From an uncultured Verrucomicrobiota bacterium (GTDB lineage Bacteria; Verrucomicrobiota; Verrucomicrobiia; Limisphaerales; UBA9464): a stretch of 57,698 nucleotides of DNA. The position numbers and the translations under genes were made by a program. Shown here in pieces: positions 1-57,698 of the stretch (within the stretch, counting starts at the first letter, position 1; each line of letters opens with the position of its first letter). The stretch lies in assembly GCA_903842505.1 (NCBI GenBank), contig CAIMMI010000096.1, positions 1-57,698 of the forward strand, read 5' to 3'. The notes under the pieces are model-generated. The model was not told the origin of the DNA. It did not search any database and was given only the letters and a program-made list of their open reading frames with translations.

Positions 1-72
1 ACACCTGGCTGGTAAGCTGGGCAGTCACCGTTTGGTGAATGGTTGCCGACCCTCGAACATTCGTGACCGGCT

Positions 73-107
73 TCTCTCTCCGCGCTCTCCGCGGCTCCGC
101 GTGAGAC
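73..107. repeat. Short CTCCGCG-type degenerate tandem repeat
   Basis: Upstream of the ABC operon the unit CTCCGCG appears three times in about 35 bases with short spacers (CTCCGCG, CTCCGCG, CTCCGCG) and ends in TGAGAC. Bases 1-174 contain no convincing gene. Low-complexity runs of this kind occur between genes in many bacterial genomes. I cannot assign a role from one copy. Confidence 0.3.
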
Positions 108-174
108 TGCTACTGCATGGACACGGCTGAGGGATTGCTACGACGGGAGAGTTCGCCTAGGAGTGGTGCGTCCT

Positions 175-855
175 ATGGCGCTCGATCCCATCGTACAGGT
201 CCACGACCTCTCCAAGGTTTACCGTCAGGGTGACATTGACGTCACCGCGTTGAACCACGTTTCGGTGGACATCCAACCGGGGGAGTTCGTGGTGCTGATG
301 GGACCCTCGGGTTCCGGCAAGTCCACCCTGTTGCACCTCGTTGCCGGCATTGACCGGCCCACCTCCGGGGACGTTCTGGTGCAGGGGATCAATGTGGCGA
401 ACCTGTCCGAGTCGGAGTTGGCCGTTTGGCGGAACCAATACGTCGGGTTTGTCTTCCAGTCCTTCAACCTGATCCCCGTGCTGACGGCGGCCGAGAACGT
501 GGAATTGCCGCTGCTGCTGACCCGGTTGGATCGGGCGGCGAGGCGGGAACAGGTTCGGGCAGCGCTGGAGTTGGTTGGTCTGGGCGACCGCAGTCATCAT
601 CGGCCGGACCAGCTTTCCGGTGGGCAGCAGCAGCGGGTGGCGATCGCGAGGGCGCTGGTGACGGATCCGGTGTTGATCGTGGCGGATGAGCCGACGGGCA
701 ACCTGGACGCCAAATCGGCGACGGACGTCCTGGAGATCCTGAGGGCGCTTTCGAGTCGATCGGGCAAGACCGTGATCATGGTGACGCACGATCCGAAGGC
801 GGCGGGTTACGGGACACGCAGCCTGCACCTCGAGAAGGGGGAGATCGTCGCGTGA
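175..855 (+). CDS. ABC transporter ATP-binding protein (LolD/MacB type)
   Basis: This is the ATPase subunit of an exporter of the MacAB/DevBCA/LolCDE group. It hydrolyses ATP on the cytoplasmic face to power the two permeases encoded downstream. The 226-residue protein has Walker [10 protein letters not shown] (43-51), the Q-loop in VFQSFN (about 93-98), signature LSGGQQQR (147-154), Walker B LIVADE (167-172) and the switch His in MVTHD (205). I prefer the ATG at 175 because AGGAG at 159-163 lies 11 bases upstream; an in-frame GTG at 163 would be inside that ribosome-binding site. The stop overlaps the GTG start of the first permease by four bases, so the operon is translationally coupled. 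The substrate cannot be read from the ATPase. Family assignment is firm. Confidence 0.95.
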
Positions 856-1997
856 CGGTGACGGGATTCATCCTGAAGAACGCGTTGCGGAACACGCGAC
901 GCGCGTTGCTGACGATCTCGAGCGTGGCGGTGAGTTCGGCGCTTCTGGTTTCGTTGATGACTCTGGAGCGGGAACTGACGGTGCCACCGGAGGCGGAGGG
1001 CGCCTCGCTGCGGATCATCGCGCGGAACAAGGTCTCGTTGATGCAGCCGCTGCCGGCGAAACAGTTGCCGGCGATCCAGCGGATTCCCGGCGTGGTGACG
1101 GTGACGCCGTTCACCTACTTCGGCGGGTTGTACGCGCAGGAGGAGTTCACGAGCTTCGCCCAGTTCGCGGTGGACCCGGTGGCCTTCCAGTCGATCATCG
1201 TCGATGGGCGGATCATTGACGGGAGCTACGAGGGGTGGGTGAAGAATCGCACCGGTTGCCTCGTGGGCGCGGACACGGTCAAGCGGTACGGCCTGAAGGT
1301 GGGGGACCCGATGCGGTTCCGGGGAACGTTCTATCCGTGCGACCTCGACCTGCGCATTGATGCCATCTACGAGGGGACGGTGGATGACCGGAACATCTTC
1401 TTTCAGCACAAGCTGCTGGACGAACTGAGCGGGGATCCGGGGACGGTGGGAACCTGGTATCTGCGGGCGGAGTCGGCCGAAGTGGCGGACCGGGTGATCC
1501 AGCAGGTGAACGATACCTTTGCGAATACGTCGGCGGAGGTGCGGGCGGAGTCCGAGCGGGCCTTCCAGATGGGGTTCGTGAGCATGTGGGGCAACGTGAG
1601 CAACCTGATCCGGGGAGTGAACCTGGTTGTGGTGTTCACGCTGGCGCTGGTGGCAGTGAGCACGATGAGCATGGCGGTGCGGGAGCGGTTCCGGGAGTTG
1701 GCGGTGTTGAAGGCATTGGGATTCCAGAGGCGGGATTTGTTTGGGTTCATCCTGGCGGAGGGTTTCGGACTGTCGGTGGTGGGAGGAGCGCTGGGGATCG
1801 GTGGGGCGTGGGCGCTGTGGACGCTCACGGACATCCAGGCCATGACCAGCGGGTTCCTGATCGTCTTCGAGGTGACGCCTCGAATCATGGGAACGGCGGC
1901 GACGGTGGCGACGTTGCTGGGCGTGGTTTCGTCCATCGGTCCGGCGGTTGCGGTGGGCCGGATGAGTGTGGTGGAGGGGCTCAAGACGCTCGATTGA
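852..1997 (+). CDS. ABC transporter permease, MacB/FtsX fold (first of two)
   Basis: This is an inner-membrane permease of the exporter. The 381-residue protein has the MacB/FtsX layout: one N-terminal membrane segment (about residues 17-36), a large periplasmic domain (about 37-260), then three C-terminal membrane segments. The stretch MAVRERFRELAVLKALGF, just after the second segment, is the coupling region typical of this family. The GTG start overlaps the ATPase stop. A second, different permease gene follows directly, so the transporter is probably heterodimeric rather than a MacB homodimer. The ATPase is a separate gene, as in DevBCA and LolCDE, not fused as in MacB. Confidence 0.92.
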   Translation: MTVTGFILKNALRNTRRALLTISSVAVSSALLVSLMTLERELTVPPEAEGASLRIIARNKVSLMQPLPAKQLPAIQRIPGVVTVTPFTYFGGLYAQEEFTSFAQFAVDPVAFQSIIVDGRIIDGSYEGWVKNRTGCLVGADTVKRYGLKVGDPMRFRGTFYPCDLDLRIDAIYEGTVDDRNIFFQHKLLDELSGDPGTVGTWYLRAESAEVADRVIQQVNDTFANTSAEVRAESERAFQMGFVSMWGNVSNLIRGVNLVVVFTLALVAVSTMSMAVRERFRELAVLKALGFQRRDLFGFILAEGFGLSVVGGALGIGGAWALWTLTDIQAMTSGFLIVFEVTPRIMGTAATVATLLGVVSSIGPAVAVGRMSVVEGLKTLD

Positions 1998-2007
1998 GGA
2001 GAACGCG

Positions 2008-3261
2008 ATGAGATCCGCAACGACATGGCTGGAATGGGTGATGCTGGCCGGCACGGTAGTGGCCGGAGGTGGACTCGTCTGGTTGCTGGCGACGCTGGCT
2101 GGGCTGCCGATCCAGTACAACGTCCGGAACGTGCTGGTGCGATGGCGGTCGTCGATCACCACGATCCTCGGGATTGGCGCGGTCGTAGCGGTTTTCGTGG
2201 TCTTGCAGGCGGTGGCCCAGGGCATCGAGGCGAGTTCGGGAAACACGGGCGACAAACGCAACGTGCTGGTGGTTCGGCGCGGATCGCAGGCCGAGTCGGG
2301 AAGCCTCGTCACACGCGAGCATTTCAAGACCCTGGGGTACATGGAGGAGATCGCCCGCAACGACCAGGGCCAACCGCTGATCTCCGCGGAGGTCATCATG
2401 ATCGTTTCCGTGCCGCGGATCGACGGGACGGGCGAGGCGAACACCCTGTTGCGGGGGGTGACGCCGCGGGGGATGGAATTACGCCCGCAGGTGACCCTGC
2501 AGGAGGGACGCTGGTTCGAGGCCGGAAAACGGGAGATCGTCGTGGCCCGTCGGTTGGCCCGTCGATTCCGCGGATTCGAGCTGGGCGGTACGGTGAAGGC
2601 AGGACCCACCCAGTTGACGGTGGTGGGGCATTTTGACGGAGGTGGAAGTGCGTTTGATTCCGAGGCCTGGATGGACGCCGATGAGTCGCGGGCAATCTTC
2701 GAGCGGGACCAGTATTCGAGCATCCTGCTTCGTCCGCGGGATAAAGCGTCGATGCAGGTCCTGACGAACCGGATCGATACGGACAAGCGCCTGGCCCTGC
2801 GCGCCGAGGGCGAGGTGGCCTATTACGAGAAGCAGACGGTCACGGCCAAGCCGATCAAGATCATCGCCAGCCTGCTGGGCATCGCGATGTCGATCGGGGC
2901 GGTGTTTGCAGCGATGAACACCATGTACGCGAGCGTGGCATCCCGGACCCGGGAAGTCGGGACGCTGCGCGTGCTCGGGTACTCGCGGAAGGCCGTGGTG
3001 ATCTGCTTCCTGATCGAAGGCGCATGCCTGGCGGCGATGGGTGGCATCGTGGGATGCGCGTTGGCGAGGACGACGGATGGGTTCAGCACCGGGACGCTGG
3101 ATTTTCAATCGTTCGCTGAAACGGTCTTTCAATTCCGGGTCACGCCGATGCTGATGGCGAAGGGACTTTTGTTCGCCGTGGGCATCGGGGTGATTGGCAG
3201 CCTGCTGCCAGCGCTCCGGGCGGCCCGCATTCCCGTCATCTCTGCCTTGAAGTCTGTATGA
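2008..3261 (+). CDS. ABC transporter permease, MacB/FtsX fold (second of two)
   Basis: This is the partner permease, 417 residues. It differs from the first in having an extra hydrophobic segment near the N-terminus (about 8-30) before the segment that precedes the periplasmic domain (about 50-70); three C-terminal segments follow. The family coupling motif reads SRTREVGTLRVLGYSRKAV. The ATG at 2008 is chosen because GAGGAG at 1996-2001 is well placed; the reading frame is open further upstream but would overlap the previous gene. The gene ends in ATGA, sharing bases with the start of the adaptor gene. It probably forms a heterodimer with the upstream permease. Confidence 0.92.
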   Translation: MRSATTWLEWVMLAGTVVAGGGLVWLLATLAGLPIQYNVRNVLVRWRSSITTILGIGAVVAVFVVLQAVAQGIEASSGNTGDKRNVLVVRRGSQAESGSLVTREHFKTLGYMEEIARNDQGQPLISAEVIMIVSVPRIDGTGEANTLLRGVTPRGMELRPQVTLQEGRWFEAGKREIVVARRLARRFRGFELGGTVKAGPTQLTVVGHFDGGGSAFDSEAWMDADESRAIFERDQYSSILLRPRDKASMQVLTNRIDTDKRLALRAEGEVAYYEKQTVTAKPIKIIASLLGIAMSIGAVFAAMNTMYASVASRTREVGTLRVLGYSRKAVVICFLIEGACLAAMGGIVGCALARTTDGFSTGTLDFQSFAETVFQFRVTPMLMAKGLLFAVGIGVIGSLLPALRAARIPVISALKSV

Positions 3262-4271
3262 GCCAGGACCCATTGGAACGTCTCCGAATCTCGTCCCAGC
3301 AGAAGCGTCGTCGCGGCAGTTCCGTGACCTGGATCGTGGTTGGGGTGCTGTTGGTCGTTGGGGCTGCCGCCTACTTCGCGATCCCGCGCAAGGGTGACAA
3401 CCTGAGGGCGCCGGTCACGGTGGCGACCAAACCCGGAGCCGGAAAGCCGGTGGCGGCAGGCAGCGCCGTTTCCGGAGCTGCCGGGATCACCAATGCCCCT
3501 TCGTCCGCAACCAGCACGACCCGCGTGGAGGGTTCGGTCCTGACGGCGACCGGATACATCGTCGCCCGCGAACGCATCGAAATCAGTCCGCGGTTCATGG
3601 GGGTGGTGAGTTGGATCGGGGTACGCAAGGGCGAGGCGGTCACCAACGGGCAGGTGGTGGTGCGGTTGGACGATTCGGAGTACCAGGCCCGGTTGGCGGA
3701 GAACGACGGTCAACTCGCCGTGGCCAGGGTGGCAGTCGAACGGGCACGGACGGATCTGAAGCGGGCGGAAGGATTGGTGGCGAGCCGGGTGGAGATGCAG
3801 AAGTTGCTGGATGATGCGCGGCTCGCGATGGCGTCGGCCGAGGCATCGGTCAAGCAGGTGGAAGGCGGACGGCGCCTCCTGCAGACGTGGATCGACTGGT
3901 GCGTGATCCGTTCCCCGGTGAACGGCGTGGTGCTGGAAAAGCTGGTGGATGCCAACGAGCTGGTGACCCCGCAGACCTTCGGGGGAGGGCGCGGTCCCAG
4001 CACCTCCTTGGTTGCGGTCGCCGATCTCGGAGACCTGCAGGTGGAGGTGGATCTGGGGGAGTCCGACCTGGCCAAGGTTTCGATCGGGCAACGCTGTGTT
4101 GTTTCACCGGAGGCTTATCCGGACCGGAAGTATGAGGGCTTGGTTGCGGAGATTGCGCCGGAGGCGAGCCGTCAGAAGGGAACCCTGCAGGTGAAGGTCC
4201 AGATCCGTACGCCGGACCGATACCTGACACCCGAACTGAGCGCCCGGGTGGATTTTGTCCGGGATCGTTGA
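3258..4271 (+). CDS. Efflux periplasmic adaptor protein (HlyD/MacA family)
   Basis: This is a membrane-fusion protein bridging the ABC permeases and an outer-membrane channel. The 337-residue protein has a basic N-terminus, one membrane anchor (about 23-43), a low-complexity Ala/Gly/Pro linker, then a biotinyl-lipoyl-like half-motif, a short alpha-hairpin (about 140-200) and a beta-barrel domain ending in LTPELSARVDFVRDR. It starts with an ATG that overlaps the stop of the second permease. The short hairpin suggests it needs a TolC-like partner, which is not encoded in this window. The order ATPase, permease, permease, adaptor is an efflux operon; the cargo is unknown. Confidence 0.9.
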   Translation: MSQDPLERLRISSQQKRRRGSSVTWIVVGVLLVVGAAAYFAIPRKGDNLRAPVTVATKPGAGKPVAAGSAVSGAAGITNAPSSATSTTRVEGSVLTATGYIVARERIEISPRFMGVVSWIGVRKGEAVTNGQVVVRLDDSEYQARLAENDGQLAVARVAVERARTDLKRAEGLVASRVEMQKLLDDARLAMASAEASVKQVEGGRRLLQTWIDWCVIRSPVNGVVLEKLVDANELVTPQTFGGGRGPSTSLVAVADLGDLQVEVDLGESDLAKVSIGQRCVVSPEAYPDRKYEGLVAEIAPEASRQKGTLQVKVQIRTPDRYLTPELSARVDFVRDR

Positions 4272-4402
4272 GGTCGAGCCGGTGCTGAAGTCGCAAGTTT
4301 TCAGATTCAAGTTTCAAGCACTGGCCTTGAATCTTGAAACTTGAAACCTGGGACTCCCAAACGGCTCGTGGGGACACTTGGCCCGCCGTTTTTGGCGGGG
4401 GC
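4272..4402 (+). repeat. Nested palindromic intergenic repeat, copy A
   Basis: This copy starts right after the efflux operon. It contains the inner unit (AAGTCGCAAGTTTTCAG, then TTCAAGTTTCAAG, a loop, and CTTGAAACTTGAA) followed by the outer arm GGCTCGTGGGGACACTTG. It ends in a GC hairpin, CCCGCC at 4382-4387 and GGCGGG at 4394-4399, with a GTTTTT loop. The hairpin could also serve as a terminator for the operon. It shares most of its length with copy B. Confidence 0.8.
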
Positions 4403-4487
4403 TTTGGCAAGATCTGCGCATGTCGCCACTCTTTCGTGCTCAGCGGTTGCGCGATCCGGGACACGGGCACATGCTCGGATTTTGTAA

Positions 4488-6266
4488 ATGAGTGCTGCGA
4501 AGAAGACGATCCCGCCGGAATACGAAGGATTCCTGCCGATGACCCGTGCCGAGATGGAGGCACGGGGATGGGAGGAGTTGGATGTCCTGATCATCACGGG
4601 GGACGCCTATGTGGATCATCCGTCGTTTGGTGCGGCGATGATTGGCCGGGTTCTGGAATCAGAAGGGCTCCGGGTGGGCATCGTTGCGCAACCGGACTGG
4701 AAGAACATCGAGTCGATCCAGGTGATGGGCACGCCGCGGTTGTTCGTGGGTGTGACGGCGGGGAACCTGGATTCGATGCTGTCGAACTACACGGCGGCGC
4801 GGCACAAGCGCAAGGACGACGTCTATAGCGAGGGAGGTATCCCGGGAAAGCGGCCCAACCACGCGGGGGTTGTGTATTCGCAGATGGCCCGCCGGGCTTT
4901 TCCTGGAGTGCCTGTGGTGCTGGGTGGGATGGAGGCCAGCATGCGCCGGGTGGCGCACTACGATTACTGGGAAGACAAGCTCAAGCCGTCGATCATGGCG
5001 GATGCCAAGGCGGACGTTCTGGTTTACGGGATGGGAGAACGGGCGGTCCGCGAGATCACCCGTCGGTTGCGTGCGGGCAACCAGGATTTCAGTGAGATTC
5101 CGGGAACGACGCTGTTCCTTGGAAGCAAGGCGACGGCGGCGATGGATTTCTCCGATTGCATCCTCCTGCCTTCGTGGGAGGAGTTGCAGGCGGACAAGAG
5201 GCACCTGATGCGCCTGACGAAAGTGGTCGAGGCGCAGCAGACGCCGTATTCGGGGAAGCGGATGGTCCAGATGCATGGCAATCGCGCCGTGTACCAGGAA
5301 CCGCCGGCGATGCCGGTGGACGGGCCGGAACTGGACGCGCTGTACGAGTATCCTTTCATGCGGTTGGCGCATCCGAGCTACAAGCTGCCGGTGCCGGGTT
5401 TCGCGACGATCAAGGATTCCATCATCGTGTCCCGCGGTTGTGCGGGTGGGTGCACGTTCTGTGGGTTGGGATTCCATCAGGGCAAGTTCCTGTCGAGCCG
5501 AAGCGTGGATTCGGTGCTCAAGGAGGTGCGGCGCCTGGCCAATTCACCGACATTCCGGGGTACGATCTCGGATCTGGGTGGGCCCACGGCGAACCTTTAC
5601 GCGGCGAAGAACGGGCACGTGGACGCCTGCAAGAAGTGTCATCGGCCGAGTTGCCTGTGGCCCAGCATCTGTCCTCACTTCGGAATCAATGAGCAGCCCG
5701 GGATCGACCTCTTGAAGGGGGCCCGGACCCAGCCGGGGGTGAAGCACGTGTTTGTGCAGTCGGGCATCCGGATGGACGTGGCCCTCCGCACGCCCGAGTA
5801 CATGAAGGAGTTGGTCCAGAACCACGTTTCCGGACACATGAAGGTGGCTCCGGAGCACATGCATCCCGATGTGCTGCGTCGCATGCGCAAGCCGGCGGCG
5901 GACTTCCCGGCGTTCATGGAAAAATTCTTCGAACTGAGCGAGGCGGCCGGGAAGGAGCAGTATCTCGTGCCCTACTTCATTTCGAGTTTCCCGGGTTGCA
6001 CGGAGAAGGAAATGGGTGCGGTCGAGCAGTTCCTGAAGAAGGAAAAGTGGAACCTCCAGCAGGTGCAGGACTTCATCCCGCTGCCGATGACGGGTTCCGC
6101 CGCGATGTATGTCACGGGTCTCGACATCAACAGCGAGTTGCCCATCCCGGTCGTGAAGGGGGCAGGCGATCGCGAGCGGCAAAAGCGCATGCTCCGACCG
6201 AATGCGGATCCACGGCCGCGTGGCATTGGGCGCGATCGCGAAGAGAACCTGGACCGCGTCGACTGA
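4488..6266 (+). CDS. YgiQ-family radical SAM protein
   Basis: This is a radical S-adenosylmethionine enzyme of the conserved but biochemically uncharacterised YgiQ family, 592 residues, at the short end for the family. The N-terminal region (about 25-250) is the YgiQ-specific domain. The iron-sulfur motif is CxxxCxxC in SRGCAGGCTFCGLGFH, with Cys 318, 322 and 325. A further cysteine set (CKKC, then CLWPSIC) lies near residues 383-397. The C-terminal tail is Arg/Asp-rich. There is no clear Shine-Dalgarno before the ATG at 4488. It stands alone between repeat copies A and B. Family assignment is secure; the reaction is not known. Confidence 0.93.
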   Translation: MSAAKKTIPPEYEGFLPMTRAEMEARGWEELDVLIITGDAYVDHPSFGAAMIGRVLESEGLRVGIVAQPDWKNIESIQVMGTPRLFVGVTAGNLDSMLSNYTAARHKRKDDVYSEGGIPGKRPNHAGVVYSQMARRAFPGVPVVLGGMEASMRRVAHYDYWEDKLKPSIMADAKADVLVYGMGERAVREITRRLRAGNQDFSEIPGTTLFLGSKATAAMDFSDCILLPSWEELQADKRHLMRLTKVVEAQQTPYSGKRMVQMHGNRAVYQEPPAMPVDGPELDALYEYPFMRLAHPSYKLPVPGFATIKDSIIVSRGCAGGCTFCGLGFHQGKFLSSRSVDSVLKEVRRLANSPTFRGTISDLGGPTANLYAAKNGHVDACKKCHRPSCLWPSICPHFGINEQPGIDLLKGARTQPGVKHVFVQSGIRMDVALRTPEYMKELVQNHVSGHMKVAPEHMHPDVLRRMRKPAADFPAFMEKFFELSEAAGKEQYLVPYFISSFPGCTEKEMGAVEQFLKKEKWNLQQVQDFIPLPMTGSAAMYVTGLDINSELPIPVVKGAGDRERQKRMLRPNADPRPRGIGRDREENLDRVD

Positions 6267-6302
6267 GCGGCAGCGACGCGGACTGGCTGTTCCGCAGCAG
6301 CG

Positions 6303-6482
6303 ATACGGCTCGTGAGGACACTCGCCCCACCGGGGGTGATTCCCGCGGGGTGGGGCGAGACTCCGTCGAGCAGTTCCTCGAAGTCGCAAGTTTTCAGATT
6401 CAAGTTTCAAGCACTGGCCTTGAATCCTGAAACTTGAAACTTGGGACTCCCGACCGGCTCGTGAGGACACTCGCCCCACCGG
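6303..6482 (+). repeat. Nested palindromic intergenic repeat, copy B (most complete)
   Basis: The first hairpin has arms CTCGCCCCACC and GGTGGGGCGAG around a short loop (about 6321-6359). Its right arm continues as ACTCCGTCGAGC into the inner unit at 6379-6452 (AAGTTTTCAGATTCAAG, then CTTGAAACTTGAA), which is closed by a second outer arm, GGCTCGTGAGGACACTCG, ending at 6480. The layout is thus arm, arm, inner hairpin, arm. It fills most of the 311-base gap between the YgiQ gene and the PQQ-like propeller gene. Confidence 0.85.
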
Positions 6483-6532
6483 TTTCGTGGGCGCGATCCA
6501 GCTGCGCGAGGCCCGGATGAGCAGGGCCCTGC

Positions 6533-6560
6533 TTGCGCGTCGTCTGGGGCTCGTTAGTCT
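6533..6560 (+). promoter_or_regulatory. Putative sigma-70-like promoter of the PQQ propeller gene
   Basis: TTGCGC (6533-6538) and TAGTCT (6555-6560) are separated by 16 bases and lie just upstream of GGGGAAG and the ATG at 6578. The -10 box is unlike TATAAT, but the same TTGCG plus TAGnnT arrangement recurs before other genes in this window. Pattern-based prediction only. Confidence 0.35.
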
Positions 6561-6577
6561 TTGGGGAAGTTCTGATC

Positions 6578-7807
6578 ATGAAGACCCTCCCTCTGCTCGC
6601 GCTCGCCAGTCTGTTCGTATCGTTTCCCGTGGTGAACGCTGGGGACTGGCCCTCGTGGCGTGGGCCGCGGGAGGACGGCGTATCTTCCGAGCGGTTGCCG
6701 GATCAGCTTCCGGCGGAGGGTTTGAAACAGGCCTGGAAGGCCAAGGTGGGAATCGGGTTTACGGCGGTCTCGGTTGCCGGTGGGCGGTTGTACACGATGG
6801 GCAATCGGGACAAGTCGGACACAGCCACGTTGTTTTGCCTCGATGCGGCGACGGGCAAGGAGATCTGGACCAAGGAATGGCCGAGTCCGCTGGTGCCGAC
6901 GATGTACGAGGGCGGGCCGAATGCGACCCCTGTGGTGGACGGCGGCGCCGTGTACGCCGTGGTGAAGCCGGCTCGGGTGCTGCGGCTCAAGGCGGCGACC
7001 GGCGAAGTGGAGTGGGATGTCCAGTTGCCGGAGACGTTGAAGACCGATCTTTCGCCCTGGGGGATCACGGCGGCACCGCGGATTGCCGGGGAGGACGTCA
7101 TCCTGAACTACGGGAGCAACGGGACGGTGCTGGACAAGCGGACCGGGAAGATGCGCTGGAGCACGGGCACGAAGGGTTCGAGTTTCAACGTGCCGGCGCT
7201 GGGGCGGCTCGGGGGCGAGCCAACGCTGATGGTGTTGGCGACGAATGCGTTGGTGGGCGTCCGCATGAAGGATGGCGCGGAGCAGTTCCGGCATCCGTTT
7301 GGGGAGGGTTACTTCTGTCACGCGAGCGATCCGATCGTCCGTGGGGATGAGGTCTTCATCAGTTCGTCGGACCATGGCGGCCAGTTGGTGAAGTTTGGCG
7401 CGGGTCAGCCCGAGGTCCGGTGGAAGTCGCGGGAGTTCGGGAATTTCATGTCGACGCCCGTTTTGCTGGGCGAACACCTCTACGGGATCAATACGTGCGG
7501 GGTGAAGGCGCCGGAGGCCGCGTTGCGATGCGTGGAGTGGAGCACGGGCAAGGTGTTGTGGAGCGAGAAGGGATTCGGTTGGGGATCCGTGGTGGCTGCC
7601 GAGGGGAACCGGTTGCTGGTGTTGAGCGACAAGGGCGAGTTGAGCCTGGGCAAGGTTTCGCCCGCCGGTTTCGAGAATCTGGGTCGATTCCAGGCGTTGG
7701 GCGGCAGGTGCTGGACGCCACCCGTGCTCGCGAATGGCAGGGTCTACCTCCGGAATGCGGCGGGAGATCTGGTTTGCTACGAGGCGAGGCCGCCGGCGGC
7801 TTCCTGA
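6578..7807 (+). CDS. Secreted PQQ-like beta-propeller repeat protein
   Basis: The 409-residue protein starts with a signal peptide (about 1-20, MKTLPLLALASLFVSFPVVN) and the motif DWPSWRGPREDG, a hallmark of a large family of exported propeller proteins in Planctomycetes and Verrucomicrobia. Repeated blades carry the YTMG, FCLDAATGKEIW and LDKRTGKMRWS type strands seen in BamB and PQQ-dependent dehydrogenases. I do not see the catalytic Asp or adjacent Cys pair of true quinoprotein alcohol dehydrogenases, so an enzymatic role is doubtful. The ATG at 6578 is chosen because GGGGAAG precedes it and it gives the signal peptide. The role is unknown; periplasmic binding or scaffolding is likely. 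Confidence 0.88.
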   Translation: MKTLPLLALASLFVSFPVVNAGDWPSWRGPREDGVSSERLPDQLPAEGLKQAWKAKVGIGFTAVSVAGGRLYTMGNRDKSDTATLFCLDAATGKEIWTKEWPSPLVPTMYEGGPNATPVVDGGAVYAVVKPARVLRLKAATGEVEWDVQLPETLKTDLSPWGITAAPRIAGEDVILNYGSNGTVLDKRTGKMRWSTGTKGSSFNVPALGRLGGEPTLMVLATNALVGVRMKDGAEQFRHPFGEGYFCHASDPIVRGDEVFISSSDHGGQLVKFGAGQPEVRWKSREFGNFMSTPVLLGEHLYGINTCGVKAPEAALRCVEWSTGKVLWSEKGFGWGSVVAAEGNRLLVLSDKGELSLGKVSPAGFENLGRFQALGGRCWTPPVLANGRVYLRNAAGDLVCYEARPPAAS

Positions 7808-7865
7808 TCCCAGGTGTCATCCAATCGAGATCATGGGGTCGAAACGATCCGGGGACGGGGTGCCG

Positions 7866-8840
7866 ATGGTGGGCGGAGCCATGAAGCCGTTGAGTCTGGC
7901 CCGGCCGAAGGGTCGGATGCTGGTCATCCGGGGAGGGGCGTTGGGAGACTTCATCCTGACCCTCCCGGTGTTGGCGGCATTGAGGGCGCAGTTTCCCGAG
8001 ACGCACCTGGAGTTGCTGGCGTATCCCAAATGCGGTGAATTGGCCGTTTTTGCGGGCTACGCGGATGGATTCCGGGCTCTGGAATCGCGGGAGTTGGCGG
8101 GCTTCTTCGCGAGGAAGGGGGAGCTGGACCGGATGTGGTCGGAGTATTTCGCGGGGTTCAACCTGATCCTGAGCTACCTGTTCGATCCGGACCTGTTCTT
8201 CCAGACCAACATTGCCCGGGTTTCGAAGGCCCAGCTGCTGGTGGGGCCGCATCGACCGGACGAGACGCGAGGACAGCACGCCGCGGTGCAGTTGCTGAAG
8301 CCGGTTGAGAAGTTGGCGATCTTCGATGCGGATTCATCGCCCCGTCTTGGGGTGGCGCGCGCGCGGGCGTTGGGGGCTGGCGAGATTCCGGGTGAGTCGA
8401 GGCGGTTGGTGATTCACCCGGGCAGTGGAAGTCCGAAGAAGAACTGGCCCGCACCTCGATGGCGGGAGTTGCTCCAGCGGTGGTCGCGGGAGGGTCTTTG
8501 GGAGTTGGTGTTGGTTGGCGGTGAGGTGGAGGGGGATCTGCTCGATCGTTTGGCCAGCGGCTTGCCGGGCGTGCGGATTGTCCGGAGTGAACCGCTGAGC
8601 CTTTTGGCGGAGAGGATCGCCGGGGCACGGCTTTTCGTGGGTCACGACTCGGGAGTCTCGCATCTGGCGGCGGCCACCGGCGTGCAAGGCTTGGTGCTCT
8701 GGGGCCCAACCCATGAGGCGACCTGGCGTCCGCGGAGCGACGCCTTCGTGAGCCTCCGGCATGCCGACGGTTTGGAGGGACTCTCGGTGGACGTGGTGGA
8801 TGCCCGGGTCCGGGAGTTGATGGGCGAAGCTAGGCCGTGA
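7866..8840 (+). CDS. Glycosyltransferase family 9 (heptosyltransferase-like)
   Basis: This resembles the ADP-heptose:LPS heptosyltransferases (WaaC/WaaF/RfaF), GT-B enzymes that add sugars to lipopolysaccharide core at the cytoplasmic face. The protein is about 324 residues. The N-terminal motif LVIRGGALGDFILTLPVL, the middle motif VIHPGSGSPKKNWP and the C-terminal nucleotide-sugar site FVGHDSGVSHLAAATG are all present. Three in-frame ATGs are possible (7833, 7866, 7881); 7866 follows GGGG at a suitable distance but the choice is uncertain. It overlaps the opposing Nudix gene tail-to-tail by 11 bases. The donor could be a sugar other than heptose; no other LPS gene is nearby. Confidence 0.88.
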   Translation: MVGGAMKPLSLARPKGRMLVIRGGALGDFILTLPVLAALRAQFPETHLELLAYPKCGELAVFAGYADGFRALESRELAGFFARKGELDRMWSEYFAGFNLILSYLFDPDLFFQTNIARVSKAQLLVGPHRPDETRGQHAAVQLLKPVEKLAIFDADSSPRLGVARARALGAGEIPGESRRLVIHPGSGSPKKNWPAPRWRELLQRWSREGLWELVLVGGEVEGDLLDRLASGLPGVRIVRSEPLSLLAERIAGARLFVGHDSGVSHLAAATGVQGLVLWGPTHEATWRPRSDAFVSLRHADGLEGLSVDVVDARVRELMGEARP

Positions 8841-9246
8841 TCCAGAGGGCGGTGTCCCGTCCGAGGCGGACGAGCAGTTGCTCGTCGGCAGGCGGGAAGG
8901 GGAAGTCGCCGAGTTGAGCCCGGTCCACCCAGGCTAGGTCCGAGCACTCGATGGGGGTCGGTTCGCCGGATCTGACCTGGCAGAGATGGAATCGGAGTCG
9001 GACCGTCTTCTCGGGATAGGCGTGGGTTATCTCTTGATACAAGGAGCCCACGGACGCGACGAACCCGAGTTCCTCCTGGAGTTCGCGGGTGAGTGCCGCT
9101 TCCCACGACTCACCCTGCTGGAGCTTGCCCCCGGGGAATTCCCACAAGCCGGCGAGGTGGGAACCCGGGGGGCGCTGGGTGATCAGGAGCCTTCCGTTGC
9201 GGAAGACGAGGCCAGCGGCGACATCGACTACGTCAACGGAACCCAC
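8830..9246 (-). CDS. Nudix hydrolase (MutT-like)
   Basis: The 138-residue enzyme cleaves nucleoside diphosphate-linked compounds; the size and an N-terminus leading straight into the fold resemble MutT, which removes 8-oxo-dGTP. The Nudix box is complete: G40, E46, R54-E55 and E58-E59 then G61, in GGKLQQGESWEAALTRELQE. The C-terminal part (about 85-138) matches the rest of a MutT-type fold. The substrate is not determined by sequence; a (deoxy)nucleotide house-cleaning role is the usual guess. It overlaps the converging GT9 gene and lies two bases from the end of the TPR gene, so it is probably co-transcribed with that gene. Confidence 0.9.
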   Translation of the reverse strand: MGSVDVVDVAAGLVFRNGRLLITQRPPGSHLAGLWEFPGGKLQQGESWEAALTRELQEELGFVASVGSLYQEITHAYPEKTVRLRFHLCQVRSGEPTPIECSDLAWVDRAQLGDFPFPPADEQLLVRLGRDTALWITA

Positions 9247-9248
9247 GT

Positions 9249-9968
9249 TCAGGGCGTGGGCTTGACGGCGGGAACGACGTTGACCGAATTGGTCAGGCTG
9301 GCGGCCTTGTTCAGTTCGGGATTGGCCCGGAGAAGGGTGGCGCGGCGGATGAAGGCATCGCTGGCGAGTTGCCGATCCTTGCTGTCCTTGGCGATCTCGT
9401 CATAGAGGGCGAGCGCTTCCTTGTTCTGCTTGAGGCTCTCATGGATGCGGGCCTTGGCGAGGCGGGCCCGGCCCGCGAGGAGATCACCCTTGGGGTGGGT
9501 GATGACGGACTGGTAGGCGGTCAGGGCCTCATTGCCGCCCTTTTCGGCGTCGATGCAAGCCGCGTTGCCGTAGGCAGCGATTGCACCGAGGACGCCGTCG
9601 TTGCTGGCCACCTTGTCGAATTGGGCCCGGGCTTCGGCGTACTTGCCGGCGGTGAAGAGTTCGCGGCCGGCCAGAAGGCTGGCGTGGGCGGCTGCCGGGG
9701 CGCCCGAGTGCTTGTTGGCGACCTCGATCAGTTTGGCAGGATCCGGTGCCTGGTCATCGCCCTTGCCGGGCGTGAGGAGCAGCATGAGGTCCCTGCTGGC
9801 ATTGATGACCTTGGCCTCGCGTTGATGGTTGAACACCAGGGTCGCGCCGATGGCGACGACGATGAGTCCAAAGCCGACAAAGACGTTGCGCTTGTTGACC
9901 TCGTACCAGGCCAAAAGGTCAATTTGCAGCGAGGATTCCTGCGTGGATTCCTGATTCTCGTTGCTCAT
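9249..9968 (-). CDS. Membrane-anchored TPR protein (YfgM/TolA-like architecture)
   Basis: The 239-residue protein has a short cytoplasmic N-terminus, one membrane segment (about 30-48, VFVGFGLIVVAIGATLVF) and a periplasmic alpha-helical region with TPR-like pairs such as GKYAEARAQFDKVA and NKEALALYDEIA. This is the build of YfgM-like proteins, which associate with the translocon and chaperones in proteobacteria, but sequence alone does not establish that role. I start it at the ATG at 9968 (MSNENQES); the reading frame stays open to 10295, but that extension is encoded by repeat copy C and is unlikely to be translated. It is followed after two bases by the Nudix gene. Confidence 0.8.
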   Translation of the reverse strand: MSNENQESTQESSLQIDLLAWYEVNKRNVFVGFGLIVVAIGATLVFNHQREAKVINASRDLMLLLTPGKGDDQAPDPAKLIEVANKHSGAPAAAHASLLAGRELFTAGKYAEARAQFDKVASNDGVLGAIAAYGNAACIDAEKGGNEALTAYQSVITHPKGDLLAGRARLAKARIHESLKQNKEALALYDEIAKDSKDRQLASDAFIRRATLLRANPELNKAASLTNSVNVVPAVKPTP

Positions 9969-10061
9969 GTAAGCCGCGCAGGGTGAGGGCGGGCTTTTGA
10001 AAGGCAAGGCGGAATTCAGGAGTAATGCAGTTGGAGGCATCCGGACACTGCCACCGAGTCC

Positions 10062-10159
10062 GGTAGGACAAGAGTCCGTCGAGCTGCTCCCCAGACTGGA
10101 GTCCTCGGGTCCTCGGCTCAAGCGGCGCAAGCTCGGCTCGTGGAGACACTCGTCCCACC
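10062..10159 (+). repeat. Nested palindromic intergenic repeat, copy C (divergent centre)
   Basis: The outer arms are recognisable: GGTAGGACAAGAGTCCGTCG at 10062-10081 and GGCTCGTGGAGACACTCGTC from 10135. The centre (10085-10134) is unlike the inner hairpin of copies A and B. It lies in the 378-base region (9969-10346) between two divergent genes, which otherwise holds only a promoter-like AT patch and a palindrome. Confidence 0.65.
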
Positions 10160-10266
10160 CGATCCGCCGGCTGCGTACGGACGATCCGCTTGGTATTGGA
10201 TGGGCACTCCTACGCCATCGGAAATCCGTCCGGAGAACCGGAGCCTGAAGGTAAATGTATTTGCTG

Positions 10267-10298
10267 TTGACCCCGCGTGGGCGTCCCGGAGACATAAT
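10267..10298 (+). promoter_or_regulatory. Possible promoter of the SNF2 helicase gene
   Basis: TTGACC (10267-10272) and CATAAT (10293-10298) are separated by 20 bases, longer than ideal. The CATAATAAAC patch is one of the most AT-rich points in the area. It precedes the palindrome at 10310-10326 and the start codon at 10347. Confidence 0.35.
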
Positions 10299-10309
10299 AA
10301 ACGGACGTG

Positions 10310-10326
10310 CCGGTCAGATTGACCGG
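10310..10326. promoter_or_regulatory. Perfect palindrome, candidate operator
   Basis: CCGGTCA, GAT, TGACCGG: seven-base arms with a three-base centre, 12 bases after the -10-like box and 20 bases before the helicase ATG. Its placement near the likely transcription start suggests a repressor site or a small 5'-UTR hairpin. I cannot name the regulator. Confidence 0.4.
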
Positions 10327-10346
10327 TGACTTTGTCAGGATATTAC

Positions 10347-13300
10347 ATGGCTAGAGGATCCCGGAACGCGGCAAACAGCAAGCTGGCAGCCCCGCGAGTG
10401 GTCAACACGACCAAGTACGACGCGCATCACAAGGTGCTCAGCAACACCTACGGCAACTTTGCGGACCTTCGCCGCGAATTGTCGGATTCCAAGGAGAAGG
10501 TGGCGGAGCGAGAGGCGGTGCTGAAGCAGTTGGCTGGGTGCGCTGATCCGCAGCGGGCTTACCTGCTCTTCGACGATTATCTGGAGAAGTTGGCGCTGCG
10601 GCGTTCGGACTTTGGTCAGCATGACTGGTGGGCCCGCATTCAGGTGGCCTCGGCCAAGGCGCGGATGGAGGAGGTGGCGATGCTGTTCCTGCGCTCGAAC
10701 CGCTCCCTGCCGACGGAGTTGATCCCGCACGCGAACTTCGAGCGCTTCGCCGAGGTGGAGCAGTCGGAGAAGGAATCCGGATTTGTCCAGGAGTTGGAGG
10801 ATTGGTTGTTTCCGCCGCATCACACGCATCTGGACTCCCCGCGGGCAGCGCTGCGGGTGGTGTGCGAACCGGTCCGGGCGGCAGACGACGTCAACCAGTG
10901 GCGGTTGGCCGTGCACTTTCATTTGTTCCGGAGCCGATCCGGCGAGAAGGAGCGTTTCCTGTCGGATCTGTGCGACCTGCGGACGCGGGCGGCGCACGAG
11001 GCGGAGCTGTTTCCGGCGGAGGACTGGGCGGTCATCGATTGGCTGCACGGCAACTGGGGCGAGAAGGTGAAGGAGGAGCAGACGCTTGTCCTGGAAGGGG
11101 CGGACCTGTTGACGTGGTTGGCGAAGTTCGGGCACGGGCAGCGGCTGGAGTTGTTCGGCACGGCGACCAACGTGACCTTCATGGGGCGGATCGCCCGGCT
11201 GGAACCCCGGCTCGACACGATCGACGGGGAAATGAGTTTCACCCACGTGCTTCGGCTGTCGGATGACCGGAGTCACCTGTTGCCGGATTGCCGGTTCTTC
11301 ATTGGCGAGCCGCCGTTGGTTCTGGTGGACGGCGAGTTCTTTGTCCTGCGCGAGGCACCGCCGGCGCGGTTGCTGGGTCACTGGGCGCAGCGGCCGGTGG
11401 TGCCGGTGCGCCGCCTTTCCCAACGCCTGTTGACCGAGTTGCGGAAGACGCGGCCCGGCGGATCCGAGGTGGCGGACTGGAACGCGCTCTGCGAGACCCA
11501 TCTGGCGAAGCCGCAGTTTGTGTTCGAGTTGGCCGACGAGGTGGTGCGAGTCCGGTTGCTGGCCATCAGCGAGCGGGACGGATCCGAGTGGCAGTGGAAC
11601 GGCCATGAGTGGCAGCGGGTGGTGCAGCGTCGCGGGGCGGATCCGCGGCCTGAGTTGCTCGAAGATCCCCGGTTGACGCCGGCGATCCAGTGGTTGCAGC
11701 GGGCGGATTGGTTCACGCCAGAGCCCGGTTTGTGGGTGCTGGACGCAAACGAGCATGCGTTGTCGCAATTGGCGTTTGCGTGGCAGGACCGTCCGGCGGA
11801 CTCGGAGTTCCTCGGCAATCCGTCCTTCCAACGGTTGTTCCTGAATCGTCGGGTAGTCCGGCCTCGGATCGTGCTGAAGGGTTCGGGCATCGACTGGCTG
11901 TCGGTGAGCGCCGAGTGGGAAGCGGAGGGCTTGAAGCTGACGTCAGCGGACGTGCAGCGCCTGGCGGCGGCGAACACGCGGTTCGTGAAGTTGCCGGATG
12001 GCGGTTGGGTGGAGATCGACGTGGATGCGAACCGCAAGGCGCACGAGACGGCGGCGACCTTGGGGTTGGAGGGGTTGAGCCCGGATGCGCAGAAGGCTTC
12101 GTTGCTGCATGCGACCCAGCTCGACGAGCAGACGTTGGCGGCGCTGGGGACCGAAAAGGCGGTAGCCGCGTTGAAGGAGAAGCTGACGAATTTCCGGGGA
12201 GTACCGGATACGACCCTGCCGAAGGGAATCAACGCGGACCTGCGTCCGTACCAGAAGGAAGGCTTCAACTTCCTGTGCAATCTGACGCGTTTGAAGCTGG
12301 GTGGCATCCTGGCCGACGACATGGGTCTTGGAAAGACGCTGCAGACGTTGACGTGGCTGACCTGGCTGCATGATTCGGTCCCGAAGAAGGACCGGAAGCC
12401 GTCCCTGGTCATCTGTCCGGCATCGGTGCTGCACAACTGGCGCCGAGAGGCGGAGAAGTTCGTGCCGCACCTGAAGGTGCTCGTGTTGCAGTCGGGTTCA
12501 GCGCGACACAATCTCCGGAAGCAGATTCCGGAGAATGACATCGTGGTCACGAACTACGCGATCCTGCGGCGTGACCTCGATGAGTTGGGCAAGTTCGAGT
12601 TCCGGGCGTTGATCCTGGACGAGGCCCAGTTCATCAAGAATCCCACCGCGCAGGTGACCGTGGCGGTGAAGGAGATCGAGGCGGATCAGCGGTTGGCGCT
12701 GACGGGTACGCCGCTGGAGAACCGGTTGCTGGATCTCTGGTCGATCGTGGACTTCATCCAGCCCGGATACCTGGGCAGCCAGACTTCCTTCAACGAGACC
12801 TACGAATCGAAGGGCGAGGGTCCGGAGTGGGAGGCGGGAACGATGCGCCGGCGGTTGAGCGCCAAGCTGAGGCCGCTCATGCTGCGACGATTGAAGCGTC
12901 AGGTGGCGCAGGATCTGCCGGAGCGGATCGAGGAACGCATGGACTGCGAACTCGATGAGGAGCAGCGGAAGCTGTATCTGGCCGAACTGCGTCGCAGTCG
13001 GGACCAGGTGATGAAGACCCTTCAGGAGAAGGGCGTGGCCAAGTCGAAGATGCACGTGTTGGCCGCGTTGACGCGCTTGCGCCAGATCTGTTGCCATCCT
13101 CGGTTGGTTGGGAACGAGTCCGCTTCCGGCAAGACGGAGACACTGTTCGAGTTGCTCGAACCCGTGCTGGCTTCCGGAAACAAGATCCTCCTCTTCTCCC
13201 AGTTCGTGGAGATGCTCCGGATCCTGGAAGCGCTCTGCAAGGAGCGGGGCATCCGTACCCACATCCTGACCGGCGAGACCAAGGGCCGTCAGGAAGTGGT

Positions 13301-13634
13301 CAATGCGTTCCAGGCCGACACTGAGCCCTGCGTGTTCCTGCTTTCGCTCCGCGCGGCGGGAACGGGTTTGAACCTGACGACCGCCAGTTACGTCGTGCTG
13401 TATGATCCGTGGTGGAATCCCGCCGTCGAGGCGCAGGCGATCGATCGATCGCACCGCATCGGTCAGACCCGCACGGTGAATGCCTACCGACTGATCGCGC
13501 CCGGAACGGTCGAGGAGAAGATCTGGGAACTGCAGCAGCGCAAGTCGCAGACCATCCAGGACGTGTTGGGCGAGGAAGGGTTCGCAACGAACCTGACCAA
13601 GGACGATCTCGAGTACCTCTTCAGCGAGGACTGA
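10347..13634 (+). CDS. SNF2-family DEAD/DEAH-box helicase
   Basis: This large ATP-dependent DNA translocase (1095 residues) has the Swi2/Snf2 core at its C-terminus. Motif I is DDMGLGKT (657-664), motif II is DEAQ (758-761), motif III is LTGTPLENRLLDLWS, and motifs V-VI lie in SLRAAGTGLNLTTA and QAIDRSHRIGQ. The first 600 or so residues are not a domain I recognise; they lack the SWIM zinc motif that many bacterial Snf2 proteins carry. The HepA/RapA and orphan bacterial Snf2 groups are the nearest relatives; a role in transcription recycling or DNA repair is possible. The ATG at 10347 follows AGGA; a GTG at 10326 would overlap the palindrome. Confidence 0.93.
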   Translation: MARGSRNAANSKLAAPRVVNTTKYDAHHKVLSNTYGNFADLRRELSDSKEKVAEREAVLKQLAGCADPQRAYLLFDDYLEKLALRRSDFGQHDWWARIQVASAKARMEEVAMLFLRSNRSLPTELIPHANFERFAEVEQSEKESGFVQELEDWLFPPHHTHLDSPRAALRVVCEPVRAADDVNQWRLAVHFHLFRSRSGEKERFLSDLCDLRTRAAHEAELFPAEDWAVIDWLHGNWGEKVKEEQTLVLEGADLLTWLAKFGHGQRLELFGTATNVTFMGRIARLEPRLDTIDGEMSFTHVLRLSDDRSHLLPDCRFFIGEPPLVLVDGEFFVLREAPPARLLGHWAQRPVVPVRRLSQRLLTELRKTRPGGSEVADWNALCETHLAKPQFVFELADEVVRVRLLAISERDGSEWQWNGHEWQRVVQRRGADPRPELLEDPRLTPAIQWLQRADWFTPEPGLWVLDANEHALSQLAFAWQDRPADSEFLGNPSFQRLFLNRRVVRPRIVLKGSGIDWLSVSAEWEAEGLKLTSADVQRLAAANTRFVKLPDGGWVEIDVDANRKAHETAATLGLEGLSPDAQKASLLHATQLDEQTLAALGTEKAVAALKEKLTNFRGVPDTTLPKGINADLRPYQKEGFNFLCNLTRLKLGGILADDMGLGKTLQTLTWLTWLHDSVPKKDRKPSLVICPASVLHNWRREAEKFVPHLKVLVLQSGSARHNLRKQIPENDIVVTNYAILRRDLDELGKFEFRALILDEAQFIKNPTAQVTVAVKEIEADQRLALTGTPLENRLLDLWSIVDFIQPGYLGSQTSFNETYESKGEGPEWEAGTMRRRLSAKLRPLMLRRLKRQVAQDLPERIEERMDCELDEEQRKLYLAELRRSRDQVMKTLQEKGVAKSKMHVLAALTRLRQICCHPRLVGNESASGKTETLFELLEPVLASGNKILLFSQFVEMLRILEALCKERGIRTHILTGETKGRQEVVNAFQADTEPCVFLLSLRAAGTGLNLTTASYVVLYDPWWNPAVEAQAIDRSHRIGQTRTVNAYRLIAPGTVEEKIWELQQRKSQTIQDVLGEEGFATNLTKDDLEYLFSED

Positions 13635-13650
13635 GTCGGGGAGGCCACCG

Positions 13651-13683
13651 CGCCATCCGTCCGCCCATGGCGGCCGGATGGCG
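13651..13683. terminator. Bidirectional hairpin between convergent genes
   Basis: Outer arms CGCCATCCG (13651-13659) and CGGATGGCG (13675-13683) enclose inner arms CCGCC (13661-13665) and GGCGG (13669-13673) around CAT. It sits between the helicase stop and the end of the opposing HAD gene. No clear T-tract follows on either strand, so it is a hairpin of terminator type rather than a textbook intrinsic terminator. Confidence 0.5.
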
Positions 13684-13699
13684 GAGGGCGGACGGAATT

Positions 13700-14314
13700 T
13701 CAGCCCGCGAGACGGCGCCAGACTTCGGGAATGGTGACCGCGGGGTCGTGGTGCAGGAGAGACTGCCATCCACGCTCGATGGCGGCGTCGATGTTTTCCG
13801 GACGGTCATCGATGTAGAGCAGGTCCGGTCCCGTGAATCCGGCAGAACTTTCCAGCGCTGCGTAGATTGCGGGTGCTGGCTTCATCGCGCGGACCTCGTG
13901 GGAGTAGATGTAGCTGTTGAAGTGCGCGAAGAACGGGAAGCCTTTCCGCACCCATTCCACCGCGATTTCATTGGTGTTCGAAAGCACATGGGTCGGGATG
14001 CCCCGGGCATGCAGTTGCCGGTGCAACTCCACCATCGGTGGGATCTCCGAGAAGATGTCTCCGAAGGCCGTATGGAACGTCTTCACGTCACCGCGGTATC
14101 CTGTTTCCTGCGTGAAGATCCCCAGAAGTTGGTCGAAGGAGATGAGCCCCGTCTCGAATTGATGCAGCAGCGGAGATTGGTCGATCAATTGACGGATGGA
14201 GGCGGCATCGATGCGTGTCAGGGGAGCCAGGGCCTCGGCGGCGCGGCCGTAGTCAAAGTTGAGCAGGACCTTGCCGAGGTCGAAGACCACGGCCTTGGGA
14301 ATGTGGACGGACAT
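13700..14314 (-). CDS. HAD-superfamily phosphatase (YihX-like)
   Basis: This 204-residue HAD-IA hydrolase most resembles YihX, the alpha-D-glucose-1-phosphate phosphatase. The nucleophile motif is VVFDLGKVLLNFD with Asp12; as in YihX, the second Asp of the usual DxD is Gly. Motif II is VLSNTNE and motif IV is YIDDRPENI, followed by AIERGWQSLLHHD. The ATG at 14314 gives the natural N-terminus of the family; an upstream extension to 14725 is unlikely because it would cover the divergent mtnB gene. The substrate is a guess. It is divergent from mtnB and could share its regulatory region. Confidence 0.87.
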   Translation of the reverse strand: MSVHIPKAVVFDLGKVLLNFDYGRAAEALAPLTRIDAASIRQLIDQSPLLHQFETGLISFDQLLGIFTQETGYRGDVKTFHTAFGDIFSEIPPMVELHRQLHARGIPTHVLSNTNEIAVEWVRKGFPFFAHFNSYIYSHEVRAMKPAPAIYAALESSAGFTGPDLLYIDDRPENIDAAIERGWQSLLHHDPAVTIPEVWRRLAG

Positions 14315-14362
14315 CGGTGGCGAGGTTTCCAAGCCAGCGTGAGGCGGGCAATCGAAGAGTGG

Positions 14363-14377
14363 CTTGCCTCGGGCAAG
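14363..14377. promoter_or_regulatory. Inverted repeat in a divergent intergenic region
   Basis: CTTGCC, TCG, GGCAAG: a perfect six-base inverted repeat with three-base centre, lying in the 182 bases between the HAD phosphatase and mtnB, which are transcribed away from each other. It could be an operator for either gene. Short repeats of this length arise by chance in a region of this composition, so the support is limited. Confidence 0.25.
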
Positions 14378-14496
14378 ACGAGGTGACGAGGGGGAGGGAA
14401 GAGGCAGGGATATCGCCTCCTGACGTCGTCGACTACGAGGGCAGAATCGCGGCTCGACCGCTGGGCTCGCCACGGGCCAAATCGGATTACCGAGCC

Positions 14497-15129
14497 ATGA
14501 ACGAGCCAGTGGATCCGAGGATGGGATTGATCGAGACCGGGTGGGACTTCCACCGCCGGGGGTGGTCCTTGGCGACGAGCAGCAACTACAGCGTGGTCCG
14601 GGGGCGGAATCCATTGCGGTTGGTCCTGACCGGAAGTGGGTTCGACAAGGGACGACTGACGCTGGAGCAGTTCGTCGAGGTGGACGACACGGGGCGCGTG
14701 GTGGATGCGTCCGGGTTGAAACCATCGGCTGAGACGTTGCTGCATGTGGTGTTGGCCCGTTCCGGTGGAGCCGGGGCGGTGCTGCACACCCATTCGACCT
14801 GGGGGACCATCCTGTCGCGATCGGAGTTGCCAGTGGGGTACGTCGAAGTTGCGGGCTACGAGATGCTCAAGGCGCTCTCGGGCGTGACCACGCATGAGCA
14901 CGTCGAGCGGATCGAGATCTTCCCGAATACGCAGGACATCGAGGCGCTTTCGCGGGAGGTCGAGGCGCGGTTGCTGGACCCGGTGAAACCGTTGCGGCAT
15001 GGATTCCTGATCGCAGGCCATGGGCTGTATGCCTGGGGCAAGGATCTGGCAGAGGCGCGGCGCCACATCGAGGCCATCGAGTTCCTGCTTGAAGTGGTTG
15101 GGGTGGGGCGCCGGTCCGGCGGATCCTGA
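14497..15129 (+). CDS. mtnB: Methylthioribulose-1-phosphate dehydratase MtnB
   Basis: This class II aldolase/adducin-fold zinc enzyme dehydrates 5-methylthioribulose-1-phosphate to 2,3-diketo-5-methylthiopentyl-1-phosphate in the methionine salvage pathway. The 210-residue protein has the usual length. It has TSSNYSVV near the N-terminus, the zinc ligands His97 and His99 in VLHTHSTWG, and His175 in IAGHGLYAWG, with KPSAETLLH before them. The start at 14497 (MNEPVDPR) fits the family; the frame is open upstream to 14317. Identity is supported by the next two genes, which encode the following pathway steps. Repeat copy D separates it from mtnD. Confidence 0.92.
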   Translation: MNEPVDPRMGLIETGWDFHRRGWSLATSSNYSVVRGRNPLRLVLTGSGFDKGRLTLEQFVEVDDTGRVVDASGLKPSAETLLHVVLARSGGAGAVLHTHSTWGTILSRSELPVGYVEVAGYEMLKALSGVTTHEHVERIEIFPNTQDIEALSREVEARLLDPVKPLRHGFLIAGHGLYAWGKDLAEARRHIEAIEFLLEVVGVGRRSGGS

Positions 15130-15142
15130 CCTGGGGCTCGAT

Positions 15143-15281
15143 GTTGGGGCGGACGGGGTTCCCTCGAGCCGATTGGGAGTCCCAAGTTTCAAGATTCAAG
15201 ATTCAAGCCCGGCGGCCGCTTCAAACTTGAAACTGAAAACTTGCGACTTCGAGGAATGGCTCGACGGAGTCTTGCCCCACC
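15143..15281 (-). repeat. Nested palindromic intergenic repeat, copy D (inverted)
   Basis: This copy is in the opposite orientation to A and B. Read on the minus strand it gives GGTGGGGCAAGACTCCGTCG, then CTCGAAGTCGCAAGTTTTC, an inner hairpin of TTCAAGTTT/CTTGAA type, TTGGGACTCCC and a degenerate outer arm near 15143-15170. It interrupts the mtnB-mtnD gap inside what would otherwise be a compact operon. Confidence 0.8.
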
Positions 15282-15365
15282 GCTTGCCGTTCCGGGACAG
15301 CCTGCTTCCACCGGCACAGAGTGGGGTCGACTTGGGTGGAGGGTTGCCGTTAGTTTCTTTGGACC

Positions 15366-15944
15366 ATGGCATTGCTTCGAATTCCTTCGGAGGATCGTAC
15401 GCTGACAGAACCGGAAGCCATCTGCGGCTTCCTGAGGCAGCACGGGATCTGGTACGAGCGGTGGCCGGTGGAGGGGCGGATCGAAGGGAGCGCGACGCAG
15501 GAGGAGGTTCTCTCGGCCTACGCCCTCGAGGTGGATGCGTTGAAGGCGAAGGGTGGCTACGTCACGGCGGATGTCGTGGATGTCACCGAGGCGATCCCGA
15601 ACCTCCAGGCCATGCTGGACAAGTTCAACCGCGAGCACACGCACGCCGAGGACGAGGTGCGTTTCATCGTGCGCGGAGGAGGGATCTTCCACGTGCATCC
15701 GGAGAACGGGTCCGTGTTCGCCATCGAGGTTCACGCGGGTGACCTGATCAACGTGCCGGCCGGAACCAAGCATTGGTTCGACCTGTGCGCGGATCGCGAT
15801 GTCCGGGCGATCCGGTTGTTCAAGGAGAAGGCGGGTTGGACGCCGCTGTACACCGGCAGTGAGATTGCGTCGGGGTATCAGCCGCTCTGTTTCGGACCGA
15901 ACTACATTCCGATGGCGCGGATTCCGACGCTGCTGTCGCCATGA
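15366..15944 (+). CDS. mtnD: Acireductone dioxygenase MtnD
   Basis: This cupin-fold metalloenzyme oxidises acireductone to 2-keto-4-methylthiobutyrate and formate with bound iron, or off-pathway with nickel. The 192-residue protein has the four metal ligands in family positions: His91 and His93 in NREHTHAEDEVRF, Glu97, and His136 in PAGTKHWFD. The metal cannot be told from sequence. The stop overlaps the ATG of mtnC (ATGA), so the two are coupled. The sequence CGTTAGTTT at 15348-15356 resembles the -10 pattern seen before other genes here and could give mtnD its own promoter downstream of repeat D. Confidence 0.95.
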   Translation: MALLRIPSEDRTLTEPEAICGFLRQHGIWYERWPVEGRIEGSATQEEVLSAYALEVDALKAKGGYVTADVVDVTEAIPNLQAMLDKFNREHTHAEDEVRFIVRGGGIFHVHPENGSVFAIEVHAGDLINVPAGTKHWFDLCADRDVRAIRLFKEKAGWTPLYTGSEIASGYQPLCFGPNYIPMARIPTLLSP

Positions 15945-16678
15945 GGCGCATTTCCGTGAGTTGGGTGCTGCTGGATATCGAGGGCACCACATCCAATCTG
16001 GCCTTCGTCCACGACGTGCTCTTCCCCTATGCGCGGGGGCGGATGAGGGAGTTCCTGTCGGCGGGTCATGGTGAGTCCATCGTCACGGAAGCCCTCGACC
16101 AGGTGGCCCGGGATGCGGGTGCGGGATCCTTTCAAGATTGGTGCCCGCAGGGTCTGGCGAGTCCGGATGGGTTGGAATGGGTCGTGGCTCATCTGCATGG
16201 ATTGATGGATCGGGACGCCAAGGTGACCGGATTGAAGCGGTTGCAGGGCCTGATCTGGGAGGGTGGCTATCGGGATGGAACCTTGAGGTCCCACGTTTTC
16301 GATGAGGTGCCCATGGTCCTGAAAGTTTGGCAGCAGGAGGGAATCGGGTTGGCGATCTATTCGTCGGGAAGCGTGGCCGCCCAGAAACTCTATTTCGGTC
16401 ATACGATCGCGGGGGATCTGCTCGGCTGCTTTTCCCATCATTTCGACACCGCGGTCGGGGGGAAGCGTGAGGCGGCGAGTTATCGTCGGATTGCCGACGA
16501 ACTTGGGGGCGATCCCGGGAAGATCCTGTTCGTGAGTGACGTGGCGGAGGAGTTGGACGCGGCAGCGGAGGCTGGGTTCCAGACAGCGCTCGCGGAGCGG
16601 GTTGGAAATCGTCCGGTCGTGGAATGCCGTCACCTGCGGGTACGGGCCCTGACGGATCTGGCACTTGAACGCGCCTGA
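15941..16678 (+). CDS. mtnC: Acireductone synthase (enolase-phosphatase) MtnC
   Basis: This HAD-family bifunctional enzyme enolises and dephosphorylates 2,3-diketo-5-methylthiopentyl-1-phosphate to acireductone. The 245-residue protein opens with LLDIEGTTSNLAFVHDVLFP, where Asp12 and Glu14 are the catalytic and magnesium-binding residues, and has YSSGSVAAQKL and GKILFVSDVAEELDAA as later HAD motifs. It is coupled to mtnD by a four-base overlap. Its 3' end overlaps that of the convergent mtnA by 49 bases, which is unusual and puts the two ends of the pathway tail-to-tail. Confidence 0.95.
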   Translation: MRRISVSWVLLDIEGTTSNLAFVHDVLFPYARGRMREFLSAGHGESIVTEALDQVARDAGAGSFQDWCPQGLASPDGLEWVVAHLHGLMDRDAKVTGLKRLQGLIWEGGYRDGTLRSHVFDEVPMVLKVWQQEGIGLAIYSSGSVAAQKLYFGHTIAGDLLGCFSHHFDTAVGGKREAASYRRIADELGGDPGKILFVSDVAEELDAAAEAGFQTALAERVGNRPVVECRHLRVRALTDLALERA

Positions 16679-17763
16679 TCGGGATACAGGCCGGCCAGGC
16701 CTCGTGCGGAAGCGGAGCACAGACCCCGCTCGGTGATGAACGATGTGATCAGTTTGGCCGGGGTGACGTCGAAGGCGTCATTGCGCGCGGCGGTGTCCGG
16801 CGGAGCGATGGCGACCTCCACGCGGCGTCCTTTTGGGGGCATGCCGGCGACATGGGTGACTTCCCGGGCGCTGCGCTGTTCGATCGGGATCTCGGCGATG
16901 CCATCGCGAAGGGTCCAATCGATGGTGGTTCCCGGGAACGCGACGTAGAAGGGGACCTTGTGGGCGGCGGCGGCGAGTGCCTTGAGGTAGGTGCCGATCT
17001 TGTTGGCGGCGTCCCCGGATGCGGTGACGCGGTCGGCTCCGACGATGACCAGATCGACCAGTCCCCGTTGGATGAGATGACCTGCGGAGTTGTCCGGGAT
17101 CAGGGTCAGCGGGACGCCCCGTTCGCCGAGTTCCCAAGCGGTGAGGGCCGCGCCCTGATTTCGAGGACGCGTCTCGCTGACCCAGACATGGATGGGGATC
17201 CCCAGGGAATGGGCCAGGTAAATGGGGGCGGTGGCCGTGCCCCACTCGATGGTCGCGATGCGACCCGCGTTGCAATGGGTCATCACCTGGAGGGCGGTGC
17301 CTGGGGGTTTGCGGGCGAGGATCTGTCGGAAGAGTTGGAGGCCGTGTTCGCCAATTTGTCGATTGATCCGGGCGTCTTCGTCCGCCAGTTCCGCGGCCCG
17401 GAGATAGGCGGCCTGGGAACGTTGGGCAGGGGGCAGCGGGGATAGGTGGGCCTGCATCTGGTCCAGCGCCCAGCGAAGGTTCACGGCGGTGGGGCGGGTG
17501 TGGATGAGTTGGTCGTAGGCGGTCGCCAGCGACGAGTCGGACGGGTCGCTGCGCATGGCGAGAGCGACCCCGTATGCCGCGGTGACCCCAATCAAGGGGG
17601 CGCCACGCACCTGCATGCTGACGATGGCCTGGGCGGCGTCCTTGAGGGATCGGAGGCGTGCGATGCGGACCTGCCCGGGAAGCAGGGTTTGATCTAGGAC
17701 CTCCACGGTCCAACCGTTTGGGCTGAGCCAGAGCGGTCTTTCGATGCGAACGGGATCAGGCAT
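16630..17763 (-). CDS. mtnA: S-methyl-5-thioribose-1-phosphate isomerase MtnA
   Basis: This enzyme isomerises methylthioribose-1-phosphate to methylthioribulose-1-phosphate, the substrate of MtnB. The 377-residue protein has catalytic Cys164 in VMTHCNAGRIAT and Asp244 in VGADRVTASGD, and the conserved PDNSAGHLI stretch. The last 30 residues or so (SARGLAGLYPDQARSS onward) extend beyond the family core and overlap the end of mtnC on the other strand. It is the last gene of the minus-strand run dnaX-ybaB-recR-mtnA, 33 bases after recR, so it may be co-transcribed with replication and repair genes rather than with the other salvage genes. Confidence 0.95.
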   Translation of the reverse strand: MPDPVRIERPLWLSPNGWTVEVLDQTLLPGQVRIARLRSLKDAAQAIVSMQVRGAPLIGVTAAYGVALAMRSDPSDSSLATAYDQLIHTRPTAVNLRWALDQMQAHLSPLPPAQRSQAAYLRAAELADEDARINRQIGEHGLQLFRQILARKPPGTALQVMTHCNAGRIATIEWGTATAPIYLAHSLGIPIHVWVSETRPRNQGAALTAWELGERGVPLTLIPDNSAGHLIQRGLVDLVIVGADRVTASGDAANKIGTYLKALAAAAHKVPFYVAFPGTTIDWTLRDGIAEIPIEQRSAREVTHVAGMPPKGRRVEVAIAPPDTAARNDAFDVTPAKLITSFITERGLCSASARGLAGLYPDQARSSARSVRARTRR

Positions 17764-17796
17764 GGGGCGGCGGGAATCCGTGGTTGCGGCGGGAGG

Positions 17797-18417
17797 TCAG
17801 GTCGATCCGGGTATCGACCCCATGTCGCGTCGACCCTGAAGTGCCCGGGCGAGCGTGAGATCGTCGGCGTATTCGAGTCCGGACCCGGCGGGCAAGCCCT
17901 GAGCGATGCGGGTGACGCGAACCCCATTGGCAGCGAGTCGCTTCGCGAGATAGACGGAAGTCGCTTCGCCTTCGACGTCGCTGCCGAGGGCCAGGATGAC
18001 CTCGGTAATCGATTCGGGTTGGATCCGGGTTTCCATCGCGTCGATCCGGAGGTCTTCGGGGCCAACGCCGTTGATGGGGCTCAGACGCCCGCCCAGAACG
18101 TGGTAACGACCTCGGTGGGCGTGGGACTTTTCCAGGCTCAAGACGTCCAGTGCACGTTCCACGACGCAAAGGATGCCTGAGGCGCGGGTTGGGTCCGAGC
18201 AGACCCGGCAGGGTTGCGCTTCGGTGAGGGCGCCGCACGTGTTGCAGGTGGAGACCCGATCGCGGGCGGAAACCAGCGCGTCGGCCAGCGTCCGGGTGAC
18301 GGAGGGATCGGCCTGTACCAGATGCAGCGCCAAGCGCTCCGCGGAACGGGGGCCAATGCCCGGGAGACGACCGAGTGCGGCAGTCAGGGCGATGACCGGT
18401 TCCGGAAGCGATGCCAC
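17797..18417 (-). CDS. recR: Recombination mediator protein RecR
   Basis: RecR works with RecF and RecO to load RecA on gapped DNA. The 206-residue protein shows the helix-hairpin-helix LPGIGPRSAERLA (18-30), a four-cysteine zinc site (Cys58, 61, 70, 73 in CNTCGALTEAQPCRVC) and the Toprim domain (about 80-175) with VILALGSDVEGEAT, then the C-terminal Walker B-like end. It begins with GTG at 18417. It follows ybaB by 43 bases; the dnaX-ybaB-recR order is one of the most conserved small clusters in bacteria. Confidence 0.97.
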   Translation of the reverse strand: MASLPEPVIALTAALGRLPGIGPRSAERLALHLVQADPSVTRTLADALVSARDRVSTCNTCGALTEAQPCRVCSDPTRASGILCVVERALDVLSLEKSHAHRGRYHVLGGRLSPINGVGPEDLRIDAMETRIQPESITEVILALGSDVEGEATSVYLAKRLAANGVRVTRIAQGLPAGSGLEYADDLTLARALQGRRDMGSIPGST

Positions 18418-18460
18418 GGCTGGGAGGGACGGAAGCGGGTGGAACGGTCCGGTCGGCGGA

Positions 18461-18772
18461 TCAGAACATCCCTGGGATGCTCAGTCCGCTGGTTACCGAA
18501 CTCATCTCCTTCTCGGAGATTTCCTTGGCCTGGCGGAGGGCTTGGTTGACGGCGGTGACGACCAGGTCCTCGAGGAAGGGGACGTCCTGGGGATTCACGG
18601 CGTCCGGAAGGATCTTGATGGAGGCGATGGATTGGTCGCACCGGGCGACCACCTTGACGGCGCCCCCGCCGGCCTGCGCCTCGACGGTCTTCTGGGCGAG
18701 CGAGGTCTGGACGGCTTCCATCTGCTGTTGGATGCGTTGAGCCTGACGCATCAATTTTCCGACGCTGGACAT
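18461..18772 (-). CDS. YbaB/EbfC nucleoid-associated protein
   Basis: This small DNA-binding protein of 103 residues belongs to the YbaB/EbfC family, whose members form dimers and coat DNA. The sequence opens MSSVGKLMRQAQRIQQQM and carries the family strands GGGAVKVVARCDQS and the helix DLVVTAVNQALRQAKEISEK. It lies between dnaX and recR, its usual place. I leave the symbol blank because family members are named differently in different taxa. Confidence 0.94.
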   Translation of the reverse strand: MSSVGKLMRQAQRIQQQMEAVQTSLAQKTVEAQAGGGAVKVVARCDQSIASIKILPDAVNPQDVPFLEDLVVTAVNQALRQAKEISEKEMSSVTSGLSIPGMF

Positions 18773-18849
18773 GTTGGGAGAGGAGTTACCGATTTACCGG
18801 AGCCGGTGCAAGAGTGGGGATGAAACAGGAAAAAGCGGTGTGTCGGTGA

Positions 18850-20745
18850 TCAGGCGCCGGGTGGGCGGACCTCCACAATCTGGCCCTTGAAGATCTCAAG
18901 CGCGGCCCGGATGGCGGGGTCTTTGATGAACTCGTCCTTGCTGAGGAGCATGGGAGCGGGCGCAGGAGTCGGAGTCCCGGATTTGGCAGGCTTCGGATCG
19001 GTTCCGACAGCCGGGGTGGCTGGCTTGGGTTCGGTGGCTGGCTTCGGCGGCGGGGGCGGCGGCAGCAGTTCGTCCTGATGGGCCATGTGTGGCCCGACTT
19101 CGAAGGCGACGTCGACGGCGAAACCGGTCGCGGAGAGCAGGCGGGCCTTGAGGGTCGCCACGTTTCGAGGCGTGTCGAGAAGGTCGTTCTCGGGATGCCG
19201 GATGCGAAGTGTTCCCCGGAACAGCGATACCGGCGTGCATCGGGGCAGGGTGGAGCGGAGCATGAGGTCCGCTGGAGTCAGGGCCGCGAGGAGAAGTTCC
19301 CAGGTGGCCTGCGCATCAGTCGGCATCGGAGCGCCCGGGGCCACCGATGGAATCGGAGTTGGAGTTGGATTTGGGGCGGGGGTTGCGGGGGGCGTTGGAA
19401 GTGTCGGAGGCGGAGCAACCGGGGTGGATGGAATCGATACGACTGGAGTTGGGGCGGCCGCCGGCTTGGCTGGGAGGGGTGCGGGCGCGGGTTCCGGTGT
19501 TGGAGGGGCGGTGGGGCGCGGGGCGGTTGGAGGGGTAGTGGATGGGGGTGAGGTTGGCCGGGAGGGCGGCGCTGGTTCTGCGGAGCGGGTTGGCAGGGGA
19601 AGGCCGTCCCGGATGGCACGGAGTTGGCGGAGGACCGTGTCCAGCGGCATGGCATCGCGCGCCTGGACGGCCCGGAGCAGCGAGACTTCGAGGAAGATGC
19701 GCTTGGAAGCGGCGTCCCGCAGGCGTCCTTCCGCCGTGGACAGCACTTCCAGGATCCGGGTCAGGGTGTCGGCGTCGAGGCCCTGGGACTGCTCGGTGAG
19801 GATGCGGAATTCGTCGTCGCCCACTTCCAGCAGGGAACGGTCGCCGCGGGAAACCACGAGGAGCAGCAGGTTCCGGAAATGGGAAAGCAGGTCGCCCAGG
19901 AGTCGGCCAAGATCCTTGCCGCCCTTGGCAAAGCCATCGAGTTCGCGGAGGACGGCTTCGGAGTCGGCGGCGAGGATTGAGCCTGCCAGGCCGCGGAGTT
20001 GGGAGCGGCCGGCGAGGCCGAACATGGAGAGGACATCCGACTCCACGATGCGGTTGCCGCAAAAGCTGATGAGTTGGTCGAGGGTGGACTGGGCATCGCG
20101 CATGCCGCCCTCGGCGCCGCGGGCGATGGCGTCCAGGGCGGCATCGTCGACCTCGACGCCTTCGGTGGAGGCGATGGAGGCCAGTTGTCGGACGATGAGG
20201 GCGGACGGGATGCGGCGGAGGTCGAAGCGCTGACAGCGGGAGAGGATGGTGGGGAGGACCTTTTCGGGGTCGGTGGTGGCGAAGAGGAACTTAACGTGGG
20301 GAGGGGGTTCCTCGAGCGTCTTCAACAGGGCGTTGAAGGCGGCGACGGTCAGCATGTGGACCTCGTCGATGATGTAGATCTTGAACTTCCCGTTGGCTGG
20401 GGCGAAGCGGACGGTGTCGCGGAGTTCGCGGACCTGTTCGACGCCGTTGTTGGAGGCGCCGTCGATTTCGAGGACGTCGAGGGATCGGCCCTCCGTGATT
20501 TCCCGGATGCGGGGATCGTTCTCGTCGAAGTCCGGGTTGGGGCCGCCGGTGCAATTGAGGGCCTTGGCGAAGATGCGGGCGAGGGTGGTCTTGCCGGTGC
20601 CGCGGGGTCCGCAGAAGAGGTAGGCGTGGGCGATGCGACCGGCCCGGATGGCGTTTGCCAGCGTGGTGGTGACGTGATCCTGACCCACGACGTCGGCGAA
20701 TCGCTGGGGACGGTATTTGCGGGCGATGACCTGGTAGGAAGACAT
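18850..20745 (-). CDS. dnaX: DNA polymerase III subunit gamma/tau
   Basis: This is the clamp-loader ATPase of the replicative polymerase. The 631-residue protein has Walker A GPRGTGKTT (46-54), Walker B in YIIDEVHML, sensor 1 FLFATTDPEKV and the family sequence AEGGMRDAQSTLDQL. After the clamp-loader domains (about 1-370) comes a long Pro/Ala/Thr-rich linker (about 410-500) and a tau-type C-terminal domain. The zinc module normally formed by four cysteines after Walker A is degenerate: Cys65 is present, but NCTGGPNPDFDENDPRIRE has no CxxCxxC. The start at 20745 (MSSYQVIARKYRPQ) is the family start; the frame is open to 20856 but would overlap the SRP RNA. I see no obvious slippery site for a gamma product. 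Confidence 0.96.
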   Translation of the reverse strand: MSSYQVIARKYRPQRFADVVGQDHVTTTLANAIRAGRIAHAYLFCGPRGTGKTTLARIFAKALNCTGGPNPDFDENDPRIREITEGRSLDVLEIDGASNNGVEQVRELRDTVRFAPANGKFKIYIIDEVHMLTVAAFNALLKTLEEPPPHVKFLFATTDPEKVLPTILSRCQRFDLRRIPSALIVRQLASIASTEGVEVDDAALDAIARGAEGGMRDAQSTLDQLISFCGNRIVESDVLSMFGLAGRSQLRGLAGSILAADSEAVLRELDGFAKGGKDLGRLLGDLLSHFRNLLLLVVSRGDRSLLEVGDDEFRILTEQSQGLDADTLTRILEVLSTAEGRLRDAASKRIFLEVSLLRAVQARDAMPLDTVLRQLRAIRDGLPLPTRSAEPAPPSRPTSPPSTTPPTAPRPTAPPTPEPAPAPLPAKPAAAPTPVVSIPSTPVAPPPTLPTPPATPAPNPTPTPIPSVAPGAPMPTDAQATWELLLAALTPADLMLRSTLPRCTPVSLFRGTLRIRHPENDLLDTPRNVATLKARLLSATGFAVDVAFEVGPHMAHQDELLPPPPPPKPATEPKPATPAVGTDPKPAKSGTPTPAPAPMLLSKDEFIKDPAIRAALEIFKGQIVEVRPPGA

Positions 20746-20836
20746 GACCGGAAAGCTGTGATGATCCGAACCGCTGAACTTGAGGCGGAAGGATGGGAGG
20801 AAAGGGGGCGGCCGGGAAGCAGGAATGCCAGAGGAA

Positions 20837-20930
20837 TGCCAGGGCACCCACGGCAAATGCGGAACAGGCTACCGTTGCTGCATTCCTGCCCTGGCGGGGT
20901 TTGCTAGCCCGCACTCCATGGACCCTGGCA
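20837..20930 (-). ncRNA. ffs: Small SRP RNA (4.5S RNA, ffs)
   Basis: On the minus strand this 94-base segment folds as the bacterial signal recognition particle RNA. Terminal arms TGCCAGGG and CCCTGGCA pair. AGTGCGG pairs with CCGCATT. The conserved apical region reads AACCCCGCCAGGGCAGGAAT followed by GCAGCAACGG, with a GGAA tetraloop closed by GCA/TGC; this matches the universal Ffh-binding internal loop. It would bind Ffh, encoded at 52.1-53.5 kb here, and target membrane proteins to the translocon. It lies upstream of dnaX on the same strand. Ends are set by the terminal pairing and may be off by a few bases. Confidence 0.88.
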
Positions 20931-20935
20931 AGGCG

Positions 20936-20965
20936 AGTAAACGTTCAGGGGCGGTGGAACGGCAA
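20936..20965 (-). promoter_or_regulatory. Putative promoter of the SRP RNA
   Basis: On the minus strand TTGCCG (20965-20960) and TTTACT (20941-20936) are 18 bases apart. The expected start is about six bases beyond, at 20930, which coincides with the first base of the terminal SRP RNA stem. The agreement of promoter and RNA end supports both calls. Confidence 0.5.
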
Positions 20966-20993
20966 GCGTTAGTTTCGGGAGCAGGCCGGCCCA

Positions 20994-22484
20994 TCACGGT
21001 TTCTTGAGTCCGAACTGCGTCCGCAGCACGGAGTCGAGGTTGGCTGGGGAGCCGATACGGGGATTCCACAGGGCGCCGGCGATGCCGCTGGCGTAGGCGG
21101 TGGCCGTGGAGGTTCCGGTTACCATCCATTGGTCACCCGCGTAGGGGACGATGCCGGAGCCGGGCAGCATGAGGTCGACGAAGGGGCCGCGGTTGGCGTA
21201 GGGCGCGTACTGGCCGCCGGAGTTGCCGGCGGTGACGGCGAGGACCTCCGGGTACGAGGCGGGGTAGGTGGGCGAGTAGACGGGATCATTTCCGGCGGCC
21301 GCCAGGAAAAGGACCCCTTGCCCCTGATAGCTCTGGATGAGGCCGTGCAGGAAGGGGGAGTCGGCTTCGCTGGAGAGGCTGAGGTTGACCACGTTCGCGC
21401 CCTTTTGGATGGCGCGGTGGATGCCCATGGCGACATCGAAGGCGGTGGTGCTTTCGTTGGCGCCGTAGACGTCGACCGCGATCACACCGAAATTCGGGGA
21501 GGTCCCGGAAGGTCCGGCAGTGGCTTCGGCCGCCTTGATCAGGTTCGCGAACATCGAGGTGCCATGGGAAAGCTCGGCGGAGGTGCTCGTGGATCCGACG
21601 ACGGATTCCCGGCCGATGAGGAAGGCATCGTAGGCGGGATTGATCGGTTGGACGACCGAGTCGACCAACCCGATGACCAGTCGGCCGGCGGATACCTCGG
21701 CTGGGCGGATGGAAAGGCCGCCTGCGGCGGCGAGGCCGTCGAGGATGCCGACGGAATCGTTGCTGGGAAGGCGGTGGTTGTCGTCGACGGTGACTCCGTC
21801 CAGCGCAGCGAGTTTCTTGCGCGCGGCTTCGGCGGCTGCGGCATCCGCGTATCGGAGGCGTGCGGCGTGGATCGGGTCGATCTTGCCGGCGAGTTCGCCG
21901 CCGGTGAGTTGGGCGAGTTCCTCGGGCGTCCGTTTGGATCCTTCCTTGAGCCGGACGATCAGTTCGTTGTCGACGCGCAGGGCGTCGGCGGCGTCGATTT
22001 CTTCGGTTGCGGATGAAGCGGCGGTCCGGAAAACGACCAACCGTGGGCGTCCATTCGTCGCGGGCAGGATTGCGTAGTTGAAATCGGAGAGGATGCGGTC
22101 GAGGGCGGTCCGCGAAGGCTGGTTCTTGAAGGCTGAGGAAACCAGCGTATCGGCACCGGGTTCCACGAACACCTGCCACCCCGTGGCTTTGGCGATGTGC
22201 GGGAGGACGCGGGAGAGGGGTTGCCGGAGGATCCGTGCGTCGACCGAGTCGGCGTTGGTACGCCAGTTCAGGGTCAGGTTGGCGGTGGAAACGGGGGTGG
22301 CCGGCGCAGGCTTGCGGGCCGTGATAGCCTGCGTGTTGGTGCCGGGAAGTGCGGCGAGGGTTTCGGAGACGGAGCGGGTTCGCGGAACGGCGGTGGCTGC
22401 TGCGGGGAGAGGGGAGTCCGCCAGCAAGAACTGCCTGGTCAGCCAGGCGAGTATGAGAACGGAGCAGGCGCTGCGGCAGTTCAT
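20994..22484 (-). CDS. Secreted subtilisin-like (S8) serine protease
   Basis: This 496-residue protein has an N-terminal signal sequence (about 1-22, with SVLILAWLTRQFLLA) and a C-terminal subtilase domain (about 265-496). The triad is Asp275 in VIGLVDSVVQP, His307 in ELSHGTSMFAN and Ser459 in VTGTSTATAYASG; the oxyanion-hole Asn lies in FLAAAGNDPVY. The Asp motif is DSVVQ instead of the common DTGV/DSGV. The middle region (about 75-260) looks like a propeptide or adaptor; it includes KLAALDGVTVDDNHRL. The start at 22484 is chosen because it gives the signal peptide. It is likely periplasmic or secreted, of unknown target. Confidence 0.9.
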   Translation of the reverse strand: MNCRSACSVLILAWLTRQFLLADSPLPAAATAVPRTRSVSETLAALPGTNTQAITARKPAPATPVSTANLTLNWRTNADSVDARILRQPLSRVLPHIAKATGWQVFVEPGADTLVSSAFKNQPSRTALDRILSDFNYAILPATNGRPRLVVFRTAASSATEEIDAADALRVDNELIVRLKEGSKRTPEELAQLTGGELAGKIDPIHAARLRYADAAAAEAARKKLAALDGVTVDDNHRLPSNDSVGILDGLAAAGGLSIRPAEVSAGRLVIGLVDSVVQPINPAYDAFLIGRESVVGSTSTSAELSHGTSMFANLIKAAEATAGPSGTSPNFGVIAVDVYGANESTTAFDVAMGIHRAIQKGANVVNLSLSSEADSPFLHGLIQSYQGQGVLFLAAAGNDPVYSPTYPASYPEVLAVTAGNSGGQYAPYANRGPFVDLMLPGSGIVPYAGDQWMVTGTSTATAYASGIAGALWNPRIGSPANLDSVLRTQFGLKKP

Positions 22485-22540
22485 GGTGGGAAGGATATCA
22501 ACGGCCGGACTGGAATGCGAACCCCGGCTCTGGTCCAAAG

Positions 22541-22570
22541 TTGCGGTTGGCCATGGGGCGGCGATAGCCT
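22541..22570 (+). promoter_or_regulatory. Putative promoter of the S9 peptidase gene
   Basis: TTGCGG (22541-22546) and TAGCCT (22565-22570), spacing 18, stand 18 bases before the ATG at 22589. The pair matches the TTGCG plus TAGnnT pattern seen at 6533-6560 and upstream of ftsH. The short leader leaves little room for a Shine-Dalgarno, and none is obvious. Confidence 0.35.
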
Positions 22571-22588
22571 CACGGAAGAACCAGCGCC

Positions 22589-24757
22589 ATGATCAACCTG
22601 ATGAAACGCCGAAGTGTGGAAACGCATGCACTCGTCTTCGGAATCTGGATCCTGTTCAGTTCCGCGATGGCGAATGACTCGGTGAAGGTGGCGACTCGAG
22701 GGCAGGATCCGGCGGTGCCCCCGGTGGCGGCCCGGCAGGACCACTGGGTTGAGTGGCACGGCGAGCGGATCAACGACCCGTGGTTCTGGCTGCGGGAGAA
22801 GACCCATCCGGAAGTGATCCGATACCTGGAAGCGGAGAACGCCTACACGGAAAGCCAGACCCGGGATGTCAGCCGATTCGGTGAGAAGCTTTACTCCGAG
22901 ATGCTCGGGCGGATCCAGCAGACGGACCTGAGTGTGCCGGTCACCCGGGGTGAGTACGAGTACTACTCCCGGACCCAGGAGGGACAGCAGTACCCGATCC
23001 AGGCGCGTCGCAAGCTCGGTCCAGGTGGTCAGGCGGATTCTACCGCAACCGAGGAAGTCCTGCTCGACCTGAACGTGCTGGCCGTCGGCCATTCGTTCAT
23101 GGCTTTGGGAGGGTTCGAGGTCAGCGATGAGGGACGGCAGTTGCTCTACAGCACGGACAGCACCGGGTTCAGGCAGTACACGCTTTATCGAAAGGACCTG
23201 GTTTCTGGAACGACTGGAAAGCCCCTGGCCGAGCGTGTGCGGGAGTTTGAGTGGTCTGCAGATGGCCGAACGGTGCTGTATGTGACCGAAGATGCGGTGA
23301 CCAAGCGGAGCGACCAACTGTGGAGGCTCGACCTGGAAAGTGGGCGGGCGGAATTGGTCTTCGAGGAAAAGGACGAGTTGTTCAGTCTGGGGGTGGGACG
23401 GACGAAAGACCGGAAATTCTTCGTCTGCGGAAGTGGAAGTACGGACACCTGGGAGCAACGCATCCTTTCGACGGCGGATGCCAAGGGGCAGTTCCAGACC
23501 GTCCTGCCACGGGAGAAGGGACACAAGTACGATGTCGAACACCGCGACGGCGTCCTCTATCTGCGAACGAATCGGGACGCGAAAAACTTCAGGCTCGTCA
23601 CGGCTCCCTTGGCGGATCCGAGGCGGTGGACCGAAGTGATCCCGCATCGGGCCGATACGCTGTTGGAGGGGGTGGAGGTATTTGAGAGGCACCTCGTGGT
23701 CCAGGAACAGCGCGAGGCTCTGACCCGGTTGCGGATCCAGAGTCTGGGGCAGGATCGGTGGCTGGAGGTGGCCTTTCCCGAGTCCGTCTACTGGGCGGCC
23801 TCGGCGGGTACGCCCGAGTACAAGTCCAAGGCTTTTCGGCTGGGCTATCAGTCCATGGTGACGCCCCAGAGCGTCTACGACTGCAACCTGGAGACGGGAT
23901 CGTTGACGCTCCTGAAGCGCACCGCGGTCCTGGGCGGCTATCGGCCGGAGGAATACGTCACCGAGCGGCGCTGGGCCCAGGCGCGGGATGGCGTGCGGAT
24001 TCCGTTGTCGGTGATGTACCGGAAATCGACCCGGTTGGACGGGACGGCGCCGTGCCACTTGTACGGCTACGGTTCCTACGGTCTCGGCATGGAAGCGTCG
24101 TTCTCGGTGAGTCGGCTTTCGCTGGCGGATCGGGGCATGGTCTCGGTGATTGCCCACATCCGGGGTGGCAACGAGATGGGGGAAGCGTGGCACGACGACG
24201 GTATGCTCCTGCGGAAGAAGAACACGTTCCACGACTTCATCGACAGCGCGGAGTGGCTTGCCACGAATCGACTCGTGGCACGGGACAAGATCGTCATCGA
24301 GGGCGGGAGCGCCGGCGGCTTGCTGATGGGAGCTGTTGTGAATCTGCGGCCCGACCTCTTCCGTGCGGTGCATTCGGCCGTGCCGTTTGTGGACGTGATG
24401 AACACGATGATGGACGCGAGTCTACCGCTGACGGTGGGTGAGTACCTCGAGTGGGGAAACCCGAACGAGAAGGCGGCGTACGACTACATGCGTTCGTACA
24501 GTCCTTATGATAACCTGCGGAAGGTGGGCTATCCTGCGATGCTGGTGACGACGAGCCTGAACGACAGCCAGGTGATGTACTGGGAGCCGGCCAAGTATGT
24601 GGCCAAGCTCAGGACCCTGAAGACGGACACGAACCCGCTGCTGCTGAAATGCAACATGGGAGCGGGCCACGGAGGCGCGAGCGGACGCTATGACCGGTTG
24701 AAGGAGGTTTCGTTCGAGTACGCCTGGCTGCTGTCGCAGGTCGGGATCAACCGTTGA
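22589..24757 (+). CDS. Prolyl oligopeptidase family (S9A) peptidase, oligopeptidase B-like
   Basis: This 722-residue serine peptidase has an N-terminal beta-propeller (about 90-450) and a C-terminal alpha/beta-hydrolase domain. The triad is Ser574 in EGGSAGGLLMG, Asp659 in SLNDSQVMYW and His694 in GAGHGGASGRYD. Sequence features such as DPWFWLREK and YGYGSYGL point to oligopeptidase B, which cuts short peptides after Lys/Arg. Unlike E. coli PtrB, this one starts with a likely signal peptide (about 1-28), so it would act outside the cytoplasm. Two ATGs (22589 and 22601) are possible. It may recycle peptides made by the nearby subtilase, though the two genes are divergent. Confidence 0.93.
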   Translation: MINLMKRRSVETHALVFGIWILFSSAMANDSVKVATRGQDPAVPPVAARQDHWVEWHGERINDPWFWLREKTHPEVIRYLEAENAYTESQTRDVSRFGEKLYSEMLGRIQQTDLSVPVTRGEYEYYSRTQEGQQYPIQARRKLGPGGQADSTATEEVLLDLNVLAVGHSFMALGGFEVSDEGRQLLYSTDSTGFRQYTLYRKDLVSGTTGKPLAERVREFEWSADGRTVLYVTEDAVTKRSDQLWRLDLESGRAELVFEEKDELFSLGVGRTKDRKFFVCGSGSTDTWEQRILSTADAKGQFQTVLPREKGHKYDVEHRDGVLYLRTNRDAKNFRLVTAPLADPRRWTEVIPHRADTLLEGVEVFERHLVVQEQREALTRLRIQSLGQDRWLEVAFPESVYWAASAGTPEYKSKAFRLGYQSMVTPQSVYDCNLETGSLTLLKRTAVLGGYRPEEYVTERRWAQARDGVRIPLSVMYRKSTRLDGTAPCHLYGYGSYGLGMEASFSVSRLSLADRGMVSVIAHIRGGNEMGEAWHDDGMLLRKKNTFHDFIDSAEWLATNRLVARDKIVIEGGSAGGLLMGAVVNLRPDLFRAVHSAVPFVDVMNTMMDASLPLTVGEYLEWGNPNEKAAYDYMRSYSPYDNLRKVGYPAMLVTTSLNDSQVMYWEPAKYVAKLRTLKTDTNPLLLKCNMGAGHGGASGRYDRLKEVSFEYAWLLSQVGINR

Positions 24758-24790
24758 CGTCCTGGCGGCCCGGGTGTGCGGCCATGCCCG

Positions 24791-25252
24791 TCAGCGGGGC
24801 AGGGGTGGCAGGGTGAGGAGTTCACCTGGAGCTGCCTCGATCTGGCTCGCGAGTGAGTCGGGAATGGAAACCGCTTCCATGCGGCCTTCGGGAGTCTTGC
24901 TGACGCAGACGACCACGAGTCGCCCGGTGGCAATCTCCACGGTGGGGCTGGGTTCGATGCGGCGGATCCGGATTTCGTAGGTGAGGCTCCGGGCACGTTT
25001 TTCGGCGACGAGCAGGTGAAGCTCCATCACTTCCTCGAATCGGAGCGGGTGTCGGAAATCGCAGGACGCGTGGACGCGGGGAAAGCCGATGGGCGGGTTG
25101 AAGCCGGGCATGACGACCGAATGCCCGAGGGAGCGCAGGAAGGCGTGCTCAACCGACTCCATGTAGCGGAAGAAGTGGGTGAAATGCACGATGCCGGCGA
25201 GGTCGGTCTCGTTGAACTCGACCCGCCGGGTGGTTTTGAACTCGAAAGGCAC
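24791..25252 (-). CDS. Hotdog-fold acyl-CoA thioesterase (YbgC/4HBT family)
   Basis: This 153-residue protein has the 4-hydroxybenzoyl-CoA thioesterase signature near the N-terminus: RRVEFNETDLAGIVHFTHFF, where the Asp in ETDLAG is the usual catalytic residue. It then has the central helix RYMESVEHAFLRSLG. It hydrolyses acyl-CoA or acyl-ACP thioesters; the substrate is unknown. In proteobacteria YbgC is encoded with tol-pal genes, but no such genes are here. It begins with GTG and stands 46 bases beyond the end of the antiporter gene on the same strand, so the two may form one operon. Confidence 0.9.
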   Translation of the reverse strand: MPFEFKTTRRVEFNETDLAGIVHFTHFFRYMESVEHAFLRSLGHSVVMPGFNPPIGFPRVHASCDFRHPLRFEEVMELHLLVAEKRARSLTYEIRIRRIEPSPTVEIATGRLVVVCVSKTPEGRMEAVSIPDSLASQIEAAPGELLTLPPLPR

Positions 25253-25298
25253 GGCCTGAGGATGCCAGCGGTCTGCCAGATGTCATGTCCGCAGGCGG

Positions 25299-26570
25299 TC
25301 AGGTCACCGCCTGGGCCAGATCGCCGCGGGAGCGGGCCTTCCTGCCGTAAACCCACTCGAAGATGGGGGTGGCCATGAGGGTGGTGGCAATCGCCATGAC
25401 GACCATGATCGAGAACAGTTGGGGCGTGATGAGGCCGCGTTCGAGGCCGATGTTGAGGATGATCAATTCCATGAGCCCGCGAGCGTTCATGAGCGTGCCG
25501 ATGGCCAAGGCGGTCGGGTTGTCTTCGCCATGCAGCCGTGCAGCGGCCCAACAGGCCCCGAACTTGCCGAGGCATGCGGCGGCCAGGACCACCAGGGCGA
25601 TACCCAGAAGGGCCGGCGTGGTCACCAGATCCAGCCGGGTGTTCAGTCCGGAGTAGGTGAAGAACGTGGGCAGCAGGAAGACGACAACGAAGGGTTCGAT
25701 CTGCCGCATGAGCGCTGTCGCGAAAGCCCCCCGGGGCATGGCGCAACCCAGGATGAAGGCGCCAAACACCGCGTAGATCCCGATCACGTCGGTGAACCAC
25801 GAGCCCAACATCACGAGCATGAGGACCGTGGCGAGTGCAGTGTTGGGAAGCGTGCCGTCCGGTTTCACGGTCCTTTCGAATCTCGCGAGCAGGGAGCGTC
25901 CGACGGTAAGCACGATTGTGGCGTAGGCGACGCCTCCGCCGATGGCCTTGAGGGCGATGGTGGAGTCCTGTTGGAAGCTGGCGAGAACCACGGCGAGAAG
26001 GCACCAGGCGGCGGCATCGTCCATTGCGCCCGCAGCCAGCGCGAGGGTTCCCAGGGTGGTCCCGGCGAGCCCGCGCTCCACGATGATCCGGGCCAGCATG
26101 GGAAACGCGGTGATGCACATCGAGGCACCCAGATACAGGACGGCTTCCCAGGTCTGGACCTTGGCAGCGAAATACGCCCCCGGGCTGCGGACCAGCCACA
26201 GGGCAATCAGTCCGCCCAGAACGAACGGAGTCAGCATGCCAGCAATGGAGACAGTCGCGGCCGCCCTGGCGCGGGATCTGAAGAGGTCCGAACGAAACTC
26301 CACACCGACCAGGAACATGTAGATCGACAGCCCGACCTGGCAGGTGGCGAAGAAGATCGCCTTCGACTGGGGGGGGAAGAGCCATTGCTGGACGGGCTTC
26401 GTCGCGTCGAAGAGCCCGAGCAGGGACGGACCCAGCAACACACCGGTGATCATCTCCGCGACCACCTGAGGTTGGCCGACGCGTTTGGCGAGGAGACCGA
26501 CGATCCGGCAAGCGCCCAAAACCACGGCGAGTTGCAGGAAGAATCGGACGGACAGATCGAACGGCGTCAT
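25299..26570 (-). CDS. Cation:proton antiporter (CPA2/KefB type)
   Basis: This 423-residue integral membrane protein has about 12 hydrophobic segments and the start typical of monovalent cation:proton antiporter-2 proteins: a first helix, then VGQPQVVAEMITGVLLGPSLLG. ALAAGAMDDAAAWCLLAVVLA carries the two conserved Asp residues (DD) of the ion-binding site. AIGTLMNARGLMELIILNIG is the later conserved block. It lacks the C-terminal RCK (TrkA-N) domain of KefB/KefC, so it is a short antiporter. Whether it carries sodium or potassium cannot be told. It is divergent from the next gene. Confidence 0.93.
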   Translation of the reverse strand: MTPFDLSVRFFLQLAVVLGACRIVGLLAKRVGQPQVVAEMITGVLLGPSLLGLFDATKPVQQWLFPPQSKAIFFATCQVGLSIYMFLVGVEFRSDLFRSRARAAATVSIAGMLTPFVLGGLIALWLVRSPGAYFAAKVQTWEAVLYLGASMCITAFPMLARIIVERGLAGTTLGTLALAAGAMDDAAAWCLLAVVLASFQQDSTIALKAIGGGVAYATIVLTVGRSLLARFERTVKPDGTLPNTALATVLMLVMLGSWFTDVIGIYAVFGAFILGCAMPRGAFATALMRQIEPFVVVFLLPTFFTYSGLNTRLDLVTTPALLGIALVVLAAACLGKFGACWAAARLHGEDNPTALAIGTLMNARGLMELIILNIGLERGLITPQLFSIMVVMAIATTLMATPIFEWVYGRKARSRGDLAQAVT

Positions 26571-26750
26571 TCTGGCTCATACGCTCCCGAATTCATGCAG
26601 GGCGTCAACGAATCGTTGGGTTCCAGGGGAAGTTCTGTGGCTGTTGGCCTGCGGCACAGGGTGAATTGCCGGCGCCATCAAACCTGTCGATGGGCGCTTT
26701 CAGAGATCCGATTCACGGCCGGTGGGCCGATTCGGTTATTGGACACCGCG

Positions 26751-27476
26751 ATGAATGCAAATTCCATGACGGTTCCGCTGGAGGGAACCCAGACACCCAT
26801 CGGCAAGGCGCGAGTTCCAGCCGCCATCCAGTGGCTCTACACAGCGTTCATGGCCGTGCTGGTACCGGTTTACTGGATGCAATATGGACCGACCAATTTC
26901 CTCTATTTCTGCGACGTGGCCCTGTTCCTGACGCTGGTGGGAGTCTGGACAGGCAATCGATTGCTCATTTCCATGCCTGCTGTTGGTATCCTGCTGCCCC
27001 AAGTGCTTTGGTGTGCAGACTTTCTGGCCACGTGTCTTGGAGGCAGGATCACCGGGATGACGGCGTACATGTTCGATGGAAACCGGCCGATCTTCCTGCG
27101 GGGACTGTCGATGTTTCACGGATGGCTTCCGTTCCTGCTGTTGTTCCTGGTTCGGAGAGTCGGATACGACCGGAGGGCTTTTTGGGCCTGGACCCTGTCT
27201 GCCTGGGTATTGTGCATCGTCTGCTTCACAACGATGCCTCCAGCCGGGCCTGAGGGCGCTTCGAAACTTGTTCCCAACAACATCAATTACGTCTGGGGTT
27301 TTGACGATGCCCAGCCGCAGTCCTGGCTGCCGGCGAAGTGGTATCTCGTAGGATGGATGTCGGCTCTCGCGGTGCTGATCTACTGGCCGACGCATTGTCT
27401 GCTGATCCGCTGGGTGCCCGATATCCCGGATGCCTCGCGGAATCCGGTCTCGCCAAGGGTCCCCGGCATGCGGTAA
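26751..27476 (+). CDS. Multi-pass membrane protein of unknown function
   Basis: This 241-residue protein has about six hydrophobic segments (near residues 27-45, 50-65, 70-90, 115-135, 145-165 and 205-225). I do not recognise it. Noticeable features are polar residues in loops, such as MQYGPTNFLYFCDVALF, and the end of the third loop FDGNRPIFLRG; the first suggests a conserved family motif. No signal peptide or catalytic motif is visible. The ATG at 26751 is favoured; MTVPLEG at 26766 is an alternative. It is divergent from the antiporter and 10 bases upstream of the CAP-domain gene, so it may be co-transcribed with it. Confidence 0.7.
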   Translation: MNANSMTVPLEGTQTPIGKARVPAAIQWLYTAFMAVLVPVYWMQYGPTNFLYFCDVALFLTLVGVWTGNRLLISMPAVGILLPQVLWCADFLATCLGGRITGMTAYMFDGNRPIFLRGLSMFHGWLPFLLLFLVRRVGYDRRAFWAWTLSAWVLCIVCFTTMPPAGPEGASKLVPNNINYVWGFDDAQPQSWLPAKWYLVGWMSALAVLIYWPTHCLLIRWVPDIPDASRNPVSPRVPGMR

Positions 27477-27486
27477 TTCGGCGTCT

Positions 27487-29487
27487 GTGAAAACCGGGGT
27501 CGTGATCGCCGTGATGACGTGGATGGGTGGCGTGGGCGTGAATGCGGTTGGCGTGCCGAGACCACCCGGGCCGCCGCAAGCGCCCTTCATCCGTGCGGAC
27601 GCGCCGAGCCATCGTTTGGCGGCTCCCGCGGGGGATGGCAGCCAGTTGTGGCAGACGGGGGACTGGACGGACGAAGAGCAGGTGGTTCTGGAACGGATGA
27701 ACCGGGCCCGGATGTTCCCGCTCGCCGAGACCGGGATCCTGAAGGGATTGGCGGATCCCTTGACCCAATACGCCTACACCTATTTTCAGGTCGATTTCGC
27801 CGTGATGTCCAATCACATGGCGACGCTTCCGGCCCAACCGCCGCTGGCGCCCAACCGGCTTCTGCTTCAGGCGGCACGGGGTCACAGCCAGTGGATGTTG
27901 GTCAACGCCGAACAATCGCACTTCGATGGGGTCGGTACGGTTCCGAATCGGGTGGCAGCCGTTGGCTATCCGCTGACCATCGTGGGCGAGAACCTCTACG
28001 CGTATGCCGAGGATGCGGAATACGCGCATGCGGGTCTGGAAGTGGATTGGGGTTTTCCGGACGCCACCAATACTCCCAAACCCCCGGGAATGCAGAATCC
28101 TCCCGGCCATCGCCTCAACACCCATGATGGCCGATACCGTGAGGCTGGGGTGGGCTTGGTTTACGGGAGCAATTCCCGGGTCGTGGGGGGAGTCACGGAG
28201 ACGGTTGGCCCGGCTCTGTTTACGGTCAATCTGGGTGACCGATCCGACGCTACGCCCCTGGTCACGGGTGTGGCGTATTTCGATCTCGATGGCGATGGTC
28301 GCTATGACTCCGGCGAGGGGATCCAGGGCGTTCGGGTGGACGTGACGGATTCGGTCTTTCACGCCATCAGTTCCACCTCCGGCGGGTACGCGGTTCCCAC
28401 GGCGAACGGCGTCCGGACAGTCCTGTTCTCGGCACCGGGGATGGCCTCCGAGAGTCGGTCGGTCACGGTAGCGGGTGGAGCGAATCAGAAGGTGGATTTG
28501 CGCCTGACCTATACTCCCCCAACCGTCACGGGAAGTTCGACTCCCGCGTTGGGCGTCACCAATGCCTTTTTCCCGAGCGCCGTGCCTGCCGCTACGGCTT
28601 TCCGATGGAACATTGCGCAACGAGGTTCGGTGGGTGGAACGTGGAATGCCGAACAGGGACAGCAGAGGGTCATTGCGCAGATCAGCCCCGGGTACAATCT
28701 GAACGACTCTTCGAAAAGGGCTGCCGGTGCCTTCAGCTACCGTTTGACCTCCCCGGAACCGGTTGACCAGATCCTGCGTTTGGATCGGCAGTTCCTTGGG
28801 GGGACATCGCCGGTGCTCTCGTTCTCGATCCTGCTGGGGTACGCAACCGAGTTTCAGGCCATCCATGCCGAGCTGTCGGAGGATGACGGGAGCACCTGGC
28901 GATCCATCTGGAGTCGGGCCGGCGTGACGGGGCAAACGGATCCCGGTTTCACACGGATCAGTCTCCCCTTGGCAGGCCTTGCCAGTCGCGACTTTCAGGT
29001 TCGATTCCGATATGTCGTTGGGTTGGGGCCCTACTACAACACGACGGTTGCGGGCGAAGGAGCCTTCCTGGATGAGATTGAACTTGTCGACACTTCGGCG
29101 CTGACCGCCGTGTCGAGTGGGCAGGTGCCGGCCGGAACCCCCATTTCGTTCGTGCCGCCAGCGCTTGGCGAGTATGTCATCGGGGTCCAACCCGTGATTG
29201 GCTCCCGGGTGATGCCCCGGGGAGCGCGGAGGGCGGTGACGGCGATCGTTGGTCCGCCTGTGTTGAGGTTGGGGTTGCCGAGCTTTGGGGTGGGCGGTCA
29301 ATTGACGCTTCCGTTCGTGGTCGAGTCCGGGACGGCGTCGGCGTTCGTCCTGGAACGGGCCTCCGTGCCGACCGGGCCTTGGGTGACGGAGTCATCGGCG
29401 GTACTGAGCACGGTATCGCCCGGGAACCATCGCTACCGGTTGACTCCGGCAGCGGCCTCCAGCCTGTACCGGGTTCGGTTGCCTTGA
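27487..29487 (+). CDS. Secreted CAP-domain (SCP-like) protein with C-terminal beta domains
   Basis: This 666-residue exported protein has a signal peptide (about 1-20, from the GTG at 27487: VKTGVVIAVMTWMGGVGVNA). A CAP/SCP-like domain (about 60-240) follows, with ARGHSQWMLVNAEQSHFD and VGENLYAYAE, where the His and Glu residues are those of the CAP cavity. An SdrD-B-like calcium-type motif FDLDGDGRYDSGEGIQGV comes next (about 265-285). Beta-rich regions make up the rest, including an immune-inhibitor-like block (about 360-530, SEDDGSTWRSIWSR). CAP domains are common in extracellular proteins of unknown biochemical role. The start is uncertain. Confidence 0.82.
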   Translation: MKTGVVIAVMTWMGGVGVNAVGVPRPPGPPQAPFIRADAPSHRLAAPAGDGSQLWQTGDWTDEEQVVLERMNRARMFPLAETGILKGLADPLTQYAYTYFQVDFAVMSNHMATLPAQPPLAPNRLLLQAARGHSQWMLVNAEQSHFDGVGTVPNRVAAVGYPLTIVGENLYAYAEDAEYAHAGLEVDWGFPDATNTPKPPGMQNPPGHRLNTHDGRYREAGVGLVYGSNSRVVGGVTETVGPALFTVNLGDRSDATPLVTGVAYFDLDGDGRYDSGEGIQGVRVDVTDSVFHAISSTSGGYAVPTANGVRTVLFSAPGMASESRSVTVAGGANQKVDLRLTYTPPTVTGSSTPALGVTNAFFPSAVPAATAFRWNIAQRGSVGGTWNAEQGQQRVIAQISPGYNLNDSSKRAAGAFSYRLTSPEPVDQILRLDRQFLGGTSPVLSFSILLGYATEFQAIHAELSEDDGSTWRSIWSRAGVTGQTDPGFTRISLPLAGLASRDFQVRFRYVVGLGPYYNTTVAGEGAFLDEIELVDTSALTAVSSGQVPAGTPISFVPPALGEYVIGVQPVIGSRVMPRGARRAVTAIVGPPVLRLGLPSFGVGGQLTLPFVVESGTASAFVLERASVPTGPWVTESSAVLSTVSPGNHRYRLTPAAASSLYRVRLP

Positions 29488-29545
29488 GGCGGGTGGATGG
29501 ATGGTAAGATTTGCTGATGGATGTCGAAGGTTGGCTGATATCGGG

Positions 29546-29583
29546 ATCTAATGTTTGACGTTGGGGTCAGGCGGTCATTAGAT
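29546..29583. promoter_or_regulatory. Promoter and flanking inverted-repeat operator of sdhCAB
   Basis: A perfect eight-base inverted repeat, ATCTAATG (29546-29553) and CATTAGAT (29576-29583), with 22 bases between, frames a promoter. TTGACG at 29555-29560 is the -35, and TTAGAT (29578-29583, spacing 17) or TAGATG (29579-29584, spacing 18) is the -10. The right half-site covers the -10, so a dimeric regulator bound here would block transcription. The sdhC ATG is at 29625, so the start site should lie near 29590. Confidence 0.55.
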
Positions 29584-29624
29584 GCACTCAACCTGCCCAC
29601 ATGGGCTGGCGTGGAGAACTATCA

Positions 29625-30389
29625 ATGAACCTGATCACGCGCTTCTGGCGCTCGTCGTTGGGTAAGAAGTACGTCATGGCCCTGACCGGGGCAGCGTTGT
29701 TCGTATTCCTGATCGGCCATCTGGTCGGCAACCTGCAGGTATTCGGAAGTCCGGACCTGATCAACGGCTACGCCCATTTCCTGAAGAGCAAGCCGGGCCT
29801 GCTTTGGGGAGCGCGATTGGGGCTCCTGGGTTGTGTTGGGCTGCACATTTTCGCCGCGGTCAGCCTGCTGGTGGCCAACCGGGCGGCTCGTCCTGAGGGT
29901 TACGCCGGCGGTTCGGCGTATGGTTCGACCCTGGCGTCCCGGTTGATGCCGCTGAGTGGCTTGGTGGTGCTGGCGTTCATCGTTTACCACCTCCTGCACT
30001 TTACGGCGCTGCAACCGGGCATCAACGGGGTCGGCGACTTCTCCAAGTTGCAGACCACGCTTCACGGGGAAACGGTTCCGGACGTGTATGCGACCATGGT
30101 TCTGGGCTTCCGGGTCTGGTGGGTGGCCTTGGCCTACCTGATCGCGCAGGGGTTGCTCTTCCTGCATCTGAGCCACGGTCTTTCGGCCATGTTCCAGTCC
30201 CTGGGCCTTCGGAACCATGTCTGGTGGCCGCGCATCCGCGCCTTTGCCGCGGTGGCGAGCGCCCTGATCTTCCTGGGATACGCATCGATTCCGGTCGCCG
30301 TTCTGGCAGGCGGACTGGGGCAGCAACACGTTGAAAAAGCGAAAGCCCAGTTGGGTCTTGCCGCTGCTGGAAAGGAGGTTGTCCGCTGA
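29625..30389 (+). CDS. sdhC: Succinate dehydrogenase cytochrome b subunit
   Basis: This membrane anchor subunit of complex II, 254 residues, is the single-polypeptide type of B. subtilis and Wolinella. Five hydrophobic segments (about 15-36, 62-82, 103-125, 148-172 and 205-228) carry His residues suited to two haems: [26 protein letters not shown] and [13 protein letters not shown] at 29613-29616 precedes the ATG at 29625; an upstream in-frame start at 29601 is less likely. The gene is the first of sdhCAB and its end contains the sdhA ribosome-binding site. Electrons pass from here to the quinone pool. Confidence 0.94.
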
Positions 30390-30390
30390 C

Positions 30391-32349
30391 ATGGCCACGC
30401 TCAATTCGAACATCCCCACGGGACCGCTCTCGGATAAGTGGGAGAGTCACAAGTTCAACAGCAAGCTGATCAACCCCGCCAACAAGCGGAAGTACAAGGT
30501 GATCGTGGTTGGAGCCGGCCTTGCCGGTTCCAGTGCTTCCGCGACGCTCGCTGAATTGGGTTACGAGGTTCACAACTTCGTCTTCCATGACTCGCCCCGA
30601 CGGGCCCATTCGATTGCCGCCCAGGGCGGAGTCAATGCGGCCAAGAATTATCAGAACGACGGCGATTCGGTTCACCGCCTGTTCTACGACACGATCAAGG
30701 GCGGCGACTACCGCGCCCGTGAGGCCAATGTTCACCGGTTGGCGGAGGTTTCGGTCAACATCATCGACCAGTGCGCGGCCCAGGGTGTGCCCTTTGCCCG
30801 TGAGTACGGCGGTTTGCTCGACAATCGATCCTTCGGCGGCGCCCAGGTCAGTCGGACCTTCTATGCGCGTGGCCAGACCGGGCAGCAGTTGTTGTTGGGT
30901 GCCTACTCGGCCCTGTCGCGGATGATCGGTTCCGGTGCGGTGAAGTCCTACACGCACTCGGAGATGCTGGATCTGGTGATCGTGGATGGGCATGCCAAGG
31001 GCATCGTCGTCCGGAACCTCCAGACCGGTGAGATCACGACGCATTCCGCGGACGCGGTGGTGCTGGCGACAGGTGGCTACGGCAACGTCTTCAACCTTTC
31101 CACCTACGCACGTGGTTCCAATACCACGGCGATCTGGCGGGCGTACAAGCGGGGTGCGTGCTTTGCCAATCCCTGCTACACGCAGATCCATCCGACCTGT
31201 ATTCCGGTCAGCGGCGACTATCAGTCCAAGCTGACGCTGATGTCTGAGTCGCTGCGTAACGACGGGCGGATCTGGGTGCCGAAGCGCAAGGAAGACTGCG
31301 GGAAGAATCCCGCCGATATTCCTGAGGAGGCGCGCGACTATTACCTCGAACGGATGTACGGCGCCTTCGGCAATCTGGCGCCCCGCGACGTATCGAGTCG
31401 GGCGGCCAAGTATGTTTGTGACGAGGGGCGAGGGATTGGCCCCACGGGGTTGGGCGTTTACCTGGACTTCTCGGATGCGATTGCGCGTCTGGGCGAAGAC
31501 AAGATCCGGGAGCGCTACGGCAACCTGTTCGCGATCTACCACGAGATCACGGATGAGGACGCCTACAAGACGCCGATGCGGATTTTCCCGGCGGTCCATT
31601 ACACGATGGGTGGGCTGTGGGTGGACTACAACCTGATGTCCAACGTTCCGGGGTTGTTCGTGCTGGGTGAGGCGAATTTCTCTGACCACGGTGCGAATCG
31701 GTTGGGCGCTTCGGCGCTCATGCAGGGTTTGGCGGATGGCTACTTCGTGTTGCCGTCCACCATTGCGATCTACCTTTCCACGGTGAAGGCGGGCAGTCGT
31801 CCAGCGCCGGACAAGGCCGAGTTCAAGGCGGCGGAGGAATCCGTCCGGAAGGGTGTGGATGCGTTCCTTTCTTCGAAGGGCAAGCGGACGCCGCAGAGTT
31901 TCCACAAGGAACTGGGCAAGATCATGTGGGATCATTGCGGCATGGCCCGGACCAAGGCGGGGCTCGAGAAGGCCATCGCCCGGATCGTGGCGCTGCGAGA
32001 AGAATACCGCACGAACCTGTGTGTGCCGGGAGATGCCGGGGAATGGAATCAGGCCTTGGAACAGGCGGGACGCGTGGCGGACTTCATCGAACTCGGTGAG
32101 CTCATGTGCCGCGATGCGTTGATGCGCGAAGAGAGTTGCGGTGGGCACTTCCGCGAAGAGTACCAGTACACCGCGAATGACCCCGAGGTGCAGAAGGGGG
32201 TCGTCAATGCCGGTGACGTGAAGCGTCGGGACGACGCGTTTGCGTTTGTCGCGGCGTGGGAGTACGCCGGCGACGGCAAGGCTCCCATCCTGAACCAGGA
32301 GCCGCTGAACTACGAAGAGGTGAAGATGAGCACCCGTTCGTACAAGTGA
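30391..32349 (+). CDS. sdhA: Succinate dehydrogenase flavoprotein subunit
   Basis: This catalytic subunit of complex II, 652 residues, oxidises succinate to fumarate with covalently bound FAD. The Rossmann motif is GAGLAG (41-46); His73 in [14 protein letters not shown] is the FAD-linking residue. The substrate-site block is [14 protein letters not shown] and later [12 protein letters not shown]. It is of the B. subtilis/Wolinella length and type, matching its SdhC. A strong Shine-Dalgarno, AAAGGAGGT at 30371-30379, lies inside the end of sdhC. Fumarate reductases of the same group look alike; the nearby 2-oxoglutarate dehydrogenase genes favour the oxidative direction. Confidence 0.96.
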
Positions 32350-32389
32350 CGGGCCCCCAACCAACCGATAGCTTCGATTATCCCGAGCC

Positions 32390-33166
32390 ATGAAGGTCAA
32401 ACTGAAGGTCTGGCGGCAGAAGAACCGGAACACGAGTGGTGGGTTCGTCACCTACGATTCGCCGGAGTTGAACCCCAACATGTCCTTCCTGGAGATGTTG
32501 GATGTGGTGAACGAGGAGTTGGCGAATCGGGGCGACGAGCCCATTGCCTTCGACCATGACTGCCGTGAGGGCATTTGCGGCACCTGTTCCCTGGTTATCG
32601 ATGGCAAGCCCCATGGGCCCCATAAGGCCGTGGCGACCTGCCAGACCTATATGCGGAGCTTCAAGGACGGCGACCTGATCACGGTGGAGCCGTTTCGGGC
32701 GAAGCCTTTTCCGCTGGTGAAGGATCTGGTCGTCGATCGCAAGTCGTTCGATCGGATCCAGCAGGCGGGCGGATTCATCACGGTCCGAACGGGCAGTGCG
32801 CCGGACGCCAACTCGATCCCGGTATCCAAGGAAGACGCGGATCTCGCGATGGACGCGGCTCAGTGCATCGGATGCGGAGCCTGCGTTGCGGCATGCAAGA
32901 ATGCTTCGGCGATGCTGTTTGTCTCGGCGAAGGTTTCCCATCTGGGACTCCTGCCCCAGGGACAGCCTGAGCGTCACCGTCGTGCCAAGGCGATGGTCGA
33001 GCAGATGGACGCCGAGGGGTTTGGTGGTTGTACGGTCACGGGTTCCTGCGAGGCCGTCTGTCCGAAGGAGATCAGCCTCGATTTCATTGCCCGGATGAAC
33101 CGGGACTACGCGTTGGCCCTGCTGAAGGGGGATCCCAAGAAGATCTCCGGAGGCGGCGCGGGTTGA
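32390..33166 (+). CDS. sdhB: Succinate dehydrogenase iron-sulfur subunit
   Basis: This electron-transfer subunit of 258 residues carries three clusters. The [2Fe-2S] site uses Cys58, 63, 66 and 84 (CREGICGTC and VATC). The [4Fe-4S] site uses Cys159, 162 and 165 with Cys169 in [11 protein letters not shown]. The [3Fe-4S] site is formed around Cys214, Cys220 and Cys224 ([16 protein letters not shown]). It lies 40 bases after sdhA. It links FAD to the haems and quinone of SdhC. The set is complete, so the operon should make functional complex II. Confidence 0.96.
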
Positions 33167-33230
33167 TCACCGGATCCTTTCCTGCGGCATCGATTCCCTT
33201 TCGGGTGGGTTCGTGGGACTGTCTGACAGA

Positions 33231-33857
33231 ATGAATCGACGACCTCTTCGGCTCGGAGTGTTGGGATCGGGCAAGGGTTCCAACTTCGTGGCGATTGCCG
33301 ACGCGATTGGAGGCAAGGCCATCCCTGCGGAAGTTGCGGTGGTCGTCAGTGATGTAGCTGGGGCCGGAATCCTCGACCACGCCCGGGCGCGTGGGATTGC
33401 GGCGGCCCATGTTGAACCCGGTCGGTTCCGGACCAAGCTGGATGAGGTGGCTGAGGCAGCGTACATCCGGTGTCTGAGGGAGGCGGAAGTGGATCTGGTG
33501 GTGCTTGCCGGATTCATGCGGATTCTGAAGGGCGAGTTCCTTCGGGAATTCGCGGGCAGGGTGGTCAACATCCATCCGTCGTTGCTGCCTTCGTTTCCGG
33601 GATTGGAAGCGTGGCGACAGGCCTTGGACTACGGGGTGAAGGTGACGGGATGTACGGTTCATCTGGTCGATCAAGGCATCGATACAGGCCCGATCCTCGC
33701 GCAGCGCGCGGTACCGGTTTTGGACGGAGACACGGCGCCTTCGCTCCATGCCCGGATCCAGGAGGCTGAGCGGCTATTGTATCCGGAGGTGATTGGAGCC
33801 TGGGCCCGGGATGAAATACGGGTGAAGGGCAGGGTGACCCAGACGACGTCGCTTTGA
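33231..33857 (+). CDS. purN: Phosphoribosylglycinamide formyltransferase PurN
   Basis: This enzyme transfers a formyl group from 10-formyl-tetrahydrofolate to GAR in purine synthesis. The 208-residue protein has the catalytic residues in the right order: Asn113 and His115 in VVNIHPSLLPSFPG, and Asp151 in HLVDQGIDTGPILAQ. The N-terminal phosphate-binding loop is VLGSGKGSNFVAI, where most PurN proteins read SGxGSN. The ATG at 33231 gives the natural N-terminus; a GTG at 33213 is possible. It stands 64 bases after sdhB. No other purine gene is nearby. Confidence 0.94.
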   Translation: MNRRPLRLGVLGSGKGSNFVAIADAIGGKAIPAEVAVVVSDVAGAGILDHARARGIAAAHVEPGRFRTKLDEVAEAAYIRCLREAEVDLVVLAGFMRILKGEFLREFAGRVVNIHPSLLPSFPGLEAWRQALDYGVKVTGCTVHLVDQGIDTGPILAQRAVPVLDGDTAPSLHARIQEAERLLYPEVIGAWARDEIRVKGRVTQTTSL

Positions 33858-33918
33858 CGTCACCGACTCTTCACCTGTGCGACTTGTGGGAGTCTTTTTG
33901 GGTTGGCTCAGTACCGGG

Positions 33919-35841
33919 ATGCAAAAGGGGTCTTTCGGGCGCGCGGGTTTGGCTGTGCTGTGGATGGCGGGGGCAGTTTCCGTGCAGGCACAACTGGCCA
34001 TTACTGAAGTTCATTCGGCGGCGTCCACCAACGGCACGGTGGCCATTCACGCGGACTGGTGGGAATTGACGAACTTCGGAAGCCAGCCCGTCGATTTGAC
34101 CGGCTACCGATTCAACGACGCCACGGGTGGTCTGGCGACCGGTGCGATCGTGTTGCCCTCGCTGACGTTGATTCCCGGGGAGTCGATGGTCTTCGTTGAG
34201 GCCATTTCTGCAGACGCGTTTCGTGAATGGTGGGGGTCTGCCCTGCCGGCAGGCGTCCAGATCTTCAGCTATACGACGAACAGCATCGGACTCAGTTCGA
34301 GCGGGGATTCGGTCCGGGTCTGGGATGCGGATGCGACCCAGGATGCTGATGTTGTGGACTCGGTTGATATTGGGTCCGCCGCTGGGAATGGGGCCACGTT
34401 CGTTTACGATCCGGCGAGCGGTGCGATGAGTCGGAGGCCGGTCCTGGGTGACGCGGGAGTTTTTGCTGCGGCCGACAACGGTGACCTGGGGTCGCCGGGC
34501 AGCGGGGGGGAGACGGCGCCGGTTGGAATCATCACGCAACCGTCCGATCGCTCGGTGAATCCTGGGGATACCGTGCAGTTCGCAGTGGTCGCGAAAGGGT
34601 TGCCCCGTCCCCGGTTTCAATGGGCGTACAAAGGGGTCAACCTTCCGGGTGCGACCCAGTCGACATTGACCCTGACGAATGTCGGAGTCGGAACGGTCGG
34701 GGCTTATTCGGTCACCCTGAACAACGGCTTTGGAACGTTGAAGAGCCGCGATGCCGTCCTGTCGCTGGTTGAGACCCCTCAAGCACCGGTCATCACGATC
34801 TCCCTCACCAATGTTTCCGTCCTGGCCGGAGGAACGGTGAGCCTGGTTGCTGGGGCATCGGGTGTGCCACAGCCGACTTTTGAGTGGAGCTTCAAGGGTG
34901 GGGTGATTCCCGGCCAGACGGGTTCGACCCTGACGCTCTCCAACCTCACGGTCGCCGCGGCTGGGGAGTATGTGGTTCGGGCCAGCAATGCTTCCGGATC
35001 CCAATCTTCCGCGGCAGTGCTGACGATCCGGGCGAAGCCCGACCTGCGGATCACCGAGGTCCGGTCGACGGACACGCTGGACCCCGACTTCTCGCGGAGG
35101 AACGGCTTTGCGCCTCAGGATTGGTTTGAGGTGACTTCGTTTGAATCCGGGTCGGTTTCGCTCAAGGGGTGGAGGATTGATGACAACAGTTCCAGCCTGA
35201 CGGCAGCATTCGCCCTGACGAACGACGTGTCGATTGCGCCTGGGGAGTCGGTGATCTTTGTGGAGCGTCTGACTCCCGAGCAGTTCCGGACGTGGTGGGG
35301 TACCAATGAGCTTCCTGCGGGGCTCAAGATCTTTACCTACTCTGGCAGCGGATTCGGACTGAGTTCCGGGGGCGATGGCGTCCGTCTCTGGGATTCGACC
35401 ACCAGCAACAATGCCGACACCGTTTCGTCCGTGGATTTCCCGGCGGGGACTGCAGGCGTCACGTTCAATTACGATGTGGCCGCGGGGAGTTTCGGGGGAT
35501 TGAGCGTGGAGGGGGTTGGTGGTGTTTATCAGGCTCCCGGGAGCATTGATCGCGACTTGAACCTGACCGTGAAGGATATCGGTTCGCCGGGTCGTATCCG
35601 TGCGGGCGGGGTGGTTGTCCCGCCAGCGGCGCCGACGCTTTCCATCGGGTTGGAAGGGGGGCAGTTCGTGGTCCGGTTCACTGGGCAGGCGGGTTATACG
35701 TATCGGTTCGAGCGTCGGCGGACGCTGGGCGCGGGCGACTGGCAGTTCGTGGAGCAGAAGGCTGGAGAAGCGGGTTCCATGACCTTCGTGCCGGGGGTTT
35801 CCTCCGAGGATACCGCACTCTACAGGGTGGTGGTTCAATGA
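33919..35841 (+). CDS. Secreted protein with two lamin-tail domains and Ig-like domains
   Basis: This 640-residue protein begins with a signal peptide (about 1-25, [20 protein letters not shown] then SVQA). The first lamin-tail-like domain (about 25-185) and the second (about 370-555) are related copies: both contain GES(M/V)(V/I)FVE, REWWG/RTWWG, LPAG(V/L)(Q/K)IF and a GLSS-GD-VR-WD block. Between them are two Ig-like modules (about 205-290 and 295-375), each ending in [12 protein letters not shown] or [10 protein letters not shown]. The C-terminal 60 residues are a beta strand-rich tail. The ATG at 33919 is chosen because it gives the signal peptide. It is probably a surface or matrix protein. 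Its stop overlaps the pseudopilin start. Confidence 0.85.
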
Positions 35842-36617
35842 ATGCGGTTTCGGTGAGGGTCGAGCGGCGTGGGGGTTTCACACTCATCGAGTTGCTGGTG
35901 GTGATCGCCATCATCGCGATCCTGGCAGGAATGCTTCTGCCGGCCTTGTCCAAGGCCAAGTCCAAGGCCCAGTCGATTGCGTGCCTGAACACCGAGAAGC
36001 AGTGGGGACTCGCGTTGACGCTCTACGTGGATGACAACGGAGAGATCCTGCCGAGGGAGAAAGACTATCTTGGTGGGGACCTGCTTGGGTGGCGTGCGGC
36101 GGTGGATCCCGGGAACTCCGATCTGTGGGCCAACGTGCTGCCGGCCAAGATCGGTTTGCGCAGTCTGGCACAGATCGCGACCAACGATCGGGCCATTCTG
36201 TATTCGCGCCAGAGCCTGTTCGTCTGTCCCTCCGCCAAGCTGCCTGCGGAGAAGTTGAACTATCCGCACTTCCCGATCGCGATGAATTCGAAGCTGATTC
36301 AGGGAGGTGCCAAGGTCCGTGTTTCCGACATCCGTACGCCCGTGCAAACCGTGGTGTTTACGGAGGCGGGGCTCCCCGGAGAAGCGAAGGCCCATCCCAA
36401 TCAGGCAAACTATACGGGACAACCGCACGCTTTCGCGAACCGCTTCTCGGCCCGTCATTCCGGTTCCGGGAATCTGGTTTACGTCGACGGCCATGCGGCT
36501 GCTTCGCAGGCGCGGCGGGTGCTCGACATGGTTGAAGGTTCGCCGAACAAGGGCCGTGCTCCCTTTCCCCAGACGGATATCGTCTGGACAACGGATCCCG
36601 CCTTGAATCCCAACTGA
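35838..36617 (+). CDS. Type II secretion-like pseudopilin (H-X9-DG family)
   Basis: This 259-residue protein has the class III signal RRGG followed by [18 protein letters not shown]: cleavage after Gly13, with Phe14 and Glu18 as conserved +1 and +5 residues. After the helix comes a globular domain with two Cys, and near the end the DUF1559-type sequence [15 protein letters not shown]. Proteins of this kind are greatly expanded in Planctomycetes, Verrucomicrobia and Lentisphaerae. It starts within the stop codon of the lamin-tail gene (ATGA), which points to coupled synthesis. The pilin-processing peptidase and secretion ATPase are not in this window. Confidence 0.92.
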
Positions 36618-36629
36618 CAGGGTTCTCGG

Positions 36630-39011
36630 CTAAGCGGGTCCGAATTCAATCCGGACGGGTTCATGCCCTGCGGCAACCTCCACGGCCAGCAGTCGGTCTT
36701 CGGGGAAGCGCATGACGTCGGCGGGTGCCCCGTTCAAAGTGACACGGGCCGCGCGGTGCACATCGTGGAGGATCACCCTCCAGGTGCGGACCTGGGAAGG
36801 GTACTTGCCGGTGGCAGCGCCGATCTCGAGTCCGAGGCGGCGGGACTGTCGTTGCAGTCTGATCCTGCGGCGGTGCCAGTTGCCCGATTCGTACGACTGG
36901 GTCGTTCCGTCGTCCTCGTACCAGTCAAACCCCTCGTTGACCCCCGGCCAGACGTTCAGCGTCACCGTCGATAGATCCTGCATTCCCGAGCACTGAGCCT
37001 CCTCGATGAAGGGCAGGATCGCACCTCCCCGGACGAACACGGGAATGTGGTCCAGGCCACTGGATGCGAGGTGGTGCTGCCCTCCGGTCAGGCGGGCATC
37101 GGTCCAGAGGTCATACCACGCGTCATTGGGGAGATAGACCGCCCGGGCTTCCGAGCCCTGTTCCAGGATGGGCGCGACGAGGAGGTCGCGTCCTACCAGG
37201 AACTGATCGCCGCGTGCGACAGCCGTCGGATCATTGGGATAGTGCCAGAGGAGCGGACGCATGATGGGTGCGCCGGTGGTGTGGGCCTCTGCGGCGAGGG
37301 AGTAGAAGAGTTGGAGGAGTTGGTAGCGTTGCTGGATGACCTGGCGTGCGATGCCCTCGGCGCGCGGGCCGAATGCCCAGGGTTCGTGAGGCAACGTCCC
37401 CACGTTCGAGTGGCCACGGAAGAAAGGGGTGAAGGCCGCCAATTGAAGCCACCGGATGAAGAGTTCCGGCGTGGCGTTGTCGAGGAATCCGCCGGCATCG
37501 GCACCACAGACTGGAAAGCCGCTGAGGCCTAGGTTCAGCAGCATCTGGATGGAGTCGCGCAGGTGCTCCCAGTTGGAAGAGTTGTCTCCGGTCCAAACCA
37601 CGGCATGGCGTTGGCCTCCGGCGTAGGTGGAACGGGTGATGACGAAGGGACGGGCTTCGGGGTTGGCAGTCAGTGCTCCGTCCCGCGACGCGCGGGCCAT
37701 CTGCATGCCGTACAGGTTGTGCACGGTGGCGTGGAGAGCGGTGCCGAGGTCGGTGTGGTGGACGGAGTCGGATGGCAGCGTCTTGTCCGGGCGCGCGAAA
37801 TTCGCGGGCTCGTTCATATCGTTCCAGAAACCGGCGATGCCGACTCGCTGGAGCGCGGCCTGTTCACGTCCCCACCATTCGCGGGTGGACGCCTTCAGGA
37901 AATCCGGGAAGCGGGACTTGCCCGGCCAGACTTCGCCGATGACGTCGGTCTTGCCATCGGGCTGTTTGACGAAGGCGTCGGCGGCGATGCCGCGATTGCA
38001 GACGGGAAAGTCGGGGTTGTCCTGAACGCCGGGATCGACGATGGCAACGACCTGAAAACCGTCCTTGGCCAACTGCCGGAAGAGAGTCGCCGGTTTTGGG
38101 AAGCTGCGGCCAAAGGTGAAGACCCGATAGGCATCCATGTGATGGATGTCGAGGTAGAGGGCGTCGCAGGGGATCTGGCGTTTGCGAAACCCGGTTGCGA
38201 TCTGGCGGAGTTCAATCGCGGATTCGTAGCTATACCGGCATTGATGATAACCGAGACCCCATTTTGGAGGCATTGGTGCCCGGCCAGTCAGTTGCGTGTA
38301 CTGCCGGGCGACGTCGGCAACCGTGGGGCCGGTGCACAGGTACAGGTCGATGTCACCGGAGTCCGCCTGGAGGGTCCAATGGTCGGGCTTCGACTGACCC
38401 ATGTCCCACGATTGGCGGGCTGGGTTGTCCCAGAACAGACCGGCGGCGCGGCCGTCCCGGAGCGAAAGGGCGAAAGGGACGGAGACGTAGAGGTTCCGCA
38501 GGGACGGGTGGATCGTGGGCGAGTGTCCGAGGACGTCGATGTTCCAGAAGTCGCGGATCAGGCCGCGCTTGTTGAAGGAGCCGGAGCTTTCGCCGAGGCC
38601 GAAGAGTCCCTCCCGTTCGTGGAGGGCCAGGGTGAGGCGGGGTTGGGTCCCTTCGAAGCCCATGGCTCCCGGAAGCCCGCGAAAGAGTTCGAGGCCTGCT
38701 GCGGACAGGTGCCAGCCGCCATCGGGGAGTGAGAACTCAAAAACGGCTTCGGGTGTCTGAAGGCTTGCGCGGCCGCGGTTGACCCGGGTCGTGGCGGGGT
38801 TGCCATCTCGCGGTTGGTTGAGCACAGCCCAGGAGCCCTTGGGGGCAGCCGCGGGATCGTCCTTGGTCGAAGTAACCCGCAGGCGTAGGACGCCTGGAGC
38901 TACCGAGCCCACTTCAACCCGTCCGAAGCGATTGGATAGAATGAGGGAATCAACCGTGGTGGCCGACGAGTGGAGTCTCGCGAATCCCTGGAACCGAGCC
39001 TTCGCCTTCAT
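36630..39011 (-). CDS. Glycoside hydrolase family 31 (alpha-glucosidase-like)
   Basis: This retaining glycosidase of 793 residues belongs to GH31, which includes alpha-glucosidases, alpha-xylosidases and 6-alpha-glucosyltransferases. The nucleophile is Asp398 in GFWNDMNEPANF and the acid/base is Asp476 in VVWTGDNSSNW. The N-terminal beta domain (about 15-225) carries EREGLFGLGES. There is no signal peptide, so it is likely cytoplasmic. It lies 12 bases after the cupredoxin gene on the same strand, last in the candidate sugar operon. The exact sugar cannot be read off; alpha-glucosidase activity is the default. Confidence 0.93.
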   Translation of the reverse strand: MKAKARFQGFARLHSSATTVDSLILSNRFGRVEVGSVAPGVLRLRVTSTKDDPAAAPKGSWAVLNQPRDGNPATTRVNRGRASLQTPEAVFEFSLPDGGWHLSAAGLELFRGLPGAMGFEGTQPRLTLALHEREGLFGLGESSGSFNKRGLIRDFWNIDVLGHSPTIHPSLRNLYVSVPFALSLRDGRAAGLFWDNPARQSWDMGQSKPDHWTLQADSGDIDLYLCTGPTVADVARQYTQLTGRAPMPPKWGLGYHQCRYSYESAIELRQIATGFRKRQIPCDALYLDIHHMDAYRVFTFGRSFPKPATLFRQLAKDGFQVVAIVDPGVQDNPDFPVCNRGIAADAFVKQPDGKTDVIGEVWPGKSRFPDFLKASTREWWGREQAALQRVGIAGFWNDMNEPANFARPDKTLPSDSVHHTDLGTALHATVHNLYGMQMARASRDGALTANPEARPFVITRSTYAGGQRHAVVWTGDNSSNWEHLRDSIQMLLNLGLSGFPVCGADAGGFLDNATPELFIRWLQLAAFTPFFRGHSNVGTLPHEPWAFGPRAEGIARQVIQQRYQLLQLFYSLAAEAHTTGAPIMRPLLWHYPNDPTAVARGDQFLVGRDLLVAPILEQGSEARAVYLPNDAWYDLWTDARLTGGQHHLASSGLDHIPVFVRGGAILPFIEEAQCSGMQDLSTVTLNVWPGVNEGFDWYEDDGTTQSYESGNWHRRRIRLQRQSRRLGLEIGAATGKYPSQVRTWRVILHDVHRAARVTLNGAPADVMRFPEDRLLAVEVAAGHEPVRIEFGPA

Positions 39012-39023
39012 GGGTGACGTCGG

Positions 39024-39638
39024 TCAGCGCGCTGCGGGAGTATAAGCAGGGTTTCCGCCGAGTTGCAGGCTGGGCAGCTTGGCCTTGTCCGAGACTTCCA
39101 GGGCAATCCAATGCCCGTTTGCGGCATGGGACGGGAACCCGCAGGCGAAGGCGAAGTCGCCGGCCTCCGAGGCCTTGAAACGGAAGGTCTCGCCCTTTGA
39201 GCCGGTCGTGCCGCGGGTCGGGTTCGGGGAACTGCCGCCTTCGAAGGCGGGATCTCCCATCTGCAGTCGCTTGATCTGGGGACGCTCGACGACGACGACC
39301 GAGTGCGGTACCGGGCTGCGGTTGGTGAAGGACACCTCGATGTCTGCGCCGAGGGGGACGACGAACTTCGCCTGGCCCTTGGCGAAGCCGTTGAAATTCA
39401 TTCCGTAGTTGGCGCCATTGAAGGCCGAGATGAGGACGATGCGCACCTTTTTCCCATCCGGGGAGAGGCTCAGGAAGTCCTCGGCCTTGGGAGGGGCTTC
39501 ATTGGCTGGCGGCGCCGGGTGGTTGGTGTGGGCATCGTGGTCGGCAGCCGCCGTTCCCTGGGCGTTCACGATCGTGAACGCCCAGAGGAGCGCGGTGGTG
39601 GCCAGCGCCCAGATGGAGTGGGAGGACTTCGCGTGCAT
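39024..39638 (-). CDS. Exported cupredoxin (sulfocyanin/azurin-like) with altered axial ligand
   Basis: This 204-residue protein has a signal or anchor segment (about 8-27), a His/Pro-rich linker (33-50) and a blue-copper domain. Likely ligands are His112 in PVPHSVVVVE, Cys166 and His171 in FACGFPSHAANGH. The position for the axial Met (five after the second His in sulfocyanin and rusticyanin) is His176. Such a change would alter the copper site and lower its potential. It lies 55 bases after the sugar dehydrogenase and 12 before GH31, so it may carry electrons from the PQQ enzyme. The start at 39638 is preferred to 39680. Confidence 0.82.
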   Translation of the reverse strand: MHAKSSHSIWALATTALLWAFTIVNAQGTAAADHDAHTNHPAPPANEAPPKAEDFLSLSPDGKKVRIVLISAFNGANYGMNFNGFAKGQAKFVVPLGADIEVSFTNRSPVPHSVVVVERPQIKRLQMGDPAFEGGSSPNPTRGTTGSKGETFRFKASEAGDFAFACGFPSHAANGHWIALEVSDKAKLPSLQLGGNPAYTPAAR

Positions 39639-39693
39639 CAGGAGGGCGCGAGGTTGAGTGAAACCGATCGGGACTGCCACCGGGGAATCGTTC

Positions 39694-41040
39694 TTACTCC
39701 AACGGTGCCGTCACGGCGCCGGCGGGGACCTGGTCGGCCGGGACGAGCTTCCAGAGGCTGCCGCGGGCATTCTGGGCGGGATCGGCGGGCCCTCCGTAGT
39801 TGGCGTGGGCATCCGTGATGTAGATCGTTCCGTCCTTCGATTGACCGGCCCCGGTGAACATCAGCTTGGTATCGAGCAGTTCCTGCATCTGCCACTTTCC
39901 AGCGCCGTCCCGGGCCAGACCCCACAGCTTGCCGGAGCCCCAATCGCCGGTGAAATAGACGCCATCCATGGTCGGGTACTTGGTGCCGCGGTACACGCCG
40001 AAGCCCATGACACAATTTCCCTGATCCACGTGGGAGTATTCGGCAATCGGCATTTCACCGACCCGGGGCGCGTCCTTGACGGCATCCAGCTTCGGCTTGC
40101 CGGATTCGTCGATCGGGAGCGGGAATGGGTAGGTGCCGCACATGAATTTCCATCCGTAGTTCAGCCCGCCTTTGCCGGCCGGTTGGAAATCGATTTCCTC
40201 GAAGTGATTCTGTCCGATGTCGGCGATGTAGAGGTCACCCGTCTTCGGATCGAACTGGAACGACCAGGGGTTACGCAGTCCGTAAGCCCAGATCTCGGGT
40301 CGGGCGTTGGGATGGATCTTGTTGAAGGCCTCTTCGGAAACTCCGAAGAGCTTCATCTGCATCAAGGGCGTGAGGAACGGGTTATCCTTCGGGATCGCAT
40401 AGCCGCGATCGCTGCTCGGATGATCCACATCGACCCGAAGGAGTTTTCCGAGGAGTGAGGAAAGGTCCTGTCCGGCGCCGAGGACATCGCCTTCCCAGCC
40501 GCCATCGCCGCTGCCGATGTACAGGTAGCCGTCCGGGCCGAAAGCGATCTCACCGCCATTGTGGTTGGCGTAGGGACGGGCCATCTGCATGACCACCCGC
40601 GCCGACTCCGGATCGGCCCGGTCCGGGTTCTTGTCGGAAACCTTGTACTCGACGATGAACGACGCGCCGTTGAACCACATGTCCGAATAGTGGACATAGA
40701 ATTTCCCGTTCTCGGCGAACTTCGGGTGGAACTCGAGGTCGTACAGGCCCTGTTCGAGGAATGAGCTGACCACCGTGTCGTGGATGTCGAGGAAGGGCTT
40801 GTCGGCCGTCTTCCCGTCCTTGACCAACCGGACCACGCCGGTCCGCTCGCAGACGAACAGCCGGTTTGAGCCATCCGGGGCGGGGGTGACCCGGACTGGA
40901 TCCACGAACCCCGAGGCCACCTGCACGAGGGACACCTTGAGGGGCTTGGGCAGTTTACCGCCGGGTGTGGCCGTGTTGTGGGTGGGCGCTGCCGAGACCG
41001 ACAGGGCGGCGAAACAGGACAGGAACCAATGTGATTTCAT
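39694..41040 (-). CDS. PQQ-dependent sugar dehydrogenase (GSDH/sorbosone family)
   Basis: This 448-residue protein has a signal peptide (about 1-18) and a six-bladed quinoprotein propeller of the soluble glucose/sorbosone dehydrogenase family. Family motifs include LEFHPKFAENGKFYVHYS, IGSGDGGWEGD, the block IWAYGLRNPWSFQFD (with the Arg near PQQ) and ADIGQNHFEEIDF. It oxidises sugars or polyols in the periplasm. PQQ synthesis genes are not in the window. Its ATG overlaps the stop of the upstream small protein by one base (TGATG), so it is coupled to the transporter genes. Substrate: unknown. Confidence 0.9.
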   Translation of the reverse strand: MKSHWFLSCFAALSVSAAPTHNTATPGGKLPKPLKVSLVQVASGFVDPVRVTPAPDGSNRLFVCERTGVVRLVKDGKTADKPFLDIHDTVVSSFLEQGLYDLEFHPKFAENGKFYVHYSDMWFNGASFIVEYKVSDKNPDRADPESARVVMQMARPYANHNGGEIAFGPDGYLYIGSGDGGWEGDVLGAGQDLSSLLGKLLRVDVDHPSSDRGYAIPKDNPFLTPLMQMKLFGVSEEAFNKIHPNARPEIWAYGLRNPWSFQFDPKTGDLYIADIGQNHFEEIDFQPAGKGGLNYGWKFMCGTYPFPLPIDESGKPKLDAVKDAPRVGEMPIAEYSHVDQGNCVMGFGVYRGTKYPTMDGVYFTGDWGSGKLWGLARDGAGKWQMQELLDTKLMFTGAGQSKDGTIYITDAHANYGGPADPAQNARGSLWKLVPADQVPAGAVTAPLE

Positions 41041-41177
41041 CAGGGCTTGGGTGTGGTGGTTGAATGGGTATGGGAAATCTGGAAGAGGGGCAGGGCCTTC
41101 TGGACCGAACGGGTGACACCCCATGCAAGTGGGAGGCTCACCAGCAGCCATGCGAGGGCGACACGCAGTGGTTTCAT
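41040..41177 (-). CDS. Small single-pass protein associated with OFA-type MFS transporter
   Basis: This 45-residue protein, MKPLRVALAWLLVSLPLAWG then VTRSVQKALPLF and a polar tail, has one hydrophobic helix. It resembles the short MFS transporter small subunits annotated directly after oxalate/formate antiporter genes in many bacteria. Its start overlaps the transporter stop by four bases (ATGA) and its stop overlaps the next start by one (TGATG), so all three are translationally coupled. Function unproven; stabilisation of the transporter is a reasonable guess. It is too short for routine gene callers. Confidence 0.8.
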   Translation of the reverse strand: MKPLRVALAWLLVSLPLAWGVTRSVQKALPLFQISHTHSTTTPKP

Positions 41178-42523
41178 ACGACGGCTCCTTCCTTCAGGTG
41201 ATGCCGGACGTCCACCGGGCGTATGAGCAGGTTGCAGATGCATCCTATGACCAGGACGCCGGCCATCAGGTAGAGCGTTGGATGGTATGCCTCGGACTTC
41301 GGTACGCCGGCGGCCTTGCGTGCGGTCGAGAGGTAGTTGACCAATTGGGGCCCGACCAAGGCAGCGAACGACCAGGCCGTGATGAGACGCCCGTGGATGG
41401 CCCCGACCTGATGCGTGCCGAAGACATCGCGGAGATAGGCTGGGATCGTGGCGAATCCTCCTCCGTACATGGAGATGATGAGCGCGGTCACCCCGACAAA
41501 AAGAGTGTGCTGACCGGTCCGTTGGGTCCACGGAAGCACGGCGTAAAGTGCGGCCCCGGTGAGGAAGTAGACGCAATAGATGGCCTTCCGGCCGGTCTTG
41601 TCGGACAACGACGACCAGAGGAACCGTCCGCCCATGTTGAAGATGGAAAGAAGACCGGCGAATCCGGCTCCGACGGTAGCATTGACCCCAAACATGTCCT
41701 GACACATGAGCGAGGCCTGTCCGAGGATTCCGATCCCGGCGGTAACGTTCAGGGCGAGCACACACCACAGCAGCCAGAATTGAGGCGTGGTCCAAGCCCG
41801 GTCCACGCCGACCGCGAAGCGGGCTTCGGTGGCCACGTGGTCCTTGGTCTGAGCATGCTCGGGTCTCCAACCCTTGGCGGGCACCCGCACCGTCGCGGCG
41901 CCAAATACCATGAAGCAGGCGTAAACCATGGCCATGACGATGAAGGTCTCGGCCACCCCGGTGGTGGCGGGACTCCTGAAGACGCCCATGAGTTCCTGGC
42001 CCAACGGAGCGCCGATCAAGGCCCCGCCTCCGAAGCCCATGATCGCGAGTCCGGTGGCGAGTCCGGGCCGATCGGGGAACCACTTCATCAGGGTGGATAC
42101 GGGGGCAATGTATCCCAAGCCCAGGCCGATCCCGCCGATGAATCCATACCCGAGGTAGACGAGCCAGAGTTGGTGCACGGCAACGCCGAGTGCCGAGACC
42201 AACAACCCTCCGCAGAAGCATGCGGCACTCGCCAGCATCGCGCAGCGTGGGCCACGCCGTTCGACCCATTTGCCGAGGACAGCAGCCGAAAGTCCCAGCA
42301 TCACCAAGGCGATCGAGTAGATCCATCCGACCTGCGGAATCGTCCAGTCGGCGCCCGCGGTGGGTGCCGTGATGCCGAGGATGCGGGTAAGCGGTTCATT
42401 GAAGACACTGAACCCGTACACTTCACCGATGCAGAGGTGCACCGCCATGGCCGCTGGCGGCACCAGCCATCGAGTGAAGCCGGGTCGGGCAACCACAGCC
42501 TCCGGTGAAAGATACGAGGGCAC
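41174..42523 (-). CDS. OFA-family MFS transporter (oxalate/formate antiporter-like)
   Basis: This major facilitator of 449 residues has 12 hydrophobic segments and the OFA start: HLCIGEVYGFSVFNEPLTR, then WTIPQVGWIYSIALVMLGLS. The family loop GKWVERRGPR and LMKWFPDRPGLATGLAIMGF are also present. OFA members exchange oxalate/formate or other small carboxylates; the substrate here is not clear. It begins with GTG at 42523 and is followed by a coupled small protein and a PQQ sugar dehydrogenase. Repeat copy E lies between it and galE. A role in exporting a sugar acid made by that dehydrogenase would fit the context but is speculative. Confidence 0.92.
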   Translation of the reverse strand: MPSYLSPEAVVARPGFTRWLVPPAAMAVHLCIGEVYGFSVFNEPLTRILGITAPTAGADWTIPQVGWIYSIALVMLGLSAAVLGKWVERRGPRCAMLASAACFCGGLLVSALGVAVHQLWLVYLGYGFIGGIGLGLGYIAPVSTLMKWFPDRPGLATGLAIMGFGGGALIGAPLGQELMGVFRSPATTGVAETFIVMAMVYACFMVFGAATVRVPAKGWRPEHAQTKDHVATEARFAVGVDRAWTTPQFWLLWCVLALNVTAGIGILGQASLMCQDMFGVNATVGAGFAGLLSIFNMGGRFLWSSLSDKTGRKAIYCVYFLTGAALYAVLPWTQRTGQHTLFVGVTALIISMYGGGFATIPAYLRDVFGTHQVGAIHGRLITAWSFAALVGPQLVNYLSTARKAAGVPKSEAYHPTLYLMAGVLVIGCICNLLIRPVDVRHHLKEGAVV

Positions 42524-42604
42524 AGGCGTTGACGTGTGAAGGGGAACGCCGCGATTGAGCGAATCCCAGCCCGGATTGCCAAGCTCAAAGCTTGGGTCGT
42601 GACG

Positions 42605-42692
42605 GGGAAGTCCGAAGTTTCAAGTCTTGGGTTTCAAGCCGCCGGAGGTGGGGCTTGAAACCGGAATCTCGAAGCGGGGGACTCCTGGCGGG
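42605..42692 (-). repeat. Nested palindromic intergenic repeat, copy E (short, divergent)
   Basis: A perfect 11-base stem, GGTTTCAAGCC (42630-42640) and GGCTTGAAACC (42652-42662), is flanked by AAGTCCGAAGTTTCAAG on the left and GGGGGACTCCTGGCGGG on the right. The layout matches the inner unit of copies A, B and D. The outer arms are mostly missing. It occupies the gap between the OFA transporter and galE. Confidence 0.65.
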
Positions 42693-42698
42693 TCCGCG

Positions 42699-43670
<972 letters not shown>

Positions 43671-43736
43671 GGGATACGTGTAATCTTTCTGGGGCTGAAA
43701 AGGGGACGAACGATCGCGTGACAAAGGGTACAGGTG

Positions 43737-45155
43737 TCAGGGTCTGTTGGAAGCCTTGGAATCCCACGGAGGACGGGGAGGCGGGTTGGTGGGAGGAATC
43801 CATGCGCGGACACGGGCGTCGAGTTCTTCGCGGAACTTCAGGAGTTCGGCGGGGTGAGCGCTGGCGACGTCATTGGTCTGGAGGGCGTCCGCGGGGAGGG
43901 CGTGGAGCGAGAGTCGGGCACCTGTCTGAGCCTGGACGGCCTTCCAGGGGCCGATGCGTGCGGCGCGGGCGTTGTTGGTGGGTTCCGGGGTGTTTGATTC
44001 CCAGTAAAACGGGCGGGGAGAACGGGAACGTTCGCGTCCCCGGAAGAGCGGGAAGAAGGATGTTCCATCGAGGTCCTTGGGGATGGGGGCGCGGGCCATC
44101 TCGGCGATGGTGGGAAGCAGGTCCCAGTGGGCGACGGGTTCATCGGACACCTTTCCGGCGGCGAAAACACCGCGCCACCAGAGGATCAGCGGGACGCGGA
44201 GGGCGGCCTCGCGGAGGGTCGTCCGGGCCGGTGCGTTGGTTCCGGAATCCGGGCCGGACTTGAGGTGGAAGGCATCGGCAGCCTGGGGAGGTTGGTCGGA
44301 GGTCAGGATGACGATCGTGTTGTCCGTGAGCTTGTGTTTGGCGAGGGCGGAGAGGATCTGGCCGACCCCGTCGTCGAGTCGCGAGATGGCCTCGGCCTTG
44401 CGCTTGTCGTCGACGGACCAGTTGCGGTCGGAGTAGCGGCCCGGGCTTTGAGCGCCGGCACCGATGGTGGTGATCGGGTTGCGGGCGAGGGGCAGGGTGG
44501 CGGCGTAGTAGGTGAAGAAGGGACGGTCGGGGTTGAACCTCATCACGTTGGTGGCGGCGAGAAGGAAGAGGTCCTGTGCATGCAGGCGGGATTCGCCGCC
44601 GCGGTTGCTCCAAGGGGTGTATTCCTCCTCATTGCGCCAGAGTCGTTCCGGGAACGGGTGGAGCGCGTCCCTGGATTCGAGGAAGCCCATCCATTCCTCG
44701 AACCCCTGAGAGCGCGGATGACCGGTGGTGCCTTCCCATCCGAGTCCCCATTTACCGAGGCCCACGGCGCGATAGCCGACGGCGCGCAGGACTTCGGCCA
44801 GGGTGATGTCTTCCGGAAGCAGCGGACCCTGGGCTTCGCCGCGGACGGTACCTGTGCCGGCATGGTGGCCGGTCAGGATTGCGGCCCGACTGGCGGAGTC
44901 ATGCGGGCTGCCGGCATAGGCTTGGGTAAACCGCACGCCCTCGCTGGCGAGGCGGTCGATGTGGGGAGTACGGACTTCGGTCTGGCCATAGCAACCGAGG
45001 TCGCCGGGAGCGAGGTCGTCGGCGACAATGAGGATGACGTTGGGTCGCTGGCCATCGCGGGTGAGGGCGACCTGGGATTGGACGCGCAACGGAGCGAGGC
45101 CTGGCAGCAAGATTGCGATGCAGGCCAGCAAAGTGCGCACGGAGCGGAACGACAT
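43737..45155 (-). CDS. Sulfatase-family protein lacking the formylglycine residue
   Basis: This 472-residue exported protein has a signal peptide (about 1-28) and the sulfatase/alkaline phosphatase fold. The metal-binding start VILIVADDLAPGDLGCYG (with Asp46 and Asp47) is normal. The active-site block reads AGSPHDSASRAAILTGHH, whereas active enzymes have Cys or Ser where Asp86 stands (the CxPxR position). GKWGLG (135-139) has Gly137 for the usual His. TSDQPP replaces the usual TSDNG. I read this as a catalytically inactive or rewired sulfatase homologue. Its ATG is at 45155. Confidence 0.85.
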   Translation of the reverse strand: MSFRSVRTLLACIAILLPGLAPLRVQSQVALTRDGQRPNVILIVADDLAPGDLGCYGQTEVRTPHIDRLASEGVRFTQAYAGSPHDSASRAAILTGHHAGTGTVRGEAQGPLLPEDITLAEVLRAVGYRAVGLGKWGLGWEGTTGHPRSQGFEEWMGFLESRDALHPFPERLWRNEEEYTPWSNRGGESRLHAQDLFLLAATNVMRFNPDRPFFTYYAATLPLARNPITTIGAGAQSPGRYSDRNWSVDDKRKAEAISRLDDGVGQILSALAKHKLTDNTIVILTSDQPPQAADAFHLKSGPDSGTNAPARTTLREAALRVPLILWWRGVFAAGKVSDEPVAHWDLLPTIAEMARAPIPKDLDGTSFFPLFRGRERSRSPRPFYWESNTPEPTNNARAARIGPWKAVQAQTGARLSLHALPADALQTNDVASAHPAELLKFREELDARVRAWIPPTNPPPRPPWDSKASNRP

Positions 45156-45187
45156 CGGGGTTGGGATCGCAGTGCGGCCGGCTTCGT

Positions 45188-46456
45188 TCACGCGAGGTAG
45201 GGAATGGTGAGCGGACCTTGAGGCAGGACCGCCACGCGGGCATCGGCCGGGAGGCGGGAGAGTTCCTCGCGGACGAGGGCGCCGATGTCCGGGCAGGGAT
45301 CGAGGTGGGCAGCGCGCAGGGTTTCCGGGGCGATGGACGAGTAGACGCGGACTCGGGCGCGGCGCTGGATGAGGGCTTGGATCTGGGCCTGCCATTGTTC
45401 GGGTCGGACAAATCCCGGAGTAGCGAGGAGCGTGAGGATTTCCTCGGGCGAGGAGGCTTCGCGCAGCAGTTTGTCGAGCGGGCTGCCGGCGGGGACCCCC
45501 TCGCGGCATTCGGCGGCAAGGATGAGGAGTCCGCCTTCCTTGAGGACGCGGGCGCCAGCGCTCATGCCCTTGACACCCTGGTACAGGTTTTGGTCCAGGG
45601 GATACCCGGAGTTCGTGGTGACCACGATGTCGAAGGGGGCCTCGACGCGCTGCATGGCGGAGGTGCGGACGAATTCGCGACCCTGACGGTGGGCGGTGAC
45701 GAGATCCCCTGCGAAGACGCCGGTGATGTCGCGGCGTTCGTTGAGGGTGACGTTGAGGAGGAAGGTGGGACCCGCACGGAGCGCGATGTCGCGGAGTTCT
45801 TCCCAAAGGGGGTTGCCTTCGCAGATGCCGAAGGTGGCGCGGGGGTCGCCGATGTTCCCGGCCCCGTGATTGCTCATGACGGTCTCGACGTGGGCGACGC
45901 CGGGCATGATCCCCTTCGGACCGCCGCTGAAGCCGGCGAAGAAGTGAGGCTCGATGAAGCCGGTGACGATGCGGAGGTCGGCTTCGACGCAGTGGCGGTT
46001 GATCCAGGCGGGGGTGCCGGTGCGGGTGGTGCCGAGGGCGACGCAGGCCTCGTGGGATTCGGGTTCGTGGTTCAGGACGCGGTACTGGGCGACGACCTCG
46101 GGGGTAAGCATGCGCTCGAGCTCGGCCTGCGTGTTGGGGCGATGCGTGCCGAGTTGGTTGAGGAGGGTGATCTGGTCGCGCTCAACGCCGTGGGCATGGA
46201 GGTATTCCAGCAACCAAGGGATGATGCGGTGGTTGGGAGTGGCGCGGGTGATGTCCGTGAAGAGGATCGTGATCCGGGCGCCGGGGCGGAGGGCGTTGGC
46301 CAAGGGCGCAGACCCCATGGGATGGGCGAGCGCGTTGAAGAGGGCGCCCTTTTCGTCCGGCAATCCGGCGCGGTGGGCGGGTTCGATGACCTGGGTGCGG
46401 CCGTCCGGGAATTCGACATCCAGGACGCCTTGTCCGTACGCGAGAGAGACCTTCAT
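45188..46456 (-). CDS. LarA-family (nickel pincer) racemase/epimerase
   Basis: This 422-residue protein is related to LarA, the lactate racemase with a nickel-pincer nucleotide. The cofactor signature is GFIEPHFFAGFSGGPKGIMP, with His171 and Lys181 matching His174 and Lys184 of L. plantarum LarA. Asp68, Arg71, His105 (in GTHRP) and His197 match the other catalytic positions, all shifted by three. LarA homologues act on various hydroxy acids, so lactate is not assured. The cofactor-making genes larB, larC and larE are not in the window. It lies downstream of lpd across a hairpin. Confidence 0.9.
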   Translation of the reverse strand: MKVSLAYGQGVLDVEFPDGRTQVIEPAHRAGLPDEKGALFNALAHPMGSAPLANALRPGARITILFTDITRATPNHRIIPWLLEYLHAHGVERDQITLLNQLGTHRPNTQAELERMLTPEVVAQYRVLNHEPESHEACVALGTTRTGTPAWINRHCVEADLRIVTGFIEPHFFAGFSGGPKGIMPGVAHVETVMSNHGAGNIGDPRATFGICEGNPLWEELRDIALRAGPTFLLNVTLNERRDITGVFAGDLVTAHRQGREFVRTSAMQRVEAPFDIVVTTNSGYPLDQNLYQGVKGMSAGARVLKEGGLLILAAECREGVPAGSPLDKLLREASSPEEILTLLATPGFVRPEQWQAQIQALIQRRARVRVYSSIAPETLRAAHLDPCPDIGALVREELSRLPADARVAVLPQGPLTIPYLA

Positions 46457-46458
46457 GT

Positions 46459-46487
46459 GCCGTCCTCAGGATAGGCCTGAGGACGGC
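46459..46487 (-). terminator. Perfect 12-bp hairpin after lpd
   Basis: GCCGTCCTCAGG (46459-46470) and CCTGAGGACGGC (46476-46487) with a five-base loop lie in the 49 bases between lpd and larA, both minus-strand. There is no T-tract, so it may act as a partial terminator or RNA-stabilising stem that separates the sucAB-lpd message from larA. Confidence 0.5.
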
Positions 46488-46505
46488 GTGAGGGCGAAGG
46501 GAATT

Positions 46506-47888
46506 TCAGGAATGGAGAGCCCGCCCGTCCGTGGCGAGAGCGGCTTCCTTGAGGATCTCGGCGAGGGTCGGGTGAGCGTGGGAACAGCGGGCGAGGTCTT
46601 CGGCGCTGGCGTGGAAACTCATGGCGACGACGGCCTCGGCGATGAGGTCACCGGCGCGGGCGCCGATGATGTGGACACCCAGGATCCGGTCGGTGGTGGC
46701 GTGGGTCAGGATCTTGGCGCGGCCGTCGGTTTCGGCCAGGGCATGGGCGCGGCCATTGGCGCGGTAGTGGAAGACACCCTTCTTGTACGGCGTGCCGGAT
46801 TCCTTCAGTTGTTCCTCGGTCTTGCCGACCGAAGCGATTTCGGGATGCGTGTAGCAGACACCGGGGATGGTGTCGTAGTCGACATGGCCATGCTTGCCGG
46901 CGATGAACTCCACACAGGCCACACCCTCTTCTTCGGCCTTGTGGGCGAGCATGGGTCCCTTGATCACGTCGCCGATGGCGTAGTGCCCGGCGACCGAGGT
47001 CCTGAAGTGCGGGTCCACCTCGATGCGCCCGCGGGGATCGAGTTGAATGCCCGTCGTTTCAAGCCCGAGTTCCTGCGTGTTGGGGACTCGGCCAACCGCG
47101 ACGAGGACTCGATCGGCGATGATGGGATCGCGGCCTTCGCACCGGACGACGCCCTTGCCGTCCTCGACGCGTGCCGACTGGACCTTGTGGCCGAGTCGGA
47201 AGTCGAGGCCCTGTCGGCCGAGGAGTTTCTGGGCTTCGTCGGCGATCTCGCGATCCATGCCGGGCAGGATGCGGTCGAGGTACTCGACGACGGTGACCTT
47301 GGCTCCGAGTCGTGCCCAGACCGAGCCGAGTTCGAGACCGATGTATCCGGCCCCGATGACGACGAGGTGTTCCGGGACGGAGGGGTAGGACAGGGCCTCG
47401 GTGGAGGTGCCGATGATGGATCCGTCGATCTCGATGCCGGGGAGGCTGGAGGGACGACTTCCGGTGGCGACGACGATATGGTCTGCCGAGAGCGAACGGG
47501 TCTCACCGGACGCAGTAGTCACCGAAACCGCGCCGGGGCCGGTGAAACGGGCGTGGCCCTCGATGCGGGTGACGTTGTTTTTCTTGAGCAGGCCGTCGAT
47601 GCCCTTTGTGAGCCCATTGACCACGTCGTCCTTCCGTTTGAGGAGGCGGGCGAGGTCGAGTTGGACGGGGCCGGCCAGGACACCATGACGTTCCAGGGCG
47701 TGGCGGGATGCCGTGTAGATCTCGGACGATTCGAGGAGAGCCTTGGAGGGGATGCAACCGACGCGGAGGCAGGTTCCGCCGAGGGCGGGTTCCCGTTCGA
47801 CGCAGGTGGTGGTGAAGCCCAGTTGCGCGGCGCGGATGGCGGCGACGTAGCCTGCGGGGCCGCCGCCGAGGATGAGGAGGGAGGGCAT
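46506..47888 (-). CDS. lpd: Dihydrolipoyl dehydrogenase (E3)
   Basis: This flavoprotein of 460 residues reoxidises dihydrolipoamide of the 2-oxoglutarate dehydrogenase complex, and perhaps others. FAD binding is GGGPAG (8-13). The redox disulfide is Cys40/Cys45 in GGTCLRVGCIPSKALL. The NAD-binding stretch is VIGAGYIGLELGSVW. The catalytic His-Glu pair lies in SHAHPTLAEILKEAA near the C-terminus. It starts 10 bases after sucB on the same strand, so the three genes form one operon. Confidence 0.96.
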   Translation of the reverse strand: MPSLLILGGGPAGYVAAIRAAQLGFTTTCVEREPALGGTCLRVGCIPSKALLESSEIYTASRHALERHGVLAGPVQLDLARLLKRKDDVVNGLTKGIDGLLKKNNVTRIEGHARFTGPGAVSVTTASGETRSLSADHIVVATGSRPSSLPGIEIDGSIIGTSTEALSYPSVPEHLVVIGAGYIGLELGSVWARLGAKVTVVEYLDRILPGMDREIADEAQKLLGRQGLDFRLGHKVQSARVEDGKGVVRCEGRDPIIADRVLVAVGRVPNTQELGLETTGIQLDPRGRIEVDPHFRTSVAGHYAIGDVIKGPMLAHKAEEEGVACVEFIAGKHGHVDYDTIPGVCYTHPEIASVGKTEEQLKESGTPYKKGVFHYRANGRAHALAETDGRAKILTHATTDRILGVHIIGARAGDLIAEAVVAMSFHASAEDLARCSHAHPTLAEILKEAALATDGRALHS

Positions 47889-47898
47889 GGCTGGAGGC

Positions 47899-49077
47899 TC
47901 AGGCTTCGAGCAGGAGACGGGAGGGATTCTCGACGACTTCCTTGACGCGCTTGAGGAACGTGACGGCCTCCTTGCCGTCGACGATGCGATGATCGTAGGT
48001 CAGGGCGATGTACATCATCGGGCGGATGACAACCTGGCCATTGAGTGCGATCGGGCGTTCCTGGATCGAGTGCATGCCGAGGACGCCCGACTGGGGCGGA
48101 TTGACGATCGGAGTGGAGAGCAGGGATCCGTAGACGCCCCCGTTGGAGATCGTGAAGGAGCCGCCTTCGAGTTCGGCGGGCATGAGTTTGCCGTCCTTGG
48201 CGCGGGTGGCGAACTCGACGATCGACTTCTCGATGCCGGCGAAGCTCAGGCGCTCGGCATTGCGGAGAACGGGCACGACGAGGCCCTTGCCACCGCCGAT
48301 GGCGACGCCGATGTCGAAGTAGTGCTTGTAGACGATGTCGTCGCCGCGGATCTCGGCGTTGAGCTGGGGAACGAGGCGGAGGGCGTCGACGACGGCCTTC
48401 ACGAAGAAGGACATGAAGCCGAGCTTCACGCCGTGTCGGCCCTGGAAGCTCTCCTGGATCTCCTTGCGGAGGTTCATGATGGCGGACATGTCGACCTCGT
48501 TGAAGGTCGTCAGGAGGGCCATCTCGGACTTCGCCTGGACGAGTCGCGCGGCGACGGTTCGGCGGAGGCGGGACATGCGGACAACCTCTTCAGGATGTTC
48601 GGTGGGCTCGGAGCGGGCCGGGACCGCGGGGGATGCTGGGGTGGACGGTGCCGCAGGGGTGGCGGCGCGCAGGGCGTCTTCCTTGAGGAGACGTCCGCCG
48701 GGCCCGGTGGGGGTGGCGGCGGAGGTGGGCAGGCCGGCTTCCGCGAGGACGCGTGCGGCCGCGGGCATGACCTTGTCCGGAGCCGCGGCGGCAGTGGGTG
48801 CGGGGGTGGCTGGAGCCGCAGCAGGAGCCGCGGCACCGGTTGAGGCTTCGAGGATGGCGATGACCTCGCCGACGGCGGCGACCTGGCCGGCGGGCTTGAG
48901 GATGGCGGCCAGCGTGCCCGAGGCGGGCGACGGCAGGTCGACGGTGGCCTTTTCGGATTCCAGTACGGCGAGGGTTTCGCCCTCACGGACGGGTTGGCCG
49001 GGCTGCTTGAGCCACTGGCCGATTTCGACTTCGGCGATGGATTCGCCTACGGAGGGGACCTTGATGTCGGTGGGCAT
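47899..49077 (-). CDS. sucB: Dihydrolipoyllysine succinyltransferase (E2)
   Basis: This core of the 2-oxoglutarate dehydrogenase complex has 392 residues. The lipoyl domain (1-75) has the lipoylated Lys43 in [14 protein letters not shown] Pro/Ala-rich linker leads to the peripheral-subunit-binding domain (about 97-130, [14 protein letters not shown]). A second linker follows, and then the catalytic domain (about 165-392), with His363 and Asp367 in [12 protein letters not shown]. It transfers succinyl to CoA. It starts 30 bases after sucA. The Lys/Asp context and its place next to SucA favour succinyl- over acetyltransferase. Confidence 0.95.
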
Positions 49078-49107
49078 GGAGTGGGAGGATATGGTAGCTG
49101 AAAGGGG

Positions 49108-51921
49108 TCAGACGGCAGGTTGGTTGCCGGTTGGCGCAACGGCGGCGGTCAGGATCAGGTCCTGTTCGATCTTGTGGGAGTTCGAGGATCCGGTGGCGGG
49201 GCTGGCAGAAGCCGGGCGGCTGATGCAGCGGAGCGGCGTGGAGCGCGAAAGCACTTCGGAGAAGTGCATGCGCATGTGCGTCCACGCGCCCATGTTTGCC
49301 GGTTCCTCCTGAACCCAGATCACGGGTGCGTTGGTTGGGAACGGGGCCAAGGCCTCGGCCAGATGCTCCGAAGTGAGCGGGTAGAGTTGCTCGACGCGGA
49401 GGATGGCGATGTTGCGGGCGTTGAGTTCCTGCCGGCGCGCGTCGAGTTCGTAGTAAACCTTTCCGGAGCAAAGCAGGACGCGGTTGACCGAGGTGGGCTC
49501 TGCCCAGGAGTCGCCGAGAATCCTCTGCCACCGGCCGCTGGCGAGGTCGCCAACGGGTGAGACACACTTCGGGTGGCGCAGGAGGCTCTTGGGCGTCATG
49601 ACGACGAGCGGCTTGCGCAGCGGTCGCAGCAGTTGTCGTCGGAGGAGGTGGAAGTACTGGGCGGGGGTGGTCGGATAGGCGACCTGGATGTTGTCCTCGG
49701 CGCAGAGGGCGAGGAAGCGTTCCAGGCGTGCGGAGGAGTGTTCCGGTCCCTGGCCTTCGAAGGCGTGGGGAAGGAGCAGGGTCACGCCGGAAAGGCGCTT
49801 CCACTTGTCTTCGGCGGAGGTGATGAACTGGTCGATGATGACCTGGGCCACGTTCACGAAGTCGCCGAACTGGGCTTCCCAGAGGACGAGTCCATCCGGG
49901 CATTCGAGGCTGTAGCCGTATTCGAATCCGAGGACGCCCACCTCGCTGAGGGCGGAGTTGTAGATATCCACCGGCCCCTGCCTGGGTTGCAGGTGCTTGA
50001 GGGGCGTCCAGTTCTTGCCGGTGTTGAAATCGTGCAGGACCGCGTGGCGTTGGCTGAAAGTTCCACGACCGCAATCCTGCCCGCTGAGTCGGACGCGGTG
50101 GCCGTCGGCGGCGAGGCAGGCAAAGGCCGCGGCTTCGGCCGTCGACCAGTCCAGTGATTCCGTGCCGGCGGCCATGGCGCGGCGATTCTCGAGGATCTTC
50201 TTCAGCTTGGGATGAAGCGTGAAGCCGTCGGGGACGACCGTCGTTCGGGCGATGAGTTCGCCGAGTCGGATCGGATCGTATCCGGTTACCGGTTCAGGGA
50301 CGGAGGAATCCTTGCCGCCCTTGAAGGTGGCCCAGACGCCCGAGGCGGCATCGGTGGGGAGCTTGTAGCCCGGTGCGCGGGATTCGAAGAGGGCCTTCTC
50401 GAGGTGCTGGCGGCGTTCCTCGGCGATCTGGTCGGCTTCGGCGCGCGTGATGCCCCCGAGTTGGAGGAGGTGGTCTAGGTAACCCTCGCGCACGGGCTTG
50501 CGCTGTTCGATGGCGCGGTAGAGGAGGGGTTGGGTGAAGGAGGGTTCGTCCGCCTCGTTATGGCCGAGGCGACGGTAGCCATACATGTCGATGATGACGT
50601 CGCGCTGGAAGGTGGTGCGGAAGTCCATGGCGAGGCTGACGACCTGCATGACCGCCTCAGGGTCCTCGCCATTGACGTGGAAGATGGGCACCTGGAGCAT
50701 CTTCGCGACGTCGGTGCAGTAGGTGGTGGAGCGGGCGTCGTCAGGCGAGGTGGTGAAGCCGACCTGATTGTTGACGATGATGTGGACGGTGCCGCCGACG
50801 CGGTAGGCGGGGAGTTGGGAGAGGTTGAGGATCTCCTGGGCGACGCCCTGGCCGGCGAAGGCGGCGTCTCCGTGGATGAGGAGCGCGAGGGTGCGGCGGT
50901 GTTCGGTGTCGCCGAGGCGGTCGGAGTTGGCGCGGGCGCGGCCGAGGACGACGGGATTGACGAACTCGAGGTGGGACGGGTTGAAAGAGAGGGAGAGGTG
51001 GACCTCGCGGCCGGCGGCGGTGCGGACCTTCTTGGAATGGCCGAGGTGGTACTTCACGTCGCCGGAGCCGCGGTATTTCTCGGGTTCCATGTCGGCGAAC
51101 TCCCGGAAGATCACCTTGGGGTGCTTGCCGAGGATGTTGGCGAGCACGTTGAGGCGACCGCGGTGGGCCATGCCCATGTCCACCTCCTGGACGCCTTGCG
51201 CAGCGGCCTTCTCGATGACGAGGTCGAGGAGGGGAACGAGGCTCTCGGAGCCCTCCAGGGAGAAGGATTTCGCGCCGATGAATTTCTTCCGGATGAACTC
51301 CTCGAACATGACGGCATCGGTGAGCCGTGTGAGGATCCGGATCTGGGTTTCGCGGGGGATCTGGAGGCGGTTTTCGTTGGTCTCCATGCGCTCCTGGAGC
51401 CAGCGGCGGATGACGAGGTCGTCGATGTGCATGTACTCGACGCCGATGGAGCGCGAGTAGGTGTTGCGCAGGTTGCTGAGGAGCGCCCGGAGCTTCATCC
51501 GGGGTTGGTCCTTGGGACCGACGCCTTCGACGGAAAACTCACGGTCCATGTCGGCCTCGGTGAATCCGTAAAAGGCCGGATCGAGTTCGGGCGGAACGGG
51601 ACGCTCCTGTCCCAGGGGATCGAGGCGGGCGATATGGTGGCCTCGGAACCGGAAAGCGCGGACCAATTGATCGATTCGGTCCTGAAGCGCGGTTGCGGTG
51701 CGGACTTCCGCAGCGCGGGCGGCCGGGGAAAAGATCGAGTGCGACTTGACGGTAGGACCGAAGGCGCGGTTGGCGGAGTCGAGTTCGGCGAGGCCGCCGT
51801 CGGCGAAGAAGTTGCGCCACTCGGGGGCGACGCTTTCGGGGTCGGACAGGTAGCGTTCGTAGAGTTCCTCCACGAATCCGACGTTGCTGAGACTCTGGGT
51901 ACGGACAGTTGAAACGTTCAT
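49108..51921 (-). CDS. sucA: 2-oxoglutarate dehydrogenase E1 component
   Basis: This thiamine-diphosphate enzyme of 937 residues decarboxylates 2-oxoglutarate and passes succinyl to lipoyl-E2. An N-terminal segment (about 10-35, VGFVEELYERYLSDPESVAP) is the E2-binding motif. The ThDP site contains the GDAAFAGQGV and VNNQVGFTT motifs, and HRGRLNVLANILGKHPK is a family block. The ATG at 51921 (MNVSTVRTQ) is preferred; a TTG at 51933 is possible. It leads the sucA-sucB-lpd operon. With sdhCAB the set indicates an oxidative TCA cycle. Confidence 0.96.
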   Translation of the reverse strand: MNVSTVRTQSLSNVGFVEELYERYLSDPESVAPEWRNFFADGGLAELDSANRAFGPTVKSHSIFSPAARAAEVRTATALQDRIDQLVRAFRFRGHHIARLDPLGQERPVPPELDPAFYGFTEADMDREFSVEGVGPKDQPRMKLRALLSNLRNTYSRSIGVEYMHIDDLVIRRWLQERMETNENRLQIPRETQIRILTRLTDAVMFEEFIRKKFIGAKSFSLEGSESLVPLLDLVIEKAAAQGVQEVDMGMAHRGRLNVLANILGKHPKVIFREFADMEPEKYRGSGDVKYHLGHSKKVRTAAGREVHLSLSFNPSHLEFVNPVVLGRARANSDRLGDTEHRRTLALLIHGDAAFAGQGVAQEILNLSQLPAYRVGGTVHIIVNNQVGFTTSPDDARSTTYCTDVAKMLQVPIFHVNGEDPEAVMQVVSLAMDFRTTFQRDVIIDMYGYRRLGHNEADEPSFTQPLLYRAIEQRKPVREGYLDHLLQLGGITRAEADQIAEERRQHLEKALFESRAPGYKLPTDAASGVWATFKGGKDSSVPEPVTGYDPIRLGELIARTTVVPDGFTLHPKLKKILENRRAMAAGTESLDWSTAEAAAFACLAADGHRVRLSGQDCGRGTFSQRHAVLHDFNTGKNWTPLKHLQPRQGPVDIYNSALSEVGVLGFEYGYSLECPDGLVLWEAQFGDFVNVAQVIIDQFITSAEDKWKRLSGVTLLLPHAFEGQGPEHSSARLERFLALCAEDNIQVAYPTTPAQYFHLLRRQLLRPLRKPLVVMTPKSLLRHPKCVSPVGDLASGRWQRILGDSWAEPTSVNRVLLCSGKVYYELDARRQELNARNIAILRVEQLYPLTSEHLAEALAPFPTNAPVIWVQEEPANMGAWTHMRMHFSEVLSRSTPLRCISRPASASPATGSSNSHKIEQDLILTAAVAPTGNQPAV

Positions 51922-52122
51922 GGCGGAGATCAAAGGATCCCTTGGAGCGCTAGCATTGCCGTAGGCTGCGGAAGTGCAAGACCCTGACGGAGGCTATTAG
52001 GCGACCCGAATGATGGGAATGGGTGGACGGTGGGTGCTAATGGAGTGCTCGCCGAAGTTGAAGACGGTTCGGGCACGGTTTGGGAAGGTGGTAGGAGTGG
52101 CGGGAAGCGTCCGGGGGTGATT

Positions 52123-53463
52123 TCAGAATCCCATGCCGGGCATCTTGCCCCCGAACTTGCCCATCATCTTCTGGAACTTGTTCATCTTGCGCATCATGTC
52201 GCGCATTTCGTCGAAGCGCTTCAGCAGGTTGTTGACCTCGGCGACGTTGACGCCACTGCCCTTGGCGATCCGGATCCGACGTTTGCCGTTGAGGATCTCG
52301 GGGTGGTTGCGCTCCTTGGGGGTCATTGCGCAGAGGATGCCCTCCATGCGCTTGAACTCGCGTTCGGACTTGGAGAGGTCGGCGCCCTTGATCATGTCGC
52401 TACCCCCAGGGAGGAGTTTCACAACGTCCTCGAGGGGACCGAGTTTCTTCATCTCGCGGAGTTGGGAGAGGAAGTCCTCCAGGGTGAAGTTGCCCTTGCG
52501 CATCTTCTCCTCGAGTTCCATGGCCTTTTTTTGGTCCACGGCCTCGGCGGCCTTCTCGACAAGGGTGATGACGTCGCCCATCCCGAGGATGCGCTGGGCC
52601 ATGCGCTCGGGGTGGAAAGGTTCGAAATCCTCGGGTTTTTCGCCGGTGCCCATGAACTTGATGGGCTTGCCGACAACGGAACGAAAGGAGAGTGCGGCAC
52701 CGCCGCGGGCATCGCCATCGAGCTTGGTCAGGATGGCACCGGTGACGCCAAGGGCTTGGTCGAAGTGGGTGGCGACGTTGACGGCCTCCTGGCCGGTGGC
52801 GGAGTCGAGGACGAGGAGGATTTCGGAGGGTTGGATCAGGTCCTTGAGGCGGACGAGTTCCTGCACGAGCGGTTCATCGATCTGAAGCCGGCCGGCAGTA
52901 TCGAAGATCAGGGTATTGCGGGCTGTGGCGGCGGCGTGGGCGAGGGCATCGCGGCCGATCTTGAGGACATCCTTCTCACCGGGTTGGAGGAAGACGGGGA
53001 TGTCGAGTTTGTCACCGAGGACCTTGAGTTGGTCCATGGCGGCGGGGCGATAGACGTCAGCGGCGACGAGGAGGACCTGGCGGCCTTGTTTCTGGAGGAG
53101 GCGGGCGAGCTTGGCGGAGGAAGTCGTCTTGCCGGAGCCATGCAATCCGCACATGAGGATGCACGCTGGACTGCCGGAAAGTTGGATGCCGGCGTTCTCG
53201 GTGCCCAGCAGCACGACGAGTTCGTCGTGGATGATCTTGACCATCTGCTGGCCAGGCTGGACGGATTGGAGGACCTGCTCGCCGAGGGCCTTGGTCTTGA
53301 CGGACTCGATGAAATCGCGGGCAACCTTGAAATGGACGTCTGCCTCCAGGAGTGCGAGTCGCACATCCCGGAGGGAGTCGCTGACATTGGACTCTGAAAT
53401 CTTTCCGAGTCCGCGCAGATTGCGGAAGACATTCTGGAGCCGGGAGCTCAGCGAGTCGAACAT
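52123..53463 (-). CDS. ffh: Signal recognition particle protein Ffh
   Basis: This GTPase subunit of the signal recognition particle binds the 4.5S RNA (here at 20.8-20.9 kb) and signal sequences emerging from ribosomes. The 446-residue protein has the N domain (1-90), the G domain with GLHGSGKTT (106-114), DVYRPAAMDQL, DTAGR and TKLDGDARGG, and the Met-rich M domain, ending in RDMMRKMNKFQKMMGKFGG and KMPGMGF. The start codon at 53463 overlaps the divergent phospholipase D gene's ATG by two bases. Confidence 0.97.
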   Translation of the reverse strand: MFDSLSSRLQNVFRNLRGLGKISESNVSDSLRDVRLALLEADVHFKVARDFIESVKTKALGEQVLQSVQPGQQMVKIIHDELVVLLGTENAGIQLSGSPACILMCGLHGSGKTTSSAKLARLLQKQGRQVLLVAADVYRPAAMDQLKVLGDKLDIPVFLQPGEKDVLKIGRDALAHAAATARNTLIFDTAGRLQIDEPLVQELVRLKDLIQPSEILLVLDSATGQEAVNVATHFDQALGVTGAILTKLDGDARGGAALSFRSVVGKPIKFMGTGEKPEDFEPFHPERMAQRILGMGDVITLVEKAAEAVDQKKAMELEEKMRKGNFTLEDFLSQLREMKKLGPLEDVVKLLPGGSDMIKGADLSKSEREFKRMEGILCAMTPKERNHPEILNGKRRIRIAKGSGVNVAEVNNLLKRFDEMRDMMRKMNKFQKMMGKFGGKMPGMGF

Positions 53464-54643
53464 GAGTGCGGAAGTTAGGAAGCCTGTGGTCATCGGCAAA
53501 GATCAAACTGGACGGTGTTGCGGGTCGGAGTGGCTGCCCTCCGGCGGCGTGGGACTGCCGCGGATGCTGGCAGCGATTGAATTGGCGGTGCACTCGGTCT
53601 GTTTTGAGATGTACATCTTCCAGGCGGATGGGCCTGGGGAAGAGTTTCGTCAGGCCCTGGTCTCGGCTGCGGAACGGGGGGTTCGGGTTCGGGTGTTGCT
53701 GGATGCACTGGGGTCGGGAGGGGTTGGGGACGACTACTGGCGTACGCTGGTGAGGGTTGGCGGCGAGGTTCGGATGTTCCATCCCATGCGGAGTCCGGTG
53801 GCTTTGGTGCGGGATCACCGGAAGTTGCTCGCCTGCGACGGACGGGTGGCCTTCGTGGTGGGATTCAACGTGGGGGCAGTTTACGACGGGGACGGCGTGG
53901 AGGCCGGTTGGCGGGATGCGGGCGTGATGGTCGAAGGAGATGCCGTCGCCCAATTGGAGCGACTGTTTGACGAGCAGTATCAGGCAGCGGGTCGGTCCCG
54001 GCCGGCGTCCGCCCGACTCTTGCGTCGTCAGGAGCAGGCGACGATCGAAGCAGGTGGGGCGGTGCAGATCCTTCCGGTAACCCCGGGTCGTGGCCCGAAC
54101 TGCATGACGCGGGCGATGGAGGAGGATCTGGAGCGTGCCGGGCAGGAGAAGTCGGAGGTGGTCATCATCAGTCCGTACATGGTTCCCACTGCGCCGTTGC
54201 GGAAGGCGTTCCGGCGGGCGGTGCGGGCGGGAGCGAAGCTGGATCTGATCGTTCCCTTGCAGAACGACGTCCGGATCTCGCAGTTGGCTTCGCGAAAGCT
54301 TTACGCGGGCTTCCTTCGGGCGGGCATCCAAATCCGGGAGTACGCACCGCAGATTCTGCACGCCAAGGTGTTCCTGTTTCCGCATGCCGTCTACGTGGGT
54401 TCCTCCAATCTGGATCCGAGGAGCCTGCACCTGAATTTTGAATTGATGGTCCGCTTGACCGGGCGGGAAGTCCTGGAACAGGCCCGGGCCGACGTCGCTG
54501 ACCTGGTGGGGCACAGTCAACTGGTGGACCGGAAACGGTGGTCGCGATCGCGGAATCCCTGGATGCGGCTTAGGGAAGAGTGGTCGTTCTGGGTGCTTTA
54601 CCGCATTGATCCCTGGGTGACGGCGTGGACGGTGTCACGGTAA
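53462..54643 (+). CDS. Phospholipase D family protein (cardiolipin synthase-like)
   Basis: This 393-residue protein has two HKD domains, as in cardiolipin synthases and other phosphatidyltransferases. The first motif is complete: His119, Lys121 and Asp126 in VRDHRKLLACDGRVAF. The second, ILHAKVFLFPHAVYVGSSN, has His300 and Lys302, but Pro307 where Asp is usual. The rest (GSSNLDPRSLHLNFE) is normal. It has no N-terminal membrane anchors, unlike ClsA. The ATG at 53462 overlaps the divergent ffh start; GTG at 53486 is an alternative with AGGAAG before it. It ends 73 bases before the end of ftsH. Confidence 0.87.
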   Translation: MSAEVRKPVVIGKDQTGRCCGSEWLPSGGVGLPRMLAAIELAVHSVCFEMYIFQADGPGEEFRQALVSAAERGVRVRVLLDALGSGGVGDDYWRTLVRVGGEVRMFHPMRSPVALVRDHRKLLACDGRVAFVVGFNVGAVYDGDGVEAGWRDAGVMVEGDAVAQLERLFDEQYQAAGRSRPASARLLRRQEQATIEAGGAVQILPVTPGRGPNCMTRAMEEDLERAGQEKSEVVIISPYMVPTAPLRKAFRRAVRAGAKLDLIVPLQNDVRISQLASRKLYAGFLRAGIQIREYAPQILHAKVFLFPHAVYVGSSNLDPRSLHLNFELMVRLTGREVLEQARADVADLVGHSQLVDRKRWSRSRNPWMRLREEWSFWVLYRIDPWVTAWTVSR

Positions 54644-54657
54644 GCGGGGTACGGAAC

Positions 54658-54693
54658 GAAAAAGCCCTCCGACGTCGTTGGACGGGGAGGGCC
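54658..54693 (-). terminator. Intrinsic terminator of ftsH
   Basis: On the minus strand, GCCCTCC (54692-54686) and GGAGGGC (54670-54664) form a stem, followed by a T-run (54663-54659). It lies 23 bases beyond the ftsH stop. On the plus strand there is no T-run after the stem, so the site mainly serves ftsH, with the convergent phospholipase D gene ending just before it. Confidence 0.8.
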
Positions 54694-54715
54694 TTGTTGA
54701 TCACAGCCTGACCGA

Positions 54716-56722
54716 TCAGGCTGGAGAGGGCTGGGGTGCGCCGAGGCCGGGGATCTTGGGCGGCAGGGGCTTGATGACCTCGGGCAGAGGGGTGCCGGCT
54801 GGGGCCCCGCTGGGAGGATCGACCTTGGAAGGATTGACTGGAGGCGGCGTGAGCGCGCCGGTTCGGACGATCTCCTCGACCTGGGCGCCATCGAGGGTCT
54901 CGTACTCGAGGAGGGCCTTGGCGACGAGTTCGACCTTGTCGCGGTGGGTGTCCAGGAGGTCCTTGGCGCGGGTGTAACCTTCGTCGATGACGCGCTTGAC
55001 CTCGGCATCGATCTCTTGGGCGGTCTTCTCGGAGTACTCCTTGCCGCGCATCATGTCCCGTCCAAGGAAGACGTACTCGCGGGCCTCGCCGTAGAGCACC
55101 ATTCCGAGCTTCTCGGACATGCCATAGTACATGACCATGGCCTTCGCGGTCTGGGTAGCAGCCTGGATGTCACCGGCAGCTCCGGAGGAGATGTCGTTGG
55201 AAACGTATTCCTCAGCGATGCGGCCAGCGACGGCGACACAAAGATCGTCGAGCATGGCCTTCCGGGACTGCGAGAGGATGTCCGCCCGGGGCAGCATCAT
55301 GGTGAGGCCGAGGGCGCCGCCCCGAGGAATGATGGTGACCTTGTGGAGCGGGTGAGTGTGCTTGAGCAGGACATTGACGACCGCGTGACCGGCTTCGTGC
55401 CAGGCGGTGTTGCGCTTTTCGTCCTCGGACATGGCCAGGCTGCGCCGTTCGCGGCCCCAGCGGACCTTGTCGCGGGCCTCCTCGAGTTCGTGCATGCCGA
55501 TGGACTTCTTGCCGCCCCGGGCAGCAAGGAGGGCGGCCTCATTGAGGAGGTTCGCCAATTCCGCGCCCGAGAAACCCGGGGTGCCGCGGGCGGTCACGGA
55601 CAGGTCGACCGAGGAGTCCAGCTTCACGTTCTTCGCATGGACGCGGAGGATGGCTTCTCGGCCGCGGACATCGGGAAGGTTGACCGTGACCTGACGATCG
55701 AAGCGGCCCGGACGAAGGAGGGCCGGGTCGAGGACATCGGGTCGGTTGGTGGCGGCGATGATGATGATGCCCTCGGTGGTGTCGAAGCCGTCCATCTCGA
55801 CGAGGAGGGCGTTGAGGGTCTGCTCGCGTTCATCGTTCCCGCCGCCGAGGCCATGGCCTCGGGAGCGGCCCACGGCGTCGATTTCGTCGATGAAGATGAG
55901 GCAAGGGGTGGCCTTGCGGGCCTGTTCGAACATGTCGCGGACGCGGGAAGCACCGACGCCGACGAACATCTCGACGAAGTCCGATCCGGAGATGCTGAAG
56001 AAGGAGGCGTCCGCCTCGCCGGCGATGGCCTTGGCGAGCAGGGTCTTGCCGGTTCCGGGGGGGCCCACCATGAGGATGCCCTTGGGGATGCGCCCGCCGA
56101 GTTTCTGGAACTTCTTGGGGTCCTTGAGGAATTCCACGAGTTCGGCGACCTCTTCCTTGGCCTCGTCGACACCCGCGACGTCCTTGAACGTGGTCTTGTT
56201 GCGTTCCTTGGTGAGGAGGCGTGCCTTGGACTTGCCGAAGCTCAGGGCACCGCGGCCGGCATTGCGGATCTGACGGATGAAGAAGAAGTAGATCAGGAAG
56301 CCGATCACCAGGATGGGCACCAGTTGGATCAGGACCGAGATCCAGACGTTCGTGCTGGCAGTGCCCTTGAAGACGCCCGTGTTCAGCAGGAGATCTTCGC
56401 TGTCTTCGGTGAGCCGTGTGCGGACGATGAAGGGGACCAGGTTGGTCTTGCCGTCGTCGACCTTGATGTACCGCCCCGTGACCTCGCGGAGGAACTGGGA
56501 GTCCGAGGAGTAATTGATGCGGCCGCTCTCGATGCGATTGCCGCGGGCCAGGCTCATGAGTTGGGCGTGGCCGAGTTCCTCCGGATTGGGCCCGCGATTG
56601 CGGGTGGCCAGCAGGAGGACCGGGACGAGCGCGGAGAGCAGAATGATGAGCATCCACGTGCGCGCCGGCATGCGTGGTTCGTTCTGGCGCTTATCGCCGG
56701 AGGGAAAGGAGTCGTCGGACAT
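54716..56722 (-). CDS. ftsH: ATP-dependent zinc metalloprotease FtsH
   Basis: This membrane-anchored AAA+ protease of 668 residues degrades misfolded membrane proteins and regulators. Membrane segments are about 23-40 and 126-149. Walker A is GPPGTGKT (220-227), Walker B is [12 protein letters not shown], and the second region of homology contains [18 protein letters not shown]. The zinc site is H442-E-A-G-H446 with Asp in the later helix. The C-terminal tail is Pro-rich. The start follows AAGGG directly upstream. Confidence 0.97.
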
Positions 56723-56740
56723 GGCCCTTAAGTTGGCTGC

Positions 56741-56769
56741 AAGCTAACACCCGGATCTGCGTGGCGCAA
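56741..56769 (-). promoter_or_regulatory. Putative promoter of ftsH
   Basis: On the minus strand TTGCGC (56769-56764) and TAGCTT (56746-56741), spacing 17, lie upstream of the ftsH ATG at 56722. It is the third case in the window of TTGCG with a TAGnnT -10-like box. Confidence 0.4.
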
Positions 56770-56825
56770 CGGCGACGGCAGGAAGGATTTTGGGAGCCGA
56801 CAGGAGGGCGTGGGCTGGAACAGGG

Positions 56826-57443
56826 ATGTTGTCGGTTGCCGGCGAGGTGGACAGGGGCAAGGGTGTGTGGATGAGGGGTCGATGGGAGAGCACGGAACTG
56901 GGTGGGGTGTGGCAGGAGATCTGGAGGGAACTTGGGGAGGTCGTGAGGACTCCCTCTGCGGCGTGGCGGACGCCGGTGGTGGCGACGTCGGGGGATGACG
57001 GGGGAGGCCGGATCGTGGTTTTGCGTGGGGTTTGCGAGGAGCGTCGGGAACTGGTTTTCCACTCCGATGCGCGGTCACCGAAGGTGAGTGCGTTGCGGCG
57101 ATCCCCGTGGCTGACCTGGGTGTTCTATTCGGCGGAGTCGCAGGTCCAATTGCGGGTGCGGGCCCGGGCGACGGTTCATGTGGGGGATGGTTTGGCGAAG
57201 GGTTGTTGGCTGGCGGTCCCGGAGGCGTCGCGGGCCAACTATGGTACGGCGGGTGTGCCTGGCAGTGCGATGGCGCATCCCTTTGCGCAGCAGTACCTGG
57301 AAGGGGTTTCGGAGCGGAATTTTGCGGTGGTCGTGACCGAGGCGATCGGCTTGGACTGGTTGTGGCTGCGGAGCAGAGGGCATCGAAGGGCGGGCTGGGA
57401 CTGGAATTCCCGGGAGTGGGTTGGGACCTGGCGGACGCCTTGA
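56826..57443 (+). CDS. Pyridoxamine 5'-phosphate oxidase-like FMN-binding protein
   Basis: This protein of about 205 residues has the split-barrel fold of the PNPOx-like group. Recognisable blocks are VWQEIWRELGEVVR, RIVVLRGVCEERRELVFHSD (the FMN phosphate-binding region, with the RSPKVSALRRSP motif following) and VQLRVRARATVH. It is shorter than true PdxH and resembles the Alr4036-type FMN-binding proteins, whose substrates are unknown. Start codons at 56790, 56826 and 56871 are all possible. It is divergent from ftsH. Confidence 0.8.
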   Translation: MLSVAGEVDRGKGVWMRGRWESTELGGVWQEIWRELGEVVRTPSAAWRTPVVATSGDDGGGRIVVLRGVCEERRELVFHSDARSPKVSALRRSPWLTWVFYSAESQVQLRVRARATVHVGDGLAKGCWLAVPEASRANYGTAGVPGSAMAHPFAQQYLEGVSERNFAVVVTEAIGLDWLWLRSRGHRRAGWDWNSREWVGTWRTP

Positions 57444-57497
57444 TCGGGAATGAATCGGGTTTGCGCGCGGGATCCTGTCTGGGGTTGGCTTGGCAGC

Positions 57498-57698
57498 ATG
57501 TTCACCCGGTGGATTTTGGGCGGTCTCCTGTCTGGACGGTTGGTGTCGGTGGCAGCGGAATTTCCGGAGCCGTTTGATTCGGAGAAGGGGAACCCGCGCC
57601 CGCCGATGACTGCTTCGCAGGCGGCGGCCTCGTTCCGTTTGCCGCCGGGTTTCGTGGCGACGGAATTCGCGTCGGAACCGGATGTCCGGCAGCCGGTA
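57498..57698 (+). CDS. PVC-type propeller/cytochrome protein, 5' fragment
   Basis: The frame is open to the window edge (67 codons). It starts with a probable signal peptide (MFTRWILGGLLSGRLVSVAA), then a Pro-rich segment and the block FRLPPGFVATEFASEPDVRQ. This block opens the propeller of the large membrane-bound dehydrogenase-like / cytochrome c proteins that are abundant in Planctomycetes and Verrucomicrobia. The rest of the gene lies outside the window, so the domain set is unknown. Confidence 0.75.
   Translation, partial: MFTRWILGGLLSGRLVSVAAEFPEPFDSEKGNPRPPMTASQAAASFRLPPGFVATEFASEPDVRQPV

Follow-up and report, generated by a model that had tools for sequence, protein, structure and literature searches.

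A conserved four-gene unit of Verrucomicrobiota joins a GSDH-fold propeller and a cupredoxin to a predicted monocarboxylate carrier

A minus-strand gene array and its conserved part

The stretch of DNA analysed here (the window; 57,698 nucleotides) carries five neighbouring genes on its minus strand, all with open reading frames. The first encodes an MFS carrier of the SfMCT/OFA type (41174..42523, with a GTG start at 42523; MFS_1, 114.1 bits) and is followed by the gene for a 45-residue MFS small subunit with one hydrophobic stretch (41040..41177; NF047966, 46 bits). Next come an exported, HHIP/Asd-like propeller of the GSDH (glucose/sorbosone dehydrogenase) fold (39694..41040, ATG at 41040; PF07995, 126.5 bits), an exported rusticyanin/sulfocyanin-like cupredoxin (39024..39638; SoxE, PF06525, 56.9 bits) and a GH31 alpha-glucosidase-like protein predicted to be cytoplasmic (36630..39011; PF01055, 388.7 bits). 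The carrier and small-subunit frames overlap by 4 bases (ATGA), the small-subunit and propeller frames by 1 base, and gaps of 55 and 12 bases separate the propeller from the cupredoxin gene and the cupredoxin from the GH31 gene. Reading frames and coordinates thus agree with the order and spacing given in the original prediction. The 45-residue membrane protein is no new feature and belongs to a named family (NF047966, 46 bits; cut-off 24). A promoter scan returned no promoter-like site, and terminators were no commoner than in shuffled sequence.

Chance does not account for the order of the first four genes. Among 31 loci from relatives of the same family, the carrier, small-subunit and propeller genes stand in line in 21, and in 5 further loci the carrier and small-subunit genes are inverted and lie downstream of the cupredoxin gene; the small subunit is found beside the carrier in all 26 family loci that show a carrier. 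Relatives do not in general share the very tight overlap: the small-subunit and propeller genes of in-line family loci are spaced by ~35 to 200 bases as measured from tblastn matches, the true gaps being smaller because many matches to the small gene cover only part of it, and in two loci (L032 and L062) the genes abut. Across the class, the cupredoxin (called at E 1e-10 or better) and the propeller orthologue (above 750 bits) occur in the same 16 of 286 genomes (Fisher p 1.6e-26, a value that ignores ancestry), in searches that scored no more than 11 first-look candidates per genome for the cupredoxin and 6 for the propeller, so that misses are possible. The carrier is present in 15 of the 16 pair-holding genomes versus 6 of the 270 others, and one genome (G486) has the pair without it.

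A similar arrangement is seen from the cupredoxin side. In the best 80 of 85 named cupredoxin loci, all from Verrucomicrobiota by title, the propeller gene lies upstream on the same strand in 56, and the intervening gap, which depends on our choice of start codon, is 12-443 bases in the 53 of these 56 where it could be measured. A carrier homologue falls within the stretch in 45 of these 56 (28 upstream on the same strand, 11 downstream on the opposite strand, 5 downstream on the same strand and 1 upstream on the opposite strand); the other 11 show none, and two of these (L119 and L120) are flanked by over 6 kb in both directions. The propeller gene is absent from the cupredoxin stretch in 24 of the 80 loci, and its orthologue is found elsewhere in the genome for 22 of the 24; in two cupredoxin-bearing genomes (G537 and G541) no orthologue was found. 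Co-occurrence therefore holds even where the genes lie apart. That carrier, small subunit, propeller and cupredoxin form a real conserved unit is well supported and, as far as searched, the module is so far seen only in Verrucomicrobiota.

All five genes had originally been proposed as one unit, which stands for the first four, by order in the 31 family loci and by co-occurrence, but fails for GH31. This gene adjoins the others in 1 of the 31 family loci and was ruled out as a member of the unit. It lies beside the cupredoxin gene in 1 of the best 80 of 85 cupredoxin loci, a count limited by stretches that end near the cupredoxin, and that locus is from the same genome (G042). The tight five-gene array is confined to the window and G042 (loci L032 and L067 being the same contig), and in three congeners (G038, G039 and G040) the GH31 orthologue is located on other contigs. 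A pathway in which sugar freed by GH31 is oxidised outside by a PQQ dehydrogenase, with electrons passing to the cupredoxin and acids exchanged by an OFA antiporter, would account for the tight array in these two genomes; the unconserved order largely refutes it with respect to GH31, and we regard it as very improbable. In particular, it is unlikely that a glycosidase is exported to supply a periplasmic oxidase: GH31 is rarely linked in relatives, its N-terminal hydrophobic stretch is weaker than those of the propeller and the cupredoxin, and it shows no clear export signal. GH31 is a local neighbour outside the module.

Other neighbouring genes were considered for clues to a substrate. Ten neighbours scanned with Pfam gave no recurrent, substrate-hinting gene across the family, and the neighbours of unlinked cupredoxins, named by eye (sigma factor, vWA-like and Mrp-like genes), gave no clue either. 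In one genus, the genes that follow include those for FAD synthetase and for a protein of a 3-keto-disaccharide hydrolase family, and one locus (L037) has an altronate/galactarate-dehydratase-family gene nearby.

The propeller, its pocket and the supply of PQQ

The propeller scores well above the gathering score of PF07995 (126.5 vs 25 bits) and falls short of both TIGR03606 of NCBIfam (46.7 bits against a cut-off of 434.55) and the PVC-type haem-binding model TIGR02604 (30.9 vs 122.2 bits). Its nearest solved relatives are hedgehog-interacting protein (HHIP), followed by aldose sugar dehydrogenase (Asd) and soluble glucose dehydrogenase (sGDH). HHIP, the animal Hedgehog-binding, non-enzymatic ectodomain, is the best relative in sequence (131.6 bits with a single sequence, ~146 bits with a profile) and by Foldseek (E 9.5e-26 vs 3.0e-16 for the best PQQ enzyme); the underlying model is of moderate confidence (pLDDT 67.7), and residue positions were set without it.

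Counted on the frame 39694-41043, H161, R257 and N258 are the equivalents of the catalytic His and of Arg228 and Asn229 of sGDH, and none of the three varies among the 27 distinct sequences. A further sGDH residue, Arg406, contacts the PQQ carboxylate; its match, aligned by eye from a downstream Asp-Gly since hhalign has gaps in this region, is Met395 in the window and Met in eight relatives, and Arg in 18 of the 27 distinct sequences. The ungapped match of Lys377 is Gly369, with an invariant Lys372 three residues off, and the match of Arg408 is not an Arg. A fungal AA12 enzyme is described as lacking Lys377 and having another Arg in place of Arg408 (PMC6881789).

PqqC was found in none of 50 family genomes (completeness 54-97%), and the control genomes of the same search gave no match either. 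Of 288 phylum genomes, 6 gave a PqqC match above the cut-off of the model; matches of any score came from eight phylum genomes, none a pair-holder, in a sample where pair-holders from outside the family are not confirmed. PqqE was likewise above its cut-off in none of the 50 family genomes, and its sub-cut-off matches in all 50 carry little weight because all 14 control genomes have them too. Self-made PQQ was rejected, as PqqC was not found in the 50 family genomes and its model is positive elsewhere in the phylum.

The propeller is predicted to be a periplasmic oxidoreductase. HHIP as the nearest solved relative, the Met in place of one PQQ-contacting Arg (Arg406) in the window clade and the failure to find PqqC, or PqqE above its cut-off, in the 50 family genomes argue against PQQ-dependent sugar oxidation, and the same points would fit a catalytically silent, HHIP-like propeller. 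The unit would then handle copper or a ligand, with the propeller binding the cupredoxin or a metal and the carrier importing a metal-carboxylate or a monocarboxylate. We consider this somewhat unlikely, as the equivalents of the catalytic His and the Arg-Asn pair are kept throughout the 27 sequences and the Arg406 match in 18 of them.

The cupredoxin and the carrier

The cupredoxin matches SoxE (PF06525, 56.9 vs a gathering score of 21 bits) and misses the equivalog cut-offs for sulfocyanin (TIGR03094, 48.1 vs 168.4 bits) and rusticyanin (TIGR03095, 19.4 vs 146.7 bits). Foldseek and VIA-align (Z 12.2) both place rusticyanin first among the matches to its model (pLDDT 85.1). The predicted copper ligands are H112, C166, H171 and an axial H176, which occupies the position of the axial Met148 of rusticyanin. 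This His is present in 28 of 28 distinct family proteins (27 extracted, plus that of the window, found through the propeller gene) and in 16 of 16 class matches (seven from genomes also in the family set, nine new) to a profile that was itself built from His-bearing sequences. The predicted ligands are also invariant in 43 of 43 sequences from a contig scan, a set in which the axial-His count is biased because one of the two scan patterns contained GHW; for the axial His we therefore rely on the family and class sets. Since the axial Met is replaced by His, we predict a type-1.5 copper site, although an invariant Met80 may be the true axial ligand instead of His176.

Further His residues lie near the N-terminus. 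H34 and H37 are invariant in a set of 18 rows, and only H34 of the two reaches 90% in the set of 43. These additional residues would suit metal or ligand handling around a silent propeller; the full Cys-His-His redox core of the cupredoxin and the carboxylate triad of the carrier speak against it.

The carrier scores just under the cut-off for the SfMCT L-lactate carrier (NF049980, 311.6 vs 320 bits), and the carboxylate-binding Y119, N276 and R280 of SfMCT correspond to Y138, N296 and R300, invariant where aligned (41, 43 and 43 of 45 matched loci), while the proton-binding H250 is replaced by Gln269. The carrier also scores higher with SfMCT than with OxlT, whose second basic residue falls by eye on a Trp; both points weigh further against the OFA antiporter of the five-gene pathway. 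We therefore predict a small-monocarboxylate transporter. A lactate- or pyruvate-type system, in which the carrier moves lactate and the propeller and cupredoxin oxidise or sense not a sugar but a compound linked to a carboxylate, would agree with the near-threshold SfMCT score, the complete triad and the co-occurrence. It is rather improbable in view of the missed cut-off and the Gln in place of H250, and we know of no GSDH-fold enzyme that oxidises lactate.

A candidate periplasmic oxidation module and its known counterparts

Gene identity, linkage, co-occurrence and the conserved ligand and carboxylate-binding residues come from the analysis itself. On this basis, we tentatively favour, as quite possible, a periplasmic oxidation module of four genes and three functions: propeller, cupredoxin, and monocarboxylate carrier with its small subunit. 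Beyond the inner membrane, the exported propeller would oxidise a sugar, a small polyol or a compound related to these, with scavenged PQQ or none as cofactor; environmental PQQ, as used by E. coli Asd, is the most likely. Electrons would pass to the co-inherited axial-His cupredoxin, a predicted type-1.5 (green, probably lower-potential) carrier that would feed the respiratory chain, and the MFS protein and small subunit would transport a monocarboxylate, as product or partner, through the inner membrane. The points that we infer are the activity and cofactor of the enzyme, the way in which electrons flow, the type of copper site and the compound transported.

A more specific version, which we hold to be unlikely, describes a Verrucomicrobiota-specific pair in which an HHIP-like propeller without self-made PQQ would deliver electrons to a cupredoxin that would be the first natural one of a single domain to have an invariant axial His, joined by a monocarboxylate carrier; the window clade would have a changed PQQ pocket and perhaps another cofactor. 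Among the matches listed from the open-licence PMC literature, no title or abstract describes an axial-His cupredoxin of natural origin or the present gene set. If true, the module would be a route of periplasmic oxidation not yet described, in a large phylum whose matches are mostly metagenome assemblies, and would bear on the role of bacterial HHIP-like GSDH proteins. Two carriers of the module, Brevifollis gellanilyticus NBRC 108608 and Verrucomicrobium sp. BvORR106, appear to be cultured, as their titles bear no MAG label, and the module is therefore open to testing.

Each component has a known counterpart. The propeller shares the GSDH fold and the equivalents of His144, Arg228 and Asn229 with Asd (YliI, 2g8s) and Acinetobacter sGDH (1c9u), with identities of 20% and 14%, respectively, in the fold match, and differs from them by a Met at the Arg406 match, no match of Arg408 and a conserved cupredoxin partner. 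No PQQ synthesis was found in the family of the host, and E. coli, the host of Asd, likewise depends on outside PQQ (PMC6881789). HHIP (2wfx, 3ho4, 7pgm), the best relative in sequence and fold, is an animal ectodomain, whereas the propeller is bacterial, exported and encoded beside a copper protein. The carrier keeps the Y119/N276/R280 triad of SfMCT, the lactate carrier of Syntrophobacter (6g9x), and the small subunit matches NF047966; unlike SfMCT, the carrier lies just under the equivalog cut-off, has Gln for H250 and is linked to the propeller-cupredoxin pair. The cupredoxin has the fold and the C-x4-H-x4 loop of rusticyanin and sulfocyanin (SoxE), but carries His176 instead of the axial Met148 and misses both equivalog cut-offs. 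In azurin, an engineered axial His (Met121His) gives a type-1.5 site, as stated in a title cited in PMC4059628. Whereas that protein is a laboratory mutant, the His of the cupredoxin occurs naturally and does not vary in the sets examined, and would offer a natural His-axial site for comparison with the engineered one.

A conserved four-gene unit

Five minus-strand genes lie at the positions of the original prediction and encode an MFS carrier (42523-41174), a 45-residue protein (41177-41040), a glucose/sorbosone-dehydrogenase (GSDH) propeller (41040-39694), a cupredoxin (39638-39024) and a GH31 glycosidase (39011-36630). Successive genes overlap by 4 bases, then by 1, and are thereafter separated by 55 and 12. 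The 45-residue protein belongs to the named family NF047966, 'MFS transporter small subunit', scoring 46 bits over a cut-off of 24. The assembly holding the window comprises 5.2 Mb in 362 contigs. A LarA (lactate racemase) family gene (45188-46456) is found on the carrier's strand, 2.7 kb from it; elsewhere, 33877-35841 encodes a protein in which lamin-tail and Ig-like stretches each occur twice, followed by one with an N-terminal methylation motif.

Searching 50 genomes of the host's family with the window GSDH revealed an orthologue group of 64-95% identity, well separated from the paralogues listed at 35-47%, in 31 genomes (window assembly included, fragments counted, tallied from the search table). 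The other 30 genomes provide 31 loci, all of which were examined. Carrier, small subunit and GSDH are collinear in 21 of them; in five, carrier and small subunit are inverted and placed past the cupredoxin, and in five no MFS gene was found within the stretch examined. The cupredoxin adjoins GSDH in 28 (27 complete, one cut off), while in the remaining three (L055, L056, L062) the contig stops within GSDH. GH31, proposed as the fifth operon member, adjoins in one of the 31 (L032, genome G042), and its orthologues in G038, G039 and G040 occupy contigs other than the cluster's (genus sample, nine genomes); it is a local neighbour outside the conserved unit. Genome G028 carries the four-gene set twice, on two contigs (L057, L058).

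A profile scan of named genomes gave 85 cupredoxin relatives, and the best 80, which were kept, are all from Verrucomicrobiota by title. GSDH lies upstream on the same strand in 56 of these 80 loci, 12-443 bases away in the 53 measurable cases, and an MFS homologue accompanies 45 of the 56, in four arrangements. No MFS gene was found in the other 11, among which L119 and L120 extend over 6 kb to either side, while others end nearby. In four of the 45 (L135, L136, L143, L145), the MFS protein encoded upstream of GSDH is just 37-40% identical to that of the window, and no small subunit was found near it; here, the carrier has possibly been swapped for another of the same superfamily. In 24 of the best 80 loci, no GSDH was found within the stretches examined, some of them short; 22 of these 24 genomes have the orthologue elsewhere (once split across two contigs), and in G537 and G541 none was found genome-wide despite the cupredoxin. 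Several unlinked cupredoxin genes (L089, L090, L097, L103, L105 and others) adjoin sigma-factor, vWA-like or Mrp-like genes, as named by eye.

In an even draw of 286 genomes from the class Verrucomicrobiia, the cupredoxin was found in 16 and the GSDH orthologue (>750 bits) in the identical 16; three further genomes, in which no cupredoxin was found, gave GSDH matches of 273-297 bits. The carrier was found in 15 of the 16 (not in G486) and in six others (Fisher p 1.6e-26 and 2.3e-19 for the co-occurrences, not corrected for ancestry). The four-gene unit is real and conserved. Because its members keep company despite rearranged order, and co-occur even when apart, as in G283 with GSDH and cupredoxin on separate contigs, we argue that co-inheritance reflects function and not just synteny.

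Carrier and propeller

The carrier scores 311.6 against the model of SfMCT, the Syntrophobacter lactate carrier, just below the cut-off of 320, and falls well under the cut-offs of both oxalate/formate models; phmmer likewise ranks SfMCT best (82.8 bits) and OxlT next (71.7). SfMCT residues Y119, N276 and R280, described in PMC6573034 as binding lactate, correspond to Y138, N296 and R300, which are unchanged in all relatives with a spanning alignment (41, 43 and 43 of the 45 loci matched). SfMCT H250 is replaced by Gln269. Given this best match and the retained carboxylate-binding residues, the protein is likely a small-monocarboxylate carrier.

The closest solved sequence to the propeller is hedgehog-interacting protein (HHIP), and Foldseek with a moderate model (pLDDT 67.7) matches the sequence ranking, with HHIP at the top and E. 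coli aldose sugar dehydrogenase (Asd) and Acinetobacter soluble glucose dehydrogenase (sGDH) after it. This resemblance fits the main rival reading, a catalytically silent, HHIP-like propeller. On the side of an active enzyme, H161, R257 and N258 align with the catalytic His and PQQ-binding Arg-Asn of sGDH (profile alignment to Asd and sGDH) and do not vary among the 27 distinct GSDH sequences. In sGDH, the Arg-Asn pair is Arg228 and Asn229, and Arg406 also binds PQQ. The Arg406-matching position, aligned by eye (residue 395, numbered on frame 39694-41043), is clade-specific, with Arg in 18 and Met in nine of the 27 distinct sequences, the window's among the latter, and this difference may mark a shift in cofactor or substrate. 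PqqC was not detected in the 50 family genomes, nor in 14 control genomes, with a model that is functional (above cut-off in 6 of 288 phylum genomes); PqqE did not exceed its cut-off in the 50 either. The name 'PQQ sugar dehydrogenase' is therefore a family label rather than a demonstrated function. According to PMC6881789, from which the roles of the sGDH catalytic His and Arg-Asn pair are taken, E. coli scavenges PQQ, and by analogy the propeller's cofactor could be obtained in this fashion. Near the cluster in some relatives, genes of the 3-keto-disaccharide hydrolase (L039:11409-12110) and altronate/galactarate dehydratase (L037:6758-8329) families are weak hints at sugar or sugar-acid chemistry.

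Cupredoxin and proposed mechanism

The AlphaFold model of the cupredoxin is good (pLDDT 85.1), with rusticyanin as top Foldseek match and first in VIA-align (Z 12.2, rmsd 3.1, 121 aligned), where nitrite reductase and two-domain laccase chains, among others, tie within 1 Z unit. In the phmmer alignment, rusticyanin Met148 is matched by His176, and His occupies this place in 28 of 28 distinct family proteins (window included) and all 16 class matches, nine of them from genomes outside the family. The axial copper residue is described in PMC4059628 as usually Met, with Gln possible, and a reference cited there reports, by its title, a type-1.5 site in azurin Met121His. Papers searched by title and abstract included none describing a naturally occurring axial His in a cupredoxin. 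His176 is predicted to bind copper, and the unit's predicted copper site is unusual.

Most likely, the propeller would oxidise a compound in the periplasm, with cofactor and substrate inferred, and pass its electrons to the cupredoxin, while the carrier would transport a related monocarboxylate in a direction that is likewise presumed. Gene identity, linkage, co-occurrence and conserved residues are observed; the chemistry is a prediction and unproven.
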